Positions 1-64,000 of a stretch of 64,000 bases of DNA are shown here, piece after piece. Origin of the DNA: Hyaloraphidium curvatum (Eukaryota; Monoblepharomycota; Hyaloraphidiomycetes; Hyaloraphidiales; Hyaloraphidiaceae); the NCBI GenBank assembly GCA_025558095.1, contig JAIVFI010000025.1:372001-436000 (forward strand). The letters are read 5' to 3'. The notes under the pieces were generated by a model, which worked only from the letters and a program-made list of their open reading frames with translations, was not told the origin of the DNA and did not search any database. Every line of letters begins with the position of its first letter. Within the stretch, counting starts at the first letter, position 1. The position numbers and the translations under genes are program-made.

Positions 1-73
1 TGTCCGGCGGGCCGGAACCGTCGCGTGCCCTTCGCCTGGACGCACCTCTTGAACACTCGGTCGGGATTCCAAG

Positions 74-3363
<3,290 letters not shown>

Positions 3364-3582
3364 GGACCCGAATACCCGATTACCCAAACTATAGAGCCCT
3401 TTGCGGACCTGTATTCCTTGTACAAAGATATCAAGATTCTTGAGTGCGCATTTGAAATGCGACTATGAACGGAAGCGGACCTCGGAAAGCCGGGATCCGT
3501 GCAGACAAAGTAGTTTTCCCGTGCTTGTCACAAGCGGTCAGTTCTAGTTTCACTCGTCCACGCTCTCCGTGTAAGTCAGGGT

Positions 3583-5587
3583 TCAGATGTTTGGGCAGGT
3601 GAAGGTGGCGTCACCCCAGCACTTGCCAAACCCGCGCAGGCAGCTCTGCGCGTCGCACCACGCCTGCCCGTTGCTCCCGCCATCGTCTTGACAGAACCCG
3701 GACGCCGAACAGCACAGACCGTCCTGACATCTGCGGTACCTAGGAGAGAGAGGCGTCAGCAACCTGCGATGCCAGTGCAAAGAGGTCACAACTCACCCAT
3801 GGTTCGGTCCACACCGGCCCGTAGTTGTGAACTTGATGCGAGGGCACGGCGCCGTCACGGCACCTCCCGATGGCCTGCTTGCCAGAGCGCCCCCGCACAC
3901 AAACGCGCCCGTGCCGAGGCATCTGCCGTACCCGCGCATGCACCCGTTGCCACACGCGGTGGTGCTGGTCCCGCACTGCCCGTCGTTTCCGCAGCACTGA
4001 CCCTGCGGGCACCGCATGCCGCCGTTGTCCGGCCCGCACCGGCCGTTGCCGCTGACGCCGTATGCCGGGCACACGTCCGTGAACTGGCAGTCCCCGTAGC
4101 CGATCTGGCACCCGCCGGGGATTGAGCACCACGCCGAGTTGGAGTCGTCGTTGGGGCTGCCGCCGCTGGAGCAGTAGCCCATGGCGCTGCAGCAGCGCCC
4201 GGCGGGGCAGCGGGCGCCCACCGAGGGGCCGCAGCGGTTGTCGGTCGACTCGCGGAGGCCCGACTGGTCGACCAGGGGGGTGAGGTTCTGGTCGGTGTTG
4301 TCGGTGGTGGAGCCGCCGCCGGGGCGGATGAGGTTGGGCTCCGGGATGGGATAGTTTTGCTCCGTGTACGCAGGCGGGGGGTACTGCGCCCAGAGGCGGC
4401 TGTCGAGGTCGGTGCAGCGCTCCTTCTGCGCGTTCATCTCGGCCAGCAGCGCATTGCACTGGGCCAGCGTGGTCTGTCCCATGTCGGCTTGGGGCCAGCA
4501 GAGCTCCTGCGCGCGGAAAGCGCTGTCGTAGGTCGCCCAACAGGCGGCCTGGATCTCGCGGCGCTCGGCGACGGGGCCGTACGGGTTGCCCATGTTGGAG
4601 TCGGTGTTGTTGGTGTACATGAGCGAGCGCACCGGGCGTCCGCGGCGCCTGCACTCTGCGACGGCGTCGGGAATGCCGGTCTGGTAGCCGCCGGGGCAGC
4701 GGTAGGGGTAGCACTGGTTCTGGCGCTTGCCGTTGCCAAAGTACTGGCACTGGCCGGCGGGGCCGTTGAGCGTGGTCCACGCGTCGCCGCCGCGGAACGT
4801 GGGGCACTGGTTGGCGCGCTTGGAGACGTAAGAAGACATGCTCCCAATGACGGTAAAGTCGACGCACGAGATCCTGCGAAAGGAAGAGGCGGCGATGCGT
4901 CAGCGTGCGAGTCGATGCGGCTGCATTCGTGCGCGCCCACCAATCCGTCTGGCCCTCGTAGATGTTGCCGCGCACGGCGCCGCCGCCGAACCACATCCAC
5001 TGCACGGTGTACCTGCCGTTGGGCAGGTAGCGCGGGATGGTGAAGGTGCCGCGGCACACGTTGCCGTTCTCGACCGTGCCCGGCGGGTCTCCCGATCGCG
5101 GGTCCTCCGGGTAGTAGGCGCCGCGGCAGTTGACCTCGAAGCACGAGTAGCCGACGACACCGACGTCGAAGGACGACTGGAAGTCCGAGCGGTTGTATGG
5201 CGCCACGGCCCAGCGTATGAAGCCGCCCGGGTGGTTGTTGCGTGGCCACGTCACACGCACGGTCTGCCCGCGCCGCAGCTGGAGCCTGGCAGGCCGCCCA
5301 TCCTCCTTCAGAGCCCCACATGGAGCCCAGCAGTTTCCGGCTTGGCAAACATCTTTAGGATACCGTGGCGGGGCCCCTGCGAACGACAGGATACGCGAGT
5401 GTGCGGCGGCCCGTCCGATAAGGAGAAAAAGTCCGAGGAGGCACAGTGCGAGCGGCGCCAGGCCGGGCCGGGGCGGGCGGGCGGAGCGGTGCCGGAAGCC
5501 CGCGCCGCCCTCCGCGCCGTCCGCCGCGCCGCGCCGCCGCAGTGATCGTCCACTGTGGTGCCACGAGGGCTCCGGGGGCGGGTCCAT
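3583..5587 (-). CDS. Secreted LPMO-like protein with three hevein-type (CBM18) chitin-binding modules
   Basis: Predicted exons 5587-4941, 4873-3797, 3739-3583 (626 aa). A hydrophobic signal stretch (about residues 43-60) ends in RAAA, so cleavage would leave His63 at the mature N-terminus (HSRILSF). An N-terminal His plus the internal NNHPGGF is what a copper histidine brace of a lytic polysaccharide monooxygenase needs. The first domain ends with CVDFTVIG. A Cys-rich unassigned middle follows, then three 8-Cys hevein-like units (RCGPSVGARCPAGRCC, RCGPDNGGMRCPQGQCC, RCGPNHGYRRCQDGLCC). Likely acts outside the cell on chitin, either the fungus's own wall or environmental. The LPMO call is by motif only; it could be a non-catalytic relative. 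The first intron donor is GTGGGC, chosen because it joins QTDW to ISCVDF in frame. Confidence 0.75.
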
Positions 5588-6599
5588 GGCGATGGGACCG
5601 AGAGGGGTTGGAGTGAGGTTGCAAGATGACGTTCGGTAGGAGTCCCTACAAGCCGCCTTCTGAACCGCACCGCCCCGCGCAACGCCCCGGTCCGTGGAAG
5701 ACGCCGGACCCGCAGCAATCCAGCTCTATCCGCTTCTGTAAAGCTCCAATTGAGCGGTCCGGAGCCCCGATCACCGCGATTCCGCCGTCGCTTTTCGGTT
5801 GCGGCACAGCCAGCACCTAGGGACGCCCGCCGGGCAAGTCGGCAGGCGTCGTCAGCGAGGCGGCGATCGGCGTAACGGCCCTGCGGAGAGGTGGATGGGT
5901 CGAACGGGACGGGCTACAGGGGTGTTCTGGCCGGCCTGGCTCTCCGGCCCTGGGCGTCCTCGGGCGAGGGACGCTGGGGGATCGGCTCAACCAGTCCGCG
6001 ACTCCACATTGCCACGGGATCGGTCGTGTCGAACGTTTTATTTTGTTGGAAGTCTGTCTATCTGCGATGGACCGCCTGTCGCGGGGGGGTCCTGTGTTGG
6101 ACGAAAGCTCGGTTGGTGGGAAAGTCCCTTTTCCCACCACCGAGGCCATCGACTGCTGCCCACAAGGTCCGCCCACTCCAACACACACTCCCGCCCTCCC
6201 TCCTCCTTCAGGTCGGTATCCTATAGCGCACGGGCCACGGAGCCCGGTGCTGTCGTGCCGTTGCTGCCCGCTGCCCGCCGTTCGGGTCGGAGCGAGCCCC
6301 GCTGGGCCGTGGAATGTCGGTCGATTCCCCGTTGCTGGACGGGCCGCGGGCCGGTCCTCGCGCTCCGGGCCTCTGCTTGCCCAACTGAGCTCGGGAGCGG
6401 GCTTAGGAGCATTTGGCGTGGGCAGCCGGTGGAGCTCGCGGCCGGCGGGGGGCTGACGGAAGCGGTCGGCGGCACGGAAGTAGGCGGGCCGGGTGGCAGA
6501 CTGCAGAGGCTCATCGCCGTTTTCGCACCTCCTCCCTCCCTCCTCCTATTTCTACGGAACCCTTCGGCCACACGCAGCTCCTTGCCTCCCGGAGCAGAG
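5588..6599. other. Intergenic region, divergent promoters of LPMO-like gene and RPL9
   Basis: About 1 kb without a supportable gene. The last 400 bp before the RPL9 start hold several pyrimidine-rich blocks ending in CAG (for example near 6210), which could be an intron in the 5' UTR. No conserved protein is seen in any frame. Confidence 0.5.
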
Positions 6600-7337
6600 A
6601 TGAAGGTCGTTCTCTCCGAGTCCGACATTGTCATCCCGGATGGCGGTGCGTCTCCCTGCCTTGCCCTGCGCCTGGGCGCCGCTGAACCGCCCACCGCAGT
6701 CAAAGTCGAGGCCAAGTCTCGGCAGATCCGGGTGACCGGCCCCCGCGGCGTCCTGACCAAGGACTTCCGCCACGTGAACCTGGAGCTGCAGCGGAGCGGG
6801 AAGAACAAGATCCACGTCGTGGTCTGGCACGGCACGCGGAAACAGATCGCGTGCATCCGGACGGTGTGCTCCGAGATCCAGAACATGATCAAGGGTGTGA
6901 CGAAGGTCGGCTTTCCGTGCGGCACGGACTTCGACGGGGCTAACGGGCCGCTCCCTCGCAGGGCTTCGAGTACAAGATGCGCTTCGTGTACGCCCACTTC
7001 CCCATTAACGTCAACATTACCGAGGACGGAAAGACCGTCGAGATCCGCAACTTCATCGGCGAGAAGCTGACGCGGCGGGTCAGCATGCTTGACGGCGTCA
7101 AGGTCGTGCAATCAACGGGCGGGACCAAGGACGAGATCGTGCTCACGGGCAACGACATCGAGAAGGTCTCGCAGAGCGCGGCGACCATCCAGCAGAGCAC
7201 GACCGTCAAGAAGAAGGATATCCGGAAGTTCCTGGACGGTGGGAATCCGCGTCTGGTATCGCTCGCAGCTCGCGCTGACAATCCGCCTTCATTCAGGTAT
7301 CTACGTCTCCGAAAAGGGGTTGCTCGTCAAGGACTAG
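6600..7337 (+). CDS. RPL9: 60S ribosomal protein L9 (uL6)
   Basis: Predicted exons 6600-6645, 6700-6905, 6962-7238, 7297-7337 (189 aa, close to the usual 190). The joined protein follows eukaryotic uL6 along its length: MKVVLSES at the start, [13 protein letters not shown], the [14 protein letters not shown] block, IRNFIGEK, then [10 protein letters not shown] joined to IYVSEKG. It is part of the large ribosomal subunit near the GTPase-associated centre. The first exon is only 46 nt. The last exon encodes just the end of [16 protein letters not shown]. Donors are GTGCGT, GTCGGC and GTGGGA. Confidence 0.95.
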
Positions 7338-7537
7338 GCGCGCTGTACATTTGATTCAACATGGTTGCCTCGATCTCGACCTGGGCTCAGCCATCGTCTC
7401 GCGCCTTCATCGCTTTCCAGCTATCGAATGCCCGAACGGCTTCTCGATTATCCGCTCCGACGTCGTCCTCGAACGATGCCTGCAGTGGAGTTGTCAGCAC
7501 CTAATCATCCGACGCCTGCGAAAGTCACGAACAAGAA

Positions 7538-8301
7538 TCACTGCGCCTTGGCCTCGCTCCGAGTGGGCCGGCAGATCCGCTTGTGCTCGGGCCAATGGTT
7601 CCGCTGGCACTCCGAGGAGCAGTACAGAAGAACGCCTTGCAGCGGGAGCAGCACTGGAAGTCCCTGTCCATCGTGTGCTTTTCGCAGCCTGCGCAACGCA
7701 TATTTGGTATGGGAGGAACATCCAAGCCGACGACCTTGGTCTTGCCGTAAGCGGTAGCTCGCTTGTCGATCGACATGAAGCAGGCTTCGCATGAAGGGAA
7801 CACGTCGACTTCAAGCGTGTAGGTGCCCTCTAAAGGTTCCATGAGACGCTGGACAGCCACGAGGCTTGCAGCTTGACCGCATCCAAGGCACTTCCTAGGC
7901 CGAATCGCAAGCAATCCATCAACCATTCTTTCGACCTTGGGAAGGATCGAATCCAGAGCAGGAAGAAGGCTGAACTGAAGCACCAGTTCTCCGGCACCCG
8001 GATCTTGCTCTTCGCGGTAGTGATCGCAAAGGCTGGATCGGCGGCGTCGGCGGTCCAGGAATCGCAGACTTGCACAGTGACATTCACCACCCGGGTTTTG
8101 TCGCTATCTTCGGGTTCGTCATCGAGTGCGTCTCCGCGTTCCGGTCGAAGCAGCATATTCTCGGTAGCTGCGGCGCAGGGATCCCGATCGCCCAACGACG
8201 TGCAAGTGCAACGTAAGCTCTTTGATTGCGGGGACAACTGACAAACAGGGGTAGCGATGTTTGGCGAGAGCGCAGGGCGCGCGCTTGGTCGGCAAGCACA
8301 C
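7538..8301 (-). pseudogene. MYND zinc-finger gene with two apparent frame breaks
   Basis: On the minus strand the region 7983-7640 encodes a good MYND start (CAGCEKHTMDRDFQCCSRC). The rest of the finger, YCSSECQRNHWPEHKRIC, lies in another frame directly after it. The join reads TTC TTC TG TAC TGC, two bases too many (about 7624-7626), with no room for an intron. A second break is near 7981-7986, where a frame ending RVPENW gives way to one starting VLQFSLLPALDS. The stop is TGA at 7538-7540. The 5' end is unclear; the upper bound is approximate. Either a decayed gene or sequencing errors in a real one. Function of the intact protein unknown; MYND fingers mediate protein-protein contacts. Confidence 0.55.
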
Positions 8302-8564
8302 TCACGATGGCTTGGCAAGAGCCCGCGACCAGGACTGGGCAGGTCTTTGAAATGTTGTGTTTGGCGCTGCGAACCACGGCGGCCTTCCCACAATCACGCT
8401 CCGCTTCCGCGGGCCTCGCTCATCTAGAAGATGGCGGCTGTACTTGCATTCTATTGCGAAGCAGCTAGTTATGAAAGCACGACGCTCGACGTCTGAAATG
8501 GACTGCACTGCTGCAGATCCACCACATGGAGCTGTCACGCCGTCGGCAAGCTGAATGATGAGCA

Positions 8565-8883
8565 TCACCACGGGTCACAGCAGTCGTAGTTGCGCTGCTG
8601 CGCGATCTTGCCGCCGCGGAAAGTCAGGAAGACGGCGAACCGCGTCCGCATCTGCCCGCCCTCGGGTATCGACCCGACAGGGATCGCCAGGGTGCCGACC
8701 CACAGCACCTCCAAGGCCACCCTTTCGCCGTCCATGATGCTCTCCAGTATGTCGTGCTTCTGAGCGGAGAGCACAAGCACATCCTGCCCGCGTTCCGCGC
8801 CCGCGAGGAAAATTGGCAGATCGCGGCGCGGGGCGGTCCGGCAACCCTCGTCGCACCCTTTGCGAAAGTCCGTTGTCGTCCAA
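8565..8883 (-). pseudogene. Truncated SnoaL-like (NTF2-fold) protein fragment
   Basis: An open frame ends at TGA 8565-8567 and encodes about 100 residues. The C-terminal half looks like the second half of a SnoaL-like polyketide-cyclase/NTF2-fold protein: GERVALEVLWVGTLAIP, then RTRFAVFLTFRGGKI and QQRNYDCCDPW. The first strands and helices of that fold are missing, no ATG is seen, and the frame runs into the 3' end of the MTC6 gene at 8889. Probably a relic. A missed upstream exon is unlikely because the neighbouring gene occupies the space. Confidence 0.5.
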
Positions 8884-8888
8884 AGAGC

Positions 8889-11214
8889 CTACGCGGGCAC
8901 GGTGGCGATCTCCAGCGCGGCCAGCTGCCGCTTCACCTCGGCCCTCCGCTTTCGCTTCTGCACGTTGCGCACCTGGTTGCGGCACTGGAACCACACGAAG
9001 ATGATGAACAGCACGAGCACGATGATGCCTGCGGGTGCGAGAGCCGGGACGCAATGAGTCCCCGAAGACGCATCCGGCCCCGGCGCCCACCCACCCTCCT
9101 GGAACGACGTCTGGATGATCTGCGTGATGATGGCCTGCCTGTCCACGTACGCGCACAGGCTGTTGGGCCCGCCCGCGGTCCAGCACCCCTGGTGCGCGAG
9201 CGACGTGTAGTCCAGAAACACGGCGGTGGGCTCGGCCGACGCGGGGACGGCGAGGAAGGCCTGCCACAGAGCGTCGTTTTCCCGTGCCGTGCGTGGGACG
9301 GAGAAGAAGTAGCCGGAGGGGCAGGCGGCGAGCGCCGACGTGTAGGTGCCGCTGGCGGTCGATACCGTCCACTGCGAACCAAAGTCAGCTGCGACTGGAT
9401 GCGGGGAGGACGGGTGCGCACCACTTCGGGGTTGTACAGCGACTGGCACGCCACGGGGTGGGTCGACGTGCACGAGTCGATGGTCCAGCGGCCGTTGGCG
9501 CGCTGCTGCACGGCGCAGTTGGCCAAAGAGCCGTTGGCGGGCATGTTGACGTCCCAGCTCCAGATGGAGCCGACGAGGACGTCGGGCGAGGTGGCGTTGT
9601 CGACCGCGAGGGGCGAGAAGCCGCAGCGGACGGGGTTGAACCAGCCTGAACGGACGACCCAGCTGAGCACGGATGAACAAACGAGCGAAGAGGCAACTCA
9701 CCGGTGTAGTTGACGCCCGGCGGGAACCCCGTCTCCCCAAAGAACGCGTAAGACCACGTGAGCTCCGTCGCGCCCGGCGGCACCGTCGGCGGCGGCGCCC
9801 CCGTCTCGTTCCCCGTCGGGCCCATGACGATGCTCGGCGCCGGGTACGTGCAGCTCCCGAAGGTGCCCTCGCCCGTGTTGGAAAAGTCCAGCGGGACCGA
9901 GGCGTTGATCTGCTCCGGCGAAAACAGCCACGTCGAGTCGCGGTCCCAATCGTACCCCGCCGGCGCGTCGAGCGAGGCCAGCCCGACGACGAGCCGCTTG
10001 TTGAGCGCGTTGAGGATGAACCCCAGGGTCGGCCAGCCGTTGGCGGTCACCTCCAGCGGGCCCTGCTGCGCGGTGACGAAGTACGGTGACGTGCCGAAGG
10101 TGAGGTTGAGGTCGTCCCGCTCCACGGCGAGGTCCGAGGGTGTGAAGAGCTGCGCGCCCAGCGCGTTGTCGCCGGCAGTGAGCCCGAGGGCGATGTGGAG
10201 CGGGACCGGGGGGACGGCGACCGTGGGGTCGTCGCCGGGAAGGAGCGCGGCATCGTGCAGGGAAAAGATGAGGTAGATGACGTCGCGGTAGAAGGGCACG
10301 ACCGTGTTGGTGAGGTAGGTCTGGATCGACGAGAGGAAGAGCGGGAGAGAGTCGGCATCGATGGAGCACGTGGTCCCGTTCACGGTTATCTCGTTCGGCG
10401 GCGGCGTCGGCGAGGCGGTGGGCCGCAACGTGGTCGTCAACGGAGCCACCGACGTGAGGCTCGAGGCAGATATTGAGGTGCTCAGCGAGCCTGTCCGCGT
10501 TCCGGTAACCGCAGAGGTGCTCGCGGAAAGGGTCTGCGTCAACTGCCGTGCTCCGCGCGCAATGGCAGTGGTGGTTCCGGGAAGCGCGCTCGCCGCGATG
10601 GCCCCGGTCGTCGGACCTGCCAAGGAGACCGAAGACGTCGCGAGCGACGCGTTGCCCGACAGTGCCGATGCAGACGTGGTCCGACTCCGAGTGGGTGCGC
10701 TGGTGGTTGCCAGTGTTGTCCGAGTTGCCGGCAGCGGCAGCGCAAAGGGGCACAGCTGCCACGAGCCCGTCCGCGGGTCGCGGTACAGGTCGAGGTACAC
10801 CCTGCGGTAGCCGGCGACCAGCAGCAGCGACGCGTTTGCCACGCGCGGCGACGAGTAGTTGCCGTCGAACCACGATGTGGAGGCGTTTACAGCGGGCACG
10901 CCGACGCGGTCCATGGGCACCGACGATCCGAGCTCGCGCTGGTTCCGCAGGGCGTTTGCGACGTAGGCGGCGGTCGGGCTGCCGCCGGGCTGCGGGATCG
11001 GGAACAGCCGGCGAACGAGGTGCGGCCGCGGGAGTGTGCCGCGGCCTCTGCCGGGGGTCGCCGCGCCGTCCGTGGCAGGCGGGTGTGGAGACGCGCTCCC
11101 CGGGGCCCCGCCGCCGCCGACACGCCCGGCCAGCGCAAACACGAGCAGAAAAACGACGCAGAGCGCGGCCAGCGGGGGCAGCCGGCCCGCCGCCACGCAC
11201 CGGCCCGCCCCCAT
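8889..11214 (-). CDS. MTC6: MTC6-like membrane protein (maintenance of telomere capping 6 homologue)
   Basis: Predicted exons 11214-9702, 9645-9422, 9371-8889 (739 aa). N-terminal hydrophobic anchor (PPLAALCVVFLLVFALAG). The large region after it has several N-x-S/T sites, VYLDLYRDPRTGSWQLCP, a Ser/Thr-rich spacer, and GWFNPVRCGFSP plus paired Cys in a lectin-like arrangement. Near the C-terminus is a membrane helix (AGIIVLVLFIIFVWFQC) and a basic cytosolic tail. This order matches Mtc6, a fungal membrane glycoprotein found in a yeast telomere-capping screen whose biochemical role is unknown. Assignment rests on architecture and remembered family motifs. Confidence 0.7.
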
Positions 11215-11309
11215 CGCGCTGCGAGTGCAACGTCCACAAATAACGAACCGTGCGGTGACCGTGAGTGCGGTGACCGCCGTCCCCGAATCAGACCCTGGAG
11301 CTGCCTCCG

Positions 11310-13363
11310 ATGCTCGGCCGGACGCCCTCCTCGGCGGTGCCGACGCCGCGGGGCCGCGCAGTGTCGGCGGCTCCCTCGGACGACGACGAGCCCGAAGCCC
11401 CGAGGCGGAGCCTGCGCCGCCCCGCGACCGCCCCCGCGACCCCCGCGGACAACGAGCACAAGCGGCAAAAGAGGAGGGCGCCCGCACGGGCGGCCTCGCC
11501 GGAGGAGCGCGGCAGCTCAAAGCCCGCCAGCCGCGCTCCCAGCCGCGCCGCCAGTCGCGCGCAGAGCCCCGCCGAATCGGAAGACGAGGAACCCCGCGCA
11601 AAGGGCCGCAAGGCCGACGCGGACCCCGCAGACGATGCGGACTCGGACGACGAGTGGCCGCTCGAGGACATCTCCGGGCTCGAGCACCTGCTGACCGAGG
11701 AGGAGCTCGCCTTCCGCCGCCACGTCGAGCAAACTGCCGACGCGTTCCCGGAGCGCAGGAACCACATAAACCGCCTGGCGCGCTTCATCGGCATCGTGGG
11801 TAATTGCACCCCGCTGCCGCACCCCGTTGCCTTCGCATGCCACTCACCCACGTGTCGCCCCCAGAAATTCGAAAACCCCTCCCTCCCCGCCATCTTTGTC
11901 TGGGGCGCCGCCTCCACCGGCAAGACCTCCGTCGTGCGCCACCTCTTTTCTCCGCTCGGCAAGCGCCACGCCTACGTCGACTGCGCCATGTGCGTCGCCC
12001 CGCGGGCGCTGTTCGAGTCGGCGCTGGACCAGCTGGCCGGCGTCGGCGAGGACGCGGACGCGGACCCGTTCGCGCGCTACGCAAAGTGCGACAACCTGGC
12101 CGATTTCGTGCTGCTGCTGGGCGAGGTGTTTGAGCTGGACAAGGAGAGGTTAAAGGAATGCCGCTATCTCGTGAGTTTCACGTTCACTACCATGATCCGT
12201 CGCCTCACTCGGATTGCAGATCTTTGACAATGCCGAGAAGCTGCGGGACATGGGGCCGAATCTCTTTACCGCCCTCTGCCGCCTTTCGGAGCTCGTGAGT
12301 CTCTGAATCTCTGTGCGCTCGCAAGGCTGACCGCTCGTGGTCCTCCAGGCGGACCGCAACGTCTCGTGCGTCTTCGTCTCCAAAGCCCCCTTCGACAACT
12401 TCCGCCCCAAGCACGGCGTCCTCGAGCCCATCCTCCTCTACTTTGGCAGCTACCCCCGCCCCGCCCTGCGCTCCATCCTCGCGCGCATGCCCCTCTGCGA
12501 GGACGAGGCCGAGCGCCCGCTTCTGCGCCGGTTTGCGGAGCTTTGCCTGGACGTGTTCGGCGGCGCGTGCAACGACGTCGCGGAGCTCAAGCACGTGGTG
12601 TCTCTGCTGTGGCCGACCTATGTGGCCCCCGTGCGGGACGGCGAGCGTGCGTAGTTTCCCCTCTGCCCCGCTATGGCACCGCTGACCCTCCCCGCAACCA
12701 GTCAAGGCGACCGAGACGCACAAACTCTACACCCGCGCCATGCTCCGCATCCGCGAGGTCTCGGACAAGCTCTTCCTGCGCGAGATCTCGGCCGCGGACT
12801 GGCACCGCGAGCCGGCGGCCCCCCCCGCCGCCGCCGGCCCCGCGCGCCCCCGCACCGACGGCGACGCCGTGCACCTGCCGCGCTACGGCAAGTACCTCGT
12901 CATCGCCGCCTTCTTGGCGTCGTACAACCCGCAGAAGTACGACCGCCGGCTGTTCCTGAAGCACGACAATGTGCTCGCAAGGAAGCGGGGCGGCGGGAGG
13001 AAGGGCGGGCAGATCAGGGAGACGTTCGGGAAGGATCGGCAGCAGCTGCTGGGGCCCAAGGTGTTCCCGGTCGAGAGGATGGTGGCGATATTCCACTCGA
13101 TCCTGGACGACCCGCTGGAGGAGGTGACGGTGGATCTCCAGACGCAGGTGGGTTTCCCCGGGCCGCGCCGCGGCGCATTCGACTGACCTCGGCGGCAGAT
13201 CGCGAACCTGTTCTCGCTCAACCTGCTGCAGCGCACGACCGAGGACGGGGTCGAGCGGCTCGAGGGGGTCAGGGCAAAGTGCAACGTCTCGTTCGAGTTC
13301 GTGCAGAGGCTGGCCAAGGACCTGCAGTTCGAGCTGGGCAAGTACCTGTACAACTTTGAGTAG
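11310..13363 (+). CDS. ORC5: Origin recognition complex subunit 5
   Basis: Predicted exons 11310-11795, 11865-12170, 12220-12294, 12349-12646, 12702-13147, 13199-13363 (591 aa). After about 125 disordered acidic/basic residues comes an AAA+ ATPase core: PSLPAIFVWGAASTGKTS (Walker A), IFDNAEKLRDM (Walker B region), ADRNVSCVFVSK. The C-terminal ORC5 region has LFLREISAADW, LPRYGKYLVIAAFLASYNP, LLGPKVFPVERMVAI and the terminal YLYNFE. Residue order and motifs follow human ORC5 closely. It acts in the nucleus in the complex that loads MCM helicase. The N-terminal extension makes it longer than the usual 435-480 aa. Confidence 0.92.
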
Positions 13364-13488
13364 CACGGACATTCGGGGAATGAGGAACCTTCCTGTCTCG
13401 GGAACGGATGGCTCTTTTCCGCGGCTTACAAGCACGGACACCTTCCTACCGCCAGCCATGCAAGCACGGGCAAAGGCAGATCAAGAAC

Positions 13489-14330
13489 CTAAGCTTCCCG
13501 CGCCTCCTCTTCCGATACCGGCGGCGGCCTCGCCCTCTTTTTCGGGGGCAGCCTGGCCCCCGCGTTGGCCGCCTGCTTCGCGTTCTCCTTGCCCGCCTGC
13601 GGGGGCGGCGTTTCGTCCTCGAGTCCCACCCCGCTGTCGCGCGGCCGGCGCCGGCGGTTCTCGGGGGCGCACGGCCCCCTTTCCCCTTCGCTCCGCTCGG
13701 CGTCCGGCGGCGCCAGGGATTTGGGCAGGTCCGCGGGCCTGCACACGAGTCCTTCCCCTGGCCCCTGCGCCGGTTGCGGCGGCGCCTTCGAAAACATGGG
13801 TTGCGAGAGGTCCACGTGCCGCTGCGGCGACATGCCGAGGTGCGCAGTCCGAATCTCGGCCGACGCTGCGAACGGCCGCGCCGGGTCCCCGTGCTCCAGA
13901 TCCCGCCCCTCCTCCTCCTCCGCAGGCGGCATCGCCCAAGACGGTGCACCCGCAGGATCGTACAGCTGCTGTTCCGGCCCGTGCTGCGGCCCGTACGCCG
14001 GCGGCGGGGGCTGCGGCACGTAAAGCGCGTCGTGCGCGCCGTCCCACCGCGGCGCCGAGGCGTAGATGGCCTCCATGATCCTGCTCCTGTGGAAGTGTGC
14101 CTTTTCCAGCGTGGATCTGGCGGGGAACAAGCCGGAGATCAGCGGTGTCCCGTCCGGGGCCTGCACAGCACGCACCTGATGAACATCCGGTCCCTCGTCT
14201 TGCGCTCCCACCGCCCCTTTCCCTGCCTTCCGATCCTCAGGAGAAGCTTGTCCACGCCTACATTGGCCGGGAACGGGCCGTCAGACCCCGGCAAGGCGGC
14301 ACGCGGCGGCGCCACGCACTGGAACACAAT
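13489..14330 (-). CDS. Unassigned proline-rich protein, C-terminal part certain, 5' exons unclear
   Basis: The frame ending at TAG 13489-13491 is open to about 14290. It encodes DGTPLISGLFPARSTLEKAH, then a long Pro/Gln/Lys-rich disordered tail. The 5' part changes frame: GSDGPFPAN could be joined to VRAVQAPDG by an intron with donor GTAGGC and an acceptor at TTCATCAG, but no start is convincing and other joins are possible. No domain recognised. It faces the IMPACT-GRF gene head to head and ends 125 bp from ORC5. The upper bound is approximate. Confidence 0.4.
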
Positions 14331-14707
14331 ATCCGGTCGAGCTGCTGTATCGGGCGGCTGTCCGCGCCCGGCGCGGGCACGGGGGTCTGCTGCCAGCAGT
14401 GTTCATGTGCCGAACAGGCTTCCGGGAAGCGTTCCGGCGTCGGTGCTGCCATTCCGCCGGTTCGCTCAGCAGAGTCCACGGCGCAGCAGGAGAAGTTTCG
14501 GCCGGGCGCAGGGCCAGACGGTCCGTCGCCGTCGGTGCCGGCGGCCCGGTTATGGAGCCTGAAGCCGCAGCGAAGTCGGATGGAGCCCGCGGTTCCGGAC
14601 GGGGAGTAGGCCAATTCGAAACAGAGAGGGAAGTCGCGGCCCGGTCGCCCCGTGCCTCCGCGCGGTCTCAAAAGCAATCTCAAGTTCCGGCGCCGCCCTT
14701 CAGCACG
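14331..14707. other. Divergent promoter region, possibly with coding sequence of the minus-strand gene
   Basis: Open frames exist on both strands here because of high GC. None shows a recognisable protein. Some of it may be 5' exon of the minus-strand proline-rich gene or 5' UTR of the plus-strand gene. Confidence 0.3.
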
Positions 14708-15997
14708 ATGGAGGCCGACGCAGCGAAAATCTCATCAGACGGCGACCAGGAAAAGACGCAGCATGAGCCCTGTGACGGGGCCAACGACTCGAACAGCTCC
14801 GAGACGGGCGACGAGGCGCCCGCTGCCCGGAGGAAGCGGCGGCGCGAACCCGATGCCCCCGAGGAAAAGGTGGAGAAGAAGCAGAAGGACGACGAGTTCG
14901 ATGACCCGTTTGCGGACGACACGGCGGCGGAACTGGAGCTCGAATCGATACTGGCGGAAGCCGAGGCCAAATTCTCTTCGCCGGCGACTTCCCCCGCCAA
15001 ACCGGTTTCGGTGCCGCGATCTGCCGGTGCCGATGCTGCTGCACAACATGGTACCCACCTCGCCGTGCCCTCGAGTAGCAGACCCTCCTCTCCGCAGCAT
15101 CCCTTGCCCTCGAGCGCCGGACCATCCTCCCCGCAACATGCCCCGCGCCCTCCTCCGGCGCGCCCTTTGCCGACAAAGTGGATACACAGCTTACCAATTG
15201 AAGATCGCGACTCTGTTTTCGTCGGCCACGCCATCGGCGTCCCCGGTGGCGACGAGAACGCGGTCGCAGACGCGATGAAGGCGTTGCGGGCCATCCCGGA
15301 ATACCGAGACTCGCAGCACTACATGTTTGCCGTGCGCCTCCGCGGCCCTCCACCGCGCGAGCTGAAGGACGACGACGAAGAGGCGTACGGCGCGAAGCGC
15401 ATAGCCGATGTGCTCGAGGCCGCCGGCATCGAGGATCTCTTGGTTGCCGTTTCGAGGGTGTTCGGGGGCACGCTGTTGGGTGCCGCCCGGTTCACACACA
15501 TAGCAGCTTGCGCCAGGAATGCCCTGGCAAAGCTCGGGTTGGGCGCGGGCAGCGGCCCCCAGGAACAGCACCCGCGGGCCGCGCCCCCTGCGGACGGGCC
15601 CAAGTGCTCGTGCGGGACTCCGGCGAACCTGAACACGGTTTCGAAGGAGAACAAGAACAAAGGACGGGAGTTCTTTGGATGCCCGAAGTATCCCGCAGCG
15701 GACCAGTGTGGCTTCTTCAAGTGGAGGGAGGACTGGGAGAAGGAAAAGGCCGGCGCAGGATCGTCTCGGGCGAGACCCGGCGGTTCTTCATCCAGGGGCG
15801 GATCGTCGCCGTACCGCAGCCCCGGTCGAAGAGGCGGACCGAGCTCCAGCCCGGGCAAGATCCTCTCGCACGAGCACCTCTGCGAACACGGAGAGCCGAC
15901 GGTGCAGCTGGTCGCCAAGAGTGGGGCCAATGCGGGGCGAAAGTTCTACAAGTGCAACCGGCAGGAGCAGTGCCGCTTCTTTGCGTGGGGAAAGTAG
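14708..15997 (+). CDS. IMPACT/UPF0029-domain protein fused to two GRF zinc fingers
   Basis: Single exon, 429 aa. Residues 1-155 are acidic then Ser/Pro-rich and disordered. Residues about 160-275 form a UPF0029 (IMPACT/YigZ) fold: FVGHAIGVP, a helix, HYMFAVRL, DDDEEAYGAKRIADVLEAAG, then VSRVFGGTLLGAARF. Residues 299-340 and 391-428 are two GRF-type zinc fingers (CSCG with FFGCPKY and FFKW; LCEHG with FYKC and CRFFAW). IMPACT domains bind GCN1 or act as stress regulators; GRF fingers bind single-stranded nucleic acid (as in topoisomerase III alpha and NEIL3). The pairing suggests nucleic-acid-linked stress control, but that is inference. An in-frame Met at 14551 is an alternative start. Confidence 0.8.
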   Translation: MEADAAKISSDGDQEKTQHEPCDGANDSNSSETGDEAPAARRKRRREPDAPEEKVEKKQKDDEFDDPFADDTAAELELESILAEAEAKFSSPATSPAKPVSVPRSAGADAAAQHGTHLAVPSSSRPSSPQHPLPSSAGPSSPQHAPRPPPARPLPTKWIHSLPIEDRDSVFVGHAIGVPGGDENAVADAMKALRAIPEYRDSQHYMFAVRLRGPPPRELKDDDEEAYGAKRIADVLEAAGIEDLLVAVSRVFGGTLLGAARFTHIAACARNALAKLGLGAGSGPQEQHPRAAPPADGPKCSCGTPANLNTVSKENKNKGREFFGCPKYPAADQCGFFKWREDWEKEKAGAGSSRARPGGSSSRGGSSPYRSPGRRGGPSSSPGKILSHEHLCEHGEPTVQLVAKSGANAGRKFYKCNRQEQCRFFAWGK

Positions 15998-16343
15998 CTG
16001 GTTGGTGCCTTGTATCCAGCTGGTTGGTGCCTTGCATCCCAATGAACTGATGAATCTTGCATTCGGTCTCGTGCTCGTGCTTCGAGTCTTAACACCAAGG
16101 AGCTTTGTGCGCGCTCCGCTGTCACGACCGAAATGGGCAGGCAGCGTTCGAGTATCGCAGGCCAGCATTCCGGTCGGCATACAAACACCGACTCCACTCT
16201 CGGACTTTCCACGTCATCGGCTTCTCTGGAGCTCGGTCCGCAAAGAAGACGAGCGCCGGACATTTCATTTCGTTAGCGCCGGACGACCACGTGCTTGCCG
16301 CGCCGGACGACGCTGCGCTGCTCTCGCGCGTGACAGATTCGAG
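15998..16343. other. Intergenic region upstream of ankyrin gene
   Basis: 346 bp. A near-perfect direct repeat of about 20 bp (CTGGTTGGTGCCTTG type) lies just after the previous stop, at about 15998-16037. No gene seen. Confidence 0.5.
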
Positions 16344-17276
16344 ATGACTCGGCCAAGCAGGGCAACCGCGCTTCCAAAGCTGGACATGCGCAAAGCTCAG
16401 CGAGAACTGGCCGTACCGTTTAACACGCCGCTGGAGTCGATGGCGCCGGAACTGCCTGCAGCGGGTTCTGGCGGGCTTGTCTCGGGCGGCCTCCACGCAC
16501 CTGAGCCCGACGAACGCGTGCAACGTGGGGGCCGTGCGGACGTTCTCCGGCGCAGTGCAAAGGCGGGAATCGTCAAGCATTCGTCGGGCAAGGATCGAAA
16601 GAAGGCGTTTGCCAGGGGACTGGAGTCCGAACTGCACGCCAGCGGTACGGCCTTGAGGGACGCCAGCGAACGCGGCGACCTTGAACTTGTGGCCGAGCTG
16701 GCATCCAAAGTGGGAACAGATGTGAGCGCGAGCGACAGCAAGCAACGTACAGCCCTCCACCTTGCGGCGGCGAGGGGACATGCTGCCGTCGCGCAACTCC
16801 TTCTGCTGTCTGGCGCCGCGAAGGAGTCCAAAGATTGCAACGGCAACTCGCCTTTGCACCTCGCCGTCATTGCCGCAAGTGCTCCCACGTGCCTTGTGCT
16901 CCTTCAGCACGGCGCAAGCCCGCTCTCTCACGACAACTCTGGAAGAACTCCGCTTTCGCACGCCGAGGCACGGATCAGGATGCTTTCCGCCCGTGCAGCC
17001 CAAGTGAGCGCCCTCGGTGGGGATGGCCAAGCGGTGAGGGACAGGCTGATCGCAGACATCGGCAAGATCCTGGACCTGTTGCGCGTGTTTGCTGCCAACA
17101 CGTCCAGTACCGCTGTGCGAGAGCGGGCCACGGGACCTACTGACGAGGATCTGCGTTGGGTTTCGAACAAATTAGAGCGGTTCGGAGCGGACGCGGGCAA
17201 CCAGAAAGATTCGGAGGAGCTGCAGGGGATGATTGCCGATCTGCAAGCAATCCTGGACGGAATGAAGCTGTCATGA
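16344..17276 (+). CDS. Ankyrin-repeat protein similar to ANKRD54
   Basis: Single exon, 310 aa. After a basic N-terminus, about three ankyrin repeats run from LRDASERGDLELVAELAS through RTALHLAAARGHAAVAQLLL and NSPLHLAVIA to GRTPLSHAEARIRML. A helical C-terminus follows (IGKILDLLRVF, then LQAILDGMKLS). Both the repeats and the C-terminal helices follow vertebrate ANKRD54 (LIAR), a nucleocytoplasmic adaptor that binds kinase SH3 domains. No partner is inferable here. Its stop codon is 26 bp from that of the convergent CDC37 gene. Confidence 0.75.
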   Translation: MTRPSRATALPKLDMRKAQRELAVPFNTPLESMAPELPAAGSGGLVSGGLHAPEPDERVQRGGRADVLRRSAKAGIVKHSSGKDRKKAFARGLESELHASGTALRDASERGDLELVAELASKVGTDVSASDSKQRTALHLAAARGHAAVAQLLLLSGAAKESKDCNGNSPLHLAVIAASAPTCLVLLQHGASPLSHDNSGRTPLSHAEARIRMLSARAAQVSALGGDGQAVRDRLIADIGKILDLLRVFAANTSSTAVRERATGPTDEDLRWVSNKLERFGADAGNQKDSEELQGMIADLQAILDGMKLS

Positions 17277-17302
17277 TTGGCGTGTAGGCGGGCAGTTTAC
17301 AG

Positions 17303-18937
17303 TCATTCGACATCTTCCTCCTCGTCGCCCTCTTCGACTATCCTGAGGAATCCGGCATCTCCGATCTTTTCCAGCAGCGCCTCCCCTTCTTCCCGCGAGA
17401 GGGTTGACAAGTGGTTGTTGATGGCGTCCACGTCCTCGATGAGCAGGCCCATCTGAAAGTTCGGCGGGAACTCGGCGAAAATCTCGGCCCGGCGCAGGTC
17501 CACTGGGGTCGGTTTCTCGGGCAAAGGCCACCGATACGTTCCATCGGGCTGCCTCGCCGAATCCAGCCTTTCCTTTGCCTTCCGAATCGCCTCCTGCTTT
17601 TCCTTTTCCTCGTTCTCCTGCAACACGGCGACCCGCGCGCTTATGCGGTCGTACATCGACTGCGCGTCGGCGGCGAATCCCTGGTAAGCCGGCCCGCCAG
17701 GATCTCCCGCCACTCTGTGTCGAGGTTGATAAATGAAAGGCGTACCTCGGTGTTCGAATGCCAGCCCACCTCTTGAAGAACAGCGCGACGCCGTCCTTGC
17801 CGCCCTGAGATAGGGTCAGGCAGTAGGACAGGATGGTGCTCTGAAAAACCATCTTCTTGACATCGACCGGCTTGTTCTTGAGCTTCGCGCTGAAAGCGGC
17901 AGCGAGGATCTCGTCCGCATGCTTGGAGCTCACGATGTAGGGGTACTTCTGAATGACCGCAAACGAATCTTCCAGGGAACCAGCAGCAGCAAACTTGGCA
18001 ACGCCGGGGTCCTTGAGCCGACCATCGTCCTCCTCGTCTCCGTCTACTTCCATTTCCTCGGCCTCAGGTTCCTGCGGCGCCTTCGACGACGAAGCACCGG
18101 CGGGCTTGGGTTCGTTCAGCACTTCGATGGTAGAAACCGCTTTTATCTTTTTCTCCGAGACCGGTTTCGCGGCCGAACTGGACGGAGGCGCGAGTGATGC
18201 TTCGTTCACAATCTGCCGACGAACATGTCAAGGGCGAGATGACAGCGGCAGTGTCACCGAAACGAACCGTCTTGTCGAAGCCAACTTGTCCCCAATTCTC
18301 CGATGTGATCTTCTTGTCGCGCTCTTTGATCTCCTTCTTGACCTCCGCGTCCAACGCGGACTGCCGCGCCTTCAGGGACGCGATCACGGCGGCCACCTTC
18401 GATGGATCGTCCTTTGCCTGGGCAAAAGCGTCCTTGTACACGATCCGCTTCTCGACAAACTCGTCGGGCACCGGCGGGCCCCAGCGCTCGTCCCTGTCGG
18501 TGAACCTCATCCGGAAAATGTCCGTCTTCTGCTTCTCCTGAAGCTCGTGGAACTTCTCGGAGAGGTCCTCCACGTCGGACGCGATGGCCGACTTGTCCGC
18601 ACCAGCTCCGAGCTTCGCAGAGAGTGCTTCCAGCTCTCGCAGGAGTTCCGCGTTGAGCGATCGTTCCATCTCCATGGCCGCGATCTTGTCCTTTCGATCC
18701 CTACGGTCCCTGTGAATCGCCTCCTGCTTCCACCGAATGAACGAGCGCCGATCCACATTCGGGCTGCGGAGGGCGGACGGGGCCAGTGAAACGGATCCCG
18801 GCCGTAGATTCGGAGAGAACGCACTGGACGTCGACGTCCTCATCGTCCGACAGCTCGAGCTTATCCCACCTAGGGTCGCGTCAGCGCGGCTTGATGATGA
18901 GAGAACGAAGAACTTGCTTCGAGTAATCGACCGGCAT
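17303..18937 (-). CDS. CDC37: Hsp90 co-chaperone CDC37
   Basis: Predicted exons 18937-18918, 18869-18825, 18763-18268, 18212-17770, 17714-17303 (471 aa). The three first exons join to MPVDYSKWDKLELSDDEDVD and VHPNVDRRSFIRWKQ, the diagnostic kinase-binding N-terminus (Ser in DYSKWD/ELSDDED region). The middle domain has DSFAVIQKYPYIVS and the Hsp90-binding segment with ILAAAFSAKLKN. The C-terminal helices include GFAADAQSMYDRI and FPPNFQMGLLIEDVDAIN. It recruits protein kinases to Hsp90. Intron 1 (18917-18870) starts with GC (GCAAGT), needed to keep YSKWD intact. For intron 4 the GTGGGC donor was chosen (55 nt) over a GTACGC one (31 nt). Confidence 0.93.
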
Positions 18938-19092
18938 GGCGCAAGAGCCGAGCAAACAGGCCCGAGAGGTGGCGCGCACGGGCGGCCGGTGGTACGCGTC
19001 GATCACTCACGGGATCGCATTCTCACAGTGGCGGATGCCACCGCGATGAAGGCGCGATGTAACTCCGAGCAGAATGACTGAATTGTGACGCG

Positions 19093-20339
19093 ATGTTGCG
19101 CGTTTCGGAAGGGTCTCGATTGCGGAGTGCCGGGGACGGTTCTCCGGCAACTTCGCCAGAGAGCGTTGACACGGAAACTCCACGGACGACGCCAGTGTCA
19201 CCTGCGGGGGACTTCTCCTTCGGCGATTTGTCGCGGGTATTTGCGGTTATGAAGCTGTCTCCGGCTTTTGAGGACGAGGAGTTGTGGCTGCTTTCCTTGA
19301 CCTGGAGGGGTCTCGTGAACGGCAAGGACCAGGACTTGGATGGGCCTCTCGCGAGCTTCGGTGCCGTTTCGGCAGCCAGGGTACCGGCGGCTTTGGAACC
19401 ATCGGTCAGGTCGGAGTTCGAGCGATTTGGCAAGGGGTCGGACCGCCGGAGCCCCTCGTGGGCTACACCGGCCATTGAAGGATTGCAGTTCGACCCGATT
19501 GCATCGACGGATGATGCAGAGGGCGCCAGGCGCGTCTTTGACCTCGCCGACCAGCTCGGCCGTGATCCATCGATCGAACACGGCGATACAATCTTCCAGT
19601 TGAACACGAAGAAGGGCATCTTTCTGCTGCGCGCCTCCGGCCCAAAAGAAAGGCGCCAGCTTGTGAATCTGCTGCGTTTGGTGCTGGGAATCGGGAGGTT
19701 GGAACCAACGACCGGCGCACGGAGGAACGAGACCGCCGCGCTGGAGAAACTCATGGCCAAAGTGGAGACCAACTTCCAGCAAAGCAAGGAGGTTTTGTCC
19801 AAGATGGAGGTCGGAGCGGTTGCTTGAAGGTCCCGAGCACGGATGCTGACCTCATGGAAGTCGGACGTCGACGCCAGAACCGAGTCCCTCACCAAGCTCG
19901 TCGATGAATTGAAGCGCTACGAAGCACAGAAGGTGCAGCTCGCAGTGCAGCTGCGTCAATCCGAGCGGAGCAACGAAGAGCTGGTCGCCAAGCTGGAGGA
20001 CGTTGAGTACAGGTCTTCAGAGCTCACGCAACGGCTCGAAATCATCCAGTCCAACGTGTTTTCTAAGCTGGAGAACATGATGGCAGCACGATCGGTGGAC
20101 AAGCTGAACGAAAGACTGCGATTGGCTCGGACATCTACGCAAAACCTCTCTTCCAGTCTCCTTCGCTATGGTGGGTGGAGCTGCGGCGGAAAAGACAGTC
20201 CTGCTGACGAAAAACAGTCATTGGCGCGGTGATGGCCGTGATGCTTGGAATAGCTGCTTTCTTTTTCATTTCACCATACCCAAAAATCTGGACCTCGACC
20301 AACCTTGTACATAGTCACAATACCAGCACTACATCTTGA
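19093..20339 (+). CDS. Tail-anchored coiled-coil protein, function unknown
   Basis: Predicted exons 19093-19809, 19861-20170, 20218-20339 (382 aa). Not recognised as a known family. The N-terminal part contains a PH-like segment (TIFQLNTKKGIFLLRA followed by an RRQLVNLLRLVLG helix). Exon 2 is a long amphipathic coiled coil (SLTKLVDELKRYEAQKVQLA to SKLENMM). Exon 3 adds a single membrane helix, VIGAVMAVMLGIAAFFFI, and a short lumenal end. This is the layout of tail-anchored membrane tethers. Intron 1 has a good CTGAC branch site; its exact donor (GTCGGA at 19810, or GTTGCT nine bases later) is uncertain. Its stop is only 7 bp from the stop of the FkbM gene. Confidence 0.65.
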
Positions 20340-20346
20340 TCGACGT

Positions 20347-21411
20347 TTACGGAGACGGTTGCCGGAGGAAGGCCAGGTCCACCTTTCCGGAGACGGGATG
20401 GCGGGCCTCGAAGGCCTCCGTCCGAAACGCTGCCGAAATTTCGTCCGCTGTCCGATAGGTCGTCACGTTCCCCGAAGGCTCTAGCTCTCGAACTTCGCCG
20501 TAACCCAGCTCAAACAGCATCGTGACGAGCGTCTGCGGATCCTGGTCCGGCGTAACGGCTTTCAGGCTCCTCGGCTCGTACTCGAGCATAATGAGCCGCG
20601 GCTTGTGTTCTCCGAGGACCGACTGTCGGCCTCCCTCCAAAACTCTGCGTTCAAAGCCCTCGACGTCCAACTTCACCACATCCGGCTTCAGGTTCAGCAG
20701 CAGGTCATCCAAGCGCGTCATTGCGACGTAAACGCATGACTCCAACCCGAAGCCTCCCGCGGCCGACTCCTTGACCGCCTCGACACGAGTCCGCGATTTG
20801 TCGTCGAACGCGGATTTCAAACAGGCCGCCGGTCCGCCAGCAACGGAGTCACTAAGAGCGACTTTGTAAAGCTTAATCCTGTGCCGGAAGCCACGATTCT
20901 CGGGGATAAGGAGCGACTTTTCGAAAAGGGCAGCGTGCGCTGGAAGAGGCTCGACGGCAAACACCCGAGCATGCTCCCCCGTTTGGGAGGCAATGAAGAA
21001 GCTGATCGTCCCCAAATTGGCCCCGATATCGAGCACCTTGACGTAACCTCCCTGCCGCTTCGCAACACGCTCCTTTCTGATGTCCTCGATTGCCGAGACC
21101 GCAAGCTTCACCATCTCCCGGTGCTGCAGATCTACTCCCAGCTGACCTATGGATCCCGAGTGGAGGTCCGTCATAGGAGGGTGAACATAAAGCTGGAAGC
21201 TTGGGGAGGCATGGATCGTTGCACGGTAGAAGTATTCCACCCGCGGCTCGAGTTGAATGTTCGGATATTGGCGTGTCGAGAACCCGTCCGGCGTCGACGT
21301 GAAATGAATTGTCCGGCGGGAGTTCACAACGACGTATACGAAGACGACGAACAGCCCGACGGCGAGGCCGCGCCGCGTCATGCGATTCGGCATGACCAGC
21401 GTAAACGCCAT
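20347..21411 (-). CDS. FkbM-family methyltransferase, type II membrane protein
   Basis: Single exon, 354 aa. Residues about 14-29 form a signal anchor (GLAVGLFVVFVYVVVN), so the enzyme should face the Golgi or ER lumen. The catalytic domain has the SAM-binding motif VLDIGANLGTISFF, the acidic motif VFAVEPLPAH, and the FkbM signature VVKLDVEGFE. FkbM enzymes O-methylate sugars or small molecules; the substrate here is unknown. Intronless, unlike most neighbours. Confidence 0.85.
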   Translation of the reverse strand: MAFTLVMPNRMTRRGLAVGLFVVFVYVVVNSRRTIHFTSTPDGFSTRQYPNIQLEPRVEYFYRATIHASPSFQLYVHPPMTDLHSGSIGQLGVDLQHREMVKLAVSAIEDIRKERVAKRQGGYVKVLDIGANLGTISFFIASQTGEHARVFAVEPLPAHAALFEKSLLIPENRGFRHRIKLYKVALSDSVAGGPAACLKSAFDDKSRTRVEAVKESAAGGFGLESCVYVAMTRLDDLLLNLKPDVVKLDVEGFERRVLEGGRQSVLGEHKPRLIMLEYEPRSLKAVTPDQDPQTLVTMLFELGYGEVRELEPSGNVTTYRTADEISAAFRTEAFEARHPVSGKVDLAFLRQPSP

Positions 21412-21994
21412 GGCATTTAGCAGCAGCCGTCACGTGTCCAAGAGAGCAAGAATATCAAGAATAGTACGCCCTTAAGGAGAAGTGGATGACGGCGAGCGAA
21501 CTCGCGGCCGCGTCGGGCGGAAGAACAACGGGACGGCACTCGCCGTCAATTGACTGACGACGACAGCTCGCGGGCATTTGCGATCAATATGCATACCAAT
21601 GAACCGAGAGTCATCTACACTGAGCTTTCGTTGCCTATCGAGAAACCAGCCATCTCAACTTGGAGCTTCGCACCCTTCGGGGTTCTACACGTCGTGGGCG
21701 CGGTCACTTAGTCACCATCCGCGATCTGGAGCAAGGAGAATGAAACCCTTCTGAATATGTTTCTGTGGAAGTGCGATTAGCTGTTTAGGTGCTGTCGATG
21801 CGCAGAGGAATACGCGGAGGGGAGGGGAAGGGGACGAGGTGATGGGATTCGCAGATCAGAGGAAAACTCTCTCTTTCTCGGGTTTGAATTCGGTGGCACG
21901 CGACGTGGTCGAGCCGGGTCCGGCGACTTCAGCACGCGTCAGGCGTCTTTCCCTTTGTTCTGCGGACGCAGCGAAGGAGCGGAGCCCTGTCGGC
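21412..21994. other. Intergenic/promoter region between FkbM and SYCP2-like genes
   Basis: 583 bp, lower GC than the flanking genes, no supportable ORF. The last 150 bp are in frame with the SYCP2-like start at 21995 and contain an upstream ATG at 21842, so the protein may begin there. Confidence 0.5.
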
Positions 21995-24900
21995 ATGCCG
22001 TCGAAGGCCGCGGGCGCCGCGGGGGGGGCGGCCATCGCGGCGCTCAAGCAGCTGCTCGATCGCGCCAAGACGACAAAGACGACAGCCAAGTCGCGGCGTG
22101 CGGCCAATGGAAATGCCGAATCAGCCCTGGAGAAAGAGTGGGACGGCCTGTGGTTCGGCCCGGAGGGGACGGCTCATATGCGTCCTTCTCGCGTCCAGCG
22201 TGAAAGCGGCGTTCGCCCGGATAGCCGATCTCTTGTCTGCCGACTTTCTCGACAACTTATCCAGCGCGTCTGATGTGCTTGTCAGCCTGCGGAAGCTCGT
22301 CAGTGTATTTTCACGCGTCCCATCCCTTGCGGAGAAGATTGCCGAGACGGTCGCCGACATCCTCGACCGAGTCAACATTTCTATCCTGCGGGCCAAGGCG
22401 GGACACATTGCGTCACTCAACGAGATAGTCGAGAAGAGCGTCAGCCTCGTTGAGGTGCGTCGATCGCGCACCGTCCTGGACTGGTGCTAACTTCGCGCAA
22501 CTCTGCTCACTTCCAACTCCGTTCTTGCAATCGCTGAACAGGTCATGATCCAGGATGGCTACCTCGGTGAGCTCAGAGGGTTTACGGGGAGACAAGGGCA
22601 CTTATGTCCCCGTTCGAACCACAGGAAACGACGACGCTTCGAAAAGGAGCCTGCAGTGCCTCGTCAGGCTGATTCTGAACGGCAATCGGTACTACATGAA
22701 GAACAGACGGCGGGCAATGGACGTCATTGGGCTCGTTTCTGAAGCGGAGCCAAGCAAGCGGCTTCTTGTTCAGACCCCGTCGCTTCACAAGAGTGTGCAT
22801 CGTTTGCGCGACATCGGAGGTGCACCAGCTCTTGCGTACCTGCTGACAACTGGCCTGACACGCGCCTCGGGCAGATTACTGTCTGCAGGCCGAGTTCTTT
22901 GATGTGCTACGGACAGCTGCACTCGCCGCGGACGACGAGGAGAGGGATGGTTTTCTTGCCAACGCATTCAGGGGCGAGGAAAGCTTTCTGAAGGACTTTC
23001 TGGAGATCGTCCAGCGACCCCATGTGAGTTTGCCGTCCACGTTTCGTACTCGGAGCAGACAGTTTGAACCCACATGAAGGCCGACGTTCGACAACTTCTC
23101 CTAAGCTTCAACGCGGAAGCAAACGGCATCGACAAATGGTGTGCGAGCTCCCGTGCTGCCGAAGCGTGGTTCTCATCGTCTTTTCCAAGTCCGCGATCGC
23201 TCGAAGTGTCTTCCCTGGAGTGCAACAACATCCAAGCTGCGGCTGGGCAAGAGCAGAAGCTCTGGCTCGATCTCAACGTCGATTCTTTGTCTTTCACGAC
23301 GGTGGCTCGGATCGTGGGGCGAGCGCCGCTCTTCGGTTGTCACGCCTCTGACTGTCTGCAGGATGACGCCCAAGACGAGGCCGTCGTCAGCGTCATTTTG
23401 CCTTTCTCGGAAATCAAGAGCTGGAGCTTTGAGAAGGCGGACGGTAATTCGTACGCATTGCTAGCCCGGTCAGATTCAAACAGCATTCCTCTAGAGGACG
23501 TTGTTCGCCTGATCGTCAAGTCGGAAGCTGTCAAGGGCCGGGGGACGGAGAGCAAGACCAGCACCATCACCGCACGAGGAACAATGGGCCGTGATCTATA
23601 CCAGACCGTGACCGCAGCGTTCAAGCGCAAGGAAGTCGCAGGCTTCGTGAAGGGTGCTCCAATTGAGGCGATAAGCAAGGCTGAAGAGCCCCACGCACCT
23701 CGCACACGGTCGGCCAAGGTGTGCGCAGCTCGGTGTGGTGGTCAGCTCGAACTTAATTCGCCTCTTGTAGAAATCCATTGCCGAGCACCGGATCTTGGTG
23801 AAGCCCGCAAGCAAGCCGACCGAGAACGACAGCATTGAAGACGACTTTTCTCATCACGAGAGTGCGGGCCAATTCGAGACACGTCCAGCCGGCGATCGTG
23901 AAAAGTCGCAACGCGCTGTGGAGGCGAGAACCCGCGAAGAGCTGGATTCCTTGATGGAGCCGCCGCAAGATGAAGCCGCTCCTGAACAGCACGAGGCTAA
24001 AGCCGTGGACGACGCCGTTGCCAAGCGTCGCCATCCTGCCCGATCCAAGAAGCGCAAGCATGCGTCGGATGCGGAAGACGACGAGGCTGTCGCCGCCAAG
24101 GAACCTCCGCGCAAGGCAGCTCGCCGCAAGAACCAGACGAAGGAAGATCGAGAGCTTCGTACGACCCCTCGCCGCAAGAACCAGACGAAGGAAGATCGGG
24201 AGCTCGATTCGACGTCTCGCAGCAAGAAGCAGGCAAAGGAAGATCAGGAGCTGGAAGCGACGCCTCGCCGCAAGGACGAGACGAAGGAACGTCGAGAGCT
24301 TGATGAGCCGTCTCGGCGCAAGAAGCAGACGAACGAAGATCGGGAGCTTTCTGCGGCGCCTCAGGATCATCATGGGGCCGGACAGTCACTTGCAGCAGAT
24401 GCGTTGTTCGTGCCCGCGAGCGTTCCGGGACCACGATCGACTCGACGGGTTGAGGAGGGCGCAAATGCTTTGCAACGTGATGTGGATCTACCGGAGAACA
24501 CTGTCTCGGAAGGAGACGATGCCGCAGACGCGAGCAAAGACGTGCACGACGGACATGGAAACTTGCACGTCGGTCCGCTCGAAGGCGGCAACGAAGAGAA
24601 CATGGTGGCCAGCCAGGATCGGTCGGGCAACAACTCTCCGTCTAGCTCGTTGTGGCTGCCGAGGAAAGTTGAACATGCCGGAATCGAAGAGGCAGATGAC
24701 GACGATGTGGTGAGTTGTCCTCTGGTCTGGTGCCCATCGCACGAGCTTCCGAATTCACTGGGCAGATGGGCTTCATTTCCCCAACGCTCGAGTCGATGAA
24801 GGGAAATCAAAGCGCGCAGGTGGTCGCGGCGGCGATGCTGGAGTTTGCTGACTTGGGCACCGGTGGGGATGCCTGCCTTTGCTGACGGCGGTCGATCTAA

Positions 24901-25738
24901 CGACTTTGGCAGGGCGGAGGGGACGTGTTTCTTCCGCACTCATGCTTCCCGCGGCTCCCGCTCAATTGCTGCCTTCTCTGCTAGACAGCCGCTTTGATCA
25001 ACGTGAGTCGTGGAGCAAGCCGATGGTCGGGACGCTGCTGATGCGGGCGATGCGGGCGTATTGCAGAGAAAATCCACCAGGGAAGCCTTGAGTGTGAGTT
25101 TGTCCGAACTCGAATGACCTGTCGTACGCTGACAGCCCGCGATGCAGCGCATGTGCTGGACGGCCTTCTGGGGGCCCTCTCCGAGGCCGCATCCGACGGT
25201 GTAAAGTCAACTTCCTTCCGCGGGAACCACACACGGAACACCGCGCAGATTGAGGAGCTCGACAATGACCAGGACATGGACAATCGTGGCGCCGACATCA
25301 CCTTGATTGACCTCCGTGTCGAGGCGCCGCGCGCGCGAAGACCGAACCTTGCGGCTCCCCCAGTTGCTGAGGAGCCCACTTCGAACACAGATGGAGACGA
25401 TGGTATCGTCGCTCTGTTCATGCAATTGGGCGAGGTACGTGCGGTGACCGCTGCATGAAGGAGCGTATACTGAACTTTGGTTCCGGTCAGCTCGTAAGCC
25501 GTCGCCTCAATGCCAAGGATGCTGAAGCGCGGCTGATGTTCGAAGATGCTGCAAGCGAAGTTGATCAGACTCTCAAGGCGATGCTGACCTCCACGCTGAA
25601 ATCCCGGTACGGTGCGCTGGTATTGAGCCCCGTTCCTGCGATAATCGACTCTTCAACAGCATGCAATCCATCAACGGGTACGCGACGGAAATGGAGAGAG
25701 CGTACGAGAGCCTGGCCAGTGGTCTGGGTCGGAAGTAA
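21995..25738 (+). CDS. SYCP2-like meiotic chromosome axis protein
   Basis: Predicted exons 21995-22149, 22199-22454, 22542-22566, 22625-22819, 22875-23023, 23080-23718, 23771-24709, 24766-24862, 24913-25002, 25067-25093, 25136-25434, 25491-25606, 25660-25738 (1021 aa; every phase closes). The N-terminus is an all-helical ARM-like domain (KAAFARIADLLSADFLDNL to GDYCLQAEFFDVLRTAAL). Next is FEADVR-type ADVRQLLLSFNAEA and a beta-rich Spt16M/PH-like domain (KLWLDLNVDSLSF, ILPFSEIKSWSF). A basic disordered linker with five 16-residue repeats follows, and the last two exons form a coiled coil (ARLMFEDAASEVDQTLKAML). ARM, Spt16M-like, linker, C-terminal coiled coil is the plan of SYCP2 and its fungal counterpart Red1, the core of the meiotic axis that recruits HORMA proteins. 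Alternative start at 21842. Confidence 0.75.
24122..24361 (+). repeat. Five tandem 48-bp coding repeats
   Basis: Five in-frame copies of a 48-bp unit inside exon 7 of the SYCP2-like gene. The consensus 16-mer is RRKNQTKEDRELxxTP. The copies differ by several substitutions but keep exact length, so the array is old or under selection on the protein. The product is a highly charged, probably helical segment in the linker. Confidence 0.9.
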
Positions 25739-25883
25739 CTTGAAACGCGGGCGAGGGAGGGTCGCAAGGTTGCAGACGTAATTCGAGAATCAATTCATCT
25801 TCGTCTCATCAATGTACCGTGCTACAGAACAGCTGCCTCTGTCAAAATCCACTCAATTCCATTTCAGCGAACATTCTTCAGTC

Positions 25884-27273
<1,390 letters not shown>

Positions 27274-27359
27274 CGGGGCGACGACAATGAAGGGTGCGCT
27301 CGATCGCGAAGTGATCAACGTGGTGGTCCGCGTCCCACCATTCAAGCTCGGCGACCAAC
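27274..27359. promoter_or_regulatory. 86-bp bidirectional promoter between WDR5 and dynactin p25
   Basis: Only 86 bp separate the two start codons of divergent genes, so their core promoters and 5' UTRs must overlap. No TATA box was seen. Starts on both sides are fixed by conserved protein N-termini, though 5' non-coding exons cannot be excluded. Confidence 0.6.
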
Positions 27360-28175
27360 ATGGCGGCACTGCGGCCGGAGGTCGATCCGTACATTCCGGA
27401 AGCCTTTTCGAAGGCGGAATACATCGTGACGGTGGGCGCCTTGTCACGTGCGGGATCCGACGGACTCTGAACGCGTCGGTTTCCAGGACGCGGGCAACCG
27501 CGTCTCCCGGAAAGCCCTGATCCTCGGGAGCCAGAACATCACCGTGGGCGGCAAGGTTGGACCCGGCGTGCCGCGCGGACGCGTGGCCGGCATTTCATTC
27601 GCGGCCGCAGACCATCATTCAGTCGGGCGCGGTCATCCGGGGCGACCTCAGGCGCAGCGCGGGCGTGGGCGCGGGCCAGGCCGCGCTGGTATCTATCGGC
27701 AAGTACGGGATGATATCGCGGAACGTCATCATCCGGCCGCCGTACAAGACGTACAAGGGGTGGGTCGCTGCGCGGCGCCAAACCCAACGAACGTCTGGCG
27801 AACGCGGAATCGGAACAGCGCCTTCAACTATTACCCGGTCAAGGTCGGCGATAACGTGCACATTGGTCAGGGCAGCATCATAGAGGCGGCCAGCATCGGG
27901 TCCAACGTCCACATCGGCAAGAACTGCGTCATCGTGAGTTGGTGTTCGGCTCGCATGAACTCGGCTGACCGTGGGCCGCACAGGGACGCTTCGTGATCAT
28001 CAAAGACTGCGTGCAGATTCTGGACGACGCGGTGGTGCCGGCCAACGCCGTGATCCCGCCGTTTTCTGTGTACGGCGGCAACCCGGCCCAGTTCCTCGAG
28101 GAGCTGCCCGAGTCGTTCCCGGAGGCGCACGAGGAGTTTGTCACGGAGTACTTTGAGCAGTTCCGCGTGCGGTGA
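27360..28175 (+). CDS. DCTN5: Dynactin subunit 5 (p25)
   Basis: Predicted exons 27360-27425, 27487-27555, 27611-27759, 27819-27933, 27984-28175 (196 aa). The joined protein is a left-handed beta-helix protein: AFSKAEYI, RVSRKALILGSQNITVGGK, TIIQSGAVIRGDL, VIIRPPYKTYKG, VKVGDNVHIGQGSIIEAASI, NVHIGKNCVI, then GRFVIIKDCVQILDD and VIPPFSVYGGNPA. Length and motif order match p25 of the dynactin pointed-end complex, which links dynein to early endosomes in fungi. The hexapeptide pattern continues across every intron, supporting the joins. Confidence 0.93.
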
Positions 28176-28659
28176 AGCGTCGGGTGTTCGGGTTCTCGAG
28201 CGTTTCGGGTCACGCGGATTGCACCTGTCATTTGTAGAGCTGTCGCTGCTCGCCCGACGTCTTCGAGGTCAGGACGCACCTCGTTCCGCAAAGCCCGCCC
28301 GTTTTTAACTTTCAGTGCAGATTTGAAGGCACCACGCTTCCCGCATTGATTCAGAGCTGCAATGCCGCAGCGGGTGGACCAGGAAGCGTCGGAGCAGCAG
28401 GTGGACGGCATGCCAGGAGTTTGGAATACCGGCCCGAGCTCGCGCGGGCCGTCGGAAGATGCCGCGGATCGTGGATTGCGGCGCGAAAGGGACGACTGCG
28501 GGGCCCGCGTGAGGCAGGGTGTGCATGACGAGAAATGCAATGACAAGGAGCCCGAGAAATCGCGCGCGATGCGAGCCTCTACGAGTCATTGGCTGTAGGA
28601 GATCGATGTCAAATCGACGTCGCGGGACAATCTCGTCCCGCCGAATGCTTTTCCGTTTT
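28176..28659. other. Region between dynactin p25 and giant gene, possible small minus-strand ORF
   Basis: A 94-aa minus-strand ORF (28589-28305, ATG start) has one hydrophobic segment, FLGLLVIAFLVMHTL. A 78-aa plus-strand ORF overlaps it. Neither shows a known domain, so neither is called as a gene. The giant gene's 3' UTR must also lie here. Confidence 0.35.
28622..28641. other. Perfect inverted repeat, 7-bp stem and 6-nt loop
   Basis: GCGGGAC, loop AATCTC, GTCCCGC. It lies 19 bp downstream of the giant gene's stop codon (read on the minus strand). It could be a 3' UTR hairpin or a half-site-like palindrome; nothing else identifies it. Confidence 0.6.
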
Positions 28660-31600
28660 CTATTCCTCGTAGTCGAAACCGGGGAATCGCTTCTTCATCG
28701 AGGGGTAGCTCCAAATGTACTCCCCCGATCGAACTCCCTTGGCCTTCTTGCTCTTGCAATCGCCCTTGTTGATGCCCCCCATGTAAGCCCCGCACCAGTC
28801 CCGCTTGCGCCTCATGATCTCGCCGCAGCCACCGCGGCAGAGATGTATGAGGTCGTAGCGATCGTGGTCGACGGCGTAGTCAATGACGCATTGGCCGCGG
28901 CAAAAGGGAGGATCGCGGAGCTCGCTCTTGTCGCTGGAGACGAGAACAGGATGAGGTTCGGTCCGGATCGATGGGCGGAGGCAAACCCACGTGACCTCAC
29001 CGCCGCATTGCGCGCAGAGAAGGTCAGATTCCGCTTGCAGCATGTCGAGCACGGAGGGTATAAAATAGCTGCCGGATGGCTCCGCGCCCTGCGGAGCGCC
29101 GGAAGCCTGCTTGCTCCGATCGGGCTTCTGGGACTTCTTCTCCTTGACCGCAGGCTGCGACACCGGTTTCGCGACCTTGGCAGCCAGCGATTGCGAGGAC
29201 GAAGGGGTCGAAGTCGGCTGAGCGCGGCTGGGCTTGTCGACCTCGGCCACCTCGGCCACCGTGGGAGTTTGATTGTCGCCTTCGCGCGGCGTCTCCGGGT
29301 AGTGGGTATCGGGAGGGAGCCTGAGCTCCGGAGGAGGCCTGCGCGGCAGGGGATGGAAACGAGCGGCATTGGGGTATCCTGTCGAGGTCGGCGAGGCGGG
29401 GCGGGGCGGAGAGGGTACGATGGGCACGGGCACGTCGACCCGCTTCTTCTGAAACTGGAAGAATGATGCCAAATGTGAGACGCGACAGGAAAAGCGAGGC
29501 GGCGAGAACCAACTTTGGGCAACGGCGTCGGATCACTGCAGAAGATGTCCTTGATGACCATCTGCCCGCCGTCGGTGATTGGAAGATCGCGTGCAACGGA
29601 AGCTTGGTTCCCACGTTGCTTTCCGTCCTTGTCGACGGGCTTGGGTTTCGAGGCATCCTTCTTTGCGTCCGAGCTCGGAGCTCCGGAGTCCTTGGCTCGT
29701 GCGGGGGGCTTGGGCTGCGCAACTTCGCCCCGATGCTTCGGTTTTGGGGCGGCGGACGGCGCGCCCTTCTGCCGGTGCGGAGAGTCGTCCCCAGGCTTCG
29801 GCTTGGATGCAGGCGGCACATCCCTCCGCCTGTGCGGAGAAGGAGGCAAGCTCGGCGGCGCCGCAGGCCGACAAGCGAGGTCCGAAAGGAGGGCCTGCTG
29901 CGCGTCCATCCGCGACACCAGCTGGTTGATGCTCGCTGAGAAGCCATTGAATGCGCCAGGCAGGGTCTGCATTGTCGCGGTGACAGCGGCCAAACCGGCG
30001 GTCATGGCGGCAATCTGAGCGCCCTGATCGGCCAAACCGGAGGTCAGAGCGGCGATCTGAGCGTCCTTCTCCTTGCCGGTGCGTTCAACCTCCCGAACGC
30101 GACCAGCAATGGCTTCGTCGAAAAGCTTTTGGAGCGCAAACTTGCCGTCCACCCGGTCGGCCACGGCAAGCATGAACTCCGAGTCGAGAGCAGAACCTGC
30201 GTTCGCATGCAAGAGCGAACCAGACGCTGCGGCGGCTCCGGCAGCCGCGGCGGCCGCAGCGGCCGCAGCCGCGTCTTCCTCCCTGCCTCCCTCGTCCTCG
30301 GTACACTGGTCTCCGACGTCCCTGCCTCCGTCGTCCTCGGTCGACTGGTCCCCGTCGTCCCTGTAGACGAAACGTTCGCGGGTCGGCGAGCGCGAGAAGG
30401 GCAAAAGAGGGGAGTGCATGGCTGCCCTGCCGCGGGAGGGAGTATGTCCGGCGCGATCGTGGCCCTCGGACTCGCCGTCCGAAGCGTCGCGATCGTCGGG
30501 CCGTGCGGGATGGCGAGCACGCGGAACAGGGCGTGCGGGCGAGGGCGGCAGCTGAGCTCGCAGCTCCTTGAGCTGCTTCGCGATCGCCTTCTTCTCGGCC
30601 TTGGCCTCGTCCGACTGGTCGAAAAAGAGCTCTCCCTCGCGCTTCTCCAGTTCCGCTGCAACGCCTTCCAGCGCGCCGTCGCCGAACAGGTCCGATCGCG
30701 GGTCCGATCTCGCGGATGTCGAGCGCCGGCGGCCAGGAGACAGCGTGAAGCGTACTTCGGGCGGCAGCACGTTTTCCTCGGAAGCAGGGCTGTAAGAGGT
30801 ACGCGGAAATCGGGGTCGGGGCGGAGAGGGGAGGCGAGGACGGCGGTCGTCCAAGGGTGACGGCGGGAGGGGAGGCGAAGAGAGGCGGGAATGCGAGGGC
30901 CGCCAGGGCTCGGGCCGAGGAGCAGCTGGTCGGGCAAGTGCCTGCCGCGCGGGAGGCGCCTTGACGATCCGCTCCGGTTCGTCCTCGTCGGACGAGATCT
31001 CCACAGTTTCGATGACCCTAGGCAGCGCCGGCGAGGCGGATGCCGACAGAGTCCGGCGTGTGGCTGCTTCCTTCGCGGCGAGCTCCTGGTGGTACTTGTT
31101 GACCGCCTTGGTGCTGAAGTCCGGCACGGGCATGATGCTCTTGCTGGCCGGGGTCCTGAGCTGGTTGTCGGTCGCAACCTGCCGCTGCTCGGCGCCAGCT
31201 TGCTTCTGCGCGGGTTGCGGGGCCGGGTCCGAGGCGGGCTTCGCCTGGGGCTTGCGGCTGGGGGCGTTGTCCTTGCCGTTTCCGCCGCCCTTGCCGTCCT
31301 TCCCGCCGCCCTTTCCGTCCCCGCGGCCGTTGTCGTCGTCCGAGTCGGTGTCCGACTCCGTGTCGGGACCCGGCAGGGGCTTCTTGGCCGGCTTGCACTT
31401 GTTCTTCTGCTCGTGCCGGTCCCTATACGACTTTCGGGTGTACTGCAGCCGACGTTAAGCATGCGAAGAAAGCAAGGGTGCATCCACCAACCCCCTTTCC
31501 GCAGATGGTGCAGCAATACGGCGGGTTGTCGTGCATGGCCTGGTGCTTTGCGAACGCTTCGGCGCTCTTGAGCTGCGCAACGGCCGCATCAGCACCAATC

Positions 31601-34600
31601 CTGACCAGGCACGCAGGCACGGGCAACACCTCACCTTCATCTTGCACCGACCGCACTTGAACTCGTCGTGCTGGTCCGCAGGCTCGTTGACCTTGGGCTT
31701 CTTGGCCTTGGACGGCTCGTCGGCGGGTTCCTCGGACGCCCGATCGTCGGGCTGGTCCGCGATCTCGTCGAACTTCCGCTTCTTGACCTGGGGCGGCTTG
31801 TCGGCGGGTTCCTTGGATGCAGGTTTCGGGCCGTCGGTAGGAGGCGGCGCGTGGCGCACGTCGGCACCGCGAGGAGCCGAGGAAGGCGAGCGCAAAAGGT
31901 CTTCGGCAGCGTCGACAAAGATGTCGCGGTCCGAGAGGATCTCATCGCCCGAGGCGGAGCGAGCTCGCGGAGCCGCGGCAGATGCCTGGTCCGCCGCCGG
32001 CTTGGGCAAGTCCGCACCATCCTCCGCGTCTGAGTTGTAATCCGAGTCGTACATGCCGAGCATGGGCAGGGAAACGGGAACGGGGCGGGGAGCCGGCGCC
32101 AGCTTCTTGTCCGAAGACTCTGGCGGCGGCGAGCCCAAGCGCTTGAACCTTCCCGGGTGCTCCTTCGAGCGAAGAGCGAATGGGTCGGCAGCGGGGAGGG
32201 GAGGCACCCGGGGAGCGGCACGAGGCGTCACGGCGCGCTCGGAAACCGGCGAAGGGGAACGGTCCTGGCGAGAGGCGCGCGCCGAAGGAGCGGGAGCAGG
32301 GCCGTTGCGGGGAGCAACGGGCTGTCCGCCCGGCGGAGGATCCGGCCAGGGACCGTTCGGGTCGAACCCGTGGAAGCTGGGATCCTCAGTGGGGAAGACC
32401 TCGAGCTCTGCGGGTTGCGAGGTCGAAGCAGATGGGTCGCAGCATGCCGGTGGCGCGGGCAAAGTAGGCGCATCGGAAGGGATGGGTGGGCAGCGGCAAC
32501 ATGGTCAGCAAAAGCCCGCGATGCCGCGGAATCGATGCCACGCACCGGAGCGGTGGTCGCACTCCTCGCAGTTGCAGACACATGCCACGTCGCAGACGCA
32601 CTTGCCGTCCGGGCGCTTGTAGCACTTGCCAGGACACTTCCGGTGCCTGCGGAAAGGAAACGGCGTGTCAGGCGGCATGATCCAGGCGCACGCCCCGCGG
32701 AAAGCGTACTCCTGCTTCCTGAGGCCGTGCTGGTGGCCGTGCTGGTGGCCATGGCCGTCGCCACGGCGGCCGCGGGACCCCTTGCCCTTGCGAGACTTGC
32801 CCTTCTTGCCGCCGCCGGCCCCGTTCTGCTCGCCCTCCTCGCCTTCCGACCCCGCCTCTTCCGACGCGGACCCCTCATGGCGCTTGCGCTTGCCAGGCTT
32901 CTTCTTCTTCCGCTTCTTGTCGCCGGAGTTGCCCGCGCCCGAACCGCGTCTCCGATCCGGGCCGTCCCGGTCCGAGCCGCCTCCGTTTCCGGAGGCCCCG
33001 GAAGCGCCACCACGGGGCGGGTTGCCCGACGAATCATCGCTGCCCGAAGAAGAAGAGGAGGAGGAAGAGGAACTGTCCGAATCTTTGTCCGGATCGTCCT
33101 TTCCTTGCTCGCCGTCGGAAATGTCCATGCCCTCCTCGGGCCTCAGCACGGCCTTGGCGGTGAGCACGTCGGCGGTTTGCTTGCTGTTGTACGGCGCGTG
33201 GACATCGATCACGGCTCGCGGGTACCTGCAGTCGCGGACGTCAGCAGCATCCCAGGCCAGCGCACGAGCGAACGCAACCCACCTCAAGGCCGCCCTTTCG
33301 GCCAACGCCATCAGCTCCCGCGTGCCCTCGCGCCTCTCCCCCTGCTTGGCAACGGTCTCGGGCGGCGGCCGCTTCCACCGCTTCGGGTACCGCGTGGCGA
33401 GGTTCGGCGCCGAGAAGCCCTCGGCGTTCTTGACGAGCTCGTGGGTGATCTGGCGCGCGATCTCGCAGCCCTGGGAAACGGCAGGCCCGCAGTGCAGGAA
33501 CGGGATGAGCAGGTGCTTTGGCGTGTCCTCCGCGAGGTTGAAGTAGCTGTCCAGGATGCGCATAAAGTCGCGGAACTCGTTCGGGAAGTGGAGCTCGAAC
33601 GTGGCGACGTTGGCGGGACCGCACATCTGATCCAGCATGACACGCGCATTGGGAAAACGCCGGGCGACGTGCATAGGAACGTGCAGCGAAAGGAAGCCGT
33701 CTTCCCGGCTCTCGAACCAGTTCTCGGCGACCTCGTACCGCTTGGAGTGCCGCGAGACCCGGTCGACCGAGGTCGCGGCCACGAGCGTCTTGCCGCGCAT
33801 CCACTCGTCGACGAACGTCGTGATCTTGGTCAGCGAACCCGCGCCTACGGCCGAGACGGCATCCATGGGGAGCACGGCACAGTTGGCGTGTTTGGCGAAG
33901 TAGAAGAAGAACAGCTCCATGAACTCGAGCTGCGTGTTGAGCAGCGAGCTGCCCAGGTCCTCGGAGGACGCAAAGTACTTTTTGCCGCGCGGCGATTCGC
34001 GCGGGACCATGAGGAGGTTGTCGAACCCGCGCATGACGGCCGGGACGAGGTACTGCGGGTGCGAGGGAGGGAGGGAGAGAGGGCAAGGATGGGTGGAGAA
34101 AGCCGGACGGCGGTCAGGAAAGCCATCATCGGCGCAGCAGAGCGGCCCGGCGCACCTTGCGCATCAGGTCAATATAGAGCGACGCCGCCTCGTTCCGGTA
34201 CGAGTTCAGGACCCGCAGCTTCACCGCCCCGGCGTGGCTGGCGACCGATCGCTCCTTCACGTGCACGTTGGACTTTTCGGCCAGGTCGACGAACTTGGCC
34301 AGCATCTCGTCCGCGCCCGGCGCCGAAGGGTCGTAAATGTCGTACCCGCTGCCGTCGGGCATGCCGATGGCGAGCTTGTCCCCCTGCAGGCGGAGGTTGC
34401 GATCCACGTGCTTGTAGTCCGATCCTCTGCGCGAGAAGCGCGAGACGTTGGCCGACACGATCAGGCACTCGCCGGGATTGTCCCGGGGCGGCATGTAGCG
34501 GTTCTGCGGCTTGAGCCTCATCTCGGGGGTGCGGTTGAGTTGCCGGGTGAGCGCGCGCGCGAAATGCTGGCGCCTCCACATGGGGATGGCCTCGTTGGTC

Positions 34601-36621
34601 CGGCCCGCCTCGCTGACGATAGTGACCTTCGAAACCTTCATCGGATCCACGACGAGCTTTGCCGCATCGTCCAAAAGGTTGACTGCCTGCTTGGGCCGGT
34701 CCTCGGCCCGTCCCTGGCGCATGCCCGAGGTGCGCACGGGGATCGTCAGCATCGACGCGTTAATCCTCTTTTCCGGAGGAAGCAGCTCGTCTTCGTCTTC
34801 GAGCGGCTCCTCGCCGTCGCCGCGCTGGGGAGGGAGGCGGCGAGAATGATCGCGAGGCGGAGCGAGGGAGAAAGGAGGGAAGAGCGGAGGAGAGATCGGG
34901 CGCGCATTTCCGTGAGCCATGTGCGCAGCGGGAGCGCGGAAAAGGCCCACCTTGCGCTTCTTGGGCGTCGTGAGGTACGCGGGCTCGAGGTGCCCCGGGT
35001 CGGCCGCCTGCCCCGGCTCCGTCATGTGCGGCACGGGCTTCCGCCGCCCGCGGCCCGGCCGCTTGGCCCGTTCGGCGCCGTCGAGCAGGATCTTGGCCCG
35101 AGACTGGATCTGCGGCGCCGTGCGGCCCGCCTCGTCGATGATGCGCACGTCGGGACCCGCCTTGGCCGCGGTGCGCAGGTCGTGGATCGTCATGCGAGGC
35201 GTCAGCAGGCTCTTTGCCGGCGGGCCCGATCCGAGCGCCTCGAGGTCCAGCGCCTGCACCTCGCCGCCCTGCACGTGCGCCAGATCGTCGACGTCCCTGT
35301 CGACCTCGGCGCCGTCGAGGGGGGGCCGGAAGAACGAGACGAAGGCCGGGTCGACGAGGTCCGTGACGCCGGCGCCGCGCGAGCCCATGACGAAATGCAC
35401 CAGGCGCGGCTCGGCGGTCGTGATGAAGGTCCCGATGTCGGTGCGGTCCCACGGGCGCGTGCCGGGCGGGTCGTAGCCGACGCCGGTGAACCAGACCCGG
35501 GTCGGGAGCGGGTCCTCGAGGCCGCGGAGCCACGCCTTCGCAGCGGCATCGTACCGGCGGTACAGATAGGTGGCAAAGTCCTCGTCCGGGAGGCGTTCCC
35601 CCGCAAGGCCTTTCCTGGTCAGCGCGATGAGCTCCGAGTGGATCAGGTTCACCCCACGCGGAAGCGAAAGCACGCTTTTCAGCTTCCGGTTGTTCCATGC
35701 GGCTTTCTCCTCCGCGCTGGAGTCCCGTTCGTTGAACTGGAACCACATGCGCATGGCGAGGCTCAAGAGGTGCATGGGCGCGATTCTGAGCGGCTGCATC
35801 GCATCAATCATCGCCTGCACTTGCAGCTCGGTGCCCTCGAAGGGCTCGGGCAGGTCGGCGAAGCGAATGCGCGGGACGCCGAGGAAAACATGCACGTAGA
35901 TGTTGGCGTGGCGGGCCGCTTCGTACTTGGCGCCGAAGCGGACCGATCCGTTGAGGGCGTCCGTGCGCGTCGACTGCCAGGCTTCCTTGCGAAGCGGGTG
36001 CGCCGACGACGGATCCGGATCAGGGTTCTTGATGCGCAGCGTGATCGCACGAACGGCGGGCGGCCCTGCGTCGTCGTCGTCGTCGGAGTCCTCCTCCGGC
36101 GTAGCTTCCCCGTCGGTAGGTTCCGCCTCGCGGGGCTTGCCGACGACGCCCCCCTTGCGAGCGAGGGCCGCGATTTCCGGGAACGTGCGGCTCGAGATGG
36201 AAACCTCCATCGAGCTGAACGCGCCGAACGCCCTGATGAACTGAACGAGCAACTCGACGTGCTCCTCCCCGATGTCCGTCCGGAGGAGGAGGGGCGTGCC
36301 GCGGAACCACGGCAGCTGCGGCAACAGCGGCTCCAGCGCGACTTGCCGCCCGTTGAGCTCGTCGTCTTGGTCCGAGTACCTCTGCAGCAGCTTGACCAGG
36401 AGGACGACGACATCGTCGACGCCGACTTCGGGCCGCCTCCCCGTGCCCGGGTCTCGCGGCCGCTCCCGCAGCCACGGGTTGGCCTCCATCGCGGCGGCGC
36501 GGATGGCGGGTTCCGAGGGCGGCGCGGCGCCGGTCGCCCGTGTCGGGGGGCGAGCGAGTCGACGCCTCTTTGGAGGCTGGGGGGGCTGCGAGGAGAAAAT
36601 GGTTGCCGCATGCACCGTCAT
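28660..36621 (-). CDS. Giant protein with two tandem serine-recombinase-like domains and zinc fingers
   Basis: Predicted exons 36621-34951, 34824-34156, 34052-32692, 32646-32546, 32407-31635, 31572-31492, 31442-29514, 29454-28660 (2459 aa, all phases close). Residues 1-557: unknown domain. Domain A (about 582-760): TIPVRTSGMRQ with Arg588/Ser590, KQAVNLLDDA, VTIVSEAGRTN, then LIVSANVSRFSRRGSDY and AEKSNVHVKERS. Domain B (about 793-900): LLMVPRESPRG with Arg798/Ser800, NTQLEF, then LVAATSVDRVSRHSKRY. These are the order and spacing of serine recombinase cores (Y/P-x-R-x-S; D/N-x-S-R-x-S-R; phiC31 has DVSRFSR). Then poly-Ser, basic, Cys-rich (KCPGKCYKRPDGKCVCD), two zinc fingers (FKCGRCKMKLKSAEAF...H...H; YCCTICGKGYTRKSY...H...C), an Ala run and a Cys-rich end. 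Family call by eye; start uncertain (MEANPWL 44 residues on is an option). Confidence 0.65.
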
Positions 36622-36981
36622 CGAACAAAGTACAAACAGGCTTTTCTCGACACGCAAAATCGCCGTCGGAGGACGCAAAAACTGCGGATGCAATTGGATT
36701 ACGCTTCGAAAATGTCCATTGGCGGATTTTCCAGGCTACTGCAGCCCGCGGGGACCCACCTCGGGCTTCTCGTCACGTGCGGGTCGGGGAACGCCGGCCG
36801 GAGACCGGCTGGTTGCAAACTCCACTTCTTTTCGACAATCTAAAAGCAACAGGACCAGAAGACTTGACTTCTACCGCAGGTCATCCCGCAGCCGCGGCGA
36901 CCGGTCCCCCAGGTCCCCCAGAGTCCCGCCGCCGCACCCCACACCCCCCCCTTTCCCGGAAAAGACCACGGGAACTGTTTT
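36622..36981. other. Promoter of giant gene and 3' UTR of EF-1alpha
   Basis: 360 bp between two same-strand genes. No ORF with a recognisable product. A pyrimidine/purine-skewed stretch lies around 36900-36960. Confidence 0.5.
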
Positions 36982-38710
36982 TTACTTCTTTCCCTTTTTC
37001 CCTCCGGCGGCAGCACCGCCCTTGCCGGCAGCCTTCTCGGTCTTCTCGACGGTCTTGATGACGCCGACGGCGACGGTCTGACGCATGTCGCGCACGGCGA
37101 AGCGGCCGAGCGGGGGGTAGTCGGTGAAGGCCTCGACGCACATGGGCTTGGTGGGGATCATCTTGACGATGGCGGCGTCGCCCGACTTGACGGCCTTGGG
37201 CGCGTCCTCGAGCTTCTTGCCCGACCGACGGTCGATCTTCTCGATCAGCTCGGAGAATTTGCAGGCGATATGAGCTAGAGGCGTCAAACGCAGCCGCCGA
37301 GCGTTGCCATGCGACGAGAGAGACGTTAGCGTGTGTCCGGAGGCGTCCGTGGTGGTTGGTGATGGTCGGGGAGGGAGGGGGGGGGGGGGGGGGGGGAGGG
37401 GGTCAGCCACGTGTATACAAACACAAACAACCACCACCACGCACCGGTGTGGCAGTCGAGCACGGGGCAGTAGCCGGCGCCGATCTGGCCGGGGTGGTTG
37501 AGCACGATGACCTGGGCGGTGAACGAGGCCGTCTCCTTGGCCGGGTCGTTCTTCGAGTCCGAGGCCACGTAGCCGCGGCGGATTTCCTTGACCGACACGT
37601 TCTTGACGTTGAAGCCGACGTTGTCGCCGGGCACGGCCTCGGGCAGCGACTCGTGGTGCATCTCGACCGACTTGACTTCGGTGGTGACGCCCGAGGGGGC
37701 GAACGAGACGACCATGCCGGGCTTGAGCACACCGGTCTCGACACGGCCGACGGGCACCGTGCCGATACCGCCGATCTTGTACACATCCTGCAGGGGCAGG
37801 CGGAGGGGCTTGTCGGTGGGGCGGCTCGGGGGCTCGATGGCGTCGATGGCCTGGAGCAGGGTCTTGCCGGTGACCTCGCCGGCCTTGCCCTCCTTCTTCC
37901 AGCCCTTGAACCAGGGCATGTTGTCCGAAGGCTCGATCATGTTGTCACCGTGCCAGCCCGAGATGGGGACGTAGGGGACGGCCTTGGGGTTGTAGCCGAC
38001 CTGGACGACATAAGTCAGCGGCCGTTCGACGCTGAAAGCAGCCCGGCGGCGGGGCCCACCTTCTTGACGTAGGCCGACAGCTCCTTGACGATTTCGTTGA
38101 AGCGCTCCTCGGACCACTTGCACGAGTCCATCTTGTTGACGGCGACGATCATCTGCTTGACGCCGAGGGTGTAGGCGAGCAGGGCGTGCTCGCGGGTCTG
38201 GCCGTCCTTGGAGATACCGGCCTCGAACTCGCCGGTACCGGCGGGCACGATCAGGATGGCGCAGTCGGCCTGCGAGGTGCCCGTGATCATGTTCTTGATG
38301 AAGTCACGGTGGCCGGGGGCGTCGATGACGGTGACGTAGAGCTTGGGGGTCTCGAACTTCCACCTGCATCGCGCATCGCGGTCAGCTATCCGTGCGCGCA
38401 AGGGCGACCGCGCATCCACCCACAGGGCAATGTCGATGGTGATACCGCGCTCGCGCTCGGCCTTGAGCTTGTCAAGCACCCAGGCGTACTTGAACGAGCC
38501 CTTGCCCATCTCGGCGGCCTCCTTCTCGAACTTCTCGATGGTACGCTTGTCGATACCACCGCACTTGTAGATCAGGTGGCCGGTGGTGGTCGACTTGCCG
38601 GAGTCTGGTCACGCGGATCAGCGCCCCATCCGCGGGCCCGCGGCGACGAATCGATGCTCACCGACGTGTCCGATGACGACGACATTGACGTGGGTCTTCT
38701 CCTTGCCCAT
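36982..38710 (-). CDS. TEF1: Translation elongation factor 1-alpha
   Basis: Predicted exons 38710-38662, 38604-38424, 38363-38060, 38000-37445, 37274-36982 (460 aa, the normal length). G1 motif VIGHVDSGKST (split by intron 1), G2 region [14 protein letters not shown]3 [13 protein letters not shown]4 NKMD. Domain II begins around [20 protein letters not shown] and domain III ends in the Lys/Gly-rich [13 protein letters not shown]. It delivers aminoacyl-tRNA to the ribosome. Intron 4 is unusually long (170 nt) and carries a 20-nt homopolymer. Codon choice is strongly C/G-ending, as expected for a highly expressed gene. Confidence 0.97.
37377..37396. repeat. G20 homopolymer inside EF-1alpha intron 4
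   Basis: Twenty consecutive G on the plus strand, flanked by further G runs (GAGGGAG before, AGGGGG after). In the transcript it is a C20 tract, about 100 nt upstream of the 3' splice site. Confidence 0.9.
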
Positions 38711-39653
38711 GGCTGCGGCGGTTCGATGTGGATCTGGGATCGGCAGGAGAAAAAGTCAGGGACCCGTCGGCGGCCAACCCGTGCCCGTGACCGCGCGACG
38801 ACGACGGCGCCGGATGCGGCGTGCGCCCCCCCAATGCCTGCGGAGGCTGTAGCGATGCATGCAGCCGTGCGGCCCGGGGGGGGCATCCAAACACGGCGAC
38901 GCCGGACCGGCTGTGCGCGTTGCACTTCCCGGCGACGCCTCCGCGGCGGGCCACGTGGCTGCGAGAGCAGAGCACCACACAACGCGGCCCCGTCGGGCCG
39001 GGAGCGACGCCGCCCGTGGCAGACGACCGCCGGGCACCCCCGAGAAAACCGGGTCGGTGGCACGGCAGCGCTGCCGTGCCCGCCGTCGTGCCCGCCGTGC
39101 GCGCCGCGTCGGTGCAGTCGTCGTCGTCGTCGCCGCCGCGCGGGGCGGCGGATGGGCGTCGGGAACTCACCGGACGGCGAAGTGGATGGGCTCTTTGCGG
39201 GAGTTCAGGGACGACCGCGTTTGTTGACGCCGACGAGAAAAAGCTAGGTTTGGGGCGGAGCCGCCGGGCTCCGCCCCCCACCCGATCGACACCGTTCTAC
39301 GGCCATCCGGACCGAAAGAGCCACATCAAACGATTAATGTAACGCACACAAGAGAGGTTGGGAGCGGACGGCACGGACACGCGTCCCCTGTTCCCTCGCG
39401 AAACCGATATCGCGACCCATCCGAGCAACCAGGTGGTGGGACCCGCGAATCGCGGTCCATTCCGCCAGATCACGTCAGATAGAGGCCATCGGATGTGGAG
39501 TGAGCCGTTCTTCTTCTGCGATTCTAGCTGTGGCGCCGGGAATTGTGGTTCGGCGCGCCGGTCCGAAATCGGACCGCAACAACACTGCCGCCGCTCTCCC
39601 CACGCCGCGCGGACGCGTCACACCTCAGCTACGCGTTTCATTCCTTCCTCGCG
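38711..39653. promoter_or_regulatory. Divergent promoter region, EF-1alpha and THYN1
   Basis: 943 bp with no gene. Very GC-rich, with a GTC/GTCGTC trinucleotide run near 39115-39135 and runs of G near 38877. The long open frames on both strands are low-complexity and show no domain. Confidence 0.5.
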
Positions 39654-40530
39654 ATGCCGCCGAAGGGGGCCAAGCGGAAGGCCAAGGCTCCGGAGTCGGA
39701 CGTTTCCTCGGACGCGTCCGACAGCGAGCCGGAAGTGATGCCGGCCAAGAAACCCCGTGGGAGGAAGACTCCGGCCGCGGAAGGCGACAAGCCGGCAAAG
39801 TTCAAAGCCAAGCCGGCCGTGGAAGGCGACAAATCGGCGAAATCCAAAGCCAAGCCAGCGTCGGAGCCCGCCGGGGAAGCCAGCGCTAGTTCGGCTGAAG
39901 GGCCGCGCTATTGGCTCATGAAGGCGGAAGCCGAGACCCGCGTCCACAACGGGCACGATGTCAAGTTCTCCATCGACGATTTGGAGTCAGCGGGGACCTC
40001 CAATTGGTAACGTTTTGCTACACGGCTCCTGGGCAACCGACCTGATGGCCGGGCCAGGGACGGAGTCCGCAACGCGCAAGCAAAGAACTTCATGAAGGCG
40101 ATGGCGCTCGGCGACAAGGTCCTCTTCTACCACAGCAACACGAAGAACGGCAAGAACACGGGCGTGGCCGGTCTGGCCGAGGTGTCCAAGGAGGCTTTCC
40201 CCGATCCTTCGGCGACCGTGGGCTGCCACCATTCCTCCCTCCGCCTTTTCTCCTGACATTCCTTTTCGTGGCATGCAGGATGAATCGCACGCGTACTACG
40301 ACCCCAAATCGGATCCGTCGAAACCCAAGTGGTACTGCGTGGAGGTCAAATTCGTGCGGAAGTTCCCCCGGGTGCTCAATCTCAAGGAGATGAAGGCGCT
40401 TGCGGAGAAGCCCGGATCGCCGATCGCGGAGATGGCGCTGTTCAAGCCGGGAAGGCTGAGCGTCCAGCCCGTGACCGTGCAAGAATACGAATACATCGTC
40501 GAGCTCGCGGCCAAGGCCGGCGAGGAATAG
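39654..40530 (+). CDS. THYN1-like EVE-domain protein
   Basis: Predicted exons 39654-40006, 40058-40217, 40279-40530 (254 aa). About 80 Lys-rich disordered residues come first (repeats of the type [13 protein letters not shown]). The EVE domain follows: [62 protein letters not shown], then [20 protein letters not shown] and [14 protein letters not shown]. This matches human THYN1. EVE domains have a PUA-like fold that binds modified bases in DNA or RNA (5-methylcytosine and related). The basic tail suggests a nuclear protein. Confidence 0.9.
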
Positions 40531-40592
40531 GGACACCGCCGGACTCTGCTACACGATACCACAGTTTCGGATCTTGTTCGATTTGTTCTCTT

Positions 40593-41880
40593 TTACAATG
40601 ATTTGAAGATGGCAATGACCTGCATAAGCTGTTGATCCGCGGCCTCGTCCGGGTTGACGAGCGAGGTCAGCTGGGTATCCTTCAAAAAGTCCGTAAGGTC
40701 GTCGATGTCGGCCTCGACGCGGCTTGGTTCCGACGGGTCGGGCAGTTCCCCTTCCTCTTCCAGGTCCTGATCTGAAGCGGCGCCGAAGGATATCAGATCC
40801 CTAAGACAACCGCGGTGCGACGCAGGTACCCACCGAAGCTCCTCAGCCTCCCTGCATCGGGTTTGCGCGCCGCTCTTGCCGGGGGTGCGTCCGCCTCGTC
40901 AAAGGGCAGCTTGTACTTGTCCCCGATGGCACGCTCTCCGCTCTCACCCGGAAGAGCCGGCCCAACGTCGTCCAGCGGGGAACTGAGTACCGGCAGCGAG
41001 GGATCCGCATTGCGGAGCGGGCTGGGCCTGTCTTCGGAGCCGAAAGGACCGGCAGGTTTGGGAGCCGGAGTCGGCGACGGCGGTTCCGATTCGGGCGGCG
41101 AGTCAGGTTGCGCCGGCGGGGTGACCGAGATCGGAGGAAAGGAGGGCACGGCGGGGGAAGGAGGTTTGCCGGCACCGCCCGCCACTGCCGGTGCAATGGG
41201 GGGAGTTGCGACCGCAATGATTGGCGGCGGCGGGGGAGCGACGACGCGGGCGCGGGTGGCGCTCGCGGAGCGTTTTGTCGACGAGCCGGGACCGTTTCCT
41301 GCTGCTACGGTGCCAAACAGTTAGAATCGCAGGTACGCCTCCTTGCCTTGCGAAACCCACCCCGAGTTTTGGGAGAGCTGGTCACGCACTTGCGGAGCTC
41401 CTCCCGAGTCGTGTGCCCCTGGTTGCACAGCGGGCACTGCAGGTGGTGAATGAGGGGCTCATGGTGGGCGTACATGAAGTGCTCGAGGTAAGGCCACGCG
41501 GACGCCTCCATCTTTGGCCGCTTGATCTTTGTCGAGCAGCAGTTGTCCACCGCGACCATTCGGTGCTTGTTCCGCGTCACCACGTGCTTCGGGTGCACCT
41601 TGACGAGGTGCTCTACGAGCGAGCAGAGCTTGTCCATCTCGCGCGGAATGTCCACGTCCTTCAGCGACACTTTCGCGTCGGGCGTCGAAGGTGCTCCGGC
41701 CTTCCACGGCACCCGCCGAGGAAGGTTCTCGCAGGAGCCTTCTTCCGCGCAGATGGGACATCTCCATGTGTTTCTCGAAGGCAGTTGGAGAGGAACGGGC
41801 GGAGAGGGCGTCGGGAGCAACGGCGGAGGGAGGGCCTGCTGTGGAGTGCCAACCGGCGCAGGAACGCGCTTCGGAGCCAT
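40593..41880 (-). CDS. Cys/His-rich putative zinc-binding protein, middle exon joins uncertain
   Basis: First exon from ATG 41880 to about 41390 encodes a Pro-rich start, WRCPICAEEGSCENLPRR, HLVKVHPKHVV and a second cluster HLQCPLCNQGHTTREEL, a zinc-finger-like spacing. The last exon, 40771-40593, encodes an acidic end (VEADIDDLTDFLKDTQL). The middle (about 41190-40834) is Pro/Ser-rich in the frame with PSPAVPSFPPISV. The first donor looks like GTGCGT at 41388, but linking it to the middle frame needs a further short intron that I cannot place with certainty. Last intron 40833-40772. No family recognised. Confidence 0.5.
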
Positions 41881-42323
41881 AGACGCGTCACAACGCTGAC
41901 AAGGAGCAAATCCTAGAGATGGAAAATGCCTCTGAAAAAGCCGCGAAGCATCTCCGCATAGGCAATCGGCACGTTTAGGGTGGCCGTTAAGTCGTGGGGA
42001 AATGAAGTCCGCCGAACCCCCGATTGACGCGCGGCAACGGTCTCCAGGGGTCCAAAATCGTTCGAAAAGGGTAGAGCGAAGGGATCCGCCGCGTTCCCGA
42101 TTGGCTCTTAACTCTGTCTTTGAAACAGCCTCTGAAATGGAAGAACGGGTTTCCGCAAGGTCGCGGGCTGGTTTCGTGACTTTCTCGCCCGACTCCCGCC
42201 CGCTTCTTGAGATTTGAGATCTCATGTATTGACCTTGGGTATCGACATAAATGCCACAGATCAGACAGAAAGCATGACATCAAGTAGGTGGCCGGCGGGT
42301 GATGCCCAGACCCGTGCGACAGA
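41881..42323. other. Intergenic region between Cys/His protein start and Spo7-like stop
   Basis: 443 bp, lower GC than the genes, no supportable ORF. Expected to hold the promoter of the Cys/His gene and the 3' UTR of the Spo7-like gene. Confidence 0.5.
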
Positions 42324-43353
42324 CTACAGCCTCCGCTTCAGGCCTTCCGGGGAACCCGCGGGCTCGAGCGACGTCGACGTCGCTGAGGCAGAACTAGGTC
42401 CGGCTGATAATGATCCGTCTCCAAGTGATGGATCCGATCCGTCCGAGTGTCCGCGTTGATGAGCCTCCTCCTTCTTTTTCCTCTTCGCCTCCGCGAAGCC
42501 CTCCTGGAACCGCCGCGGAACCTTGCGCTGGAAGTGGATCTCCCCGGTGCCTTCCTTGTTGAACTGCATGTTGAAGTTCTTGAGTACGCGGTTGACCTGC
42601 GGCACGAGCCTAGAAAGCGGCCGATGAGCGCAGCGAACGACCAACCGGCGCCGTAACGCACTTCCTAGGCATCACGATGGTGTCGTGATAGAGATCGGAG
42701 AAGAAGAAAAAGTAAGACAGGAAGGATATGGAAGCCAGAAAGACCAGAAAGTTCAGCCAGCGCATCAGCGAAGATGACTCTGCTGCCTGGTCCCGCGGAG
42801 GATGCCGGTATCTGCCCCACATCATGGCATAGAGGGTAACAAAGAGGAGTATGAACGCGACGAGCAAGATTGCTGGGTGGAACGCCGGTCGGTCAGCTTT
42901 CCATCCCCTTGAACGCTCTTGCCCGAGCCCACCCTCGTACACGCGCTGTTCGTGCCGCCGGTCCCTCAGCTGCTGATGCAAACGCTCTTCAAAGACCAGA
43001 ATATCTGGGAGGGAGAATGACCATGGGCGACGTCAAGACCGCCCTCCACGCGGAATGGAAGACGCCGGACGCCGACCTTGATACGCTTTGGAGTCGTCTG
43101 GCGGTGGCGGTCCCGCTGGTCCAGCCGCAGTCGTTCCCGTGCCCTGGCGGCCACCTGGCGGCAGTCCAGAGCGTGTTCCTCCCGGGAGACCTTCGATTTG
43201 CGTCGTGTTGAGCACCGACGCGACGGGCGACGGGGCCGGGCGAGCCACGCCGCTGGGGAACGTCCGAGGAGCCATCGGCGCTGCCGATGATGTCGATGAT
43301 ACCGCATTGATATTGCGTCGATTCAAGCCGGCAGAAAACTCGGCCGCCGACAT
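42324..43353 (-). CDS. SPO7: Spo7-like (NEP1-R1) regulatory subunit of the nuclear-envelope lipin phosphatase
   Basis: Predicted exons 43353-43050, 43004-42662, 42609-42324 (310 aa). After a disordered N-terminus comes ILVFEERLHQQLRDRRHEQ, two membrane helices (AILLVAFILLFVTLYAMMW and WLNFLVFLASISFLSYFFFF), and DTIVMPRKLVPQVNRVLKNF. It ends with KVPRRFQEGFAEAKRKKKEE. Paired helices after a charged helix, then the MPRK...VNRVLK...NM stretch and the RxFxEGF...RRRK end are those of Spo7/CNEP1R1. The complex with Nem1 dephosphorylates lipin (Pah1) at the ER and nuclear envelope. The phosphatase partner is not in the window. Confidence 0.8.
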
Positions 43354-43508
43354 GCGGTATGGGAGAGCGTTGCGCACGATTGACTGATCCGTTGTCGGGC
43401 AACGCCAACACAAGTGGAGTCGGCTTTCGGGGCGCGTGCCTTGACGTGCTCTGTAATGAGTATGAGTAGGGATTCAATCTTGTCCAATGTACATTTCTCG
43501 ACAGTCTA

Positions 43509-44469
43509 TCACAGTCCAAGTGCGAGAGCGGCACCGATCGCCACGAGGACCTGCAAGAGCAAGAGCAGGCGTCCGCCGAGCGGATAGCTGGCCCCGGAAT
43601 CCGCTGCAGTCTTTGTTGTTGTCGTCGTCGGGATGGGTTTCGTTGCGTTAGCCAGCGCTGCTGCGTCGTCCGCCAGCTTCTTGCACCATGCCCCGCGGGC
43701 GGCCGGGCTTTCCGCGGTTTCAGGGCAGGATGAGTAGCAATCCTGGAGCAGACCCAAGAAGGTGGGAGTGCAGGTGCAAGCCGTCTGGTAGGCCGGTCCC
43801 GTTAGGAGGGCAGAACGAGGTCGAACGGTCAGACCCACCACTTCGTCGTAAGTCATGGAGCCGGGATCGCACGCCGCGATGCATTTGCGGCAGGCGGAAG
43901 TCATGCAGCCCCGCGTCGGGTAGCCCCACGACGAGGCAGGTTTCGTGGCGTTGGTGGAGCCGGTGCCGTTGTTCACCGACTGGGTCGAGTTGGTCGAGAC
44001 ACTGTTGAACCAGCCGTTGGAAATGCAAAAGTCCCGGTACAGGCTGAAAGGTGGGATGTGGCTACAGTTGGAAGAGCATAGACGGTACGAGTTGAGGTAG
44101 CTGGCGGAGCATGCGCACCCAAACTGAGGACGGCAGTCAATCAGAGTCAAATGTTGCCAGCATGCCACCCACGTAGCTGTTCTGCGTCTGGTTGTGGTCA
44201 CAACCGTACGTAAGGAACAGACAGGTTTCTCCCAAGCAGCCGTTGTCCAGAGGGGCTCGTTGCTCGTACTTTTTGAAGCCCTCGTAGCTGTCCTGCTGCC
44301 CCTCCTGGCGCGGGCTGAGGAAGCCCCCGTAGTCCACCGCCGGCCGCGCGGCTTTCGGCAAGTTGGCACGATGGTCGCGGTTGAGAACGATGACAAAGTC
44401 CTCGCCCATGAGGAGGGCGGCGATGACGACGGTCACCGACAGGATGGTCAGGGACCTCGGCAGCGGCAT
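43509..44469 (-). CDS. Secreted Cys-rich protein, probably GPI-anchored
   Basis: Predicted exons 44469-44173 and 44123-43509 (303 aa). Signal peptide (SLTILSVTVVIAALLMG), many Cys in pairs (FGCACSAS, CMTSACRKCIAACDP, ACTCTP), several N-x-S/T sites, a Thr-rich stalk (PIPTTTTTKTAADSG) and a C-terminal hydrophobic tail (RLLLLLQVLVAIGAALALGL) with small residues ahead. That is a GPI-anchored surface protein layout. No known domain recognised. An upstream GTG in the same frame was rejected in favour of the ATG before MPLPRSLT. Confidence 0.7.
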
Positions 44470-44940
44470 TGTTGCGGCACGTCCAAAATCCACAGAGTCC
44501 AGTAGTGGTCCTCAAGAGACTGAAGTCACGATTCCTTGACAGTCAGCTCCAGCAAAGGTCTGTCTGTTTTCGGCCCAGGTGGTCGCGTGTCTCCGGCGAA
44601 CCGACAGTTGGACCCCGCTCCGGTGTGGCGAGACCACACGTCCGCCCAACCTCGCAAGCGACGGCGCGGCTTAAATGCCGGGTCTTTCTGTGCGTCTGAA
44701 CCCGCCGGACTGGCGCCGAGCTTCGCGCGGGGTTCCAACGGCGCTGTGTCAATTCGAGTGTTGTTTGGTCGACGACATCACAAGGCGGGAGAACCCTCGT
44801 CGCTGGCCCGGCGTCTGGTCCGTTGACTCAGAGAAAGCAACCAACGATCTGATATGATGAGAGACAGCCAAGTACAGAATGGAGCTACGGTTTCTGCAGC
44901 GCCGGAATCGATCCCCCTCCACTGAGCCACGTCCCCGCGA
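44470..44940. other. Intergenic region
   Basis: 471 bp between the start of the Cys-rich protein gene and the stop of the coiled-coil gene. No gene seen. Confidence 0.5.
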
Positions 44941-47900
44941 TCACCTCTTCAACGAATTCGACTTGTGGATGAAGAAACCACGAAGGCTGTTGGATTTGCC
45001 CTTGTTAGAGTCCCCGACCTTGTCGCTGGTTCCCGCCGGGACCTGCTGGGAGTGCAACAGGCCGTCGGTGCGGTAATCCGCTGAACGCCCGAAGAGCTGG
45101 GCGTCCGCGGCGACGATCATGGCCGGCCTCACGATCGTGGGGCCATCTGCCATGGATCCGTCCGAGTCCGAGAAGACGGACCGGGCCTCGGGCGATGCGC
45201 TGCCTGCCGTCGAGGAGCTTGCGCGCTTGTCGCGCTGAGCGGACGGATGCATGCTGAGGGAGCCCTCAAGCGTTGCTGCAGGGGCCAGCCCCAGCCTGTC
45301 GGCGATGGTTCTGAGGGTCTCCTGATAGAGCCGGGCCTGGTTGGCCATCTGATCCCGGTGGAACTTGACGAGGTCGTGGAAGCGCCGCTCCTGCTCGTCG
45401 GCGGCGGCGTCCGCGGCCCGCAGGGTCTCTTCGCGAATGGAGAAAACGTCCGCTTCCAGCTTCCTGAAGTCGCCCGTCAATGTGGTCGCTTTGTGCTCCA
45501 TCTCGGCAGACTTGTTGCGGGCCGCGTCGATGTCGCTGACACGGTCGGCCCAATGCCGCACGAGCGACTCCATCTCCGAGAGCCGGGCCTCGACCGAGGC
45601 CATGGGCGTCTCCGCAATGCTGCTGCCGAGCTGCAGCGACTCCACCGAGGCCGGTCTCCTGCGGGATCGTACAGAGCCTGTCGCGGGAGAATCCAGGCAG
45701 GGCTGCGCGGCGGCGGCAGCAGCCCCTGCAGCCATGGCCATCTCGAGGTCGATCTGCAGCGCATCAATGCGTTCCTGCATGCGGCGCATGGAATCCTGGA
45801 CCTCGGTCTCGGCGGGGCCCCGTGCGGCTTCCAGGTCCTCCAGCTTCCGGTTCACCAGCTCGAGGGTGCGAGCGACGGAGGCGGTGTTTTGTTCCGCAAT
45901 CCACTGCATCTTGCTCTCGACCAGCGAGGCAACGAGCTCCTGGATCTCACTGTCCTTGGCCCCCGCGGCGGGCACGGGGCTCAAAGCCCGCGCCTCCTGC
46001 AGCTCCGCCAGCTTGGCAAAGGCGGACGACTTGACCGCAACCACCTCCTCGACCAGCGAGGCATTCTCCCTCCTGAGCGACTCGACCACCGTCTTGGAAT
46101 CCTCTTCGAACCTGCGCAGGTCCTCGAGGTCCGCCGTGTGCTTGGCGAGGTCCGCGTTGACCCGGGCCACCACGTCGGCGATCTGGCCCTGTAGCTTTCC
46201 CACCGTGGCTTCGAGCTGCTGCGGGCTCGTCGGGCTGGGCTCGCCCTTGCTCGGGCTCTCCTGCTGCATGCTCAGCGCGCGCTCGACCTTGGCCGCGATC
46301 GCCGAGATCTCGGACTGCATCCGGTTGCGCACGCTCAGGGCGACCGACTTTTCCAGGTCCGCCAGGCGCTCGTCGAGGGCGTCCCGCGCCCTCGCCTGCT
46401 CGGTGCGGAGGACATCCTGGTCGGCGGCCAGCTCCAGCATGCGCGTGCGCGCCTCGCCGCGGTCCTTGTCCACGAACTCGCGCAGCTTCAGGATGACGGC
46501 CTGGTGCCCGTCCTGCCGCTCCGTCAGCGCGACGGTGCTCTGGATCAGCGCGTCCAGGCTGCTGCCCAAACTGGCCATGCGGGCTTCGGTGTCGGCGCGG
46601 AGCTTCTTGGAGGCCTCGCCGACGAGGTCCTTGGCGTGCTGCAGCAGCGTCTTGCTGAAGCCGTCCACGGCGTTGAGCCGCTCGTCCATGAGCTCGAGCC
46701 GCTTGGCCCCGCGCGCGGCCTCCTCGGCGATCCGGGCCTCGACGGCCCCCGCGGCCCGGCGCTCGGCCTCGGCGAAGCGCGCATTCAGCATCCCCGAGAG
46801 CTCCTTGCGCTGCTTCTCCTGCGCCTCCCGCACGCGGCCCATCTCGGCGTCGAAGGCCTGCTGCATGGCATCGCGCTCGCCGAGCTTGGAGTGCATCTCG
46901 ATCAGCGTGCCGCCCAGGCCGCGCATCTCCCCCGCGATGCCCGAGAGGTCCGCCTGGAAGGCCGAGGTGATCGAGGCCACCTGGGCCTCGAACCTGTCGG
47001 CGGTCACACGGAGGGCTTCGTCGCGCTCCGCGGTGGCCTTGGCAAACACGGCGTCCACTTCGGCGCGCAGGGCCTCGTCGCGCTCGGCGGCTTTTTCTGC
47101 GGCAGCCTGCACCTTGGCCTCCATCTCGCAGGCCGCGAGACCAATCTTGACCGACTCCTGCTGGACCGACTCGAGCTGCGCGGCAACCGAGGCCTCGAGC
47201 GAGTCCATCCGGGGAGCGAGGGGCAGGAGCGCTTCGACCTCGCGCTGCATCCTGCCCACGTCCGCGCGCAGGCCCGCGGCCTCGGCGACCCGCGTCGCGG
47301 CCTCGTTGGCTTTCACCGCAGCCTCCTCGGCTTTTGCCGCTGCGTCTCCGGCAACGGTGGATGCCTCGCCGACGGCCCTCTCGAGCCCGACCAGCTTGCC
47401 GCCCACGCCGGCGACCTCGGCCCGCACGCCCTCCAGCTCCCGCTTGGACGCATCCGCCTCCCCTTTCACAGCATCCACCTCCCTCCTGACGCCCACCAGC
47501 ACCTCTCCGGTGCGCACGCACCCGTCCTGGCACTCCTCGATCGCCCTCCCCGTGCTCTCCGCCAGCCCGCGCATCTTCTCCACGTTCTCCTGCACGTGCG
47601 CCCACATCCCCTGCACCTCGCCCTCCAGCTCCTTCACGCAGCGCATCACCTCGCCTTTGGCCCCCTCGGCGCGGGCGGTCCACAGCTCCGTCAGCTCGGC
47701 CTTGAGCCCCGGCATCCTCGCGTCGAGCGCCTCGAGGGCGGCGGCGCGGGCGTCCTCCAGGGCGCGGGCGGCGCCCGAGTCGAGGGCTGCGCGGAGGGCG
47801 TCGGGGGCCGCCAGGGCGGGGGCGAGCTTGGAGTCGAGGTCGGCGCGGAGGCGGTCGAAGGAGGCGGCGACGGTCTGCTCGATGAGGGCGTCGATCGCGC

Positions 47901-48249
47901 CGGCGAGCTTGTCGGGGAGCACGGGGACGGCGGGCTGCGGTGCGGTTAGATCACAAATATAGCCGGGAGTGCGAAACGAGCCCACTTCCTCTCCGGCATT
48001 GGGGGCACCTCGGTGTGCGGGAGCGGGAGCGTTCTTCGGCGGCGAAGCGGCGGCGGGCTTCGGCGGGCTGCGCGCGGGCGACGGCGCCTTTGCCGGCGCC
48101 ACGCGGTTCGACTGCGGGCCGGGGAGCGGCAGCGAAGGGCCGCTGGGCTTGCGCGGGGGCGACGGCTTGGGCGTGCGCGATGTTGGCGCGGGCGACACGG
48201 GCCGCGACGCCGGGCGCGACGGCGGGCCGAGCCGCGGGCCTGACGACAT
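44941..48249 (-). CDS. Large coiled-coil protein (1102 aa), function unknown
   Basis: Open from ATG 48249 to TGA 44941. The first 110 residues are Pro/Ser/Arg-rich and disordered. From about residue 120 to 1000 nearly everything is heptad-like, rich in Ala, Glu, Leu, Arg (for example LRADVGRMQREVEALLPLA). The end is disordered with two similar short motifs, SNSLRGFF and KSNSLKR. A likely 51-nt intron (47985-47935, GTGGGC to GCAG) sits in frame, removing 17 residues. Such rods are typical of cytoskeletal or spindle-pole scaffolds; no specific family is recognised. Confidence 0.75.
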   Translation of the reverse strand: MSSGPRLGPPSRPASRPVSPAPTSRTPKPSPPRKPSGPSLPLPGPQSNRVAPAKAPSPARSPPKPAAASPPKNAPAPAHRGAPNAGEEVGSFRTPGYICDLTAPQPAVPVLPDKLAGAIDALIEQTVAASFDRLRADLDSKLAPALAAPDALRAALDSGAARALEDARAAALEALDARMPGLKAELTELWTARAEGAKGEVMRCVKELEGEVQGMWAHVQENVEKMRGLAESTGRAIEECQDGCVRTGEVLVGVRREVDAVKGEADASKRELEGVRAEVAGVGGKLVGLERAVGEASTVAGDAAAKAEEAAVKANEAATRVAEAAGLRADVGRMQREVEALLPLAPRMDSLEASVAAQLESVQQESVKIGLAACEMEAKVQAAAEKAAERDEALRAEVDAVFAKATAERDEALRVTADRFEAQVASITSAFQADLSGIAGEMRGLGGTLIEMHSKLGERDAMQQAFDAEMGRVREAQEKQRKELSGMLNARFAEAERRAAGAVEARIAEEAARGAKRLELMDERLNAVDGFSKTLLQHAKDLVGEASKKLRADTEARMASLGSSLDALIQSTVALTERQDGHQAVILKLREFVDKDRGEARTRMLELAADQDVLRTEQARARDALDERLADLEKSVALSVRNRMQSEISAIAAKVERALSMQQESPSKGEPSPTSPQQLEATVGKLQGQIADVVARVNADLAKHTADLEDLRRFEEDSKTVVESLRRENASLVEEVVAVKSSAFAKLAELQEARALSPVPAAGAKDSEIQELVASLVESKMQWIAEQNTASVARTLELVNRKLEDLEAARGPAETEVQDSMRRMQERIDALQIDLEMAMAAGAAAAAAQPCLDSPATGSVRSRRRPASVESLQLGSSIAETPMASVEARLSEMESLVRHWADRVSDIDAARNKSAEMEHKATTLTGDFRKLEADVFSIREETLRAADAAADEQERRFHDLVKFHRDQMANQARLYQETLRTIADRLGLAPAATLEGSLSMHPSAQRDKRASSSTAGSASPEARSVFSDSDGSMADGPTIVRPAMIVAADAQLFGRSADYRTDGLLHSQQVPAGTSDKVGDSNKGKSNSLRGFFIHKSNSLKR

Positions 48250-48801
48250 CGCGGCTAAGGCGATGCGGCGGACTGCGGGGTCGGCGGGGCTCCGCGGCCT
48301 TGTTAGGCGGGTCGGATTCGGGATGTGGTGACAAGGCCAAACAAAGGACGCACCACCAGGCGACCCCTCCAAGTCGATTGCGTCACACTCCGACACCGGA
48401 CAGGGGACATGCAGGCAGCAACCGATCGGATAGAAACCATCCCAGCCCATCCATTCACCATTACCAGCAACAAATATCCGGGCCGGCGGCCGAAATGTAC
48501 ACCCATCTACGCAACGAATCATGGCATCCGCGAAAGCGGCATCTCGTGTCCGATGGCCGCGCACACCGCGGGCCAGCATGCGCGTGCGCAGTGCGGGCCG
48601 CGGTGCGGGGCGGGGGGAGGGGGGGATCAGAGGCCGCGGGACTTCCAGACGGGGGTGTCCTTGATCTGCGCCCCAGAAGAGGGATGCGTGCGCGGCAGGG
48701 CGGGGGGCATGCAGGGGGTCGGGGAGGGAAGGAAGCAAGGCGCAGAAGGAAGGAGATGCGGGGCAGGCGAGGGCGGAAGAGGGGATCACGGGGATCAGTG
48801 A
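48250..48801. other. Intergenic region
   Basis: 552 bp. The distal part is G-rich on the plus strand (48590-48770). No gene seen. Confidence 0.5.
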
Positions 48802-49316
48802 TCAGATCAGCGGCGCCCCGGGGCCGGCACCGCGCACCTGCTCGGCGGTCGACTTGTTGACCCGCTCGGCGTCCCACTCCTCGATGTGGCCCTGGTTGGC
48901 GCGGATGCGCAGGTCCTGGTCCGACCGCAGCTTGTCGCTCATCTTGTAGATGGCGAAGATGGATGCGGCGCCGACGGGGATGGCTGCGGGGGCGGGTCAG
49001 ACGGGGCGCGGGGCGGCGTGCGGGTGCTGCGCACCGAGGGCGATGATCTCGTAGTTCTTCTTGAAGGCTGGGAGGGGCGGGAGGGGTGCGGAGGGGGGCG
49101 AGCGGGGGGTGTTGGGGAGGCGGGGACGGCGGGGTGCGGGGCGCGGGGGGCGGCGAGGGCGGCGCGCGGGCGGCGGGGAGCGGGGCGGCGGCGGCGGAGG
49201 GCGCGTCAGCGGGCTGCGGCGGCGGATGGACGGGCGCGCGGCGCGCGGGGGCCGTCCGGAGTTGCGCCGTGGCGCGACTCACCGGCGGGGCCAATCCAGC
49301 GTCCGATGACTCCCAT
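48802..49316 (-). CDS. 82-aa single-pass membrane protein, possibly mitochondrial
   Basis: Predicted exons 49316-49283, 49067-49035, 48983-48802. The product starts MGVIGRWIGPAAFKKNYEII, has one membrane helix (ALAIPVGAASIFAIYK) and a charged C-terminus (RIRANQGHIEEWDAERVN). Size, a short basic N-terminus and one helix recall small accessory subunits of ATP synthase or respiratory complexes, but no family was recognised. The first two exons (34 and 33 nt) were found by phase and splice signals only. Each join restores an Ala codon. Confidence 0.6.
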
Positions 49317-49928
49317 GGCGGCGGAGGGGCGGAGGTGGTACGGAAGGCGAAGAAGGAGGTCGGCGGTCGACGAGCAGATGCGGAGGTGATTGGAGGTGGC
49401 CTCGCCCTCAATGACTCAAGCTTTATAGTGGGAAAGGGAATGGAGTGGCCCTGAAACCGCTCTTGTGACTCAACGGGAGGCTGGGGTGCCACTACGTCAT
49501 CCAACTTCCCACCCGGATCACTGGGCTCCTGCACCATCTACGGCCAATTGGTCCACACCAAGCTTGTTGTTGGTGGTGCCTGCGACCGATCCGGTGCCCG
49601 GAGTGGGCCTGGCCCTCGTCTTGGAACCCCCTTCGCACCCAATGCCGCCGCAGCAGCGCCACGTCTGTCGCCTCCGCTTCCAGGAGCGCTGCCGCTCCGC
49701 ATCGCCATGAATTCTATAGCGCTGGGGACGGTGAAGGTCCTCGATTGGGCGGCGGATGGGCCACGCCTTGCCGGATGCCCTACAGTGCTCCCTCCGCCGA
49801 CTGGCGTTCACCGAGGCACGACATCTGAATCCCCGAACAACGAATGAATTCATAAAGGATAACAACGGAAAACGTGCCCCGGACGGCCCATGAACGCCCC
49901 ACGGCAAGCCGGCGCGGTCCGCACCGCC
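49317..49928. other. Intergenic region
   Basis: 612 bp holding the promoter of the 82-aa protein gene and the 3' UTR of the amine oxidase gene. No recognisable ORF. Confidence 0.5.
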
Positions 49929-51420
49929 TCACTTGCCAAGCACCTGCTCGAGCACCTCCCCCGCCGCCCTCTCCCCCTCCAGCATCGCCCCGTGCACATA
50001 CCCGCGGTGGTGCTCCCCCGTCCACTCCCCCGCCAGCCACACCCTGTCTCCCGCTGGCTCGCGGACCTCCGGCCCGGGCCGCTCGACGGAGCTGAACGAG
50101 TACGCGCCCAGCGAGAAGGGATCCGTCTTCCACGTCGAGGGCAACCACCGCACGGGGTCGGGCACCGCCTGCGCGCCGTAGGCTTCGCGGAACATGGCCA
50201 CCGACTCGGCGACCACGGCCTCGGTCTCAGTCTCGCACCGCAGGCCGACGTCGCCGTGCGTGAAAGCCAGCAGAACGGCGCCATCCCCGCCGGGACTGGC
50301 GATCCCTGCCGCGGCGGCATCCATCCAGTGCTCGGGCACCCGGATGCGCGCGCCGTCGCGGGGGACGAGGTTGATCTCGGCGACGTCCGCGGGCCAGAAG
50401 CGCCGGGGGAAGTGCAAAAAGAGCTTGGTGAGAGTGCCGGTGGGGAGGGAGGAGAAGGAATCGCGCTGGGCGGCGGGCAAGGGGGGGTTGAAGGCGATGG
50501 AGCCGGATTGGAGGACCGGGAAGGGGGCGGTGACGATCGCCGCCTTGGCCTGCGCGCGCAACGAAAGATCAGATCCAAAAAGCAAAAGAATGAAGCCGCA
50601 CGGAATTGGCACCCACCCTGTACTCTTTGCCGCCGACGGTCTTGAACGCCACGCCGTCCGGCGCACCCTCGCCGCCCCAGATAACCTCGCCCACGGGCTC
50701 GTTCAGGCGCACGTCCACCCCCCTCGCCTTCGCCAGCTCCTGCGGCACGCTCGCAAAGCCGCCTTCGACGAGCACGTACTCGGGCCCGAACTCCCCCTCG
50801 CCGATCGCCTCGAATCCGTCCGAAGCCATCTGCGAGAGGTAGCCCCCCTCGTTCAGCTCCGCGCTCATCCGGAAGAGCATCGTCGCGGCGTCGCTGGGCG
50901 CGCTGCCCTCGGCCTCGAGCTTGGCCCGGAGCATGTCCCAGGCTTCCTGGAGTGTGCGTCCGGGGGCCCCGAACTCGGCCCGGATGCGTTCGGCGTAGGC
51001 GCCCGCGGCCTCCTCGGCCCGCTCCATCTCCTCCCCCGGGATCCGCTCGAAGCCCGGCACAAGGAACCCCTCGCTGGCCCGGCCCTCGTCCTCGTGCTTG
51101 CCGATTTCGCCGTCCGCCTTGCCGGCGCCCTCGTCGCCGGCCCGCTTGCCCTCCTTCCGCATCTCGATCCCGAGCTCCTTCATCAGCGGCAGCAGCGGGT
51201 TGCCCCTGAGCCCCGTGACCCAGGCCCCGCCCATGTCGAACGGCCCGGGCGGCACGGGAAAGTCGGCGGCGGACGAGTTGAGCAGCCGGCCTCCGACCCT
51301 GTTCCTCGCCTCGACCACGATCACTTTCGGCTTGGAGGAGTGGCCGAGCAGCTTGGCGGCGGCCGCGACGCCGGCCATGCCGGCACCGAGCACGAGCACG
51401 TCGCACGATTCGATGGCCAT
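49929..51420 (-). CDS. Flavin-containing amine oxidase (polyamine oxidase-like)
   Basis: Predicted exons 51420-50617 and 50549-49929 (474 aa). The N-terminus has the FAD dinucleotide-binding motif DVLVLGAGMAGVAAA, then VIVVEARNRVGGRL and the flavin-contacting GAWVTG. The C-terminus has the second FAD motif RVWLAGEWTGEHHRGYVHGA. The protein lacks a clear signal peptide. This is the MAO/polyamine oxidase fold; the substrate could be spermine/spermidine or another amine. Shares a 289-bp divergent promoter with the MFS transporter gene, which might point to uptake and breakdown of one compound; that is inference only. Confidence 0.88.
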
Positions 51421-51709
51421 CCTTGACAGCCTTCGCAGAATGGTCGCTGGTGTCGATGTCAGCAACTCCACGTCGAGTCGCGATGATCGGCCGAGGGTCC
51501 GGCGGAGGATCGGATTGTCTTGTAGCAGCTTTCTCGGCCTTTGGACGCCGCGATTTATGCCTTCGGACGGGTGCCGTTGCGACGGCGCATAGCGCGGACG
51601 CGGATTCAGCCAGCCCGAACTCCGTTCCGTTGCCCCGCCCGCCGCCCGGTGGAGCAGCGGCTCAACGCCGAATACCCGATCGGGAGCACAAAAGGGCGGC
51701 GCCCGCGGC

Positions 51710-53366
51710 ATGGGCGAGGGACTGAGCCCGGAATCCGGCCCCGACGCCTTGGGTGACGGAAGGGACACTTCTTTCTCCCCGCAACCGGAGGCCAGCCCGG
51801 TAACGGCGAGGGCCGGCGAGGACTTGGCCCTTGCGACGAAAGCGGGGCAGGACATGGCGACGGCTTTGGAGGGGCAGTTGGTGGCGGGCCACGGGCCGCC
51901 CTCGCCATCTTTCCCCCTCGGCGCCCTCGGCGGAGCGCCGGAAAAGGAAATCCCGGACGAACAGGAACAGGCTCCCAGGGAGTCGATTTCGGGGGCGACG
52001 CTCGCGGAGGACAAGGACGCCGACGTCGAGGCCGGCGCCGGACCGCTCTCGCCTTCGAAGGGCGAGCTCGTTGACTTTCCCGAGGGCGGATGGATGGCCT
52101 GGCTGCAGGTCCTCATCCTCTGGACGACCGTCGGGTCTTCGATAGGCGTCTGCGTGAACCTGTTCGGGATCTATGTGGACTACTGGAACGAGAACGACAC
52201 CTTCCCCGGGACGAGCCTGCTCCAGCTCGGTTTCGTCATGTCGACCGCCGTGGGCATCTCCGTCATCGTCGGCCCTTTTGCCGGCCGCTTCGCCGAGCGC
52301 GGGCACTACCGCCTCGTCGGCACCGTCGGCGCGCTCCTCTTCCTCCTGGGCTGGACCCTCTCCGGGTCCGTCACCGCCGTGTGGCAGCTCTACCTCACCG
52401 TCGGCGTCCTCTTCGGCACCGGCTTCTCGATGCTCTTCACCGTCGCCGTCGTGCTCCCCTCGCACTACTTCCGCCGGCGGCGCGGTCTGGCCGTCGGCCT
52501 GGCCATCACCGGCACCGGCGTCTGGGGCTTCGCCTTCGGCCCGCTGACGTCGCTGATGCTCTCGACGATCGGATGGCGCTGGGCGTTCCGCGTGCAGGGA
52601 CTGGTGCTCGGGAGCCTGTGCACGTGCGCGGCGCTGCTGATGCGGCCGAGGGTGCCGCCGGACGAGGCGGGGGCGCCGTTCGTGGACCTGAGGATGTTCA
52701 AGAAGGTCGGGTTCTGGTGCTTGGCCGTCGTGCAAGCTTTCGAAGGCTTTTGGTTGGTGTTCTCGTCGGCTGATGCCCGACCTCGCACGAACTGACATGT
52801 CCGCATAAAGGTACTATAGCCTCTATTACTATCTCCCCGCGATCGGCACACACTACGGCGCGACGCCCCAGCAATCTTCCTTCCTGGTCTCGATCCTCAT
52901 GATCGCCGGCCTCGTCGGCCGCGTGGTCCTGGGCTTCGCCTTCGACCGGTGGGGCCACCTCAACGGCTTCACGGGCTCCTACGGGCTGGCCATCGTCTGC
53001 GTGCTGGCGTGGTGGCCGTTCGCGACGAGCTACGGGTCGCTCGCGGCGTTCGCAGCGGTCGTGGGGGTGTTCTTCGGCGGGTACGTCGCGATGCTCCTGA
53101 CGTCGATCGCGGACGTCCTGGGGACCGACGGGCTCGCGACCGCCACCGCGATGGTGTTCTTCTTCGGCATCTTTAGTCAGTTCCTGGGCGCGCCGATGGC
53201 GGGGCTGCTAGTGGACAAGAACACTTCGGAGGACGCCTCGGGGCAAAAGGCCGTGAACTACGTGCCCATGATGATGTGGAGCGGGGCAAGCATGGTGCCG
53301 GGCCTGGTGGCGCTGATGTACCTGCGGATGCGCGAGGCGGGGTGGAAGTGGGCGCGGATCGTGTGA
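51710..53366 (+). CDS. Major facilitator transporter, monocarboxylate-porter type
   Basis: Predicted exons 51710-52752 and 52811-53366 (532 aa). About 125 acidic cytosolic residues, then twelve membrane helices starting at EGGWMAWLQVLILWTTVGSS. The EGGWMAWLQV start, a GxxFG-rich first half (FGIYVDYW) and HYFRRRRGLAVGLAITGTGV are typical of fungal MCT-family (SLC16-like) transporters. Helix 7 onwards begins YYSLYYYLPAIGTHYGAT after the single intron. Substrate unknown; fungal relatives carry monocarboxylates, riboflavin or related acids. Confidence 0.88.
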
Positions 53367-53565
53367 TGGGCGGGCGGCAAAAGATGTCGACGCCCGGCTG
53401 CGTGGCTTCGTCGGTCCAATCGGCCGTACATCTCTTGATTTGTTCGTCGTCCACGCCGGACTGCAACGATGAGAGACGGACGGGAACGGCGGAAAGGGGA
53501 CGGTTTCGGTGCAGCAGCCAGCATGTTTCAATTCAGGTCATCCCCCGTGCCACCACCCCGCCCAG

Positions 53566-55032
53566 TCACGCCTCGGGCAGCCAGTCCCAGTTCTCCGGCT
53601 CGAACAGCTCCTTTCCCTTCCCCCTGCACACCGTCAGCGCGCCCTCCCTCGCCATCCCCGAGCGCGCGGACCCCCGCGCGACCATGGCCCGCGACGCGCA
53701 CCCCAGCACGGCGTCCTCGACCTGCGCGGCGAGCAGCGTGCGGCGGCCCGATACCGAGATCGGGTCGCGGGGGAAGCGGGATTCGGCGTCCCGGAGGAGG
53801 GAAGAGAGAGGGGGGTGGGACAGGAGGAGCGGGAGGAGGAGGACGGTGGGGGTCGAGTTGGTGCCCGGGGGTGCGCCGCGCGCCGAGACGAGGGCGTCGT
53901 GCAGCGCGCGCAGCCGGTCGGGCGGCGCGTCGGAAGATACGACGATGCAGGGCGGGGGTGGGGTGGGAGGGCTGTCGCCCTCCTCGTCGCCGCGGCCTGC
54001 CCAGAGGCTGCGGTCGAGCGAGGCAAAGTGCGCGCGGGCGGCGCGGGTCAGCACGGCGGCGGTGCGGGGGAGGTCCGCGGGGCTGAGAAGGGCGGCGGGG
54101 AGGAACGAGGAGAGGTACGGCGGGATCTCCTTCTCGGAGAAGCGCGGCGGCGAGGGCAATGCGCCGGGCGGGTCCTTGCCGGGGGGCGCCAGCTGGCGCG
54201 CGTCCCAGGCGGCCAGCCCGGCGTCGCCCAGGAATATGTGGGCGAGCAGGTCCATGGCCAGCTGGCGCACCCAGTCGGCGGGCCGCACGACGTAGGCGGC
54301 CTCGAGGGCCACCAGCTCGGGCGCCTCGCCGCCCAGCGACGTCGGCAGCCGCAGCGGGAACGGCACGCCGAAGGTGCCGACGAGCGACGTGTTGCCGATC
54401 GACCGCGGGTCCAGCACGACGGTCTCTGCGCACGCGAACGGGCGATGGGGCCACTGGCCGGGCGGCGGCGGGCGGCGCGCCGACTGCGCGTCCACCAGGC
54501 ACGGCACGCGCCAGTCCTTGAATGCGGGCTCGCTGGGCTTCAAGCTGGCGTTGTACTCCGGCGGCGGCAGGAAGCCGTCCGGGCCGTGGGCCCAGCCGCG
54601 GTCCGCGCCGCCCAGGATGTTCCACTCGGCCTCGAACAGCTCGCCGATGCGCACGGAGCCCTGGGCGGGGCGCGGCGCCACGCAGAGGTACGGCCGCACC
54701 ACGCGGCAGTTGAGGATGCGGCGGGCGGTCCACAGCAGCCGGAGCAGGGCGCGCAGCTGGTCGGGCGGGTGCAGCGGCGCCGCATCCCCCGGTGCGTCGA
54801 AGCACACGTGCGCGACGAGCGTGCAGCGCGCCGGCACGCCCTGCGACGGCAGCGCCGACGGCCGCGGGAACGGGCGGAACGGCCACTCGCCGCCGGGCCC
54901 GCTCGCGTTGGAGAGCGTCCACGGCCGCCCCGCGTCCAGCTCGGCCTCCCGCGGCCCCGCTCGCAGCCGCCACGCGACGAGCAGCGCGCACAGCAGCGCG
55001 AGCCCCCAGCGGCCACGCAGGCCGAGCGCCAT
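53566..55032 (-). CDS. Type II membrane protein resembling GDP-fucose O-fucosyltransferases
   Basis: Single exon, 488 aa. Short cytosolic start, signal anchor (WGLALLCALLVAWRL), then a lumenal domain with an early CTLVAHVCF strand and a late strand-helix pattern CIVVSSDAPPDRLRAL. The final part, LAAQVEDAVLGCASRAMVA, resembles the donor-binding end of O-FucT-like GT-B enzymes. That similarity is weak and partial. Pro/Arg-rich composition follows the high GC. Intronless. It could be another Golgi glycosyltransferase. Confidence 0.5.
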   Translation of the reverse strand: MALGLRGRWGLALLCALLVAWRLRAGPREAELDAGRPWTLSNASGPGGEWPFRPFPRPSALPSQGVPARCTLVAHVCFDAPGDAAPLHPPDQLRALLRLLWTARRILNCRVVRPYLCVAPRPAQGSVRIGELFEAEWNILGGADRGWAHGPDGFLPPPEYNASLKPSEPAFKDWRVPCLVDAQSARRPPPPGQWPHRPFACAETVVLDPRSIGNTSLVGTFGVPFPLRLPTSLGGEAPELVALEAAYVVRPADWVRQLAMDLLAHIFLGDAGLAAWDARQLAPPGKDPPGALPSPPRFSEKEIPPYLSSFLPAALLSPADLPRTAAVLTRAARAHFASLDRSLWAGRGDEEGDSPPTPPPPCIVVSSDAPPDRLRALHDALVSARGAPPGTNSTPTVLLLPLLLSHPPLSSLLRDAESRFPRDPISVSGRRTLLAAQVEDAVLGCASRAMVARGSARSGMAREGALTVCRGKGKELFEPENWDWLPEA

Positions 55033-55598
55033 CGCGGGACCGATCGGGCGTAATGCCGCGCCGTCAGTCAGTCACGGAAATGACTGCGGCGCCCGGGGGA
55101 CTGCACAACTGTGACCCTGAATCAGGGTCCGCTTCGGCTGCGCGAAGCTCGAATCGCGGAGATGCAGGCTGGCCGCAGCCTTTCCGCCGGGATGGAGGCG
55201 AGCCCGGGCCAGCGATCGTCCGCATCCGTCCGTCCGCGGCAGGGGGTGATCGGGTGGCGCGGCACGGCCTCCGGCGCTCGGCAGACGGGCCGGAACAATT
55301 GAGATTGTGTCCGAGGTCGCTCTCGGGGCGTCGGTTGCCGAGATTCGCGGTTTGGAATGGCAGTTGCTTCGGGCGATGATGACGCATCCTGAACCGTCCA
55401 GTCCGGGCGGTCCCCCCTCTCCCGGCGGATGAAGTAACCTACGACATGCGCTGATGGCTGTCATTCCGTGACGCCGAAGCAGGATGGACGGCCTGGATAT
55501 CCATTCGTCGGGCCGTGTGGTGTTTATTCAACGGACGACCTGGCCCCTCGCCCACCCTGGCCGCCCTTCCCGCTCCCTGCTCGCCCGGCCGATGCATC
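55033..55598. other. Divergent promoter region
   Basis: 566 bp between a minus-strand and a plus-strand gene. No recognisable ORF. Confidence 0.5.
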
Positions 55599-56354
55599 AT
55601 GGCTTCCATTTCCGATGCAGCGATCTATCTGCAAGAGGAAACTGTAATCCGGCGTCCGGCTTGCCACAGTCCAGTTTGCCAGTTTCGCTCGCGGTCCTTT
55701 GCCACATCAACGGCGCATCGTCCCGCTGTCACCCAAAGCTCTTCCGGAGCCAGAGCGGGCCTCACGGTCGATTATTGCCTCCGCCGCTACCCCCTCGGCA
55801 CAAGCATGGCGTCCCCGCGCCCCACCGCCCGCATCTCCCAGCTCTCCTCGCACCTCTGCGCCCCCCCTCCCCCGCTCTCCGCCTCGCCCACCGACGCGCC
55901 CTACGATTCGGAACCCGCCCCGGCGTCCGAATGGGACGCCGAGCTCGCGGAGCTCCGCCTCCGCCTCAAGATGGCGCGCGAGGTGCCCGCGTCGGACCCC
56001 GGCCGCGTGAGGCAGGCGCAGCAGGGCAAGCTGATGGTGCGCGACCGCGTGGCGGGGATGCTGGACGGGGGCAGCCTGGTGGAGATCGGGTCGATCGCGG
56101 GCAAAGGGACGTACGATGAGGAGGGGAACGTACGAGGGTTCACGAGGGCAAACTACGTCGCGGGGCGCGGGACGGTGGGGGGGAGGCCGGTGGTGGTGGG
56201 CGGAGACGACTTCTCGGTGAGGGGAGGACACGCGGACGGGGCCATCTGGCGCAAGGCGCAGTACACGGAGCAGATGGCGCGGGAGCTGCGGATCCCGCTC
56301 ATCAGGCTGCTCGACGGGAGCTCGGGGGGCGGCTCCGTGGCGAGCATCCTGAAA
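55599..56354 (+). CDS. Carboxyltransferase (acyl-CoA carboxylase beta-like), N-terminal half
   Basis: From ATG 55599 (first residues like a mitochondrial presequence, with FRSRSFATSTAHRP) or ATG 55806. The frame encodes ELRLRLKMAREV, GKLMVRDRVAGMLDGGS, VVGGDDFSVRGG, and the conserved LIRLLDGSSGGGSVASILK, then loses similarity after 56354. This is the N-domain of the biotin-dependent carboxyltransferase family (MCC/PCC beta type). The expected continuation, YSYIPPSVKMEHMVKLL, occurs at 60808. No GT donor in the needed phase lies at the junction; the nearest is GTGTGA at 56465, which would add about 37 unrelated residues. Confidence 0.7.
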
Positions 56355-57732
56355 AGATGGATTCGGATATGTGTAGGCCGATTGGTCGACCGATCCGGTG
56401 GGCAGAGTGGGGTGGGTGCTGTCCAAGCAGTCGAAACCCCCAGCGAACCCCCGCCCCGCCCGGCGTGTGATTACATACTCGCGGAAGATTCCTAGCTTCA
56501 TTTCATTGCTTCCTTTAGATTATGTGTTCCCGCCGGGAATTCGAGGCTTTTCATTCTCGGTCGTTCAGCAGACGTAATTGCCCCTCGAACGCGCCCGATC
56601 CCGCGCCCCCCTCCCTCCCGCGCTGCCCCCGAGCGCGAAGCGACGTCCACGGTTTCCATCTGCGCCCGAAATGGATGCCGAATCCGGGCCACTGGGCCGG
56701 CGCCGTCGCCCGGAACACCCGAGATGGCGCCGTCCCTAGGAACCGCCGTCCCTCGTGATCCAGCCACGTCGGGACGATGCCGTCGTCCCCCGAGACGCCG
56801 TTGACGGCGGTGAGCACCTCTAAAGGCCGACGGCAGCGCCAAAGATGGGAATCATGACGCGTCCGAGCAGGTTAAGGTGCCTGGTAGACGTCCCTTCGGC
56901 GACGACTGTCCGCCGCGTTCCTGCCCGAGTACGCACCGCAGCGACGATGCAGGCGGTCAAGTCACATTCCGTAGGTATTGCCACCGTCGGATCCGGCCCC
57001 GCGGGTAGGTTGCCGACGTGTTTCCGTCCCCAGGTGCTCGCCCGTGCGGAAACGTGCTCGCGGGACAGGAAGGCGGCCTCCAAGAGCCGCGGGCCCGACC
57101 TTTCGACGTGAAATCACGACACTTGCCGTCCAGTATCGTCAGATTGGCATCCCGACAGAGCCCCGCGGAGTTGGTCGCCCGGGGGCGATGACGGTGCGCG
57201 AGGCGCGACGCTGCCGTGGCCAAACGGCCCCGAGGATGCCCCGACGGCGGCGGAACCGGCGAGCTCTGCCACCATCAGGAACCTCCCGGGACCGTGACCG
57301 CGGCGTCGGGGCACCGGCGGGGGAACGGGGCGGCGACGTCCCACGAAATGGGACGCCGTCTGGCGCACGGGGGAGAGCCGCCACCGGGTTGCCTGCCCGG
57401 CAGGGGGCGTTTGGAAGCTGCTTCTTTCGGCTTTTGAGCCCGCTTGCCAAGTTCCGGGGCGCTTGTTAGGGACGCCCGCGGGGATAACAGAGATGGCGCG
57501 CGTGGATGCGACCACCAATCATTTTCGAAGCTTCATCTTCGAAGCTTCGCGCGCAGGACAAGCGCAGCGAAGCGCGGCTCGCTGGAACCGCCGGCAAAAG
57601 GCAGCGCAGGCCCTTGGAAGCGAGGAAAGAAGCTCAGCGTTTTCAATTCGGACGAGCAGGAGGCAGAAGGGCCCAGAGCGTGCACGTTCAAAGTCAAATC
57701 AGCAGCTCTACAACTCACCCTCGTCCTCCTTC
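56355..57732. other. Left part of the segment separating the carboxyltransferase halves
   Basis: 1.4 kb without a clear gene. A minus-strand frame at 56817-56551 encodes a protein-like stretch (VPTWLDHEGRRFLGTAPSRV, then PGFGIHFGRRWKPW) that may be a gene relic. No terminal repeats were found by eye. Confidence 0.4.
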
Positions 57733-59230
57733 CTAGCGTCGCGCGCCGCCTCCCTCGACCGCCTCAGATCCTTCGCAGTCTTCAACCTGCTGGGCAACCT
57801 CCGAGACGTCGGTGCGGGAAGGGTCGGGGGGAGCGAAGAAGGAGCGATGCTGGGCTGCGGGCGAAAGAGGGGAGAGTTGAGGATCGAAGCTGCACGTGGT
57901 ACGTCAGAGAAGGCCAGTTGACAACCAGCTGGAGCGACTTACTGTTCTCCAGATCCTCCGTCTCGTCGTCAGACGAGCGGTCGAGGGTGTACAACGAGCG
58001 ACGGCCCAGGTCGTCGTCGTCCAAGTGCGGTGCCTTGCGTTTGCGGATGGGCGGCTTGAAGAAGGAGGCAGGAAGGCGAGGGTCAAGATCTCGTCGACCT
58101 CCCCGCTGTCGAACCTGCCCACCTCCGGGTTTTGCTCGCGGGTGTTTGTCTCCAGGTCTTGCTCGTTGTCGCTCTGCTCCGGGTCGTGCGTCTCGTCAAA
58201 GTCATCTGCAAAGAGAGCGATGATCAGCAGGGAGACTGTCGACGACAGGGGCGCTCACCGAAGGGGACGAAAGCCAAGCGCTCCAGCCCGGCCGCGATCT
58301 GGTGCATCACAGACTGGCCTTGCGGGGCTGCCTGTCGACGGGCTCCGGGGCCGCGCTTGCGACGCTCGTCTGGGAACATGTCCGGGCCGAGGAAGAGGCG
58401 GTCGCCGACCTCGGGGCCCTCGTGCGCGATGAAGGCCCTGAGCTCCTTCTCGGTCCTGGTCGAGCGCGTTTCCTTGAAGGCCTTGATGAAGAACTGCGAA
58501 GGAAACGAAGATCAGCGCGCGGTCGGGTCTGTGCCGACGCCCCACCTCAGCCGCTGCATGCCGCGGGACCTGCTTGGTCTTCTTGACGAGGTCCAGGAGC
58601 GGCTTGGCTGCACGAGCGTCGGGGTCGATGCCCATGTCGCGAAAGGTGCGACGCCTGTGGTCGTTTTCGCCGACCAGCTCGGTCTTCAGGAACTCCTTGT
58701 CAATCATCTTGTGGCCCGGGTAGGCGCGCCGCGCTCGAGCCGAGAGGGGCCCGCCGCGGCGGATGCTGGAGGGCCTTTCGGCCTTGTCTGCAGGCTGCAA
58801 CGAACGAAGCTTCAGATCACGGTGGGAACAAGCGGGGCGGCGTGCTGCTCACGTTGAGGTGGTCGAGGTGTGCCATCTCATGGACCATCTTCAGCTCCAC
58901 AAGGTTCTCGAACTCGACTTCTTCGTCCTCGTCGGCGTACATCTCGGGCATCAGGCGACAGCCGCAGTCGGCGGGATTCGCGAGGCCGATGACACAAGGA
59001 AAGAAGCCTTTGTCGTGCGGGTGTGCTGCCTGGAGGATTCGCGCCATCTCGCCGAACTTGTACCGGTGGTAAGAGTGGTCTTCGGCCGCGGCCGCGAGGA
59101 CGAGGAGCCTGCGAGCGGCTTCGCGGTTGGCGGACCGTGCCGAGCCATCGCGGATCGAGGAGGGCGGTGCGGCGCTCGCGCGCCCCTTGCCCTTGGCGCC
59201 CGCGGCGGCGGCGAGAAGCTGAGACGACAT
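57733..59230 (-). CDS. Unknown protein with HEMAHLDH motif, nested in the carboxyltransferase gap
   Basis: Predicted exons 59230-58853, 58794-58570, 58493-58259, 58205-58123, 58054-57943, 57854-57733 (384 aa, phases close). Basic N-terminus, then FGEMARILQAAHPHDKGFFP, a DCGC pair, an acidic patch and LVELKMVHEMAHLDHLN. HExxH followed by a third His resembles a zinc-metalloprotease helix, but no protease family is recognised and it may be chance. The middle is charged and helical (KELRAFIAHEGPEVGDRLFL). The end is disordered and acidic with RSFFAPPDPSRTDV. Exon joins rest on splice signals only. Confidence 0.55.
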
Positions 59231-59447
59231 TTTGGCGGAGGGTAGCGGCACTCTTGGAGGTGAGGTGAGGTGAGGAGATTCTCGGTTTTGTGAGGACCGA
59301 TTACTCAGCGGTCGCGCCTTTGTCGCACCCCGAAGGGCGCGAACCATCGTACGGTTTTGGTCGCGAATCGCCTTCGCGAACCATGCCTATATATGGCCCG
59401 AGATCCAAGGGGCAGCCCGCAACCGCTCGCCCCCCACGCGCTCCACC
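59231..59447. promoter_or_regulatory. 217-bp divergent promoter of the two nested genes
   Basis: Separates two ATG codons on opposite strands. A TATATATG-like stretch lies near 59388-59395, 55 bp before the plus-strand start. Confidence 0.45.
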
Positions 59448-60438
59448 ATGATGGGGCCCGTCAGCCCGTCGTCCTCGCCCCCTCCGCCGGCCTCTCTGCT
59501 GACGGCTCCCACGACGGCCGCCCCCGCGACCAAGCCCCACAAGAAGGGCCGCGCCGAGAACGCCCCCGCGCCCCCTCCCTCCGCGCCCACTCCCTCTGCG
59601 CCCCCTCCCTCTGCGCCGGCCTCGAACGCCGGGTCCGCCTCCGCCCCGCCGGCTCTCATTCAGAAGAGGGGACCGCGGCCGGGAGCGCCGAACGCAGGCC
59701 GGAAGCCCAAGGACGTCTCACATGACCCCAAGAAGCTTGCCAAGCAACAGGCGCAAAAGGCCTACGACAAGCAGCGGAACGACGCGAAGCGTGCCGCGGC
59801 GGCCGCGAAGGAGTTGACGACCTGGGAGGCCAAGACCGCCGAGAAGAGGGCGAAGGAGCTGCAGAACATCGCGGACTCGACGGCGAGGAAAAAGGAGGCG
59901 ATCGCGCAGGGCCTGGTGAGTCACGCCGATCTCGGGTCTTGTTCGCTGACTTCCCGTTGCACAGCTCGTCCCCGGCACCGAAGACAAGCAGCGCGAGATG
60001 GAGTACAGTTACGACAAGTACACGGAACGCCGCTTGCTCACGGGCTGGATCAAGTTGTTCCTGGTGGGGCACGCGCTTTCCCTCTCTGCTGTCCCCATGC
60101 TGACTCTAGGCCAGTGGCTCGAGCAAGACGGCAAGTGCGCGGGCTGCGGTGGGCCGCTCGAGGACCTGATTCTCGACTGCAATCACGCTTTCGGCAAGGT
60201 GAGCTGGAACCGTGCTGGTCACTTAAGGTCCGTTCATTTCGCCTCCTCCCAGAAGCGCTTCCGGCTCGCCAAATCCAGCACTCACAAGCCAAGCGACACG
60301 ATACGCGAGGCCCCCAAGACGGATCTCCGGCATATAATCTGCCACAAGCTTGAAACCCGGCGCCAGATGAAGGCTGGAGAGGTCAAGTTTGGGCGGTCCG
60401 GTTTCTCGAAGGGCCACGGGTCGGCCGAACAGGAGTAA
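59448..60438 (+). CDS. Endonuclease VII/HNH-like Cys/His protein, nested in the carboxyltransferase gap
   Basis: Predicted exons 59448-59915, 59965-60198, 60253-60438 (295 aa). N-terminal 75 residues are Pro/Ala/Ser-rich. A Lys/Ala-rich helix follows (KKLAKQQAQKAYDKQRNDAK). Then QWLEQDGKCAGCGGPLEDL and LILDCNHAFGK, ending with a basic region holding HIICHKLE. The CxxC, D-x-N-H, then later C-H order resembles recombination endonuclease VII-type HNH nucleases (typical QGGVCAIC...VDHDH). The match is short. The second intron (54 nt) is in frame and may be retained. No intron was accepted in 60061-60106 because removal breaks the Cys motif frame. Confidence 0.55.
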
Positions 60439-60806
60439 TCTATGAGAAAAACAGTTGTAGACGGCTTCCGTACACTGCGAAGCACATTCAATTCAAGGCA
60501 GATTCGAAGGCCTTGTTTGTGTCAACAAGCTCCTCTTTCCGCTCCGCGCACTCCCAGCAGACGCGCATCGACCGTGTGCTCCTTACAGTCGCGTATTCCT
60601 GCCTCGTGTCGCTCGCGGAGAGCTCGCCCGCGGGCGCTTCCGTGGCAGTGCGGCGGTGTCGCGCATCGGCATCGGGTCGACCGTTCGCGAACGTGCGTCC
60701 GGGGCAGCAGCGACGGCGTCTCGACCATCATCATCACGGCAGCGACAGCGGCACGGCGCGGATGCGGCACTTGAACGCCTACCGGCCCGCTCAACTCCGG
60801 TTGGAG
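60439..60806. other. Right part of the segment separating the carboxyltransferase halves
   Basis: 368 bp after the nested HNH-like gene. Open frames are present but encode no recognisable protein. The segment ends with GGTTGGAG before the resumed carboxyltransferase frame. Confidence 0.4.
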
Positions 60807-62272
60807 CTACAGTTATATCCCTCCCAGCGTCAAGATGGAGCACATGGTGAAGCTGCTGGCGGAGGTGCCGGTCGTGGCGGCGTGCCTGGGGCCTGCTGTG
60901 GGCTTGGCTGCAGCCAAGGCAACCCTCACCCATTTCAGCGTGATGTGCAAGGTGGATATGGCTTCCTCCTGCTCACCGTCTCCTTTCTTACCACTTGCAA
61001 TTGTCACCGGCACGCAGGGCATCGGATCGCTCTTCGCCGCGGGCCCCCCCGTCGTCTCCCACGCCACCCACGAGACCGTGACCAAGAACCAGCTCGGCGG
61101 CCCCTCGATCCACTGCCGCAACGGCACCGTGGACAACGAGTGCGTCGACGAGGGCGAGTGCTTCGCGACGCTGGCGCGGTTCCTGTCGTACCTGCCGTCG
61201 TCGCGGTACGAGCTGCCGCCCTGTGTACCGTACCAGGGGAGGAGAAACAACTGGACGCCCGCGGGGCTGATGGTGGGGGAGGACGCACAGGTCATCGTCG
61301 ATGCGATCCCGCACAACCGCAAGAAGCCCGTGGGCCGACCGGCGCCCCTCGTCGTCCTTATTCGCTGACCGACCGCTCCGCAGTACGACCCCAAGGTCTA
61401 CGTCGAGCGGATCGTCGACGAGGACACGCTGTTCGAAATAGGCCCCGATTGGGGCCGCGAGCACCGCACCTTCCTCGCCCGGCTGGACGGCCGCCCCGTC
61501 GGCGTCCTCGCCTCGGACCCGCGCTTCGGCGGCGCCGCGCTGACCGCCCTGGCGTCGTCCAAGATCGGGCGGCTGGTCGGGATCTGCGCCACCTTCAAGC
61601 TGCCGATACTCAACTTTGTCGACTGCCCGGGGTTCGCAATCGGGACGAGGGCGGAGAAGGAGGCGACCATCAGGCTGGGAAGCAGGCTCGCATGTGTGAT
61701 GTTCGAGAGCAAGATCCCGTATTTTACCGTCATCGCGAGGAAGGTGGGCACTCTCTGGTCACCCTACGTGAAGCGGAGCTGATCTCTCGCCTCCGGACAG
61801 TGCTTCGGGGTCGCTGGCTCCATCCTCGCCAACCCGGGCCAGGGCAACATCGAGCTCTCTTCCGGCATGGACCTCCGCATCGGGTGGTTAGTGCTGCCCC
61901 CGGATCCGTTACCCGCTGCCGCTGACCGTGCCCCGCAACAGGCCCATGGTCGAGGCCGGCAGCCTGCCCATCGAAGGCGGCATCGAAGCCGCCTTCAAGG
62001 GCGAACTCGAGGCCATCGCCGACCCCGCGGCCCGCGCGGCTCGCAAGGAGGTCATCGACCGCGAAATCCGCGCCTTCATGAGCCCGCTGCGCACTGCCGA
62101 GGCGTTCGACCTCGAGGAGCTGGTTGACCCGCGGAGGACGAGGAGCCTGGCGGTGCCGTGGGTCAGGAGGATGTACGAGGTGCGGCTCCCGCAGCTGATG
62201 CACTTGGAGATGGGGAGGGCGGACGGATGGGGACCCAATGCGGTGGGCGCCAAATCGACGTACTTGCCGTGA
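60807..62272 (+). CDS. Carboxyltransferase (acyl-CoA carboxylase beta-like), C-terminal half
   Basis: Predicted exons 60807-60951, 61018-61329, 61384-61743, 61801-61883, 61942-62272. Encodes YSYIPPSVKMEHMVKLL, VVAACLGPAVGLAAAKA, THFSVMCKGIGSLFAAGPPV, QLGGPSIHCRNGTVDN, FLSYLPSSRYELPP, then the C-domain YDPKVYVERIVDED, FEIGPDWGREH, LARLDGRPVGVLASDP, PILNFVDCPGFAIGTRAE, FTVIARKCFGVAGS and LPIEGGIEAAF. It picks up exactly where the 55599-56354 half stops, so the two were one gene. Read upstream, its frame meets a stop within 35 bp; an internal ATG at 60835 could only give a truncated protein. Stop codon 48 bp from the convergent P450 gene. Confidence 0.75.
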
Positions 62273-62320
62273 TCGGGAGGAAAGGAGAGTCTATAGAGGT
62301 TTTACAATCGTCTTTCAAAC

Positions 62321-64000
62321 TCATGCCTTGATCGGCGTCAGCACTACGCGGACACCGTCCTTGGCTTTCAGTGTGCCAGTGAAGAGCACCTTGAAGGTCC
62401 CAACGTCCGGTTTCCACTCGTACCGCCGAACGAGCTCGGCCGTCGCCATCCGTCCCTCGGCCAGAGCGAGACGCTCTCCAGCACACCGACGAGCGCCGTT
62501 GCCGAACTGTTTGCGGGGCAATCAGTTTCGCTGACCAACCAGACCAAGGGCCAACTCACGGGAGCGTAGGCAAAGAAGTTCACGGCGCCGCCGTTGGGGT
62601 CGTCGAGGAACCTCGAAGGATCCCACTTGTCCGGGTTCGATTTCCAGAAGCGCGGGTCGGTCTGCGCCCCGTACACGAACGGGAGCACCTGGTCGCCCTT
62701 GCGGAACTCGATCGTGGCGGGCTTGCCCGTGGCCGTGTCGGTGTACTCGTACACGAGGTCGCGGTTCATGACGCGGCCACCACCGTACGGTGCGGATGGG
62801 TACAGACGCAGCGTTTCTGCACGGATGGTGAGCCAAGAACGAGGCGAACAGCGCAAAGCAGCTCACCCTTCAAGCAAGCGTTGAGGATCGGCATGGCTTC
62901 CAGCTTCTCGAGGTTGGTGATGAGCTCGCCGGCTCCCGTTGCGGGGCCGAAAGCGTCTAGGACCTCGGCGCGAAGCTTGGACTGCCAGTCAGTGTTCACC
63001 GAAAGCTCGTGCGCCATAAACGATAGAAGCGCGGCGGTGGTCTGCAGACAGCTCAGTCAACGGAGGTAGAACTGATTGCTGCGGAATGACCCACGTCGTG
63101 ACCCGCAAAGAGCAACGTCACAAGCTGCCTGACAATCTCGTCATCCTCCTTGAGCCAATCTGGTACCTTTGCGCTCCTGAAGAAATCGTCCAGGATCGAG
63201 ACCCTGTCCGGATCCTCGCCCCTCTTCCGCCTTGCGACGTTGCGGAGCACGAGCTGGTTGATCGCATCCATGTCCGATTCGTACTGCTTCACTATCTTCG
63301 GGAAGAGACTCCAGATTGGGCGAGCGAAAGTGGCTTGGAGCGCGCTAAGCAGCTGCGACAGGCCGAGCACGCCGTCCCAGGCCTTCAGGTAGCGTTTCCC
63401 TTCCTCGGTCGTCTGGGCGGCCACCGCCTCGCCAAACACGAGCCGGCACACGACGTCGAACGTGAGGTTATTGAACAAAGCCTGCAGCTCGACTTTGCCG
63501 CCGTTGGCCGCCCGTTCCTTTTCCACCCTATCCAGAAAGACCGCAAACTGCTCTCGCATCACAGGGAGATAGCTCCGGATAGCGGGTGCCGCAAAGGTCT
63601 TGGTTCCGAGGTGTTCCCGAGCCTCCCTCCACTTCTGCCCGTTCGGCATCAATATGAGACCACCTGCATGCCGCCGAAGGATCTCGGCGTAGGGATGGGA
63701 GCGGTCGAAGGCCTCCCAGAGCGGTCCGGCGAACACCTCGCGCAACACGGCGGGGTCTGCGACGAGCACAGAGCGGGACCACGGCTTGAAGATGTTGTAG
63801 ATCCTGAGAACGGGCGAACCGAGCTCGCGAATGGTTTCCTTGTGATAGTCGTGGCTATCTCCCAAGCGAGAAATCGGAACCTGCCGAATGAACGGGATCG
63901 AGACGAGCGTCGGAACGCCATCTCTGAAGCTGAGGTATCGCCGGCGGTAGAGCTCCGCGAGAAGAAACAGGACCGAAATGCCGAGCGTCAGACTCGTCCA
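62321..64000 (-). CDS. Cytochrome P450, 5' end outside the window
   Basis: Predicted exons 64000-63095 (partial), 63041-62867, 62816-62560, 62506-62321. The frame is open to the window edge and starts with a membrane anchor (SLTLGISVLFLLAELYRRRYL). Landmarks in order: helix C region GQKWREAREHLGTKTF, I-helix LLFAGHDTTAALLSF (joined across intron 1), K-helix ETLRLYPS, PERF-like DPSRFLDD, and the heme loop FGNGARRCAGERLAL with the Cys ligand. A microsomal class II monooxygenase of the CYP4/CYP52/CYP3-like grade; substrate unknown. All three introns close in phase. About 40 or fewer N-terminal residues are missing. Confidence 0.93.

Follow-up and report, generated by a model that had tools for sequence, protein, structure and literature searches.

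Large serine recombinases combine a catalytic domain with a Recombinase domain and a zinc ribbon. Serine recombinases are described with one catalytic domain per chain and as working in dimers and tetramers (PMC4058570). The yeast Saccharomyces kluyveri has acquired IS607-family serine transposases, which have duplicated into a small family; the catalytic Ser is missing from two of its members, and the proteins are about 250 aa long, have a single core and are 24-31% identical to bacterial proteins (PMC2715888). Other IS607-family serine transposases in eukaryotic genomes lie beside Fanzor2 (PMC3627910). Among open-licence papers, no literature was found on the gene family described below or on tandem-core serine recombinases. 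Here we analysed a window of 64,000 nt of nuclear DNA from the fungus Hyaloraphidium curvatum (contig JAIVFI010000025.1 of GCA_025558095.1, positions 372,001-436,000). On balance we favour the view that one of its genes belongs, apparently as a very diverged member, to a family occupying at least four Hyaloraphidium loci, and that it carries two tandem, highly diverged serine-recombinase-type catalytic domains.

Like the Resolvase family PF00239 (the group of gamma-delta resolvase and phiC31 integrase), each core has a strand-like run followed by R-x-S and, 80-103 residues on, another run followed by R-x-x-R in the form [DSHF]-R-[hydrophobic]-[STD]-R; core 1 of the window family also has an Arg resembling R45, and a weak profile likeness exists. 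Unlike PF00239, the window family lacks the Tyr before R-x-S and never rises above the curated cut-off, the window gene has two cores per chain with an N-terminal domain of more than 500 residues ahead of them, and core 1 has an insert ahead of the fourth strand. As in large serine recombinases, a catalytic-like core is followed by Cys-rich parts, whereas Pfam, searched to E 1 for the window open reading frames (ORFs) and to E 10 for the core segments, showed no Recombinase domain or recombinase zinc ribbon. The IS607 family is similar in having eukaryotic genomes as a home for serine-recombinase genes and in forming a small duplicated family in S. kluyveri. It differs in the single core of the short S. 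kluyveri proteins and in the DNA-binding domain, since no Pfam family was found in the N-terminal part of the window protein or in exon 1 of the relative L061, the MerR-type helix-turn-helix of IS607-type transposases included. The genome's own PF00239 genes (L001-L008) share the genome and the catalytic residue types (three compared) with the window gene; they differ in scoring 25-59 bits with PF00239, above its curated cut-off of 23.3 bits, and L003-L006 are near-identical copies.

The gene was modelled on the minus strand from 36621 to 28660 as 9 exons with GT-AG introns, encoding 2434 aa. Its G+C content is 0.83 at third codon positions against 0.51 at position 2, which indicates that the minus strand is coding. 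As the sequence-only reading had proposed, the gene and the residues named in it are present in one spliced minus-strand frame. The model comprises the following features.

34951-36621, minus strand: exon 1, N-terminal domain, residues 1-557 (spliced model, identical to the public protein)
Across the exon 1/exon 2 splice, minus strand: nuclear-localisation-signal-like PKKRKR (spliced model)
34156-34824, minus strand: exon 2, core 1, residues 558-780 (spliced model, agrees with the public protein)
34053-34155, minus strand: intron B, phase 0, directly before core 2 (spliced model)
33283-34052, minus strand: exon 3, core 2 and the following region, residues 781-1037 (relatives' profile)
32546-33225, minus strand: exons 4 and 5 (33225-32710 and 32646-32546), an acidic/basic low-complexity stretch, then the Cys cluster HRKCPGKCYKRPDGKCVCDVACVCNCEECDH
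31492-32407, minus strand: exons 6 and 7 (32407-31635 and 31572-31492), a linker and the first part of the C2H2 pair
29514-31442, minus strand: exon 8, completing the second zinc finger, with a low-complexity region (inferred splice, beyond the public model)
28660-29454, minus strand: exon 9, C-terminal Cys-rich module, which could be a separate gene (spliced model, own-genome relatives)

The public protein DFJ74DRAFT_287356 (P0001), annotated as a hypothetical protein of 1549 aa, is identical to the spliced model over the first 1527 residues and then crosses intron G (31491-31443) unspliced to a stop, so that residues 1528-2434 rest on the present splicing only. Splicing out intron G brings back a second C2H2 finger (zf-C2H2 E 9.7e-7). 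The zinc fingers that had been read as joined to the cores are recovered by Pfam in two stretches at 29.4 bits, over the curated zf-C2H2 cut-off of 25.2, a result that depends on this inferred intron.

In core 1, the motif TIPVRTSGMRQ starts at residue 584 (Arg588, Ser590) and a second motif, ANVSRFSRRGSDY, at residue 682; in core 2, MVPRESPRG starts at residue 795 (Arg798, Ser800) and SVDRVSRHSKRY at residue 875, and the codons were checked. The full-domain aligner set the first strand of core 1 on KVTI (residue 623), a placement rejected because the relatives point to TIPVRTS. The candidate active-site residues are as follows.

34726-34734, minus strand: Arg588-x-Ser590, candidate nucleophile motif of core 1 (codons; R and S identical in the C4 and C10 relatives by local and global alignment)
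34570-34572, minus strand: Arg642, candidate third active-site Arg of core 1 (R45-like, RQHFARAL resembling RPEFQRMI; codons)
34429-34440, minus strand: Arg686-x-x-Arg689 (SRFSR), candidate Arg pair of core 1 (codons and relatives; alignment-dependent)
33993-34001, minus strand: Arg798-x-Ser800, candidate nucleophile motif of core 2 (codons and relatives)
33750-33761, minus strand: Arg878-x-x-Arg881 (DRVSR), candidate Arg pair of core 2 (codons and relatives)

R-x-S follows a hydrophobic run, with identical columns, in 6/6 cores containing this stretch, where it is a candidate for the nucleophile role. The Tyr of Y-x-R-x-S, invariant in 28 aligned resolvases (28 of 49 domain hits), is absent from all six, one of which has Phe. 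For core 1, R-x-S, the R45-like Arg and R-x-x-R are all present in 3/3 copies in an alignment-dependent manner, as against 7/405 null chunks, the joint pattern having been written after the relatives were seen. Arg642, likewise chosen only after the relatives were seen, is matched by Arg in both relatives by local alignment, but not by global alignment. Both Arg of R-x-x-R are kept in three of the four core-2 copies, the fourth having the second Arg only, and the third, R45-like Arg is present in no core-2 copy. A loose pattern of R-x-S followed by [DNS]R[LIVFM]xR occurred in 10 of the 378 window ORFs, two of them belonging to this gene, and 5.6% of 500 protein shuffles contained it two or more times. 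Within the window, then, the motif by itself barely exceeds chance; with the relatives it is more than chance, most clearly for core 2.

Relatives of the window gene were found in the same genome on contigs C4, C10 and C27, with 17-26% identity; their exon ends were set by eye on GT-AG. A core-2 profile built from the three relatives without the window detected window exon 3 at 28.2 bits (iE 2.4e-8 among 378 ORFs), the next-best ORF having iE 4.6, and 0/2000 shuffles scored as high. With the C27 relative as query, C4 was found at 2e-23 and C10 at 2.3e-7; for window core 2 the E value was no better than 1.4, and a match on C3 (0.8) ranked above it. The position of intron B before core 2 is common to the window, C4 and C10, and the C27 copy does not extend that far. 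Overall likeness between core 1 of the window and core 1 of the relatives was not significant (91/2000 shuffles equal or higher), and comparison of core 1 with core 2 gave no sequence sign of internal duplication (profile-profile P 0.12; BLASTP E 0.30). Outside the genome, viral contigs searched with P0001 and L061 core 2, and phages searched by tblastn with L061 core 2, yielded no match.

The residues had been named from the window letters before any relative was known, which allowed their conservation to be compared with that of other positions. In core 2, they were kept in 10/11 comparisons against 43/324 elsewhere by local alignment, a value reached by 21/20000 random sets of the same residues (13/20000 by global alignment). 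The corresponding figures for core 1 were 8/8 against 57/256 by local alignment (144/20000 random sets) and 5/6 by global alignment (528/20000); with the later addition of R642 they became 10/10 (32/20000) and 5/8 (1948/20000), respectively. As judged from these alignments, conservation above background is clear in core 2 and alignment-dependent in core 1. The gene itself, the family relation of core 2, the common intron and the kept R-x-S and R-x-x-R letters of core 2 are established.

The relatives also bear on the extent of the gene. It may be that two or three adjacent genes have been merged on paper, the recombinase-like gene ending near 32.5 kb and the C2H2 fingers and the C-terminal Cys module being separate; we regard this as possible, at somewhat less than even probability, and it is compatible with two recombinase-type domains in tandem. 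In the C4 and C27 relatives, too, core 2 gives way to a Cys-rich stretch, and both stop soon after it; C4 and C15 have the Cys module as a gene of its own, just upstream of a gene designated gene B (1104 aa at full length for L061); and the public model ends at residue 1549. The exons nevertheless form one open chain with GT-AG introns.

The serine-recombinase likeness read from the letters did not appear as a Resolvase match in Pfam, and the window segments likewise had no resolvase match in PHROGs, NCBIfam or PDB sequences. Five core segments of the relatives were compared with Pfam: for L061 core 2, PF00239 was the one family in the list, with 15.2 bits over 64 columns and E 0.024, below the cut-off, and the other four gave no PF00239 match. 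No resolvase stood among the PDB sequence matches or, for the cores other than L068 core 2, in PHROGs and NCBIfam. When the family profiles were used to rank 25 bacterial resolvases against 196 bacterial and 239 own-genome null chunks, the AUC was 0.937 and 0.951 for core 2 and 0.892 and 0.875 for core 1, while 80 control chunks reached at most 0.721 and 0.619. In the opposite direction, a bacterial-resolvase HMM placed both window cores and L061 core 2 above 526/526 null chunks and L067 core 2 above 525. L061 core 1 and both L068 cores, 3/7 cores in all, had no clear resolvase signal in the ranking or with the HMM.

Profile-profile comparison of the window segments with resolvases gave P 0.003 over 66 columns and 0.011 over 56, and with a second resolvase alignment P 0.003 over 59 columns and 0.03 over 107. 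Replacing six motif residues by Ala lowered the hhalign scores from 24.2 to 10.8 and from 21.3 to 13.1 (null mean 11.2), and masking the R-x-x-R motif also abolished the resolvase signal with the HMM comparison; the profile signal therefore rests on the motif. The family alignments gave P 0.033 and 0.03, and single relatives 0.013 (L068 core 1, out of register), 0.045, 0.12 and 0.17. In full-domain alignment, six of the seven cores were at noise and window core 2 was equalled by 3/400 shuffles; with the window alone, the counts were 73/500 for core 1 and 2/500 for core 2, and the window cores scored 6.6 and 14.1 as against at least 113.8 for 28 true resolvases. Single-sequence AlphaFold2 models had pLDDT of 39.2 and 41.6, too low to use, and Foldseek on these low-confidence models, in which no resolvase stood among the best 50 of 358 or among 39/39 matches, was uninformative. 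A window-only view, in which the motif-dependent signal and noise-level alignment reflect motif coincidence, was dropped once paralogues emerged. Of the two successive serine-recombinase-like cores first proposed, the R-x-S/R-x-x-R layout, the letters kept in relatives and the recognition of bacterial resolvases by the family profiles hold up; the library matches for the window, the Tyr and the third Arg of core 2 do not, and the profile-profile signal is ambiguous and motif-borne.

These results can also be read as those of a fungus-specific nuclear zinc-finger family without any serine-recombinase tie, having another or a new fold in which the Arg and Ser serve, for example, nucleic-acid backbone contacts. 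Such a family would account for the failure of every curated-library resolvase model to reach its cut-off, for a signal that depends on a six-residue motif, and for several relatives without resolvase signal and full-length alignments at noise. It accounts less well for letters that were named in advance and prove conserved beyond background, clearly so in core 2, for Resolvase as the sole Pfam family of L061 core 2, and for a reciprocal ranking outside the range of the 80 controls, and we give it roughly one chance in three. That the gene is the transposase or integrase of an element still moving in the Hyaloraphidium genome is very improbable. A dispersed family and a pair of Cys-module gene and gene B on C4 and C15, of which truncated copies exist, would suit such an element. 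Against it, the core region has no second copy in the genome (E up to 1), so that the "active DNA-cutting element" once suggested is not borne out, the relatives are so little alike, only short, unremarkable repeats were seen around the gene when terminal repeats were looked for, blastn (E up to 1e-4) matched the window to none of the six other family loci, and the genuine resolvase elements L003-L006 are 97.7-99.9% identical over 2.8-3.4 kb.

A serine-recombinase origin is, on the sequence comparisons, the likelier account of the two cores, and is best supported for core 2. Descent from a mobile-element recombinase that is now an old resident gene family appears most likely, since the copies have little sequence in common and sit on different contigs. 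Both cores would then adopt the resolvase fold, and Ser590, perhaps Ser800 too, would attack DNA. Core 1, which has the fuller residue set, would be the likelier site of cutting, and core 2, which lacks the third Arg, would act as its partner or regulator, one chain thus taking the place of the pair of subunits with which ordinary serine recombinases cut. The Cys-rich clusters after the cores probably bind zinc, and the zinc modules together with PKKRKR may carry the protein to DNA. Only tentatively do we propose such a "cutting dimer" in a single chain, with core 1 as working catalytic centre and zinc modules to steer it, resident in a fungal genome. If real, the protein would count as an unusual, two-in-one nuclear DNA recombinase; a natural tandem-core protein would show subunit pairing or regulation built into a single chain, and a fungal two-core family would extend the serine recombinases known to be retained in eukaryotic genomes. 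It would also mean that serine-recombinase domains can drift past the reach of ordinary annotation, as the public label of the window gene illustrates.

Both ends of the model have further likenesses within the genome. Relatives of the exon 9 Cys module lie on C5 (E 1.8e-4), C15 (2.2e-4) and C10 (0.09), three other weak matches being left out, and two more on C4 were found from the C15 copy. Residues about 194-229 of exon 1 resemble exon 1 of C4 gene B (9.7 bits, iE 0.016, best of 378 ORFs), and residues 193-280 match the same gene by tblastn at E 0.063.

We spliced the minus-strand gene as a model running from 36621 to 28660, with nine exons and 2434 aa; G+C at codon positions 1, 2 and 3 (0.675, 0.514 and 0.826) identifies the minus strand as coding. 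Its first 1527 residues are identical to those of the public model (DFJ74DRAFT_287356, 1549 aa), which then reads through a 49-base intron (intron G, 31443-31491) and stops; splicing this intron out restores a second C2H2 finger and yields the longer protein. The gene lies on contig C25 of the 31.9 Mb genome of Hyaloraphidium curvatum, a Monoblepharomycota fungus. By eye, from translation, we take the neighbour at 26506-28130 to be of WD-repeat/dynactin p25 type and that at 37326-38509 to be elongation factor 1-alpha. Plus-strand antisense open frames opposite the gene, at 33919-36843 (974 aa) and 32157-34514 (785 aa), are probably by-products of the high third-position G+C.

For the window gene, C2H2 fingers were the only Pfam families over cut-off, and no resolvase was found in the window segments by Pfam at E up to 10 or among PDB sequence matches. 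With an HMM from 49 resolvase sequences, the ORFs of core 1 (exon 2) and core 2 (exon 3) ranked 1 and 4 of the window's 378 ORFs, at just 2.0 and 1.5 bits, and hhalign placed them at ranks 1 and 2 among 227 ORFs. For the sequence-only reading, which took both segments for serine-recombinase-like cores, profile-profile comparison was ambiguous: hhalign gave P 0.003 and 0.011, scores reached by 0 and 2 of 597 control sequence pieces (null chunks), but masking six motif residues abolished the signal. By the same measure a genuine resolvase gene of this genome reached 138.9, although the templates included sequences like it. Single-sequence AlphaFold2 models of the two core segments were poor (pLDDT 39.2 and 41.6).

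Searched against proteins, residues 590-1080 had the identical DFJ74DRAFT_287356 as their sole match at E <=1 among the 7997 scored candidates of a capped list, and residues 45-560 matched only this same protein among 7987. One Cys-module gene gave a single match, again in Hyaloraphidium, and core 2 of the relative L061 had no match among viral and phage sequences. As far as these searches reach, the family may be confined to Hyaloraphidium. Within the genome, two search rounds recovered weak relatives of the C-terminal Cys module, and next to those on C4 and C15 a second gene, named gene B, begins. The family loci are as follows.

L061, contig C4: gene B, intact in our model (exons 1105-1821, 1877-3217 and 3271-4527; 1104 aa)
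L067, contig C27: core 2 only; the part before core 2 was not found
L068, contig C10: both cores
C4:534 kb and C15: N-terminal-only copies of gene B

As a query, the C27 relative matched C4 at E 2e-23 and C10 at E 2.3e-7, and window core 2 only at E 1.4, behind a weak match at E 0.8 (G000:C3:721026-721199, minus strand), which is perhaps a further diverged family member or chance. A core-2 profile built from three relatives, with the window excluded, matched window exon 3 over nearly its full length (profile positions 3-233; 28.2 bits, iE 2.4e-8; 0/2000 shuffles as high). The corresponding core-1 profile failed on window core 1 (0.9 bits; 91/2000 shuffles as high), so that core-1 kinship rests on position before a shared intron and on residues. 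That intron, before core 2, has the identical place and phase 0 in the window, L061 and L068, with the exon ends of the relatives placed by eye on GT-AG. Overall identity of the relatives is 17-26%.

From the window alone, the earlier reading had named R-x-S (Arg588/Ser590 and Arg798/Ser800) and R-x-x-R (in SRFSR and DRVSR) as candidate active-site motifs, and residues 588, 590, 798 and 800 proved correct in the spliced model and its codons. In core 2 of the relatives the named columns were kept in 10 of 11 comparisons, against 43/324 at other columns, a conservation matched by random same-residue sets in 21/20000 draws (13/20000 with global alignment). For core 1 the prediction held in local alignment (8/8, against 57/256 at other columns; random sets 144/20000) and was weaker in global alignment (5/6; 528/20000). 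Adding R642, a candidate third active-site Arg included only after the relatives were seen, gave 10/10 locally (32/20000) and 5/8 globally (1948/20000). All 3 core-1 copies combine R-x-S, an R45-like Arg and R-x-x-R, as do 23 of the 28 resolvases and 7 of the 405 null chunks; the R45-like Arg is absent from every core 2.

L061 core 2 was selected by kinship, without any motif criterion, and PF00239 (Resolvase) was the only Pfam family listed for it (E 0.024, 15.2 bits against a cut-off of 23.3, 64 columns), at an E comparable to that of chance Pfam matches, an unrelated family having appeared at 0.027. Pfam found no resolvase in the four remaining core segments of the relatives. In the reverse test, family-only HMMs ranked 25 bacterial resolvases above each of three null sets (196 bacterial chunks, 239 chunks of the own genome and 200 shuffled resolvases). 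The AUC was 0.937/0.951/0.911, in that order of nulls, for core 2 and 0.892/0.875/0.799 for core 1; controls from 80 random own-genome chunks had means of 0.443/0.364/0.478 and maxima of 0.721/0.619/0.672, and the p-values of this test call for caution because the resolvases used are mutually related. Against bacterial null chunks, single cores gave 0.867 (window core 1), 0.861 (L061 core 2), 0.783 (window core 2) and 0.705 (L067 core 2), with lower values for L061 core 1 (0.584), L068 core 1 (0.579) and L068 core 2 (0.499). With a bacterial-resolvase HMM, both window cores and L061 core 2 outscored 526 of 526 null chunks and L067 core 2 outscored 525; the other three did not rise above the nulls in that way, and motif masking removed this signal as well. 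Full-domain alignment backed window core 2 alone (3/400 shuffles). Family and resolvase profiles aligned with P 0.03 over 101 columns for core 1 (R-x-S on R-x-S, SRFSR on DRFxR) and P 0.033 over 44 columns for core 2; among single relatives, L068 core 1 reached P 0.013, but out of register, followed by L061 core 2 (0.045), L061 core 1 (0.12) and L067 (0.17).

On balance we lean towards serine-recombinase descent, best supported for core 2. Two defining PF00239 features, the curated cut-off score and the Tyr of Y-x-R-x-S, were tested and are lacking, and the gene is therefore not filed as a member. In gamma-delta resolvase numbering, the residues are R8, S10, R45, R68 and R71. In an alignment of 28 resolvases, the residues Y, R, S, R, R and R never vary; core 1 shows R, S, R, R, R and core 2 R, S, R, R, a difference that leads us to propose that core 1 would be the cutting centre and core 2 its built-in partner. 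As described in PMC4058570, serine recombinases form dimers and tetramers in which a nucleophilic Ser makes the cut. Tandem catalytic activity of the two cores is possible; current mobility of the gene is unlikely.

Elsewhere in the genome, L001-L008 (contigs C9, C22, C4, C34, C46 and C2) are true PF00239 serine-recombinase genes. Over the fetched 2.8-3.4 kb, L003-L006, which lie at four places, share 97.7-99.9% identity, and this near-identity suggests recent movement. C9 carries an inverted copy pair (L001/L007, 96%), and L008 contains a GCR1_C-domain gene in its upstream part (33.1 bits, cut-off 23). Hyaloraphidium proteins carry the Cys-rich module, of pattern C-x2-C ... C-x-x-GCG ... C, repeatedly: at L014, L015, L017, L057, L058, P0002 and window 28660-29454. 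Scans of L014, L015, P0002 and the L017 module gave no Pfam match with an E of 0.1 or below. At L068 on C10 (4431-9081, minus strand), the stretch directly upstream of both cores encodes two Cys modules and a fungal Zn(2)-Cys(6) cluster (29.2 bits against a cut-off of 21), and all of these possibly belong to one gene. N-terminal parts of gene B stand immediately behind a Cys-module gene at L062 (1572-2087) and L063 (8254-8367), and we read them as old partial duplications; DNA identity among L061, L062 and L063 is 68-87%, and the likeness of L061 and L063 extends over the intergenic stretch.
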